From an uncultured Flavobacteriaceae bacterium (lineage in GTDB: Bacteria; Bacteroidota; Bacteroidia; Flavobacteriales; Flavobacteriaceae): 35,413 bases of DNA. The notes beneath the pieces were generated by a model, which made no database searches, had not been told where the DNA came from, and saw only the letters and a program-made list of their open reading frames with translations. Positions 1 to 35,413 of the stretch are shown here, piece by piece; positions within the stretch are counted from its first letter, which is position 1; each line of letters opens with the position of its first letter. Made by a program: the position numbers and the translations under genes. The stretch lies in contig CALKEO010000022.1 in assembly GCA_938088195.1 (NCBI GenBank), forward strand, positions 1 through 35,413. The letters are read 5' to 3'.

Positions 1-327
1 GATGCAGCTAAGGAAGCACAAGGAATGTTAGAAATGAAAATTTCTAAAATGGAAGATATTGTTGCTAATGCTAGATTAATTGATGAATCACAACTTGATT
101 TATCTAAGGTTTTAGTTTTATCCAAGGTAAAGATTAAAAATTTAAATAATCAAATGGAAATGAATTACACACTAGTCGCAGAAAGCGAAGCCGATTTAAA
201 GTCTGGAAAAATATCTGTTAATTCACCAATTGGAAAAGGATTACTTGGAAAAAAAGTAGGCGAAGTAGCAGAGGTCACAGTTCCCAACGGAACTTTGAAG
301 TTTGAAATCATTTCAATTAACAGATAA
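1..327 (+). CDS. greA: Transcription elongation factor GreA, 3' part
   Basis: Partial gene: the reading frame is open from base 1, so the true start lies upstream. The visible 108 residues begin inside the N-terminal coiled coil (DAAKEAQGMLEMKISKMED), which in GreA enters the RNA polymerase secondary channel. They continue into the FKBP-like C-terminal domain (SEADLKSGKISVNSPIGKGLLGKK, then the VPNGTLKFEI ending typical of the family). GreA rescues backtracked polymerase by stimulating transcript cleavage. The HIT gene starts 5 bp after its stop, so the two are probably co-transcribed. The ATG at base 25 is an internal methionine, not the start. GreB is the alternative, but the sequence fits the GreA pattern found across Bacteroidota. 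Confidence 0.95.
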   Translation, partial: DAAKEAQGMLEMKISKMEDIVANARLIDESQLDLSKVLVLSKVKIKNLNNQMEMNYTLVAESEADLKSGKISVNSPIGKGLLGKKVGEVAEVTVPNGTLKFEIISINR

Positions 328-332
328 CTGCT

Positions 333-722
333 TTGGAATCAATTTTCAGCAAGATTATTAAAAACGAAATACCATGCTATAAAATAGCTGAAACAGATAA
401 TTGTTTTGCTTTTTTGGATGTAAACCCAAATGCATTAGGACATACCCTTTGTATCCCTAAAGTTGAAGAAGACTATATTTTCGAACTAGAATCAAAATTA
501 TATAGTGAATTATTAAATTTTTCTAAGGTCATTGCTATAGCCATAAAAAAAGCAATACCATGCGAAAGAGTGGCTATGTCAGTAATTGGGTTAGAAGTTC
601 CTCATGCTCATGTGCATCTTATTCCAATAAATTCAATGAAAGATGTAGATTTTAAACACAAAAAAAAATGTAGTCATGAGAATTTTGAGGAAATTGCAGA
701 AAAAATCAGGAACTTTCTATAA
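333..722 (+). CDS. HIT family hydrolase
   Basis: A 129-residue histidine-triad protein of normal length. It opens with the family's IFSKIIKNEIPCYKIAE segment and carries the triad HAHVHL at residues 91-96. The middle histidine (His93) is the expected nucleophile that takes up the nucleotidyl group. Members hydrolyse nucleotide phosphoramidates or dinucleoside polyphosphates in the cytoplasm; the substrate cannot be told here. The start is a TTG at 333, five bases after the greA stop; no in-frame ATG gives a sensible N-terminus, and the TTG start places the IFSKII motif at the usual position. Its last 17 bases overlap, tail to tail, the end of the histidine kinase gene on the other strand. Confidence 0.93.
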   Translation: MESIFSKIIKNEIPCYKIAETDNCFAFLDVNPNALGHTLCIPKVEEDYIFELESKLYSELLNFSKVIAIAIKKAIPCERVAMSVIGLEVPHAHVHLIPINSMKDVDFKHKKKCSHENFEEIAEKIRNFL

Positions 723-1881
723 ACAAGGGTAGCCTTATCACCAATATTGACCCACTATTAATCTTAGATTCTTTTACATATATTTTACCACCGTGATATA
801 AATTTATGATTCTTTTTGACAGGGATAATCCCAATCCCCAACCTTTTTTCTTTAAAGAAAAGCCGGGGTTAAATATTTTTTTTAAATTTTCTTTTAAAAT
901 TCCTTTTCCGCTATCCCTTATCTCTACTTGAACATTACTATTTGTTTTTATTACATTTATTTCTATAGTTCCTTTTCCATTCATAGAATCAATAGCATTT
1001 TTAATTAAATTTTCAATTACCCATTCAAATAAAGTTTTATTAATTCTAAAATAAATCACTTCATTACAAGAGTTAAATTTTAATTTAATTAATGAAGAAT
1101 TTCTTTTGTTTAAATATTTAATGAAATTATTCAATATTTCATTTACATTTTCTTTATAAAGCTTAGGAACAGACCCTATTTCAGAAAATCTTTTTGTGAT
1201 TTTATTTAACCTTTCTATATCTTTTTCAATTTCAACAATAATACCACTGTCAATTTTTTCATCTTTTAGCATAGTAGACCAACCCATCAAAGAAGACAAT
1301 GGAGTACCTATTTGATGAGCTGTTTCTTTAGCAAATGAAGCCCAAATTTTATTTTGATTTGAAGTTATTGAAGATTTGTAATAAATAAATAAAGTAATTG
1401 AAAATAGTAATCCAACAATTAATAGGCCGAATGGATAAAATTTAATTTTGTATAAAATTGGTGAATTGCCATAATATAATTTTTGATTAATACTATTACT
1501 ATATTTAATTAGTATTGGATCATTTTCAGCAGATATTTTCTTTAATACATTTTTTAATTTAATAGAATCAATTTCTATAATATTATTCTCAAAAATATTT
1601 TTATGAGATAATATTTTACCATTGGCATCAACTTGAATTATGGGATTTTCAAAACTTTCAGTTAATATCATTAATGTTAATTCTCCAATATCATCGTCTA
1701 AATTCTTATTTTCAATAAATTTTTTCTGAGCTGAAGCCCAAAGTTCTATTTTTTTACGCTCCTCATTTTTTGTATAATCTATTATTTTATTTGTGTTGAT
1801 TAGTATTAAAAATACACTTATAGCCAGTGATATCACAAGAGATAATCTAAGCATATTGAAACCTGGGTTAGTTTTGATCAA
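706..1881 (-). CDS. Membrane sensor histidine kinase (orphan)
   Basis: A 391-residue membrane kinase. A first membrane segment lies near residues 11-29, a periplasmic stretch of about 120 residues follows, and a second membrane segment lies near 150-168. The HisKA H-box (KETAHQIGTPLSSLMGW) has the phospho-accepting His189. The HATPase_c domain has the N-box ENLIKNAIDSM (291-300), G1 box DSGKGI (323-328) and G2 box GWGLGL (347-352). All catalytic motifs look intact. No response-regulator gene is in the window, so the partner is unknown. The listed start is TTG at 1881; an ATG at 1854 (residue 10) would begin just before the first membrane segment and is also possible. The 3' end overlaps the HIT gene by 17 bp. 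Confidence 0.92.
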   Translation of the reverse strand: MIKTNPGFNMLRLSLVISLAISVFLILINTNKIIDYTKNEERKKIELWASAQKKFIENKNLDDDIGELTLMILTESFENPIIQVDANGKILSHKNIFENNIIEIDSIKLKNVLKKISAENDPILIKYSNSINQKLYYGNSPILYKIKFYPFGLLIVGLLFSITLFIYYKSSITSNQNKIWASFAKETAHQIGTPLSSLMGWSTMLKDEKIDSGIIVEIEKDIERLNKITKRFSEIGSVPKLYKENVNEILNNFIKYLNKRNSSLIKLKFNSCNEVIYFRINKTLFEWVIENLIKNAIDSMNGKGTIEINVIKTNSNVQVEIRDSGKGILKENLKKIFNPGFSLKKKGWGLGLSLSKRIINLYHGGKIYVKESKINSGSILVIRLPLFIESS

Positions 1882-1925
1882 AATATTGTTAATATAATCT
1901 AATATAAAAGTTTTTTTTCCTTTAG

Positions 1926-1958
1926 TTGTACACTAAAATTTATTTAATTTTATATTTA
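1926..1958 (+). promoter_or_regulatory. Possible promoter of the DUF3127 gene
   Basis: A TTG at 1926-1928 and TATATTTA at 1951-1958 (seven of eight matches to the Bacteroidota -7 box TAnnTTTG), separated by 22 bases. Initiation would fall only a few bases before the ATG at 1970. This is a weak, spacing-based call. Confidence 0.35.
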
Positions 1959-1969
1959 ATTTATATATT

Positions 1970-2347
1970 ATGGATATTACAGGCAAGTTAAAGTTGATAA
2001 ATGAGACTAAAGAATATGGGTCAAATGGTTTTAAAAAAAGAGAAGTTGTTATTACAACTGAAGAACAATACCCACAAGATTTATTAATTGAATTTATTCA
2101 AGACAAGTGTGATCTTTTAAATTCATACCAAGTTGGTCAATCTGTTAAGGTGGATATTAATCTGAGAGGAAGAGACTGGGAAAGTCCACAAGGAGAAATT
2201 AAATATTTCAATTCTATCCAAGGATGGAGAATAGAAAAATTATTTTCTGACAATGATGATTCTACCATACCACCTGTTCCTCCAGCTGAAGCATTTGAGC
2301 CTGCAGATGAGATAAATAAAGAAGAGCCAGACGATCTTCCATTTTAG
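1970..2347 (+). CDS. DUF3127 protein with SSB-like C-terminal tip
   Basis: A 125-residue soluble protein recognised as the DUF3127 family of Bacteroidota, which to my knowledge has no established function. Residues 1-90 are a compact, strand-rich domain: MDITGKLKLI, KREVVITTEEQYPQ, GQSVKVDINLRGRDWESPQG, then IQGWRIEKL. This pattern of short strands with an aromatic-rich edge resembles an OB fold. Residues 97-125 form a proline- and acid-rich tail that ends EEPDDLPF. That tip closely resembles the acidic C-terminal tip of single-stranded DNA-binding protein (DDDIPF), used to recruit replication and repair partners. A nucleic-acid-binding role is therefore an inference. aat begins 5 bp downstream, so the two probably share a transcript. 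Confidence 0.88.
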   Translation: MDITGKLKLINETKEYGSNGFKKREVVITTEEQYPQDLLIEFIQDKCDLLNSYQVGQSVKVDINLRGRDWESPQGEIKYFNSIQGWRIEKLFSDNDDSTIPPVPPAEAFEPADEINKEEPDDLPF

Positions 2348-2352
2348 TAAAA

Positions 2353-2985
2353 ATGCATAAGCTTGACAGTGAACATATATTTCCATCTCCACTTAATGCT
2401 AGTAAAGAGGGAATAGTTGCTGTTGGTGGAGATTTAGACCCTAAAAGGATATTACTTGCTTATAAAATGGGAATTTTTCCATGGTTTGAAAATGATAATG
2501 AATTATTGTGGTGGAGTCCAGACCCTAGGATGGTACTATTTCCTGAAAAATTAAGAATATCTAAATCAACAAAAAAAATTTTAAAGAATAATCCATTTCA
2601 AATTACATTCAATAAGTCTTTTATGGAAGTTGTCAATGCCTGTGCAAAAGTTAAAAGGTTTGGACAAAATGGTACTTGGATAACTGATGGTTTAATGAAG
2701 GCTTACAAAATACTACATGATAAAGGGCATGCTTATTCTGTTGAAGTTTGGGAAAATTATGAATTGGTAGGAGGGCTTTATGGAATTGATTTAGGAAATG
2801 TTTTTTGCGGTGAAAGTATGTTTACAAAAACAAATAATGCAAGTAAAATAGCTTTTATTTTTTTGGTAAAGGAGCTATTGAAAAATGACTATAAATTAAT
2901 TGATTGCCAGGTTCCTAGCGCTCATTTAAAAAGTTTAGGTGCTGAAATAATTCCTAGATCTGAATTTTTAAAATACTTAGCTTAA
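2353..2985 (+). CDS. aat: Leucyl/phenylalanyl-tRNA--protein transferase
   Basis: Transfers Leu or Phe from aminoacyl-tRNA to the N-terminus of proteins that begin with Arg or Lys, marking them for ClpAP through the N-end rule. The 210 residues match the short form of the family. They include the signature EGIVAVGGDLDPKRILLAYK and GIFPWF in the first third, WWSPDPRMVLFPEKLRISKS next, and GGLYGIDLGNVFCGESMF in the core. The ATG at 2353 lies 5 bp after the DUF3127 gene. Its last four bases overlap the end of truB on the opposite strand, leaving no room for a terminator. Confidence 0.96.
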   Translation: MHKLDSEHIFPSPLNASKEGIVAVGGDLDPKRILLAYKMGIFPWFENDNELLWWSPDPRMVLFPEKLRISKSTKKILKNNPFQITFNKSFMEVVNACAKVKRFGQNGTWITDGLMKAYKILHDKGHAYSVEVWENYELVGGLYGIDLGNVFCGESMFTKTNNASKIAFIFLVKELLKNDYKLIDCQVPSAHLKSLGAEIIPRSEFLKYLA

Positions 2986-3677
2986 TTTTTTATTTTTTTT
3001 TGAAAATCATCAATACTTAAAGCATTACTAAGTTTAAATTCTCCTATGCTGGTTCTTATTAACTTATGCAAGTAAGCACCAACTTTTAACTCTTTTCCAA
3101 AATCATTTGCAATAGACCTTATGTAGGTTCCTTTACTACATTCAATCTCAAAATCAATAAGTGGAAGTTTAACTGAATTAAGTTCAAATTTAAAAATATT
3201 TATTTCACGCTTTTTAAGTTTAACCTGCTCACCTTTTCTAGCATAATTATAAAGTTTCTTTCCATTAACCTTAAGAGCTGAATAAATAGGTGGAGTTTGA
3301 TTTATACAGCCTAAAAATTTTTTAGCAGTAGCTTCCAGTATGTTTGAATCAATATTTTCAATTGAACTTTTTGAATCAATTTCTGTTTCTAAATCAAATG
3401 AAGGAGTGGTTGCTCCAAGAAAGAAAGTTCCACAATATCCTTTCTTTTCATTTTGAAATTCAGTAATTTTTTTGGTTAGTTTTCCAGTACAAATAATAAG
3501 AAGTCCCTGTGCTAATGGGTCTAAAGTTCCAGCATGACCGACTTTAATTTTTTTTAAATCATATGAAGATTTGATTAACCATCTTATCTTGTTAACAACC
3601 TGGAAAGAGGTCCAACCAATGGGTTTGTTTATTAAAATTAATTCTCCATTAATAAAAGATTCTTTACTAAAATTCAT
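2982..3677 (-). CDS. truB: tRNA pseudouridine-55 synthase TruB
   Basis: Makes pseudouridine 55 in the T-loop of tRNAs. The N-terminal part carries GWTSFQVVNKIRW and the catalytic motif GHAGTLDPLAQG, where Asp53 is the nucleophile. TPPIYSALKVNGKKLYNYAR and CSKGTYIRSIANDFG follow, both family signatures. The length is 231 residues, a short form without a C-terminal PUA domain, as is common in Bacteroidota. It is the last gene of the ftsX-DUF3098-uppP-truB operon: its ATG directly follows the uppP stop. Its 3' end overlaps aat by 4 bp. Confidence 0.96.
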   Translation of the reverse strand: MNFSKESFINGELILINKPIGWTSFQVVNKIRWLIKSSYDLKKIKVGHAGTLDPLAQGLLIICTGKLTKKITEFQNEKKGYCGTFFLGATTPSFDLETEIDSKSSIENIDSNILEATAKKFLGCINQTPPIYSALKVNGKKLYNYARKGEQVKLKKREINIFKFELNSVKLPLIDFEIECSKGTYIRSIANDFGKELKVGAYLHKLIRTSIGEFKLSNALSIDDFQKKIKN

Positions 3678-4466
3678 TTAGGTTGAATAAATAATACATA
3701 CAGAGCCGAGAATAATACAATATATAGAGAAATAATAAAGTTTACTTTTTTTAACCAATGAAATCATCCATTTACACGCTAGGAGTCCAGTGAAAAAAGC
3801 AGAAAAGAAACCAAGAAAAAGTGAAATTAAATCAATATTTTGAAAGTTTATATCATTTTCAATTAATGATTTGGCCATACTTCCAAGAATTAACGGAATT
3901 ACCATTATAAATGAGAATCTAGCAGCTTTTTCTCTATCGATTCCCAAGATAACAGCCGAGGCTATTGTAGCTCCGCTTCTTGAAATTCCAGGTAAAATTG
4001 CTACGGCTTGAGCCATGCCAATTAAAAAACTATTTTTAAAACCAATTTTATTGTTTTTCATTTTTAGAAAATCAGAAAGAAATAAAAGTAAGGCTGTTAT
4101 AAAAAGCATCGAACCAACTAGAATTAAATTTCCGTCAAATAAAGAGTTTATATTTTCCTCAAAAAAAAGACCTATAAAAACTGCTGGAATCATTGAAATT
4201 ATTATTTGAACAGAAAAACTATGAGAATCGTTACACTTAGAACTAAATAATCCATTAATTATTTCTATTAGTTCTTTTCTAAAAAAAAAGATGGTACTAA
4301 AAGCAGTTGCACAGTGTAAAACTATTGTAAAAAGAAGGCTTTCTTTATTTGAAAGTGTATTTCCTAAAATTACTTTGGAAATTTCTAAATGACCACTAGA
4401 GGAAATTGGTAGAAATTCAGTTAAACCTTGTATAATACCTAACATAACGGATTCTATATAGTCCAT
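3678..4466 (-). CDS. uppP: Undecaprenyl-diphosphatase UppP (BacA)
   Basis: A polytopic inner-membrane enzyme that dephosphorylates undecaprenyl diphosphate so that the carrier lipid can be reused for peptidoglycan and other glycans. Both catalytic signatures are present: QGLTEFLPISSSGH (residues 13-26, including Glu17) and GISRSGAT (160-167). Several hydrophobic helices span the rest of the 262 residues, the normal length. It sits between the DUF3098 gene (4 bp gap) and truB (no gap), so translation of the three is probably coupled. Family members can confer bacitracin tolerance when overproduced. Confidence 0.97.
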   Translation of the reverse strand: MDYIESVMLGIIQGLTEFLPISSSGHLEISKVILGNTLSNKESLLFTIVLHCATAFSTIFFFRKELIEIINGLFSSKCNDSHSFSVQIIISMIPAVFIGLFFEENINSLFDGNLILVGSMLFITALLLFLSDFLKMKNNKIGFKNSFLIGMAQAVAILPGISRSGATIASAVILGIDREKAARFSFIMVIPLILGSMAKSLIENDINFQNIDLISLFLGFFSAFFTGLLACKWMISLVKKSKLYYFSIYCIILGSVCIIYST

Positions 4467-4470
4467 TATG

Positions 4471-4716
4471 TTATTTGTTTTTTGGTTTTAATAAAATAGC
4501 GTAAACTTGAATTCCAAGTCCTATTAAAACTAGGGTTGGTGCTAATCTAATTCTCCTAAAATTATATATTTCAGGGTTAAAAACATTTGGATCTTCACTC
4601 CCTCCACCAGACATAAGTACAAAGCCAACCGCTATAAAAACTATTCCAATTAACATTACTTGGAAGTTTTTCTTTTCAAAAATAAAATCTTTAGTATTTT
4701 TTTTATTTTTTTTCAT
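4471..4716 (-). CDS. Small membrane protein, DUF3098 family
   Basis: An 81-residue protein with a charged, lysine-rich N-terminus (residues 1-16). Two membrane segments follow, near 18-36 (VMLIGIVFIAVGFVLMSGG) and 58-75 (LAPTLVLIGLGIQVYAILL), joined by a short loop containing GGGSEDPNVFNPEIYNFRRI. This matches the DUF3098 family, whose function is unknown. It follows ftsX directly and precedes uppP by 4 bp, an arrangement conserved in Bacteroidota. A supporting role in cell-wall synthesis or division at the inner membrane is inferred from neighbours only. Confidence 0.9.
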   Translation of the reverse strand: MKKNKKNTKDFIFEKKNFQVMLIGIVFIAVGFVLMSGGGSEDPNVFNPEIYNFRRIRLAPTLVLIGLGIQVYAILLKPKNK

Positions 4717-5580
4717 TTAATAAAGTTGATCAATTTTTAATTTTAAAAATCTTTGTGTAGCAAGATAAGTACATACTGATGTAATAACTACACTGAAGAG
4801 TAATATACTGGTAAATAGTCCAAGTATTATTTCAATTTCAGAAATTAAGTTTAATTCAATGACATTTTTCTCAATGTATAATAAAGAAAAACTTAAAAAA
4901 CTAATCGCTATAAATGAACTTATGATGCCAAGATAAATGTGAGTATTAATGAAGGGTTTTCTAATGAATTTTTTTGTTGCCCCAACTAATTGCATAGTTT
5001 TAATAATCATTCTATTAGAGTAAATGGAAAGTCTTATAGAACTGTTAATGATTAAAATAGAAATAACTAAAAAAAACGAAGCGAATATTAAAACCCAAAA
5101 TTTAATTTTCATTAAATTTTCATTAATTAACGAAACCAAAGGAGCGTCATAACGAACTTCATCAACAAATTTTATTTCACTAAAATCTTTTGAAATTTGA
5201 TCTAATATATCTGATTTAACAAAGTCAGATTTTAAATAAACATCAATTGAGTTTAATATTGGATTGGTTCCTAAAAATTCTAAAAAATTTTCTTCAATTT
5301 CTTCGATTAATATTTCGGCACCCCTATCTTTTGAAATATAACTCATGGAACTGGTATAATCTTTTAATTTAATTTTTTTTTGAATTTGAGCTATTTCAAT
5401 TTTTTTTGCTGAATCTTTTAAATAAATTGTAATAGGAATTTTTTCTTTAAAATCATTTGATATTTTTTTTGCATTGAAAGCTAGGAGAAAAAATGCACCC
5501 ATTATAAAGAGTACTATAGAAATACTAATGGTAACAAAGAAATAAGATGACAGTAATCTTTTATTTTTATTTTTTGACAA
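4717..5580 (-). CDS. ftsX: Cell division protein FtsX
   Basis: Permease-like partner of the ATPase FtsE. Together they activate cell-wall hydrolases at the division site. The 287 residues have the FtsX layout: one N-terminal membrane helix (about 14-36), an extracytoplasmic domain (about 37-160, with SMSYISKDRGAEILIEE), and three C-terminal helices (about 165-186, 215-235 and 250-275). The motif MIIKTMQLVGATKKFIRKPF between helices 2 and 3 is typical of FtsX. The start is TTG at 5580; no upstream in-frame ATG exists, and the next internal ATG would remove part of the first helix. ftsE is not in the window. It heads the operon running to truB and is divergent from leuS. Confidence 0.95.
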   Translation of the reverse strand: MSKNKNKRLLSSYFFVTISISIVLFIMGAFFLLAFNAKKISNDFKEKIPITIYLKDSAKKIEIAQIQKKIKLKDYTSSMSYISKDRGAEILIEEIEENFLEFLGTNPILNSIDVYLKSDFVKSDILDQISKDFSEIKFVDEVRYDAPLVSLINENLMKIKFWVLIFASFFLVISILIINSSIRLSIYSNRMIIKTMQLVGATKKFIRKPFINTHIYLGIISSFIAISFLSFSLLYIEKNVIELNLISEIEIILGLFTSILLFSVVITSVCTYLATQRFLKLKIDQLY

Positions 5581-5665
5581 TTTATTTATGTTTTTAGTAA
5601 AAATAACAAACCCTTTTTAATTTTTGTATAGATCATTTAAACTTTTCCTATTTCTACAATAAATG

Positions 5666-5673
5666 TATTTTTG
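5666..5673 (+). promoter_or_regulatory. Putative -7 box upstream of leuS
   Basis: TATTTTTG is an exact match to the Bacteroidota consensus TAnnTTTG. It lies 17 bp before the leuS ATG in the 110-bp divergent gap shared with ftsX. A well-spaced -33 TTTG is not obvious; the nearest TTG (5624-5626) is too far upstream. Confidence 0.45.
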
Positions 5674-5690
5674 TTACTTTATTTAATAAT

Positions 5691-8504
5691 ATGTCTTATA
5701 ACTTTAAAGAAGTTGAATCTAAGTGGCAAAAATATTGGTCAAAAAATCAAGTTTACAAAGCTTTAAATAACAACAGCTTACCGAAATATTATGTAATGGA
5801 TATGTTTCCTTATCCATCTGGAGCAGGTCTTCATGTAGGCCATCCACTTGGCTATATAGCAAGTGATATTTATTCAAGATTTAAAAGGCATAATGGATTT
5901 AATGTATTACATCCACAAGGTTATGATTCATTTGGATTACCAGCAGAACAATATGCTATTCAAACTGGAAGACACCCAGTTGAAACTACGAACGAAAATA
6001 TTAAAAGATATCGTGAACAATTAGATCGATTAGGTTTCTCTTTTGATTGGTCTAGAGAGATTAGAACATCGAATAAAGATTACTATAAATGGACTCAATG
6101 GATGTTCATAAAACTTTATAATTCATGGTATGATTATGATTCAGACAAATCTAAACCAGTTGAAGAATTAGTTAATATTTTTGAAAAAAGAGGAAATACA
6201 AATATTAATGCATGTGTTTCTGATTCAATAGAATTTTTTAACTCTGAAGAGTGGATTCTTTTTTCTGAATCCAAAAAAGAAAATATTTTACTGTGTTACA
6301 GGTTAGCTTTTTTGTCTGAAATTGACGTGAATTGGTGCTCCAAATTAGGAACTGTTTTGGCTAATGATGAAGTTGTAGACGGTTTGTCAGAAAGAGGAGG
6401 TCATGAGGTCGTAAGAAAAAAAATGACTCAGTGGAGTATTAGAATTTCTGCTTTTTCAGAAAGATTATTAGAAGGACTTAAAAATATTGACTGGCCAGAT
6501 CCTTTAAAGGAAATGCAAAGAAATTGGATAGGAAAATCTGAAGGAGCTTTAGTAAAATTTGATATTGAGAATTTTGAAAAAAAAATTGAAGCTTTTACAA
6601 CCAGAGTTGATACAATTTTTGGCGTTACATTTATAACTTTAGCACCAGAACATCCTTTTGTCAGTAAAATAACATCAAAAGAAAATAAAAATAAAGTAGA
6701 TGATTATATACTAGAATCTTCAAAAAAAACTGAAAGAGATAGAATTTCCGATGTTAAAACAATAAGTGGTGTTTTTACAGGTGGACATGCTATTCATCCT
6801 TTAACCAAAAAAAAACTTCCTATTTGGATTTCAGATTATGTTTTGGCAAGTTATGGAACTGGTGCAGTTATGGCTGTCCCTTGTGGTGATCAAAGAGATT
6901 ATAACTTTGCTAAATTTTTTAAAATACCTATAATAAACATTTTTAAAAATGTTGATATCTCAAATGAAGCTTACCATTCTAAAGACAAGTATGAACTAAT
7001 AAATTCTAAATTTTTGGATGGCATGAATTTCCATGAAGCAACCTCAAAAGCAATAAAAGAACTTATTAAGGTAGATAAAGGCGTTCATAAAGTAAACTAT
7101 AAATTGAGAGATGCAGTTTTTAGTAGACAAAGATATTGGGGAGAACCATTCCCGGTGTATTATAAAAATAACCATCCCGTAATGATTAATGAAAAATATT
7201 TACCAATCATATTACCTGATGTAGATAAATATTTACCAACAGAAGAAGGGAAGCCTCCTTTAGGAAATTCAAAGTGCTGGGCCTGGGATATTAAAAAAAA
7301 TAAAATAGTTGAAAATTCGCTAATTGACAACAAGAATATCTTTCCAATGGAGCTCAACACAATGCCTGGTTGGGCTGGAAGCTCATGGTATTTTAACAGA
7401 TATATGGATCCAAATAATAGCGACTTTTTTGCTTCTAAAGAATCTTTGGATTATTGGAGAGAAGTTGATTTATATGTAGGAGGAAGTGAACATGCCACAG
7501 GTCATTTGTTATATTCAAGGTTCTGGCAATATTTCTTGTATGACCACAATTTAGTGCCTGTACCAGATTATGCTAAAAAATTAATTAATCAGGGTATGAT
7601 TTTAGGAAATAGTGCATATATCTACAGACTAAACGGTTCTGATAAATATTTTTCTTATGGTCTTATAAAAGATAAAAATGTTCAAGCAATACATGTGGAT
7701 ATTAAATTTGTTAATTCAAACAACGAACTCAATATTGATGAACTTAAAAACTGGCAACCTCAATTTTATAATTCAAAATTCGAACTGGAAAACAACAAAT
7801 TTTTTGTGAAAAGAGAGGTTGAAAAAATGTCAAAATCTAAATATAATGTAGTCAATCCAGATGAAATATGTGATAAATATGGAGCTGATACGTTAAGATT
7901 ATATGAGATGTTTCTTGGTCCAATAGATCAAGCTAAACCTTGGAATACCGCAGGAATTTCTGGAACATTTTCTTTTTTAAATAAATTTTGGAATCTATTT
8001 CATAAAAACGATATATTTTTAATAAACGACCAAGAACCCTCAAAAGATGAATTGAAAACACTTCACAAAACAATAAATAAAGTTTGTCAAGACATAGAGA
8101 ATTTTTCTTTTAATACTGCTGTTAGTGCGTTTATGATTTGCGTTAATGAATTGAATTCATTGAAATGTAATAACAGACTAATCTTAAAAGATCTCTGTAT
8201 TCTTCTTTCTCCTTTTGCCCCTCACATTTGTGAAGAATTATGGAGTAAATTAGGATATAATCAATCTATTTCTAATGTGAATTATCCAATTTTTAATCCA
8301 GAGTTTGTAAAAGAAAGTAATATCGAATACCCAGTTTCTTTTAATGGTAAATTAAGGTTTAAATTAAACTTAGAGATTTCTTTGAATATTGATGAAATAA
8401 AAAAAATTATTTTAAATCATGAAAAAACTCCTCAATACCTCAACGGTAAAGAAATCAAAAAAGTAATTATTGTTCCTAGAAAAATAATCAATATAGTTTG
8501 TTAA
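5691..8504 (+). CDS. leuS: Leucyl-tRNA synthetase
   Basis: Class I synthetase that charges tRNA-Leu in the cytoplasm. The HIGH-type motif is HVGH (residues 48-51, in SGAGLHVGHPLGY) and the KMSKS loop is at residues 712-716. The CP1 editing domain is present, with FTTRVDTIFGVTF and GTGAVMAVPCGDQRDYNFA, the latter carrying the aspartate used in hydrolytic editing. At 937 residues it is longer than the roughly 860 of the E. coli enzyme. Part of the extra length is an insertion near residues 150-215 that precedes the NWC motif; I believe similar insertions occur in relatives. A SemiSWEET gene follows with the stop and next ATG touching. Confidence 0.98.
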   Translation: MSYNFKEVESKWQKYWSKNQVYKALNNNSLPKYYVMDMFPYPSGAGLHVGHPLGYIASDIYSRFKRHNGFNVLHPQGYDSFGLPAEQYAIQTGRHPVETTNENIKRYREQLDRLGFSFDWSREIRTSNKDYYKWTQWMFIKLYNSWYDYDSDKSKPVEELVNIFEKRGNTNINACVSDSIEFFNSEEWILFSESKKENILLCYRLAFLSEIDVNWCSKLGTVLANDEVVDGLSERGGHEVVRKKMTQWSIRISAFSERLLEGLKNIDWPDPLKEMQRNWIGKSEGALVKFDIENFEKKIEAFTTRVDTIFGVTFITLAPEHPFVSKITSKENKNKVDDYILESSKKTERDRISDVKTISGVFTGGHAIHPLTKKKLPIWISDYVLASYGTGAVMAVPCGDQRDYNFAKFFKIPIINIFKNVDISNEAYHSKDKYELINSKFLDGMNFHEATSKAIKELIKVDKGVHKVNYKLRDAVFSRQRYWGEPFPVYYKNNHPVMINEKYLPIILPDVDKYLPTEEGKPPLGNSKCWAWDIKKNKIVENSLIDNKNIFPMELNTMPGWAGSSWYFNRYMDPNNSDFFASKESLDYWREVDLYVGGSEHATGHLLYSRFWQYFLYDHNLVPVPDYAKKLINQGMILGNSAYIYRLNGSDKYFSYGLIKDKNVQAIHVDIKFVNSNNELNIDELKNWQPQFYNSKFELENNKFFVKREVEKMSKSKYNVVNPDEICDKYGADTLRLYEMFLGPIDQAKPWNTAGISGTFSFLNKFWNLFHKNDIFLINDQEPSKDELKTLHKTINKVCQDIENFSFNTAVSAFMICVNELNSLKCNNRLILKDLCILLSPFAPHICEELWSKLGYNQSISNVNYPIFNPEFVKESNIEYPVSFNGKLRFKLNLEISLNIDEIKKIILNHEKTPQYLNGKEIKKVIIVPRKIINIVC

Positions 8505-8795
8505 ATGCTTTTAAAAAATCTTTTAATGATTGATAGTGTTGAAATAATAGGATTGATAGCTGCGATATTAACTACTCTAGCTTTTATTCCGCAAGTTATT
8601 AAAGTTATTTCTACTAATTCTTCAAAGGGCCTTTCATTGACTACTTTCATAATCTTTATAATTGGAGTAATTTTGTGGTTTATTTATGGGATATTTAAGT
8701 CCAGTATCTCAATGATATTAGGAAATGGGATTACTTTTTTTTTAGCTTTAATTATAATAGTATATATAATAAAAAACAAAAAAACTAATTTATAG
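8505..8795 (+). CDS. SemiSWEET-type sugar transporter
   Basis: A 96-residue protein with three membrane helices, near residues 12-32, 44-64 and 69-90. The first carries the PQ-loop signature (LTTLAFIPQVIKV). This is the half-size SWEET architecture, which dimerises and passively moves small sugars across the inner membrane; the substrate cannot be read from the sequence. The listed ATG directly follows the leuS stop (TAAATG), favouring translational coupling. The ATG at 8526 (MIDSVEIIGLIAA) better fits the usual N-terminus of the family and may be the real start. The 3' end overlaps the Lrp-type gene by 11 bp on the other strand. Confidence 0.88.
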   Translation: MLLKNLLMIDSVEIIGLIAAILTTLAFIPQVIKVISTNSSKGLSLTTFIIFIIGVILWFIYGIFKSSISMILGNGITFFLALIIIVYIIKNKKTNL

Positions 8796-9237
8796 AAACT
8801 TGTCTGTCAATCTGTTGTTCCAACGAAATAAAAGTTTCTGTTCTTGAGATACCCTCAATTGCTTGAATTTTTTTATTTAAAAGAGCCATTAAATCTTCAT
8901 TATTTTTACACAAAACTTTAATTAAAACACTCCAATTTCCAGTTGTGTAATGACATTCTAGGATTTCAGGCATTTTTTTCATTTCTTTAATTGCAGCTGA
9001 ATTTCTTTCAGCCTTGTCAAAATAAACTCCAATAAATGCTAAAGTTGTCAAGCCTAATACTTTGGGATTAAGTTTTAGATATTGACCAGATATTAATCCA
9101 GAATCATTTAATTTTTTTATTCTTTGATGAATAGCAGCACCAGAAATTCCAATTTTTCTAGAAATTTCTAAAATAGGCGTCCTAGAATTATTAGTTAATT
9201 CTATTAAAATTTTTTTATCAATACCATCAATTTTCAC
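8785..9237 (-). CDS. Lrp/AsnC family transcriptional regulator
   Basis: A 150-residue leucine-responsive-type regulator. Residues 4-63 are the AsnC winged helix-turn-helix (DKKILIELTNNSRTPILEIS, then GISGAAIHQRIKKLNDSGLI). Residues 70-145 form the effector-binding and oligomerisation domain (LGLTTLAFIGVYF, LECHYTTGNWSVLIKV, IQAIEGISRTETFISL). Such proteins form octamers and regulate amino-acid metabolism in response to amino-acid binding; the target genes are unknown here. The start is GTG at 9237, 2 bp after the lpxB stop, so it is likely the last gene of surE-lpxB-lrp. Confidence 0.94.
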   Translation of the reverse strand: MKIDGIDKKILIELTNNSRTPILEISRKIGISGAAIHQRIKKLNDSGLISGQYLKLNPKVLGLTTLAFIGVYFDKAERNSAAIKEMKKMPEILECHYTTGNWSVLIKVLCKNNEDLMALLNKKIQAIEGISRTETFISLEQQIDRQVSIN

Positions 9238-9239
9238 AA

Positions 9240-10340
9240 CTATATTTTTAAAACAATATCCTCAGCAATTCTTTTACTTGAACCAGGCTCCCCTAATAAG
9301 GAAATTAAGCTGTCATATTTAGCTAACAAACGATTTCTATTATTTAAATCTAAAACTTTTTTTAATTCTTTAATAATATTCTTTTTCGAACAATCATTTT
9401 GAATTAATTCTTTAATTAGTTCTTGATTCATTATTAAATTAACTAGCGAAATAAATTTAATTTTTATGAAAAATTTTGCCAACAGGTAACTTACTAAACT
9501 TGTTTTGTAGCAAACAACCTGAGGAATTTTAAGAATGGCTGTTTCTAAAGTAGCTGTTCCACTAGTGACTAAAGCAGCTTTAGAACTAGATAGTAAGCTA
9601 TAAGTCTTTGATTTAAAAACTTTAATATTTTTATCTTTTATTATATTATTGTAATACTCTAATTCGATATTTGGAGCTCCAGCAATTACAAATTGATATT
9701 TTGGAAAATGATCTACAACACCTAACATGATTCCTAACATTTTTTTTATTTCTTGTTTTCTGCTTCCAGGTAAAATTGATATAATTTCCTTATTCTTTTC
9801 ATTTGATAAGTCTTTATTTTGAGAATCTTTGAAATGTTTTATGCTGTCAAGTAGTGGGTGTCCGAGAAATTTTACTTTAAAACCATGCTTTTTTTCAAAA
9901 AATTCTTTTTCAAAAGGAAGTATGACATATAAATAATCAATATATTTTTTTATTTTTTTTATTCTACTTTCTCTCCATGCCCAAATTTGAGGTGCTATGT
10001 AATAAATTGTTTTGAATTTACTATTTTTAGCCCACTTTGCAATTCTTAAATTAAAGCCAGGATAGTCAATAAATATAATTTTATCTGGATTGAATTGTAA
10101 TATATCTTTTTTACAAAATCTTATATTTTTTAAAATTGTTTGTAAATTTAGGACTACTTCATAAAATCCCATAAAAGATAATTCCTTAAAATGCTTAACT
10201 ATTTTTGCTCCTGCATTTTTCATTTTATCTCCTCCCCAAGCTCTTATTTCAGCTTTATTATCAAATTTAATAATCTGCTTTATTAAGTTGGAGCCGTGTA
10301 AATCTCCTGAGGCTTCTCCCGCAATTATATAATACTTCAT
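9240..10340 (-). CDS. lpxB: Lipid-A-disaccharide synthase LpxB
   Basis: A peripheral inner-membrane glycosyltransferase (family 19) that joins UDP-diacylglucosamine and lipid X to form the lipid A disaccharide. Signatures in order are GEASGDLHGSNLIK at the N-terminus, FIDYPGFNLRIAKWAK, IAPQIWAWRESRIKKIKKY, FLGHPLLDSI, ILPGSRKQEIKKM and SGTATLETAILKIPQVVCYK. The length of 366 residues is normal. It starts at ATG 7 bp after the surE stop and is followed 2 bp later by the Lrp-type gene. Its presence indicates that the organism makes lipid A, consistent with lptE elsewhere in the window. Confidence 0.97.
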   Translation of the reverse strand: MKYYIIAGEASGDLHGSNLIKQIIKFDNKAEIRAWGGDKMKNAGAKIVKHFKELSFMGFYEVVLNLQTILKNIRFCKKDILQFNPDKIIFIDYPGFNLRIAKWAKNSKFKTIYYIAPQIWAWRESRIKKIKKYIDYLYVILPFEKEFFEKKHGFKVKFLGHPLLDSIKHFKDSQNKDLSNEKNKEIISILPGSRKQEIKKMLGIMLGVVDHFPKYQFVIAGAPNIELEYYNNIIKDKNIKVFKSKTYSLLSSSKAALVTSGTATLETAILKIPQVVCYKTSLVSYLLAKFFIKIKFISLVNLIMNQELIKELIQNDCSKKNIIKELKKVLDLNNRNRLLAKYDSLISLLGEPGSSKRIAEDIVLKI

Positions 10341-10347
10341 AGTCGTA

Positions 10348-11118
10348 TTAAAAATTCCAATTTTTAATTTTTATTATACTTTTATGATCTGTCATATCAA
10401 ATTTGACTGGGACTATTGAAATGAAACCATTTTTTAAAGCCCATTCGTCAGAATCGCTTTTGTGATCTTCGTTAATAAATTCACCAGTTAACCAGTAATA
10501 TTCTTTTCCTTGTGGATTTTTTCTTTTATCAAATTTTTCTATCCAATAAGCTTTAGCTTGTCTACAAATTTTTATTCCTTTAATTTCTTTTTCTGATAAT
10601 TTAGGAAAATTAACATTTAAAGCATTTCCCTCAGGAATCCCCTTTTCTAAGGATAGTAAAGTTATTTTTTTAACAAAAGTTCTAATATTTTCAAACTCAG
10701 CATTCCATCTGTAGTCTAATAAAGAGAATCCAATTGCTGGAACTCCTTCAATACTAGCTTCTAATGCTGCACTCATAGTTCCAGAATAAATCACATTAAT
10801 TGAGGAATTTGATCCATGATTTATTCCTGAGACACAAATATCAGGTTTTCTTTTTAAAATTTCATTAATCCCCAATTTAACACAGTCTGCAGGTGTTCCA
10901 GAGCAAGAATATTCTAATTGTGGACCATTATCAATCTTAACCTTATTTGAGTGTAAGGTTGAATTTATTGTAATAGCATGCCCCATAGCTGATTGAGGAC
11001 TATCAGGAGCAACCACAACCACCTCTCCAATTTCGTTCATAACAGAGATTAATGTCCTTATTCCAGGAGCAGTAATACCATCATCATTTGTGACTAATAT
11101 TAACGGTTTTTTTGACAT
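10348..11118 (-). CDS. surE: 5'/3'-nucleotidase SurE
   Basis: A metal-dependent nucleoside monophosphatase linked to stress and stationary-phase survival. The N-terminal metal site is LVTNDDGITAPGI with Asp12 and Asp13. It continues with VVAPDSPQSAMGHAIT, SCSGTPADCVKLG and the signature SGINHGSNSSINVIYSGTM, then AALEASIEGVPAIGFS. The length is 256 residues, as usual. It is first in the surE-lpxB-lrp cluster and divergent from the tail-specific protease gene across a 144-bp gap. In Bacteroidota surE often neighbours that protease. Confidence 0.97.
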   Translation of the reverse strand: MSKKPLILVTNDDGITAPGIRTLISVMNEIGEVVVVAPDSPQSAMGHAITINSTLHSNKVKIDNGPQLEYSCSGTPADCVKLGINEILKRKPDICVSGINHGSNSSINVIYSGTMSAALEASIEGVPAIGFSLLDYRWNAEFENIRTFVKKITLLSLEKGIPEGNALNVNFPKLSEKEIKGIKICRQAKAYWIEKFDKRKNPQGKEYYWLTGEFINEDHKSDSDEWALKNGFISIVPVKFDMTDHKSIIKIKNWNF

Positions 11119-11204
11119 TTATAAATTTTGTGTAAAAATACAATAAAGAATATATCTTTAAATATTTACTTAATTAATAGATATTTTTTTAAAAATGAAT
11201 TGTT

Positions 11205-11225
11205 TTAGCATGATTTTTGTGCTAA
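11205..11225. promoter_or_regulatory. Inverted repeat in the surE/protease divergent gap
   Basis: TTAGCA (11205-11210) and TGCTAA (11220-11225) form a perfect 6-bp inverted repeat with a 9-base spacer. It lies 37 bp before the protease ATG. It overlaps a possible promoter (TTG at 11200-11202, with a weak TAATTTAT at 11223-11230). It is operator-like, but the arms are short and chance is possible in AT-rich DNA. Confidence 0.3.
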
Positions 11226-11262
11226 TTTATTAAATTTACTAAGCCTACATTTTAAATTTTTG

Positions 11263-13392
11263 ATGAAACGTAAAATAATTATATTTTTTATTACGATAAC
11301 TTTTGCACTTGCTAGTTGGAAATTAATTAATCCAACTTTTGATAATTCTAATAAAGATAAATTACTGATTGAAATTATAAAGTATGTTTTAGAAAAGTAT
11401 CATTATAATTCTATTGAAATAAATGATGAATTTTCTGAAAAAATGTTTGATGCTTATATTGAACTTTTAGATTCCCAAAAAAAATACTTTTTGTCTTCAG
11501 ATATTCGAGAATTTAAAAAGTACAAGCTAAAATTAGACAATCAATTGATAGATTATGATTTATCTTTTTTTAATTTATCATATGAAAGATTGATCCAAAG
11601 AATTTCTGAAGTGGAAGAGTTCTACCCAACATTATTGGATATTCCTTTTGATTTTTCAAAAAAAGAAGCAATTAATTTAGATTTTGAAAACATATCATTT
11701 CCAAAAAATAATAATGAACGAAAGGATAGATGGAGAAAACAATTTAAATACACTGCATTAGATATTTATGATTTAAAAATTTCAGATCAAAAATCTAATC
11801 TTAAAAAAAATAATGATTTTGAACCAAAAACAGACGAAGAAATTGTTCAAGAATCTATTGAGCTGGTGGAAAAAAACATTATTAATCTTTTTGATTTAAT
11901 GGGTGATTTACAAAGAAAAGATTGGTTTTCAACGTATTTAAATTCATTTGTAATTCAGTTAGATCCTCACACATACTATTTTAAACCTGAAGACAAGGAA
12001 AGATTTGATATGACAATTTCTGGAAAGTTTAATGGTATTGGTGCAAGATTATCCAAAGAAGAAGGCGGTATAAAAATTGTTGATATAATATTGGGAGGCC
12101 CATTGTGGCGAGATAAAAAAATAGAGATTGGAGATGAAATTATTAAAGTGGGTGAAAAAAACAACAAGCCAGTTGATGTCATTGGTATGAGACTTGAGGA
12201 TGCAATAAAATTAATTAAAGGTCCAAAAGATTCCGAAGTGAGATTAACTATTAGAAAAAGTATTGATGGCGAAATAGAGGTTGTTCCGGTGATTAGAGAT
12301 GAAATAAAATTGGAAGAAACTTATGCTAAATCAACTTTAATTAAGAAAAATAATAAAAATTATGGCTTAATTAGCTTACCAAAGTTTTATGTAGATTTTG
12401 ATAATTATAAAAGTAGGAATTGTGCCTCTGATGTAAAAAAAGAAATAATTAAACTAAAAGAACAAGGAATTGAAGGATTGATTTTGGATTTAAGAAATAA
12501 TGGTGGTGGTTCCTTACAGACTGTAGTAGACATGACAGGTCTTTTTATAAAGGAAGGTCCTGTTGTTCAAGTAAAATCCTTTGGAGACAGAAAACAAGTT
12601 GTGTATGATAAAGATCCCTCAATTTTTTGGGACGGCCCTATGGTAGTTTTAGTGAACCAAATGTCAGCTTCTGCATCTGAAATATTAGCTGCAGCATTAC
12701 AGGATTATGATAGAGCAGTAATTGTTGGTAGCTCACAGAGTTTTGGAAAGGGAACAGTTCAAAATGTAATTGATCTTAATAGATTTTTGTCTAACAGTCA
12801 ATTTGATTTAGGAGCACTAAAAATTACTACTGATATATTTTACAGAATAAATGGTGAATCAGTTCAGGTTGATGGTGTAAAAAGTGATATCACTGTTCCA
12901 AATAGGCTTTCTTTTATTCCAATTGGTGAAAATGATGAAAAAAATCCATTAAAGTGGGACCAAATTGGCTCTGCGAATTATAAAAAATGGGATGGATATT
13001 TTAATCTAGATGATGTTATCAAATCTGGCAATGAAAATGTTGAAAAAAGTAAATATGCAATCCTAGTCAAAGAAAATGCTAAATGGATAGCTTCTAAGCA
13101 AAAACCAAAATCTTTAACACTCAATTACCTTGATTACAAGAAGGCTCAAAATGATGATAAAAATTATTTGTCAAGATTTGATGAAATAAAAGAATATAAA
13201 AACAACCTAGAATTTGAATTTATAGCTAATGACGAAGAGCTTATTGAAAACTCAAAAGAAATTTTAGAAAGTAGAAACAGGTGGAGAAAAGTTTTACAAT
13301 CTGATTTTCAACTAAACGAAGGTTTAAAAGTTTTAGATAATTTAAAATCAAAAGCTTCTAGTAATAATTCTATTATTGCTAATAAAGATTAA
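11263..13392 (+). CDS. Tail-specific (C-terminal processing) protease
   Basis: A Prc/Tsp-type serine protease of family S41, acting in the periplasm on proteins with exposed C-termini. An N-terminal signal or anchor segment (KIIIFFITITFALASW) is followed by an N-terminal Tsp domain (about 40-230). A PDZ domain follows (ISGKFNGIGARLSKEEGG to GDEIIKVGE), then the S41 core and a C-terminal DUF3340-type helical region (about 550-700). The catalytic serine is the middle one of MSASASE (Ser470) and the lysine is in FGKGTVQ (Lys496). I chose ATG at 11263; an in-frame TTG lies immediately before it at 11260. It has 709 residues, close to Tsp. The next gene overlaps its stop (TAATG). Confidence 0.95.
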   Translation: MKRKIIIFFITITFALASWKLINPTFDNSNKDKLLIEIIKYVLEKYHYNSIEINDEFSEKMFDAYIELLDSQKKYFLSSDIREFKKYKLKLDNQLIDYDLSFFNLSYERLIQRISEVEEFYPTLLDIPFDFSKKEAINLDFENISFPKNNNERKDRWRKQFKYTALDIYDLKISDQKSNLKKNNDFEPKTDEEIVQESIELVEKNIINLFDLMGDLQRKDWFSTYLNSFVIQLDPHTYYFKPEDKERFDMTISGKFNGIGARLSKEEGGIKIVDIILGGPLWRDKKIEIGDEIIKVGEKNNKPVDVIGMRLEDAIKLIKGPKDSEVRLTIRKSIDGEIEVVPVIRDEIKLEETYAKSTLIKKNNKNYGLISLPKFYVDFDNYKSRNCASDVKKEIIKLKEQGIEGLILDLRNNGGGSLQTVVDMTGLFIKEGPVVQVKSFGDRKQVVYDKDPSIFWDGPMVVLVNQMSASASEILAAALQDYDRAVIVGSSQSFGKGTVQNVIDLNRFLSNSQFDLGALKITTDIFYRINGESVQVDGVKSDITVPNRLSFIPIGENDEKNPLKWDQIGSANYKKWDGYFNLDDVIKSGNENVEKSKYAILVKENAKWIASKQKPKSLTLNYLDYKKAQNDDKNYLSRFDEIKEYKNNLEFEFIANDEELIENSKEILESRNRWRKVLQSDFQLNEGLKVLDNLKSKASSNNSIIANKD

Positions 13393-14465
13393 TGTTTTCA
13401 AAAACAAAGTCATTTATTAAAAACAATTTTGGTGTCTCATTCTGTTTAGCTTTTATCTTCTTTTGTTTTTTAGTTTCAATTTTTGCTTATTTTATTATCC
13501 CTGATGATTCGCAATATTCAAATCAGATGCATCTACCAATTCATTCAAAACCTCCAGGATTTAAAGCTATTATTTTAGAAATCCCGAACGTAAATGATGA
13601 CAACCAATCATTTTTAAGTAAGAAGTTGTTTGGAGATAAAAATCCAAATAAAGAAATTTTAGTTAATAATTATGAGTTATATGATAATGGAATAGCATAT
13701 GTAAATTTCAATAAAGAAAATAGAATTATTAAATATTCATCTTTTGATAAATCTCTATCAAAAGATGAAATTGAAAAAAAGTATATTTCACAAAGAAAAT
13801 TTATTTTTGGGACAGATAGTTTCGGAAGAGATGTTTTTGGAAGAATAATGCTTGGAACGAGAGTCTCATTATCTATTGGATTTATTGCAGTTCTAATATC
13901 ATTAATAATTGGCCTTTCAATTGGGATGATTGGAGGTTACTATGGTGGAATTGTAGATAAAGTAGTCGTATCACTTATTAATATTTTTTGGTCTATTCCT
14001 ACTTTATTACTGGTTATTGCTATTTCAATTGCACTAGGAAAAGGATTCTGGCAAGTTTACGTTGCTGTAGGTTTAACAATGTGGGTTGAAGTAGCGAGAG
14101 TGGTAAGAGGACAAGTAATTTCCGAAAAAAATAAAGATTACATTGTTGCTACAAAAGTTTTGGGCTATTCAGATTTAAGAACTTTTATTAAACATATTAT
14201 TCCTAATATTATTGGTCCTATTTTAATAATTTGCGCCGCTAATTTTGCTTCTGCTATTTTAATTGAAAGCGGATTAAGTTTTTTAGGAATTGGGACACAA
14301 CCCCCAGTCCCTAGTTGGGGTTCAATGATAAAAGATAATTACCAATTTATAATATTAGATAAAGGTTATCTTGCATTTATCCCTGGAATTTCAATAATGC
14401 TATTGGTAACTAGTTTCATGTTTTTAGGCAATAATCTTCCAGATTTAATTAATAAAAATAAATAA
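13392..14465 (+). CDS. ABC transporter permease, DppC/OppC type
   Basis: A 357-residue inner-membrane permease of the peptide/nickel family. TM1 is near residues 14-36. An extracytoplasmic insertion of about 100 residues follows, then the core with FGTDSFGRDVFGRIMLGTRV and about five helices. The EAA loop that docks on the ATPase is KDYIVATKVLGYSDLRTFIKHI. The C-terminal signature ESGLSFLGIGTQPPVPSWG is also typical. No partner permease, ATPase or binding protein is in the window, so the substrate is unknown; oligopeptides are the usual guess. The ATG overlaps the protease stop codon by one base, so translation is likely coupled. Its stop directly abuts the rodA stop on the other strand. Confidence 0.93.
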   Translation: MFSKTKSFIKNNFGVSFCLAFIFFCFLVSIFAYFIIPDDSQYSNQMHLPIHSKPPGFKAIILEIPNVNDDNQSFLSKKLFGDKNPNKEILVNNYELYDNGIAYVNFNKENRIIKYSSFDKSLSKDEIEKKYISQRKFIFGTDSFGRDVFGRIMLGTRVSLSIGFIAVLISLIIGLSIGMIGGYYGGIVDKVVVSLINIFWSIPTLLLVIAISIALGKGFWQVYVAVGLTMWVEVARVVRGQVISEKNKDYIVATKVLGYSDLRTFIKHIIPNIIGPILIICAANFASAILIESGLSFLGIGTQPPVPSWGSMIKDNYQFIILDKGYLAFIPGISIMLLVTSFMFLGNNLPDLINKNK

Positions 14466-15707
14466 TTACCATTTACTCGTTCTTTGAGAATCTAATTTAA
14501 TATAGATTGCGAAAAGTAAAATGAAAGCCATCAAATTTGACCCACCATAACTTAGAAAGGGTAGAGGAATACCAATTGTTGGTACTAAGCCAATAACCAT
14601 ACCTATATTTATAAAATAATGAGTAAAAATAATTGTTACTGTTGAGTATGAATATATTTTACTAAAAAGGTTTCTTTGCAAATCAGCTCTTTTCGATATT
14701 CGCAGCATTAAATAGGTATATAAAAAAATTATAAAAGTAGCACCTAGAAACCCCCATTCTTCCCCAACAGTTGAAAAAATATAATCTGTATGTTGTTCTG
14801 GAACAAATTTTCCTCTAGTTTGGGATCCTTTTAAAAACCCCTCTCCCAAAATCCCCCCAGATGCAAATGCAATTCTTGATTGATTTGAGTTATATCCAAC
14901 TCCTCTATTGTCCTGTTCCAATCCGATGACTACATTAAACCTATCTCTGTGACGTTGTTCAAATACGTTATTAAAAATAAAATCAACTGAAAGGACAAAT
15001 AAAGAAAAAACAGTTCCGTATATTAATGTTTTTTTAATCATATTTTTTTTAAAAAATATAAAAATCAACACTAGCAGTATTAAAAAAGCTAAAACATATT
15101 TCGGAGTAAAAATAATTGTTGTAAAAAATAATAATATAAACCCCACAAATAGATTCATATATAATGAGGGAAGGCCAACTTTATAGAAAACTAAAATAAA
15201 GCTCAAAAAAACAATAATAGTCCCAGGGTCTGGTTGAATACCAATTAGAATTATTGGAATTAAAACAATTAAAAAGGAATAGAACTGGGTTTGTATTGTT
15301 TTTAGATTTGAATTAATATCACTTAAATATTTTGCTAATGCTAAAGCTGTAATTGGTTTCGCAAATTCACTGGGCTGTAAACTAAATCCATTAAATTGAT
15401 ACCAAGCTAAAGCACCGTTGACCTCATTTCCAAAAACAAACAAACATATTAGAGAAATAATGGAAAAAATATATAACAGACTGGAATAGCGAATAAAAAA
15501 ACTAAATGGTAAAAATTGAATAAATAAAAAAATTACTATTGAGAGAATAACAAAAACTAGTTGCTTTGTAAAGGTATTATAATTTAATAGTGATTCTAAA
15601 AGGTATGCTTGAGATGAAGAATAGATGTTACCTAATCCCAAAACAATAAGTAGACTTAAAATCGAAATACTGGTCCAATCAATTTTTGTTAGGTTGATTT
15701 TACTCAT
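14466..15707 (-). CDS. rodA: Rod-shape SEDS glycosyltransferase RodA
   Basis: A polytopic SEDS-family peptidoglycan glycosyltransferase that polymerises lipid II for lateral wall growth, working with PBP2. It has about ten hydrophobic segments in 413 residues. Typical motifs are FSLQPSEFAKPITALALAKY, IGIQPDPGTIIVFLS (with the conserved Asp in the PDPGT loop), FVPEQHTDYIFSTVGEEWGF and GLVPTIGIPLPFLSYGGSNL. The ATG lies inside the end of mrdA with an 8-bp overlap, as expected for genes whose products work as a pair. It is the last gene of the purH-mreBCD-mrdA-rodA run. Confidence 0.97.
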   Translation of the reverse strand: MSKINLTKIDWTSISILSLLIVLGLGNIYSSSQAYLLESLLNYNTFTKQLVFVILSIVIFLFIQFLPFSFFIRYSSLLYIFSIISLICLFVFGNEVNGALAWYQFNGFSLQPSEFAKPITALALAKYLSDINSNLKTIQTQFYSFLIVLIPIILIGIQPDPGTIIVFLSFILVFYKVGLPSLYMNLFVGFILLFFTTIIFTPKYVLAFLILLVLIFIFFKKNMIKKTLIYGTVFSLFVLSVDFIFNNVFEQRHRDRFNVVIGLEQDNRGVGYNSNQSRIAFASGGILGEGFLKGSQTRGKFVPEQHTDYIFSTVGEEWGFLGATFIIFLYTYLMLRISKRADLQRNLFSKIYSYSTVTIIFTHYFINIGMVIGLVPTIGIPLPFLSYGGSNLMAFILLFAIYIKLDSQRTSKW

Positions 15708-17562
15708 TAATTGAAAAATTAGATTTGGTGTAGGGTTTTAAATATTCATTCATAAGATTCCCATTAAAAATATATTTTTCAAGATATTTTCGTTCAACTT
15801 TTTTGTTTAAATATTTTTCCATCATTAAGCTTGCAATTGGTGCTGCCCACCTAGTTCCCCAATATCCATTTTCAATAAACACCGCAATTGCAATCTTCGG
15901 ATTTTCTTTGGGTGCAAATCCTATAAAAATGGAATGATCGGTTAGTTGTTTTCTAACATCATCTATTTTTATGAAATTTTCAGCGGTTCCAGTTTTTCCA
16001 ACAATTTCAATTCCTCTAATTTTAGAATTTTGAGCAGTTCCTTTTTCAATCACATCATACATACCTTGTACTATTTTTTCAAAGTGAATAGAATCAATTG
16101 AAGAATATTTTTTCTCTCTATATTTAAATTTAATACTATCATTTGAAATTTTTTTAACAAAGTGGGGGGTTATGAACCAGCCTCTGTTAGCAATAGAAGC
16201 AGCAATATTACCAAGTTGAATAGGAGTTGTTAAAATTTCACCTTGTCCAATTCCGTTTGAGATAGTAGTTGCCGCTCTCCATCTGTTATTTGGATACCAT
16301 TTGTCATAATATTTAGAGTCTGGTATTAAACCAGGCTGACCTAATGGATGATCATATCCTAAATAATTCCCAAGCCCAAAACTATTTACATGATTTTTCC
16401 AGTTATCAACACCTTGTTTTGAACTCGAGTATTTTTCAATTGTTTTTTTATAAATCGTTGCAAAATATGTATTACAGGAATTGTATATAGCCTTATTTAA
16501 ATCGTTATAAGTTCCTGGCTTACAGTGACATTTCATGAATCTTTTATTTGAATAAAAGTGACCGGCATTACATAATATTTTTGTGCTTGGAGTTATAACA
16601 TCTTCCTGAAGAGCAATTAAACCATTTATTAGTTTAAATGTAGATCCAGGAGGATACATCCCTTGTAGTCCTCTGTCAAATAGTGGCTTTCCAATAGTAT
16701 CATTTTTTAATTTCAAATAGTTTGTAGATCTTTCTCTTCCAATCAGTAGATTTGGATCAAAACTAGGGGCATTAATAAGTGATAATATTTCTCCACTTTC
16801 AGGCTCAATAGCTACGATACTCCCGAATTTATTAACCATCAATGAGTCTCCATAAATTTGAAGGTTTGAGTCAATAGTTAAATTAATATTTTTTGCAGGT
16901 TTTAAAAGTGTGTCATAGACTCCTTCTTTATATGAACCAGTTGTTCTATTAAAATTATCTTTTTCAAAATAACTAACTCCTTTTAATCCTCTTAACTTTT
17001 TTTCGTATGATTTTTCAATCCCCTGTCTTCCAATTAGTTCTCCAGACTCATAATAACTATTGTCTTTAACTTCATAGTCATTTACTTCGCTAATGTAACC
17101 CAGAATGTTGGAAGCTGAATTTAATAAGTAATTTCTATTAGATTTTTTTCTCACAGAAAAACCTTTATATTTCCACAATTTTTCTTGAATGATAGCATAA
17201 TCAGTTTTAGAAATTTGGGATAGAAAAACAGAGGGTTTAACTCTGGAATATTTTTTTGCTTTATTTATTTTATCAATAAGTGTTGTTTTAGCTATTTTTA
17301 AAATTTTACAAAATTCTAAAGTATCAATAGGTTTGAGTTCTGCGGGGATGATCATTAAATCATAAAAAAGCTCATTGCCAACAATTAATCTATCGTTTCT
17401 GTCAAACACATATCCTCTTTCGGGAAAATTATATACTTTTTCTACAGAGTTTTTATTGGAAAGTTTGACATCATTAATATCAATTAACTGAACCCAAAAA
17501 AGTCGTAAAATAAAAATAAAAGAAGAAAGAATGATTAAAAATGGTAATAGTTTATTTTTCAT
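15700..17562 (-). CDS. mrdA: Penicillin-binding protein 2 (elongasome transpeptidase)
   Basis: A class B PBP that crosslinks peptidoglycan during cell elongation in complex with RodA. An N-terminal membrane anchor (LLPFLIILSSFIFILRLFWV) is followed by the dimerisation/pedestal domain (FPERGYVFDRNDRLIVGNEL) and the transpeptidase domain. The active-site motifs are YPPGSTFKLINGL (catalytic Ser307), the SxN motif in YNSCNTYF, and VGKTGTAENF. I chose ATG at 17562; a TTG two codons upstream (17568) is also in frame. The gene overlaps the end of mreD by 11 bp and the start of rodA by 8 bp. The length of about 620 residues is normal. Confidence 0.97.
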   Translation of the reverse strand: MKNKLLPFLIILSSFIFILRLFWVQLIDINDVKLSNKNSVEKVYNFPERGYVFDRNDRLIVGNELFYDLMIIPAELKPIDTLEFCKILKIAKTTLIDKINKAKKYSRVKPSVFLSQISKTDYAIIQEKLWKYKGFSVRKKSNRNYLLNSASNILGYISEVNDYEVKDNSYYESGELIGRQGIEKSYEKKLRGLKGVSYFEKDNFNRTTGSYKEGVYDTLLKPAKNINLTIDSNLQIYGDSLMVNKFGSIVAIEPESGEILSLINAPSFDPNLLIGRERSTNYLKLKNDTIGKPLFDRGLQGMYPPGSTFKLINGLIALQEDVITPSTKILCNAGHFYSNKRFMKCHCKPGTYNDLNKAIYNSCNTYFATIYKKTIEKYSSSKQGVDNWKNHVNSFGLGNYLGYDHPLGQPGLIPDSKYYDKWYPNNRWRAATTISNGIGQGEILTTPIQLGNIAASIANRGWFITPHFVKKISNDSIKFKYREKKYSSIDSIHFEKIVQGMYDVIEKGTAQNSKIRGIEIVGKTGTAENFIKIDDVRKQLTDHSIFIGFAPKENPKIAIAVFIENGYWGTRWAAPIASLMMEKYLNKKVERKYLEKYIFNGNLMNEYLKPYTKSNFSINE

Positions 17563-18073
17563 TTTCAATCATTATATAAATTAATGTGGTACAAAAAATT
17601 CCAGAAAGTAAAGCTGTGATAAGAGTTTTATATATTATAGTTGAAATATATTTTAAACTAAAAGCTTCCAGCGAAAAAAGAATAAAGTGATGAATTAAAA
17701 TTACTGATGTTAGGTATAAGAATTTTTGAGAAAAAGATGAATCTGAAATGTAATTTTTAATTAGTTTAAGGCCTCGAGGATCAAAAAATCCTCCAAAAAC
17801 AAAATTCATGATATATGATCTAAAAAAGGCCACTGTCAGACAAGCAGCAGTATTTAAACCTAACGAATTAGAAAACAAATCGATAGTCAAACCAAAAGCG
17901 AAAGCTATCACCATGAATGAGATTTTACTTAATTTAACAGGGAAGGTTAATATAAAAACTAAACAAATATAGGGGTCATAAATTCCAAAAAAATCAAATT
18001 TATTAAAAATCAGAACTTGTATTAGAACTAAAAAAATAAATCTTTTACAGATTAACAAATAAATATTTATCAT
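17552..18073 (-). CDS. mreD: Rod shape-determining protein MreD
   Basis: A 173-residue integral membrane protein with about five hydrophobic helices, matching MreD in size and topology. Sequence signals are weaker than for its neighbours, as usual for MreD. The segments QVLIFNKFDFFGIYDPYICL, FAFGLTIDLFSNSLGLNTAA and the long aromatic hydrophobic C-terminal half fit. Its position between mreC and mrdA settles the call. Its ATG overlaps the mreC stop by one base and its 3' end overlaps mrdA by 11 bp. It links MreC and the elongasome in the inner membrane. Confidence 0.93.
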   Translation of the reverse strand: MINIYLLICKRFIFLVLIQVLIFNKFDFFGIYDPYICLVFILTFPVKLSKISFMVIAFAFGLTIDLFSNSLGLNTAACLTVAFFRSYIMNFVFGGFFDPRGLKLIKNYISDSSFSQKFLYLTSVILIHHFILFSLEAFSLKYISTIIYKTLITALLSGIFCTTLIYIMIENEK

Positions 18074-18936
18074 TATTTTTTTATGTTTTCAAATTCATCC
18101 TTATTTAAACTTTCAATAACGTAAACGTTATTTAAATTATTCATATCAGTATGTAATTTCACTTCAATGTTTAAATAATTTTCCCTATACTCAATATTAG
18201 CAATTTTAACTTGATTGTTTATATTGAATTTCATAATTGTATCATTAAATTTTTCTTGTTTCATTATTTCAGAAATAACTCCGATATTAATTCCTTCAGG
18301 AAATATCAATGACATACCGCCTGTAATTATTGAGTCACCAATTTTTATATCAGCTGTTTCTGGAATATCATTCAATAATAAGTCTCGATTACTTAATCCG
18401 TTCCATTCTAATGTTCCGAAATGAGAAGTTCGTTTGACTTTTGCATTAATTTTTGATTCAGTATTCAAAACTGACATTACAGAGGAATAGTTTTTTGATG
18501 TTCTGTCAATGATCCCTACTATCCCCGTTGAACTGATTACTCCCATCTCGTTTTTTAAGCCGTGTTTTGTTCCCTTGTTTATAATTAGATTATTTTTAAA
18601 GGATGATAGATTATTTGAAATGACTTTTGCATTTTGATATTGAAAAGCAACGTTTTTAAGGGAATCAATAGATTTTTTTTCGATAAATTTTTCTAGTTGA
18701 TTTTTTAAAATTAAATTTTCTTCAACTAAACTTGAATTAATTTTTTTTAACTCAAAATACCAATCTATATTTTCGAATACTTCATTAGTATAGTTTGTTA
18801 TACTATTGGAAAAAAGTATGACTTTAGATTTGTGAAAATAATTTGAATTGAATATAAATGAGAGAGATAAGAACAGTAAAATAAAATAAACTACAACATC
18901 TTTTTTTCTTAAAATGAAATCAATCAATTGTTGCAT
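18073..18936 (-). CDS. mreC: Rod shape-determining protein MreC
   Basis: A bitopic elongasome scaffold of 287 residues. A membrane helix near 14-31 is followed by a coiled coil (about 55-90, LKKINSSLVEENLILKNQLE). The periplasmic beta domain carries the family signatures INKGTKHGLKNEMGVISSTG, GIVGIIDRTSKNYSSVMSVL and DIKIGDSIITGGMSLIFPEG. It activates PBP2 in the periplasm. The ATG is 10 bp after the mreB stop, and mreD overlaps its stop by one base. The length is normal. Confidence 0.96.
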   Translation of the reverse strand: MQQLIDFILRKKDVVVYFILLFLSLSFIFNSNYFHKSKVILFSNSITNYTNEVFENIDWYFELKKINSSLVEENLILKNQLEKFIEKKSIDSLKNVAFQYQNAKVISNNLSSFKNNLIINKGTKHGLKNEMGVISSTGIVGIIDRTSKNYSSVMSVLNTESKINAKVKRTSHFGTLEWNGLSNRDLLLNDIPETADIKIGDSIITGGMSLIFPEGINIGVISEIMKQEKFNDTIMKFNINNQVKIANIEYRENYLNIEVKLHTDMNNLNNVYVIESLNKDEFENIKK

Positions 18937-18946
18937 GATATAAAAA

Positions 18947-19975
18947 CTATTGCACTAAAACACTTTTATATCTTTCAATATTTTTAAGAGTAATACCAGT
19001 TCCTCGTACCACTGCCCTCAAGGGATCTTCCGCAATAAAAACAGGTAAATCTGTTTTTTTGGAAAGCCTTTTGTCTAAGCCTCTCAGCATTGATCCGCCA
19101 CCTGCTAAATAAATACCAGTATTATAAATATCTGCAGCAAGTTCAGGGGGAGTTTGAGAAAGAGTTTCCATAACAGAATCTTCTATTCTAATAATTGATT
19201 TATCAAGAGCTTTAGCAATTTCTCTGTATGAAATTAAAGCTTCTTTTGGTTTTCCAGTTAACAAATCTCTGCCTTGAACAGACATATCATCAGGTGGATT
19301 TTCTAATTCTTCGGAAGCCGACCCAATATTAATTTTAATTTTTTCAGCTGTTCTTTCACCTACAAATAAATTATGTTGAGTTCTCATATAGTAAATTATA
19401 TCTCCTGTAAAAACATCACCTGCTACTTTTACAGATTTATCACATACTATTCCAGACAAAGCAATTACTGCGATCTCAGTTGTTCCTCCTCCAATATCAA
19501 CTACCATATTACCTTTTGGTTGCATTATATCAACTCCAATTCCAATAGCCGCCGCCATAGGTTCGTGAATTAAATAAACTTCTTTTCCATTCACTCTTTC
19601 GGCAGATTCTTTTACAGCTCTCATTTCAACTTCGGTAATTCCTGAGGGAATACAAATTACCATTTTTAAAGCAGGAGTAAAAAATTTTTTATTTAATGCA
19701 GGAATACTTTTAATTAATAAACTCATCATTTGTTCCGAGGCATTAAAATCTGCAATAACTCCATCTTTTAATGGCCTAATAGTTTTAATATTTTCGTGAG
19801 TTTTCCCTTGCATTAAATTAGCTTCTTTTCCAACAGCAATTATTTTTTCACTCTTTTTATCAATTGCTACAATGGAGGGGCTATCTACTACAACTTTGTC
19901 GTTATGAATAATTAGTGTGTTCGCAGTGCCTAAGTCAATTGCAATAGATTCGGACCAAAAATCAAAAAATGCCAT
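18947..19975 (-). CDS. mreB: Rod shape-determining actin homologue MreB
   Basis: A cytoplasmic actin-like ATPase that forms membrane-bound filaments and directs wall synthesis. Phosphate- and nucleotide-binding signatures are all present: IAIDLGTANTLI near the N-terminus, LIHEPMAAAIGIGVDI, NMVVDIGGGTTEIAVIAL and GIYLAGGGSMLRGLDKRL. The length is 342 residues, typical. It follows purH by 32 bp, the usual order in Bacteroidota, and heads the mreBCD-mrdA-rodA set. It indicates a rod-shaped cell. Confidence 0.98.
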   Translation of the reverse strand: MAFFDFWSESIAIDLGTANTLIIHNDKVVVDSPSIVAIDKKSEKIIAVGKEANLMQGKTHENIKTIRPLKDGVIADFNASEQMMSLLIKSIPALNKKFFTPALKMVICIPSGITEVEMRAVKESAERVNGKEVYLIHEPMAAAIGIGVDIMQPKGNMVVDIGGGTTEIAVIALSGIVCDKSVKVAGDVFTGDIIYYMRTQHNLFVGERTAEKIKINIGSASEELENPPDDMSVQGRDLLTGKPKEALISYREIAKALDKSIIRIEDSVMETLSQTPPELAADIYNTGIYLAGGGSMLRGLDKRLSKKTDLPVFIAEDPLRAVVRGTGITLKNIERYKSVLVQ

Positions 19976-20007
19976 ATTTAAAAAAACTAAATTTAAAGTT
20001 AGTGAAA

Positions 20008-21525
20008 TTAATGTTTAAAATGACGAGTTCCAGTCATTACCATTGAAATATTATTTTTATTACAAAAGTCTATGGATAAGTTATCTTTTATTGACCCTCC
20101 AGGTTGAATTACTGAAGCAATCCCTTGTTTATGAGCTATCTCAACACAATCAGGAAAAGGAAAAAAAGCATCACTAGCCATAACAGAATTTTTCAAACTA
20201 AAATTAAAATTATTTGATTTTTCAATAGCTTGTTTAAGAGCATCTACTCTTGAAGTTTGACCAGTACCTGAACTTATAAGTTGTTTGTTTTTTGCAAGAA
20301 CAATAGTATTTGATTTGGTATGCTTACAAATTTTTGAAGCAAAAATCAGATCTTCACACTCTATATCAGATGGATGCTTTTTTGTAACAATTGAAAAATC
20401 ATTTAAGCTATCTGTTTTATAATCTTTATCTTGAACTAAAACCCCGTTTAAACAAGTTCTAGTGATTGTGTTTGATAAATTACTTTTGTTTAATTGAAGT
20501 ATGATTCTATTTTTTTTACTTTTTAGTAAATTTAGAGCGTCTTTGTTAAAATTGGGAGCAATAACTACTTCACAAAAAAGTTTATTAATTTCATTGGCAC
20601 TTTCATAATCAATTAAACTATTGGTAATTAAAACTCCTCCAAAAGCTGAAATAGGATCGCCAGCAAGGGCGTCCTTGTATGCTGCCAGGACAGAACTCCT
20701 TGTAGATAAACCACAAGCATTATTATGTTTTAATATTGCAAAGGTTGGAGAGTCGTCATTAAATTCGGAAATTAAATTAACCGCAGAGTCAATATCCAAA
20801 AAATTATTATATGAAAGTTCTTTTCCGTTAAGCTGTTCAAATAACGCATCAAAATCTCCATAATAAAATCCTTTTTGATGAGGGTTTTCGCCATACCTTA
20901 AAGTTCTTCCTTTTTTAAAACTGCTCTTATAAACTTTTGAATCTAAATTGAAATAGTTGAAAATAGTAGTATCGTAGTGAGACGATATGTTAAATGCTTT
21001 AGCAGCAAATTTTTTTCTTGTACTAATTTCAAATTTTCCTGAATTATGTTCTAATAAATCTATAAATTCCACGTAGTCCTCCTTGGAGGATATACACAGA
21101 ACATCTTTAAAATTTTTAGCAGCAGCTCTAATTAATGAGATTCCACCAATATCAATTTTTTCTATAATATTTGTTTCACTTTCTCCAGATTGTACTGTTT
21201 TTTCAAAGGGATATAAATCAACAATGACTAAATCAATATTCGGAATATTATAATTTTCAACTTCTTGTAAATCATTTTTATCATTTCTTCTATTTAAAAT
21301 TCCTCCAAAAACTTTTGGATGAAGTGTTTTTACTCTTCCTCCAAAAATAGAGGGGTAATCGGTTACATCTTCAATTCTCGAAACAGGAATTCCATTTTTT
21401 TTTAAAAATGATTCAGTTCCACCAGTAGAAAAAATTTTTACTCCCAAGGAATCAAGTTTTTTTGCAATAGTGTCAATTCCATTTTTATCAAAAACAGAGA
21501 TTAATGCAGATTTAATTTTTAACAT
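20008..21525 (-). CDS. purH: Bifunctional AICAR transformylase / IMP cyclohydrolase
   Basis: Catalyses the last two steps of de novo purine synthesis, AICAR to FAICAR to IMP. The N-terminal IMP cyclohydrolase domain (residues 1 to about 190) has the MGS-like start (KSALISVFDKNGIDTIAKKL, FSTGGTESFLKKNGIPVSRI, GRVKTLHPKVFGGIL). The C-terminal transformylase domain has RYGENPHQ, the catalytic Lys-His pair in AILKHNNACGLS, and MASDAFFPFPDCVEIAHKQG. The length of 505 residues is slightly short but complete. It precedes mreB by 32 bp. A weak -7-like sequence (TACATTTA on the minus strand, 21548-21555) lies upstream. Confidence 0.97.
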   Translation of the reverse strand: MLKIKSALISVFDKNGIDTIAKKLDSLGVKIFSTGGTESFLKKNGIPVSRIEDVTDYPSIFGGRVKTLHPKVFGGILNRRNDKNDLQEVENYNIPNIDLVIVDLYPFEKTVQSGESETNIIEKIDIGGISLIRAAAKNFKDVLCISSKEDYVEFIDLLEHNSGKFEISTRKKFAAKAFNISSHYDTTIFNYFNLDSKVYKSSFKKGRTLRYGENPHQKGFYYGDFDALFEQLNGKELSYNNFLDIDSAVNLISEFNDDSPTFAILKHNNACGLSTRSSVLAAYKDALAGDPISAFGGVLITNSLIDYESANEINKLFCEVVIAPNFNKDALNLLKSKKNRIILQLNKSNLSNTITRTCLNGVLVQDKDYKTDSLNDFSIVTKKHPSDIECEDLIFASKICKHTKSNTIVLAKNKQLISSGTGQTSRVDALKQAIEKSNNFNFSLKNSVMASDAFFPFPDCVEIAHKQGIASVIQPGGSIKDNLSIDFCNKNNISMVMTGTRHFKH

Positions 21526-21561
21526 TTTAAGGAAAATTAATGAATTATAAATGTAGTTATT

Positions 21562-21582
21562 TAATTAAAAAAATTTTAATTA
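21562..21582. other. A/T-only inverted repeat between GAF gene and purH
   Basis: A perfect 9-bp inverted repeat (21562-21570 and 21574-21582) with a 3-base AAA loop, directly after the stop codon of the GAF-domain gene. It contains no G or C, so it would make a weak hairpin. It might be a weak terminator or a chance product of base composition. Confidence 0.3.
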
Positions 21583-22035
21583 TCAAAAAAATTTTTCAGA
21601 AATCATCTGATTAATTTTTTTTAAAAATTCTAAATCTTTTGAAGAAAATTGTTTTAGGTTATTTGAATCAATATCAATTTGTCCAATGTTATTTTCTTTT
21701 TTAAAAAGTGGAACAACAATTTCTGATTTAACATTTAAGTTGCAAGATATGTAATTAGATTCTTTTGAAACATCATCAACTATAACAGAATTATTTGATA
21801 ATGCAGATTGTCCGCAAATACCTTTACCAAACGGAATTTTTGTGTGATTGGTAGGAATTCCTGAAAATGCTATTAAGTTTAATTCTTTTTTTTTATGATT
21901 GTGGAAATAGAACCCAACCCAATCATACCCTTCAATATTTTTATTTAAATAAAAACATATTTTTCTAAGACATTCATCTAGATTGTCTATTTTATTAATT
22001 TGTCTTTCAATATATTTAATATCTTCTTTAAACAT
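21583..22035 (-). CDS. GAF-domain protein, free methionine-R-sulfoxide reductase-like
   Basis: A 150-residue single GAF domain that aligns along its whole length with the YebR/fRMsr family, which reduces free methionine-(R)-sulfoxide. Signatures are YDWVGFYFHNHKKKELNL, IPFGKGICGQSA, the ISC segment and SEIVVPLFKKENNIGQIDID. Of the three cysteines of the E. coli enzyme (84, 94, 118), the latter two have counterparts here with identical spacing (Cys74, Cys98). The position matching Cys84 is His64. Reductase activity is therefore plausible but the recycling chemistry may differ. The ATG directly abuts the U-tract of the groL terminator, so how it is expressed is unclear. Confidence 0.85.
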   Translation of the reverse strand: MFKEDIKYIERQINKIDNLDECLRKICFYLNKNIEGYDWVGFYFHNHKKKELNLIAFSGIPTNHTKIPFGKGICGQSALSNNSVIVDDVSKESNYISCNLNVKSEIVVPLFKKENNIGQIDIDSNNLKQFSSKDLEFLKKINQMISEKFF

Positions 22036-22062
22036 AAAAAAAAACTGCCCCTAAGGGCAGTT
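22036..22062 (-). terminator. Intrinsic terminator after groL
   Basis: A perfect 8-bp stem (22043-22050 with 22055-22062, arms AACTGCCC and GGGCAGTT) closed by a 4-base loop. On the minus strand it is followed by an uninterrupted run of nine T (22044 down to 22036). It starts 20 bp after the groL stop. The T-run ends exactly at the ATG of the GAF-domain gene, an unusual junction. Confidence 0.88.
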
Positions 22063-22081
22063 AAAATCATAATTATTTGAT

Positions 22082-23734
<1,653 letters not shown>

Positions 23735-24013
23735 TTAAACAATAGCGAGAATATCACTTTCTCGCATGATTAAGTAATCGTTATTTTCTAATTTCAGTTC
23801 AGTTCCGGAATATTTTCCATATAAAACTGTATTGCCAACTTTGACAGTAACAGGATTTTCTTTTGTTCCAGGTCCAACAGCAACAACGTTTCCTTTTTGG
23901 GGTTTTTCCTTTGCAGAATCTGGAATAATTATTCCAGACGCTGTTTTTGTTTCTGCTTCAAGAGGTTCGATTAAAACTCTATCTGCAAGTAGTTTAATAT
24001 TTAATTTGCTCAT
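23735..24013 (-). CDS. groES: 10-kDa co-chaperonin GroES
   Basis: The heptameric lid of the GroEL chamber. It has 92 residues with the signatures [20 protein letters not shown], the mobile-loop residues ([20 protein letters not shown]), VVAVGPGT and [15 protein letters not shown]. It is the first gene of the groES-groL pair. A 105-bp gap separates it from secG and holds a TGTCA/TGACA repeat cluster and a possible promoter, so the pair can probably be transcribed apart from the upstream operon. Confidence 0.98.
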
Positions 24014-24064
24014 TTTATTATATTTTTTTTAATTGTATTCATCAATCATGCCAAATAAATTTAA

Positions 24065-24112
24065 CTGCCAAATGGATAAAAAAAGTATGTCAATTAGATG
24101 ACACCCTGACAT
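24065..24112 (-). promoter_or_regulatory. groESL upstream region: TGTCA/TGACA repeat cluster
   Basis: On the plus strand there is TGTCA (24088-24092), a 6-base gap, TGACA (24099-24103), a 3-base gap and TGACA (24107-24111). The first two form a perfect inverted repeat. Reading toward groES on the minus strand, TTGACATA is followed after a T-rich stretch by TCCATTTG (24068-24075), a partial match to the TAnnTTTG -7 box. The same elements recur upstream of miaB. This suggests a heat-shock or stress promoter or operator; no CIRCE element is present. Confidence 0.5.
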
Positions 24113-24118
24113 TATATT

Positions 24119-24457
24119 TTATTCTTTGACTGGAATTTCAAGTGGAATTTCATCAGGGAGAGTTTCGGGAATTGAAGTTTCAATTTGATTTGGATCTAGT
24201 AACTTTGAATCAGAACTTTCATTTCCTTTTTCAATTGTCAAATTAGACAAAAGAATTAAAATTAACAGAAGGGATGCTAAAACCCATGTACTTTTATCTA
24301 AAAAGTCGGTAGTTTTTTTAACTCCACCAATTTGTTGAGAGTCTCCACCAAAACTAGAGGATAAACCACCACCCTTTGGATTTTGAACCATTATAACCAA
24401 AACTAACAGAAATGAAACAAAAATTATTAGTGCTAAAAATATCGAAAAACTACTCAT
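24119..24457 (-). CDS. secG: Preprotein translocase subunit SecG
   Basis: A small accessory subunit of the SecYEG channel. It has two membrane helices (about 4-24 and 56-73) joined by the conserved loop MVQNPKGGGLSSSFGG and TTDFLDKSTWVLA. A C-terminal tail of about 35 residues, rich in Glu, Pro and Ile, follows, as is common in Bacteroidota SecG. The length is 112 residues. The ATG is 2 bp after the TPR-like gene, in the miaB-to-secG operon. Confidence 0.96.
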   Translation of the reverse strand: MSSFSIFLALIIFVSFLLVLVIMVQNPKGGGLSSSFGGDSQQIGGVKKTTDFLDKSTWVLASLLLILILLSNLTIEKGNESSDSKLLDPNQIETSIPETLPDEIPLEIPVKE

Positions 24458-24459
24458 GA

Positions 24460-25089
24460 TTATTTATGTTTTTTTAAACTATTTTTTATACTTTTTATTT
24501 GGTCTGCAAATAAACTGATTTTTTCTGGATATTTCAAACTAAGAATTTCATAAGCTTTTACAGCATCTTTAAATTTTTCTTGTTTTATATAAAGTTTTGC
24601 TAAAGTTTCGGTCATGTATTCTTTTTTGTTTAATTTGAATTCCTTGGCTAAATTTATATTGCTATTACTTTTATTGTTCTTGATTTCAGGCTTAGATTTA
24701 AAAAAATTATCGATTAGTTGATTTTCAGAATCTAATTTACTTATAGGTTTCGTTTTCTTAAGCCAATCAATGAAAGAATTTTTACTTTTTTCAGAGTCTT
24801 CAATAAAATCATTCTTTTTTTCAGTTATAGAGTGTGTTGAGCTGATATTTTGAAGTTCTATAATTTCTCTTAAAATTTCTCTATTTGTAGTAAAAACAGA
24901 ACAGTCTTTTAGTGAATTATTGAATCTAATGCTATTATGAATTTTTAACCCAACCAGTTCAATTATTCTAGCAGTTTGAAAATAGGGATATTGCTCTATA
25001 ATTTTTCGAATAGCTAGTGTTTCGTCCAGACTAATTTTTTTAGGACTTACAACGAGCGTAGAGAATTTCTTTTTGTTGATTTCTACCAT
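24460..25089 (-). CDS. Uncharacterised protein with C-terminal TPR-like unit
   Basis: A 209-residue soluble protein. The first 80 residues contain IIEQYPYFQTARIIELVGLK, a pattern I recognise from conserved flavobacterial proteins at this locus but cannot name. The middle (about 85-145) is charged and low in complexity. Residues about 155-190 (ETLAKLYIKQEKFKDAVKAY, then EILSLKYPEKI) look like one tetratricopeptide repeat, which suggests protein binding. No signal peptide or membrane segment is seen. It overlaps lptE by 7 bp and precedes secG by 2 bp. A link to envelope assembly is inferred only from neighbours. Confidence 0.82.
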   Translation of the reverse strand: MVEINKKKFSTLVVSPKKISLDETLAIRKIIEQYPYFQTARIIELVGLKIHNSIRFNNSLKDCSVFTTNREILREIIELQNISSTHSITEKKNDFIEDSEKSKNSFIDWLKKTKPISKLDSENQLIDNFFKSKPEIKNNKSNSNINLAKEFKLNKKEYMTETLAKLYIKQEKFKDAVKAYEILSLKYPEKISLFADQIKSIKNSLKKHK

Positions 25090-25607
25090 TTTGCTAATGA
25101 GGCATTAAAAATATCCTGAGTAATTCTTTCAAATATTATTTCGTGAGCTTCAGATTTTACATTCAATAATTGTGTTTCTGCTGGATAATCAAAGTAAAAA
25201 GAAAATTTTCTTTCAAAATCATCCTCTTCTTTTTTTATATTTATAAATCTAACGTTTACTGAAATACTAAGTCTATTTTGAGATGCTGTTAGTTCAGATG
25301 TTGCGGTCATAGGGCTAACTCTGTATTCAATAATTTCGCCTTCATAAACTAAATCCCCATCTATAGATACTAATTGTAAGTTGGTTTGATTTTGTAAAAT
25401 ATTTTCTAATGATGTGGTAAAATCTCTATCAAGTCCTGGTTCAAAAATAGATCCCATTGTATTGCCAGCATCATTTTCGAAAAAATTAACTTGAAATGTT
25501 TCAGTTCCTTCAGGTATTGAAGCACCAGTAAAGGAATAACTACCACAGCCAAAAACTGTTAGAGTAATTAAAAAATGTATTATGGTAATTTTTTTTCTAA
25601 AGTTCAA
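25083..25607 (-). CDS. lptE: LptE-like LPS-assembly lipoprotein
   Basis: Outer-membrane lipoprotein that plugs LptD during LPS insertion. I place the start at TTG 25607. It yields MNFRKKITIIHFLITLTVFGC, a textbook lipoprotein signal with lipobox cysteine at residue 21, and 174 residues in total. A longer frame from 25688 would add 27 residues with no family sense and overlap the upstream gene by 92 bp. With the TTG, the overlap is only 11 bp. After the cysteine, GSYSFTGASIPEGTETFQVN and LTASQNRLSISVNVRFINIK match the Bacteroidota LptE family. It overlaps the next gene by 7 bp. Confidence 0.9.
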   Translation of the reverse strand: MNFRKKITIIHFLITLTVFGCGSYSFTGASIPEGTETFQVNFFENDAGNTMGSIFEPGLDRDFTTSLENILQNQTNLQLVSIDGDLVYEGEIIEYRVSPMTATSELTASQNRLSISVNVRFINIKKEEDDFERKFSFYFDYPAETQLLNVKSEAHEIIFERITQDIFNASLAKW

Positions 25608-26844
25608 TATCGTGTTGTTTAATTTTTCTGTAAAGTGTTCTTTCAGAGATACCAAGTTCTTTTGCAGCAGCTTTTCTTTTACCACCATTTCTTTCCAGTG
25701 CTTTTATTATTAGTTCCAATTCTTTGTCATGAATCGAAAGCGTTTCTTCCTCACTGATTTCTTCAGCAAAATGATATTTATCATCACTCACTTCATGGCT
25801 TTTAAAGTCAACCTTTTTTTTGTTAATTTCAATTAGATCAGAGGAATTAGATGAGTTATTATATAATTTTTCTAAAGTATTTTTTTCTTCACTTTTATAA
25901 TCGATACTACTTTCTTCACTATTGAGATGTTTTGTGATTTTTTTAAGATCATTTAAATCTTTTTTCATATCAAAAAGAATTTTATACAGAATTTCTCTTT
26001 CATTAGAAAAATCACTTGAATCTTTATTCTTATTTATAACAGCTGGAAGATTTGAACTTAACTCAGGCAAATATGATTTTAATAAAGAAACCGACACATT
26101 TCTTTTTTCTTCTAAAACAGATAGTTGTTCAGCAACATTTCTCAATTGTCTAACATTACCATTCCATGAATACATTGTTAACAATTTTTGAGCATTTTCA
26201 TCCAATCTAATTGTTGGCATATTGTACTTTTTAGCAAAATCTGAAGCAAATTTTCTAAATAATAAGTGAATGTCTTCTTTTCTATCTCTAAGTGGAGGAA
26301 CTTTAATTTCAACAGTACTTAATCTATAGAAAAGGTCTTCCCTAAATTTTCCTTTTTGAATTGCTGAATCCATATTTAAATTTGTTGCTGCCACTATTCT
26401 AACATTGGTTTTATGAACCTCTGAAGAACCAACTTTAATGAATTCACCATTTTCCAAAACCCTTAAAAGCCTAACTTGAGTAGTTAAAGGTAACTCTCCA
26501 ACTTCATCTAAAAAAATTGTTCCACCATCAGCTACTTCAAAATAACCTTTTCTAGAGCTATTGGCACCTGTAAAAGCACCTTTTTCATGACCAAATAACT
26601 CTGAATCAATGGTACCCTCAGGAATAGCCCCACAATTAACTGCAATATATTTATTGTGTTTTCGGTGAGATAATTGATGAATAATTTTAGGAAAACTCTC
26701 CTTACCAACCCCACTTTCACCAGTTACTAAGACCGAAATATCAGTTGGCGAAACTCTTACGGCTTTTTCTATCGCCCTATTTAGGAAGTGATCATTTCCA
26801 ATAATTGTAAATCGTTGTTTGATTGTTTGAGTTGTTAATTCCAT
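25597..26844 (-). CDS. Sigma-54-dependent transcriptional activator
   Basis: A 415-residue enhancer-binding protein with no receiver or sensory domain. The AAA+ core carries Walker A GESGVGKE (42-49), the sigma-54-contacting loop GAFTGA (89-94), Walker B GGTIFLDEVGEL (108-119) and VRIVAATN. A low-complexity linker of about 80 residues follows (about 280-365). The Fis-type DNA-binding helix-turn-helix is near 375-415 (GGKRKAAAKELGISERTLYR). It should open sigma-54 promoters by ATP hydrolysis; its input signal and targets are unknown. It starts 6 bp after the miaB stop and overlaps lptE by 11 bp, so it is co-expressed with outer-membrane biogenesis genes. Confidence 0.95.
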   Translation of the reverse strand: MELTTQTIKQRFTIIGNDHFLNRAIEKAVRVSPTDISVLVTGESGVGKESFPKIIHQLSHRKHNKYIAVNCGAIPEGTIDSELFGHEKGAFTGANSSRKGYFEVADGGTIFLDEVGELPLTTQVRLLRVLENGEFIKVGSSEVHKTNVRIVAATNLNMDSAIQKGKFREDLFYRLSTVEIKVPPLRDRKEDIHLLFRKFASDFAKKYNMPTIRLDENAQKLLTMYSWNGNVRQLRNVAEQLSVLEEKRNVSVSLLKSYLPELSSNLPAVINKNKDSSDFSNEREILYKILFDMKKDLNDLKKITKHLNSEESSIDYKSEEKNTLEKLYNNSSNSSDLIEINKKKVDFKSHEVSDDKYHFAEEISEEETLSIHDKELELIIKALERNGGKRKAAAKELGISERTLYRKIKQHDIEL

Positions 26845-26850
26845 GATTAA

Positions 26851-28344
26851 TTAATTAGATAAATTAATAGGCTCTCCAATTAGAGTTGCTGATGTGCAGT
26901 CTTTAATATAAACGTTCACAAAATCACCAATTTGATAATTTTTTTTATCAAATACTACTACTGTGTTTTGCTCATTTCTACCACTCCATTGACTCTTTGA
27001 TTTTTTTGATTCTTTTTCTATTAATACTTCAACAGTTTTGCCAATAAAATTGGTTGTCCTGTAATTACTATGCTCTTGTTGCAGATTAACAATTTCTTGT
27101 AATCTATTTTTTTTTGTTAATTCACTAACATTGTCTTCAAATTTTTTCGCAGCCAAAGTACCTGGTCTCTCAGAATACTTAAACATATATCCAAAATCAT
27201 ATTTTATCTTTTTCATTAAATCAATTGTTTGCTGATGATCATTATCTGTTTCATTTGGAAAACCAGCTATAATATCTTGAGATATTGAACATTCAGGAAT
27301 AATTCTTCTAATTTCTTTAATTAAATCGAGGTACTGAGCTCTGGTGTGCTGCCTGTTCATGGCTCTTAAAATATTATCACTTCCAGATTGAACAGGAAGA
27401 TGAATATGGTTACATATATTTTTATATTTAGACATGGTAAGTATAACATCTGAACCCATATCTTGAGGATTCGATGTGGAAAACCTAATTCTTAATTTTG
27501 GAAAAGTTTCTGCTACTAATTTTAATAGTTTCGAAAAATTTATTGAAGTTTTTTTTCTTAGATCACTAATTTTTTTAAAATCTTTTTTTAATCCGCCTCC
27601 GTACCAAAGATAACTATCGACATTTTGCCCTAGCAGGGTAACCTCCTTAAAATTTTTATTTACTAATAATTTAATTTCTTCCAAAATACTTTTTGGATCA
27701 CGACTTCTCTCTCTTCCTCTTGTAAATGGAACGACACAGAATGTGCACATGTTGTCACATCCTCTTGTTATTGAAACATAAGCTGTAACACCATTTGATG
27801 ATAACCTTACTGGGTTTATATCACCATAAGTTTCGTCTTTGGATAAAAGTACATTAACAGCGCTCCTTCCATCGTTAATCTCATTAATTAAATTAGGAAG
27901 GTCTTTATATGCATCAGGGCCTACTACTAAATCTACTATTTTCTCTTCATCTAAAAACTTGTTTTTCAAACGTTCTGCCATACATCCAAGAACACCAACT
28001 TTAAGATTTTTATTGGTTCTTTTTAACTTATTAAAACCTTTTAATCTTTTTCTTACCGTTTGTTCAGCTTTTTCTCTTATAGAACAAGTGTTTAATAATA
28101 TTAAATCAGCATCTTTAATATCTTTTGTGGGTTTATATCCTTCTTTTGTTACAATTGAGGCTACAACTTCACTGTCTGCAAAATTCATTTGACAACCGTA
28201 ACTTTCTATATAGAATTTCTTACTTTTATTAAACCCCTGATTATCAACATAATGTAGAGATTTTGAGTTAAGGGAAATATGGGTGGATTCTTCGTTATAC
28301 TGATACGGGTTCTTTTCTAATATGGAAGTTTCTTCTTTCTTCAT
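26851..28344 (-). CDS. miaB: tRNA-2-methylthio-N6-dimethylallyladenosine synthase MiaB
   Basis: A radical-SAM methylthiotransferase that modifies position 37 of tRNAs reading UNN codons. The N-terminal domain binds one Fe-S cluster through Cys51 (YGCQMNFADSE), Cys87 (NTCSIREKA) and Cys121 (GCMAERLK). The radical-SAM cluster is CDNMCTFC (Cys196, 200, 203), followed by VVPFTRGRERSRDP. A C-terminal TRAM domain (about 430-490) binds RNA. The length of 497 includes about 40 extra N-terminal residues. It heads the long minus-strand block and has a plausible promoter about 105 bp upstream of its ATG. Confidence 0.97.
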   Translation of the reverse strand: MKKEETSILEKNPYQYNEESTHISLNSKSLHYVDNQGFNKSKKFYIESYGCQMNFADSEVVASIVTKEGYKPTKDIKDADLILLNTCSIREKAEQTVRKRLKGFNKLKRTNKNLKVGVLGCMAERLKNKFLDEEKIVDLVVGPDAYKDLPNLINEINDGRSAVNVLLSKDETYGDINPVRLSSNGVTAYVSITRGCDNMCTFCVVPFTRGRERSRDPKSILEEIKLLVNKNFKEVTLLGQNVDSYLWYGGGLKKDFKKISDLRKKTSINFSKLLKLVAETFPKLRIRFSTSNPQDMGSDVILTMSKYKNICNHIHLPVQSGSDNILRAMNRQHTRAQYLDLIKEIRRIIPECSISQDIIAGFPNETDNDHQQTIDLMKKIKYDFGYMFKYSERPGTLAAKKFEDNVSELTKKNRLQEIVNLQQEHSNYRTTNFIGKTVEVLIEKESKKSKSQWSGRNEQNTVVVFDKKNYQIGDFVNVYIKDCTSATLIGEPINLSN

Positions 28345-28449
28345 TTTTCTATTTGGTATAACTATGGGTGGAAAAATATTTAATCAGAGTTCCCTCCATT
28401 TAAACTTATATCCAAATCTATTTCAAGATTTTTGAACATAAATTAAACA

Positions 28450-28497
28450 CAAATATAATAAAAAATATGTCAATATGTCATGTATTTTAGTATGACA
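28450..28497 (-). promoter_or_regulatory. miaB promoter region with TGTCA/TGACA repeats
   Basis: On the minus strand TATATTTG (28457 down to 28450) matches the TAnnTTTG -7 box exactly. Just upstream lies an 8-bp tandem repeat (ATATGTCA at 28465-28472 and 28473-28480, plus strand) and an inverted copy TATGACA at 28491-28497. The arrangement TTGACATA, T-rich stretch, TTTG is nearly the same as that before groES. Confidence 0.5.
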
Positions 28498-28545
28498 AAA
28501 GGGTTGCTAGTAACATTGTTACTTCGATGATAATAAACTTAAAGT

Positions 28546-28567
28546 ATTTACAATAATATTTGTAAAT
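28546..28567. promoter_or_regulatory. Operator-like inverted repeat upstream of the GT2 gene
   Basis: ATTTACAA (28546-28553) and TTGTAAAT (28560-28567) form a perfect 8-bp inverted repeat with a 6-base spacer, 52 bp before the GTG start. Its right arm overlaps a TTTG that, with TATATTTA at 28586-28593, could be the promoter. It may be a repressor site or, less likely, chance. Confidence 0.4.
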
Positions 28568-28618
28568 GATATTTATTAAATAATTTATATTTACTTTTTA
28601 ATAAAGCTAGATTTTAAA

Positions 28619-29374
28619 GTGTCCCAAATTACTGCAATTATACCCACATTTAATGAGGAAATTCACATCGAAGAAGCTATACAATCAGTTCAATTTGCAG
28701 ATGAAATTATTATAATTGATTCTTTTAGTACTGATAATACTGTAAAAATTGCAAAAAAACATAACGTAGTTTTAATTCAGCGTATTTTTGACGACTATTC
28801 GTCTCAAAAAAATTTTGCTATTGATAAAGCAACACACAATTGGATTTGTATTTTGGATGCAGATGAGCGTATTTCAATAGCTTTAAAAAAAGAAATTTTA
28901 AAAAAAGTTTCTAGTGAAGAAACTAATGAGTCGGCATTTTGGATATACCGTTCCAATATATTTATGAACAAAGAAATTAAATATTCTGGATGGCAAAATG
29001 ATAAGGTTATTAGGCTTTTCAAAAAAGATAGCTGCCGCTACGATGGAAAACTTGTTCATGAAGAAATTTTTACAAAAGGAAAAATCGGATTTTTAAAAAA
29101 TAAACTAGTTCACAATACCTATAAAAGTTTTGATATTTTTATTTCAAAAAAGAATGATTACGCAATTTTACAAGCCTTAGAATTACATAAAAAAAATATA
29201 AAACCAAACTTATACCATTTTATTCTCAAACCAATTATTAGATTTTATAGACACTATTTTTTTCATAGAGGTGTTTTAGATGGCATTCCTGGTTTAGTTA
29301 TATCATACGTAGCTATGTATACAGTGTTTGTAAGATATGTAAAACTATGGCTTCTAATAAAGAAGATGCAATAA
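28619..29374 (+). CDS. Family 2 glycosyltransferase (WaaE/KdtX-like)
   Basis: A 251-residue GT-A fold transferase resembling the LPS inner-core glucosyltransferases. Motifs are ITAIIPTFNEEIHIEEAI at the N-terminus, FADEIIIIDSFSTDNTVKIA, DYSSQKNFAIDKATHNWI and the metal-binding LDADERIS (DxD at Asp80-Asp82). The C-terminal part has KLVHEEIF and a hydrophobic, aromatic stretch (VISYVAMYTVFVRYVKLW) that may contact the membrane. The start is GTG at 28619, needed to include the first strand. The sugar and acceptor cannot be read from the sequence. It pairs with the methyltransferase gene 31 bp downstream. Confidence 0.92.
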   Translation: MSQITAIIPTFNEEIHIEEAIQSVQFADEIIIIDSFSTDNTVKIAKKHNVVLIQRIFDDYSSQKNFAIDKATHNWICILDADERISIALKKEILKKVSSEETNESAFWIYRSNIFMNKEIKYSGWQNDKVIRLFKKDSCRYDGKLVHEEIFTKGKIGFLKNKLVHNTYKSFDIFISKKNDYAILQALELHKKNIKPNLYHFILKPIIRFYRHYFFHRGVLDGIPGLVISYVAMYTVFVRYVKLWLLIKKMQ

Positions 29375-29405
29375 CTAAAATTAATTTAAATAAACTAAAA
29401 AAAAA

Positions 29406-30206
29406 ATGGCTAGTAAATCTAAAAATAAATTAAACAGGTATAGAAATCTAATAAAAGTTGTTAAAAATTATAGGTCATATATTTTAAGAAAATTAATTGG
29501 ATTTAATAATGGTTTTAAATTTGAAATAATCGGTTTAGGTGATATTTATGTTCCTAAAAATATGCTTGGTCCATTTAGAGAAAATTTTTTAGATGATATT
29601 TATTTTAAACATATTCCAAAAAAAATTTTCGAAAAAAATGAATCTCCTGTTGTAATTGATATAGGATCTAATGCAGGTTATTTTTCATTGGCAATGTTTT
29701 GGAAAAAACCGAAAGCAAAAATCTATGGATTCGAACCACACCCATTTTGTTATAAAACTTCTTTGGATTATGCCAGGAAATTTAAAAGATTTGATTGGAA
29801 TTTATACAACCTAGCTGTAAGCAATAACAATGATGAGATATATTTGAACACAAATGATATTGAAAGTTTTACAACTGTGGCAAGCGTATTTAAAAAAGGA
29901 AATAATATTAATTCTTTTGCTGTAAAGGCAATAAAATTCAGCTCATTCATTGAGGAGAATAAGATTAAAAATATTGACTTTATTAAGTTAGACTGTGAAG
30001 GTTCTGAATATGATATTTTGTACTCGATGTCAAATACTGAGTTTAAAATTATAAAATCATTATGTATAGAAACTCATAATGGAAAAAATCCTAATCAAAA
30101 CTTAGAATCATTAAATACTTATATCCAAAATTTGGGATTTAAAACTGTAACATTAGTTGAAGATGATTACTCTGGATATATATGGGCTTGGAAAAATTCT
30201 GTTTAA
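29406..30206 (+). CDS. FkbM family methyltransferase
   Basis: A 266-residue S-adenosylmethionine-dependent methyltransferase. The SAM-binding motif I is VVIDIGSNAGYFSLAM (residues 82-97). Motif II includes IYGFEPHPF with an acidic residue for the ribose (Glu110). The family signature FIKLDCEGSEYDIL lies in the second half. FkbM-type enzymes usually O-methylate sugars or polyketides. Next to a GT2 glycosyltransferase, a role in methylating a surface glycan is a reasonable inference. About 60 N-terminal residues are lysine-rich and precede the fold. A 316-bp non-coding gap follows. Confidence 0.9.
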   Translation: MASKSKNKLNRYRNLIKVVKNYRSYILRKLIGFNNGFKFEIIGLGDIYVPKNMLGPFRENFLDDIYFKHIPKKIFEKNESPVVIDIGSNAGYFSLAMFWKKPKAKIYGFEPHPFCYKTSLDYARKFKRFDWNLYNLAVSNNNDEIYLNTNDIESFTTVASVFKKGNNINSFAVKAIKFSSFIEENKIKNIDFIKLDCEGSEYDILYSMSNTEFKIIKSLCIETHNGKNPNQNLESLNTYIQNLGFKTVTLVEDDYSGYIWAWKNSV

Positions 30207-30522
30207 ATCAATTCACTAAAGTTATTTTTGAAATATGCTAAAAACTATAAATTATATTTTAGATTGTTTTTAAGTAAGGGTCAGGTCGGCTAATTATTTC
30301 TTCATAGTTGTTAATATTTGTTACATACATTGCCTAAGCGCACTCAATTTTTTAAGATTCTTTTTTAGTTAAAGCTTGTTGGAATAAAATCAAGTCTTTA
30401 GAATTACATTAATTATGAAAATATTTTAAGAATAATTAAGTGAAAAAATCAACTCAAGTTATTTAAAAAATTATTGAATTAAAAAAAAAATATACTTTTG
30501 TCATCTTAATTAAAAACAAATT
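30207..30522. other. Intergenic gap with no supported gene
   Basis: The only non-coding stretch above 300 bp. Most of it is very AT-rich, but 30277-30291 (GGGTCAGGTCGGCTA) and 30331-30343 (TGCCTAAGCGCAC) are clearly richer in G and C. A minus-strand frame of 23 codons (30259-30330, ending RPDPYLKTI) is too short to call. No tRNA, hairpin terminator or repeat was recognised. The last 50 bases hold the topA promoter. Confidence 0.6.
30474..30500 (+). promoter_or_regulatory. Putative topA promoter
   Basis: TACTTTTG at 30493-30500 matches TAnnTTTG exactly. A TTG at 30474-30476 lies 16 bases upstream, slightly shorter than the usual -33 spacing. Initiation would fall near 30507, about 15 bases before the topA ATG. 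An A-tract separates the boxes. Confidence 0.5.
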
Positions 30523-32988
30523 ATGTCCAAAAATTTGGTAATTGTTGAGTCTCCTGCAAAAGCAAAAACTATTGAAAAATATTTAGGCCCAGACTTTAAA
30601 GTAGCTTCAAGTTATGGACATATTTCTGATTTACCCTCGAAAGAACTGGGAGTCGATGTTGAAAATGATTTTAAACCAAAATATACAATTTCAAAAGATA
30701 AAAAGGATGTTGTCAAGGAACTTAAAAAGAAAGCGGATAAAGCTGAACTAGTTTGGCTTGCTAGTGATGAGGACAGGGAAGGGGAAGCAATCGCATGGCA
30801 TTTGTCCGAAAATTTAAAATTAGAAAATCATAAAACTAAAAGAATTGTTTTTAGAGAAATAACCAAAAATGCAATTTTAAAGGCAATTGAAAACCCAAGA
30901 GAAATAGATTATAATTTAGTTAATGCTCAACAAGCTAGAAGGGTTATTGATAGGTTAGTTGGATTTGAAATATCTCCAATATTGTGGAGAAAAGTTAAGG
31001 GAGGTCTTTCTGCTGGAAGAGTTCAGTCTGTAGCTGTTAGATTATTAGTTGATCGTGAAAAAGAAATAAATAATTTTATTACAAAATCTTCTTTTAAAGT
31101 TGTTGCTAAGTTTGCAAATTCAAAAGGTATTGAATTTTTAGCTCAATATTCTGAAAATTTCAATTCTACAGATGATGTCGTGTTGTTTTTAGAAAAAAAC
31201 ATTAATAGTAATTTCAACATATCATCAATTGAAAAAAAACCAGCAAAAAAAACTCCATCGCCACCTTTCACTACCTCAACTTTACAACAAGAGGCGTCAA
31301 GAAAGTTAGGGTTTAATGTTAGTAGAACAATGTCTGCCGCTCAAAAATTATATGAGTCTGGTAATATAACTTACATGAGAACCGATAGTGTAAATCTGTC
31401 AAATGACGCTCTAAATTCTGCTGAGCACGTGATCTCTAAAAATTACGGGAACAATTATGCTAAAAGAAGAAAATTTAGCAGTAAAAACAAAGGTGCACAA
31501 GAAGCACATGAGGCAATCAGACCAACCAATTTAGAAAAGTCTGATGTTCAAATGGACTCCGATCAGTCTCGATTGTATAAATTGATTTGGCTAAGAACCA
31601 TAGCTTCTCAAATGAGTGATGCGATTCTGGAAAGAACGACGTTTAAAATCAAGTCAAGTTCTTATTCGAATGAATTTAGTTCAAAAGGAGAAGTAATAAA
31701 ATTTGACGGTTTTTTAAAAGTTTATATAGCAGGGGTAGACAATAGTGAAGATGCTGAGTCCTCAGGAATTCTTCCATCACTTTCAGTTGGTGAAAATTTA
31801 ACCAATGTCAATATTGTGGCCACTGAAAAATTTTCAAGACCACCATTCAGATTTTCTGAAGCTGCATTAGTAAAAAAATTAGAAGAGCTAGGGATTGGGA
31901 GACCATCAACTTACGCACCTACCATTACAACTATTCAAAATAGAAAATATGTTTCAAAAGGTGTCTTTGAGGGTGATGAAAGAAAATACACCGAATTAAA
32001 ATTAAGTAACGGAAACATAGAAAATTCTCAACGTACTGAAATTACTGGATCAGATAAAGGAAAGCTTGTCCCAACTGAAGTAGGAATAATTGTAACTGAT
32101 TTCCTTGTTAATAATTTTAAAAATATTTTAGATTATAATTTTACAGCAAGTGTTGAACAGGATTTTGATAAAATTGCCAATGGTGATAAAAATTGGACTA
32201 ATATTTTGAAGGAATTTTATGGGACTTTTCACCCCAACGTTGAAGATGTTAAAGAAAATGCTGAAAGAGAATCTGGAGAAAGGCTTTTAGGAACCGATCC
32301 TGTAAGTGGCAGGAAAGTTATGGTTCGTCTGGGAAAATTTGGGCCAATGGTTCAAATCGGTAAGGTTGACGATGAGGAAAAGCCAATTTTTGCAGGCCTT
32401 CTTCCGCATCAAAAAATTAGTAAAATAAGTTTAGAAGAAAGCTTAGAACTATTTAAACTTCCATGTTATTTAGGTGATTTTGAAAATGAAAAGGTAGAGT
32501 CCAACGCAGGAAGGTTTGGTCCATATGTTAAACATAACAATATATTTGTTTCACTTCCAAAAGGTTTAAATCCCTTAGAGGTTACCCTAGACCAAGCTGT
32601 TGAACTGATTTTAGAAAAAAGAAGAAAAGACGCTCCGATAGGAAATTATGAGGGTCATGATATTAGTAAGGGTAAAGGAAGGTTTGGACCATTTATAAAG
32701 TGGAATGGATTGTTTATAAATGTTAATAAGTCGTACGATTTTGAAAATCTGACTTTGGAAGAATGTTATGAGCTTATTGAAAATAAAAAGAAAAAAGAAG
32801 CTGAAAAATTACTTAGGGTTTGGGAAGATGAAGGCATTAGAATTGAGAAAGCCCGTTGGGGAAGGTTTAATGTAATTAAAGGAAAAAATAAAGTAGAACT
32901 GCCCAAGGGTACTGATATTGAAAAATTTACAATTGAAGATGTAACGGCTTTTTTCAAGAAAAAATCAAGCAAAAAAATCAAAAAATAA
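30523..32988 (+). CDS. topA: DNA topoisomerase I (type IA)
   Basis: Relaxes negative supercoils by transient single-strand cleavage. The TOPRIM domain has VESPAKAKTIEKYLG and the acidic triad in LASDEDREGEAIAWHL. The gate domains include NAQQARRVIDRLVGFEISPI and GLSAGRVQSVAVRLLVDRE. The catalytic tyrosine is in ITYMRTDSVNLS (Tyr284). At 821 residues it ends in three Topo_C-type repeats, marked by GRFGPYVKHN, GRFGPFIKWNG and ARWGRFNVIKG, and a lysine-rich tail (KKKSSKKIKK). No cysteine zinc fingers are present, which is usual for Bacteroidota. The arginase-like gene starts 2 bp later. Confidence 0.98.
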   Translation: MSKNLVIVESPAKAKTIEKYLGPDFKVASSYGHISDLPSKELGVDVENDFKPKYTISKDKKDVVKELKKKADKAELVWLASDEDREGEAIAWHLSENLKLENHKTKRIVFREITKNAILKAIENPREIDYNLVNAQQARRVIDRLVGFEISPILWRKVKGGLSAGRVQSVAVRLLVDREKEINNFITKSSFKVVAKFANSKGIEFLAQYSENFNSTDDVVLFLEKNINSNFNISSIEKKPAKKTPSPPFTTSTLQQEASRKLGFNVSRTMSAAQKLYESGNITYMRTDSVNLSNDALNSAEHVISKNYGNNYAKRRKFSSKNKGAQEAHEAIRPTNLEKSDVQMDSDQSRLYKLIWLRTIASQMSDAILERTTFKIKSSSYSNEFSSKGEVIKFDGFLKVYIAGVDNSEDAESSGILPSLSVGENLTNVNIVATEKFSRPPFRFSEAALVKKLEELGIGRPSTYAPTITTIQNRKYVSKGVFEGDERKYTELKLSNGNIENSQRTEITGSDKGKLVPTEVGIIVTDFLVNNFKNILDYNFTASVEQDFDKIANGDKNWTNILKEFYGTFHPNVEDVKENAERESGERLLGTDPVSGRKVMVRLGKFGPMVQIGKVDDEEKPIFAGLLPHQKISKISLEESLELFKLPCYLGDFENEKVESNAGRFGPYVKHNNIFVSLPKGLNPLEVTLDQAVELILEKRRKDAPIGNYEGHDISKGKGRFGPFIKWNGLFINVNKSYDFENLTLEECYELIENKKKKEAEKLLRVWEDEGIRIEKARWGRFNVIKGKNKVELPKGTDIEKFTIEDVTAFFKKKSSKKIKK

Positions 32989-32990
32989 AA

Positions 32991-34130
32991 ATGATTTCTG
33001 ATTATCTTTCCACTGTAGAATCAGATTTTCTAAGCTTTATTAAATATCTTCCTCAATCCTCTGTTGGAAGAAACATTAAAATATTTCAGAACGAATCTGT
33101 TGACCTTGTAGAGGCAGATATAGCTTTTATTGCTTTGAATGAGTACCGCGGTTCTGTTGAAACAAACAATAAATCAAAAAAAATAAATTCAAATAGATTA
33201 AGAAAAGAGTTTTATTCGCTTTATTTAGGAGATTGGAATGTAAATTTGTTAGATTGTGGTGATGTAATTAATGGTCATGAAATTACAGATACTTATCATG
33301 CTGTTCAATATATCTCAGAAATTTTAATTAGTAAAAATGTTATTCCCTTTTTTTTTGGAGGTTCTCAAGACCTAACATTTTCCTTATATAAGTCTTATTG
33401 TAATAAAAACGTAGAAATTAATTTAACCTCAGTTGATAATAAGTTTGATCTTGGCAAAATTCAAAAAAGTTTTAACGACACATCGTTTGTTTCTAAGGTA
33501 ATTATGGAAGACAATAACGAATTAAATCATTTTGTAAATATTGGTTATCAGACTTTTTTAAATTCTCAAGAAGAAATAGATTTATTGGAAAAACTACAAT
33601 TTGAATCCTACAGGTTGGGAAGAATTGAAAGAGAAATGGATATTGTTGAACCCTCTATTAGAAATTCCAATATAATTTCTGTTGATTTTAAATGTGTAAA
33701 AGCCTCAGAACTAAACTTTGTACATAATTATACTAATGGATTAATGAGTAATCAAATATGTCAAATATCAAGGTATGCTGGTTTAAGCAGCCGAGTTTCT
33801 TCATTTGCTGTTTTTGATGTTTTTGACAATAAAATTTCTCATTCATTATTATCACAATTGATGTGGTATTTTGTAGAGGGGTTCTCTTTAAGAGTTTCAG
33901 AAAATCCAAATAATAAGGACTTTAAAGGTAGTTCTTATCATGTTTCTATAGATGATCAGGATTTTAAATTTATGGAAAGTGAATTAAGTCAAAAATGGTG
34001 GGTAGAAATTCCTAATAATAATTTTAATAAAAAGTCGTTAATTCCATGTAGTAAAAAGGATTATAGTGATGCTTGTAATCAGAAACTGTCAGAAAGAATT
34101 TTGTTAAGTTTGAAAAGAAATTTCGTATAA
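32991..34130 (+). CDS. Arginase/formimidoylglutamase-fold protein with degraded metal site
   Basis: A 379-residue ureohydrolase-like protein, of a kind usually annotated in Flavobacteriia as formimidoylglutamase or arginase. The fold motifs are recognisable but altered. The GG-x-H motif is GGSQD (123-127), so the ligand His is Gln126. The DAHxD motif is DNKFD (149-153), keeping both Asp but with Lys for His. The SxDxD motif is SVDFK (230-234), keeping the first Asp but with Lys for the second. Three of six Mn ligands are thus lost, so catalysis of the usual kind is unlikely. The last 80 residues extend past the usual fold. It starts 2 bp after topA and precedes gldK by 78 bp. Confidence 0.82.
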   Translation: MISDYLSTVESDFLSFIKYLPQSSVGRNIKIFQNESVDLVEADIAFIALNEYRGSVETNNKSKKINSNRLRKEFYSLYLGDWNVNLLDCGDVINGHEITDTYHAVQYISEILISKNVIPFFFGGSQDLTFSLYKSYCNKNVEINLTSVDNKFDLGKIQKSFNDTSFVSKVIMEDNNELNHFVNIGYQTFLNSQEEIDLLEKLQFESYRLGRIEREMDIVEPSIRNSNIISVDFKCVKASELNFVHNYTNGLMSNQICQISRYAGLSSRVSSFAVFDVFDNKISHSLLSQLMWYFVEGFSLRVSENPNNKDFKGSSYHVSIDDQDFKFMESELSQKWWVEIPNNNFNKKSLIPCSKKDYSDACNQKLSERILLSLKRNFV

Positions 34131-34208
34131 TTAAATCAAAAGTTTATTTTAGCATCAAAAATTGTATTATTTTTATAGCTACTATAATTTAGATTAAAAT
34201 AAAATTTA

Positions 34209-35413
34209 GTGAAAAAATTATTATTATTCCTCGTTATTTCAGCCCTTATAATTTCCTGTTCCAAATCTGATAGAGGAGAACTTATTGGAGCAAAAGCTGA
34301 AAAGTTTTTTCCTTCTCAACCCTTAGGTATGGTTCTTATTCCAAGTGGATCATTTTTGATGGGAATGGCCGATGACGATTATGTAAAATTGGAGAATGCC
34401 CCAACAAGTACAGTTTCTATAAAAGCATTTTACATGGATGAAACAGAAATTACAAATGGCGAATACAAGCAATTTGTGAATTGGGTAAAGGATTCTGTTG
34501 TTAGAGATGCTTTAGCTAAAAGAGCAATATTTGAATTAGGTGATGCGCCAACTCAAGAGGATTTGGATAAAGATAATAGTATTAATACTTACTATCCAAT
34601 GTATGAAATTCAAGAGGATGTTCCTGATGAAGAAAAAGGAGGTTATACCTTATATAAGGAAGATGTATCATTTGGAATCGACTATGAAGACAAAAGTACT
34701 TATGCATTAAATTATGATAACGACATTCTTTGGGAAAGAGAAGATTACCCTGATTTAGCTTATGCACAAGTTTTAGAGGGTGAGTTTGAAGAGGGTACAG
34801 GTTTTTTTCTTCCAAAGGAAGAGTCCTTTAATGGTGAAAGAACTTTTAATACAAAAAAAATTGAATACACTTATACTTATTTTGATGCAAAAGCTGCAAT
34901 AGATTCAGATAGTGACACAAGAAAAAACTTTTTTAAAGAGAAAACCATTGAAATTTATCCAGACACAACTGCTTGGATAAAAGATTTTAGTTACAGTTAC
35001 AATGAGCCAATGCATAATGATTATTTCTGGCACGATGCCTATAATGATTACCCTGTAGTTGGTGTTTCTTGGGAACAAGCTAAAGCCTTTGCTCACTGGA
35101 GAACTATGTATAAAAATAGCTACCAACAAACAAGAAAGAAAAACGGACAACGTGTGGCTTCTTTTAGACTTCCAAGTGAAGCTGAATGGGAGTATGCTGC
35201 AAGAGGAGGATTAGAGTCGGCTACTTATCCATGGGGTGGTCCATATACTATAGACAGTCAAGGTTGTTTTTTAGCTAATTTTAAACCAAACCGAGGAGAT
35301 TATGCTTCGGATAATGCCCTTTACACTGTTGAGGCTGAATCTTATTGGCCCAACGACTATGGATTATATAACATGGCAGGAAACGTTTCTGAATGGACAG
35401 ATTCGTCTTATGA
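34209..35413 (+). CDS. gldK: Gliding/T9SS lipoprotein GldK, 5' part
   Basis: Partial gene, open to the end of the window (401 full codons). It encodes the outer-membrane ring lipoprotein of the type IX secretion system (PorK in Porphyromonas). The start is GTG at 34209, giving the signal KKLLLFLVISALIISC with lipobox Cys17. The formylglycine-generating-enzyme-like (SUMF1) domain follows: MVLIPSGSFLMGMADDD, FYMDETEITNGEYKQFVNWV, EPMHNDYFWHDAYNDYPVVG, FRLPSEAEWEYAARGGLESA and YNMAGNVSEWTDSSY. The segment IEIYPDTTAWIKDFSYSYNE is characteristic of GldK rather than GldJ. The rest of the gldKLMN cluster is expected downstream. Confidence 0.93.
   Translation, partial: MKKLLLFLVISALIISCSKSDRGELIGAKAEKFFPSQPLGMVLIPSGSFLMGMADDDYVKLENAPTSTVSIKAFYMDETEITNGEYKQFVNWVKDSVVRDALAKRAIFELGDAPTQEDLDKDNSINTYYPMYEIQEDVPDEEKGGYTLYKEDVSFGIDYEDKSTYALNYDNDILWEREDYPDLAYAQVLEGEFEEGTGFFLPKEESFNGERTFNTKKIEYTYTYFDAKAAIDSDSDTRKNFFKEKTIEIYPDTTAWIKDFSYSYNEPMHNDYFWHDAYNDYPVVGVSWEQAKAFAHWRTMYKNSYQQTRKKNGQRVASFRLPSEAEWEYAARGGLESATYPWGGPYTIDSQGCFLANFKPNRGDYASDNALYTVEAESYWPNDYGLYNMAGNVSEWTDSSY

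Follow-up and report, generated by a model that had tools for sequence, protein, structure and literature searches.

The stretch of DNA analysed here (the window, 35,413 nucleotides from an uncultured Flavobacteriaceae bacterium) encodes on its forward strand, at 1970..2347, a DUF3127 protein of 125 amino acids with an ATG start, whose last residues resemble the acidic tip of the bacterial single-stranded DNA-binding protein (SSB). The locus raises the question of what this family does in bacteria, and what it might do where SSB is missing. We regard it as quite likely that DUF3127 is a second, divergent, tip-bearing SSB family, to which the window protein would belong, and that it stands in for SSB in SSB-less lineages. 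The protein matches the Pfam model of DUF3127 (PF11325) over residues 3–89 (E 3.8e-30; 104.4 bits, cut-off 27) and, over its full length (residues 1–125), PHROG 4932, 'single strand DNA binding protein' (E 2.3e-45). PHROG 4932 and DUF3127 are the same family, the annotation being applied to phages and the chromosomal members being named DUF3127; an SSB role of the phage homologues is already annotated. The SSB model PF00436 was not listed among the Pfam matches of the window protein at E<=1 and did not reach its curated cut-off, and the protein is not classed under PF00436. Two other assignments were rejected, namely a cold-shock-domain protein (14.1 and 12.5 bits for NCBIfam CspD and CspE, against cut-offs of 115 and 120) and DUF5356 (15.3 bits against 26.4).

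The preliminary description had proposed an SSB-like layout, a compact domain followed by a disordered linker and a tip, and the structural prediction agrees with it. In an AlphaFold2 model (single chain, input of 146 sequences), the block means of pLDDT are 90–96 for residues 1–90 and 57–68 beyond residue 90. The domain (residues 1–90; 1970..2239, forward strand, as are the parts below) consists of strands in the order of an OB fold with a single helix between the third and fourth long strands, and comparison with known structures identifies it as the OB fold of bacterial SSB. Of 1,114 Foldseek matches at E<=10, the 50 listed are all SSBs (best E 7.4e-7). VIA-align superimposes it on Salinibacter SSB with Z 12.1 and rmsd 2.1 over 90 residues, and on PriB (1woc) with Z 11.6 and rmsd 3.0 over 87 residues, a difference of less than 1 Z unit that amounts to a tie. 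The linker (residues 91–117; 2240..2320) is rich in proline and acidic residues, with low model confidence and higher column entropy. It is followed by the acidic tip EEPDDLPF (2321..2344), of which DDLPF (2330..2344) is the core, and the stop codon (2345..2347); the span singled out in the preliminary description, 2254..2347, corresponds to linker plus tip.

Sequence comparison also points to homology between DUF3127 and SSB. A profile of the DUF3127 alignment, searched against 177,635 PDB sequences, gave 13 matches at E<=1, 13 of 13 being SSBs; the best, Deinococcus SSB (2.4e-5), is the sum of two OB domains, and the best match to a single OB domain has an E of 0.012. With the tails removed, hhalign of DUF3127 against canonical SSBs gave a modest score (E 3.9e-4, probability 35%), compared with E 0.26 for reversed SSBs as a control, and a single-sequence phmmer search of PDB returned one weak SSB match (E 0.65). 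A viral-contig protein, L411, passes the cut-off of PF00436 (1.1e-10) and falls just below that of PF11325 (6.1e-6; 26.8 bits, cut-off 27). Cellular copies of DUF3127 that were read are mostly 111–137 amino acids long, and positions 21, 34, 70, 79, 80 and 86 are aromatic in at least 97% of the aligned rows. W70 (2177..2179) was aligned in the PDB profile search to the tryptophan of the R-T-R-K-W strand of SSB, which we take to be Trp-88 of E. coli SSB; all 157 cellular rows have W, Y or F in this column. Trp-88 of E. coli SSB is named as a base-stacking residue in the available part of a study of SSB (PMC3991886).

The claim that the DUF3127 protein ends in an SSB-like acidic tip was confirmed by comparison of its EEPDDLPF with the one PF00436 SSB in the window's own assembly, a protein of 141 amino acids ending in SDSDDLPF, the final five residues being identical. 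The pattern GAYGAYYTNCCNTTYTRR (D-D-L/F-P-F followed by a stop or TGG) has 2 sites in this assembly (1,528,229 bases, 79.87% complete); both read D-D-L-P-F-stop and are the ends of the DUF3127 gene and the canonical SSB gene, and the reversed pattern has 0 sites in the same assembly. The SSB gene (L002:1489-1914) lies directly after a mutY-like gene and is followed by a gene for a CNNM-type membrane protein, as these neighbours are named from sequence reading. The tips of DUF3127 and SSB were compared within 20 genomes, 12 of which were uninformative in that the SSB sequence was a short tipless paralogue. In the remaining 8, DDLPF is common to both proteins in 2 (G000 and G063) and the tips differ in 6 (G065, G078, G089, G158, G173 and G214), so that there is no close correspondence between the two tips. 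The short tipless PF00436 SSB, of 110–118 amino acids, is found in many genomes of the window's family (L044, L050, L051, L054 and others), where it usually accompanies a longer SSB.

Is the tip kept among homologues behind a variable linker? PF11325 covers the domain only, so that the choice of homologues was blind to the tip. Among 80 distinct proteins (from PF11325 loci and the window), 61 end in DDLPF, 15 in a related acidic-hydrophobic-PF sequence, 2 in another PF and 2 in none of these. Each of the two tipless proteins is a second copy whose genome encodes a tipped one as well (L133 in G072 and L135 in G063, 102 amino acids each). Of at least 574 genome-contig loci, the best 80 were taken, a sample biased to close relatives, and all 80 end in DDLPF. 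In the pooled 157 distinct cellular proteins, counted as complete frames only and with sequences read for part of the matches, proline and phenylalanine stand at the end of 155, and the D, D and L of the tip are each kept in 145–146. Column entropy is 0.11–0.55 bits in the last five residues against 1.8–3.5 bits in the preceding 25. As a background, 1,101 further distinct cellular ORFs (at least 100 amino acids; mechanical, non-overlapping frames from the loci examined rather than proven genes) were scored: 2 end in PF, and 0 have an acidic-hydrophobic-PF tip. The conservation of the PF tip exceeds chance. Both checks proposed in the preliminary description, tip conservation behind a variable linker and an OB fold, turned out in its favour.

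Across the phylum, SSB was found in 244 of 247 genomes and DUF3127 in 143. Together with the SSB of the window's own genome, these counts indicate that DUF3127 is normally accessory. Two of the three genomes without SSB (G122 and G314) have DUF3127, and no DUF3127 match was found in the third (G232). A conserved cellular replication operon was considered and rejected, the neighbours at 12 loci varying between lineages. In a single case, a DUF3127 gene of Bacteroides adjoins genes for the beta and epsilon chains of Pol III in a fosmid table, in the part of the source available (PMC4110020). At L089:1393-1755, the DUF3127 gene overlaps a downstream same-strand frame for an RNase_T-type exonuclease by about 10 bases. 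For F. psychrophilum, a further gene similar to the ssDNA-binding domain has been mentioned, with no function assigned and unnamed in the accessible portion of the paper, and it may or may not be DUF3127 (PMC3991886).

More telling than the window itself is the distribution in other genomes, with DUF3127 retained in lineages in which no canonical SSB was found. Among 100 relatives, from genus to order, 95 have DUF3127 and 90 have SSB. When 70 relatives at least 90% complete are taken, SSB is found in 63, and the other 7 (G068, G071, G075, G081, G086, G092 and G095, from three families) all have DUF3127, which ends in DDLPF in each and is the only DDLPF-stop site found in each of these genomes. 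In family f16, which comprises reduced, presumably symbiont, genomes of 0.2–1.3 Mb, SSB passed the cut-off in 1 of 68 genomes (G399, 1.3 Mb), and DUF3127 was found in 64; two of the 4 without a DUF3127 match are 96% complete (20 and 8 contigs) and two are 72–73% complete. SSB passed the cut-off in 0 of 4 genomes of family f9 and in the single genome of family f12 it did not, this genome being one contig of 1.92 Mb. A search with TIGR00621 at E<=1 in 12 genomes outside f9 found nothing in 7 (G071, G075, G086, G095 and the genomes behind L273, L274 and L275), and the other 5 do have SSB. Absence is judged here by profile searches, which a very divergent SSB could escape. Sub-cut-off SSB matches in six genomes (G354, G362, G372, G068, G081 and G414; E 0.17–0.36), in frames of 318–714 amino acids, were treated as chance.

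Some of these genomes can be named: L273 and L274 belong to Blattabacterium cuenoti and L275 to Ca. Bostrichicola ureolyticus. Their C-termini are shared with f16, which appears from this and from genome size to be an insect endosymbiont family and includes putative genomes of Walczuchella monophlebidarum and Uzinura diaspidicola. Of the 64 f16 copies, 50 were read: 43 end in DDLPF, one in DDFPF, one in DELPF and five otherwise. The five deviant copies come from genomes of 173–197 kb; one stops after the domain, one reads N and in three the end is altered behind an acidic run. In the symbiont genomes of 184–197 kb behind L450, L454, L455 and L456, the linker consists of long acidic or lysine-rich runs, and the tip is altered or missing in some. 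On balance we favour the view that a phage-type second SSB has displaced the housekeeping SSB and would be the sole replicative ssDNA-binding hub in Blattabacterium, the putative Walczuchella and Uzinura, related insect symbionts and two or more further lineages of the order; among its hosts, this group of symbionts would include cockroaches and scale insects. Walczuchella and Uzinura both have dnaE, and Uzinura is without dnaQ, dnaN and dnaX according to Table 3 of the portion available (PMC3971599). The word 'ssb' is absent from the main text of this paper and from that on the Blattabacterium Bge genome (PMC2768785). In the available parts of two further papers, ssb is mentioned for Baumannia only (PMC5592932) and Sulcia is not mentioned (PMC5016991).

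The phage side of the family is extensive. The window protein matches 114 of 50,697 phage records, and among the matches listed the RefSeq versions are named 'single strand DNA binding protein', the original deposits being mostly 'hypothetical protein'. Relatives also occur on viral contigs, where at least 501 stretches encode them. In Nonlabens phage P12024L, the gene order is Erf annealase, YqaJ exonuclease, DUF3127, two small genes and primase. The frames on either side of each distinct viral copy, one upstream and one downstream, gave 301 neighbours, from which 146 were drawn at random; after 14 had been dropped by hand, mostly short or opposite-strand, 132 were scanned. YqaJ (Pfam) was found in 13 and the RecE-like exonuclease PHROG in 12, two overlapping sets, and the remainder include helicases, primases, HNH endonucleases and Erf. 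A search of the viral loci and their short flanks with the SSB profile found no canonical SSB besides L411.

How might such a protein work? The OB domain (residues 1–90) would coat ssDNA, and bases would probably stack on some of the conserved aromatics at positions 21, 34, 70, 79, 80 and 86. The flexible linker would present the D-D-L-P-F tip, and the tip, to judge from its identity with that of SSB, may dock in the pockets of replication and repair proteins that receive the tail of canonical SSB. The role of the SSB tail in docking partners is described in the accessible portion of a paper on SSB (PMC10164576). In most of the relatives searched, DUF3127 would work beside canonical SSB. In the SSB-less lineages, namely the Blattabacterium-type endosymbionts and two further families of the order, no other candidate was found, and DUF3127 is probably the general SSB. 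In Bacteroidota phages, it may be the phage's own SSB, acting within modules for recombination and replication.

Other explanations have to be weighed against this one. DUF3127 could be a specialised accessory SSB, active in recombination, DNA uptake or repair only and not general even in cells without SSB; the YqaJ, RecE-like and Erf genes beside the phage copies, and the coexistence of canonical SSB in most genomes, would suit such a role. This is nevertheless unlikely, in view of the presence of DUF3127 in 64 of 68 genomes of f16, a family in which 67 of 68 lack an SSB over the cut-off. Most accessory functions have been lost from genomes reduced to 0.2–1.3 Mb, and an SSB should be required for replication. 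Less probable still is a replication-restart factor like PriB, in which the SSB fold acts on primosome partners instead of coating ssDNA in bulk. The structural score for PriB is tied with that for SSB (Z 11.6 vs 12.1), but the tip is the most conserved part of DUF3127, and to our knowledge PriB has no SSB-type acidic PF tip. Moreover, the PDB profile matches are SSBs with no PriB among them, and a role like that of PriB alone would leave unexplained why DUF3127 is retained where SSB was not found.

The tip could also serve a mimic of the SSB tail, which competes for or titrates SSB partners while its domain has lost the ability to bind ssDNA. The final five residues are indeed the same as those of the host SSB, yet the six aromatic positions, each conserved in at least 97% of rows, tell against an inert domain, and a decoy would hardly be retained in the absence of an SSB with which to compete; we give this reading very little credence. 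As OB folds are common, a PF ending might even have arisen by coincidence on an unrelated OB protein, which is scarcely believable when 155 of 157 DUF3127 proteins end in PF against 2 of 1,101 background ORFs, and when the sequence and fold matches listed are SSBs. A second SSB family thus remains the explanation that we prefer.

Such a family can be set beside known systems. Bacterial SSB (PF00436/TIGR00621) has the same OB fold, flexible linker and acidic tip. On the other hand, DUF3127 lacks, by eye, the W-H-N stretch of canonical SSBs, is unmatched by PF00436 and is present in only part of the phylum. The gp25 protein of Pantoea phage AAS23 is described, in the available part of the paper, as an SSB with a DUF3127 domain match, although it also matches the canonical SSB domain model (PMC8004638). 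PriB has the SSB-type OB fold in common with DUF3127, the acidic PF tip being on the DUF3127 side. Among open-licence papers, no statement was found that chromosomal DUF3127 is an SSB or replaces SSB in endosymbionts. DNA replication and repair have a universal hub in SSB; if the present reading is true, many Bacteroidota would possess two such hubs, both presenting the same tail to partners. It would also help to explain DNA replication in endosymbionts that have no recognisable ssb, and the replacement of SSB becomes directly testable.

The tips of the viral copies were read in the same way. Of 156 distinct viral DUF3127 copies, 56 end in DDLPF, 69 in a related sequence, 6 in another PF and 25 in none of these; the viral background is 40 of 1,617 other ORFs of at least 100 amino acids ending in PF, 20 of them with an SSB-like tip. 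Among the 25, L202 and L232 have the tip plus one extra residue, and three end in DDLPW (L175, L176 and L177). L174 also ends in DDLPW, in a frame that reaches the end of the stretch. Viral Toprim proteins encoded near DUF3127 genes bear SSB-like tips, e.g. SDVPF and DEIPF (L142:6631-8475, L152:2777-4597, L172:1-1557, L268:3335-5221 and L244:9966-11657), and a weak DnaB-type helicase match is present in 3 of these 5 proteins.
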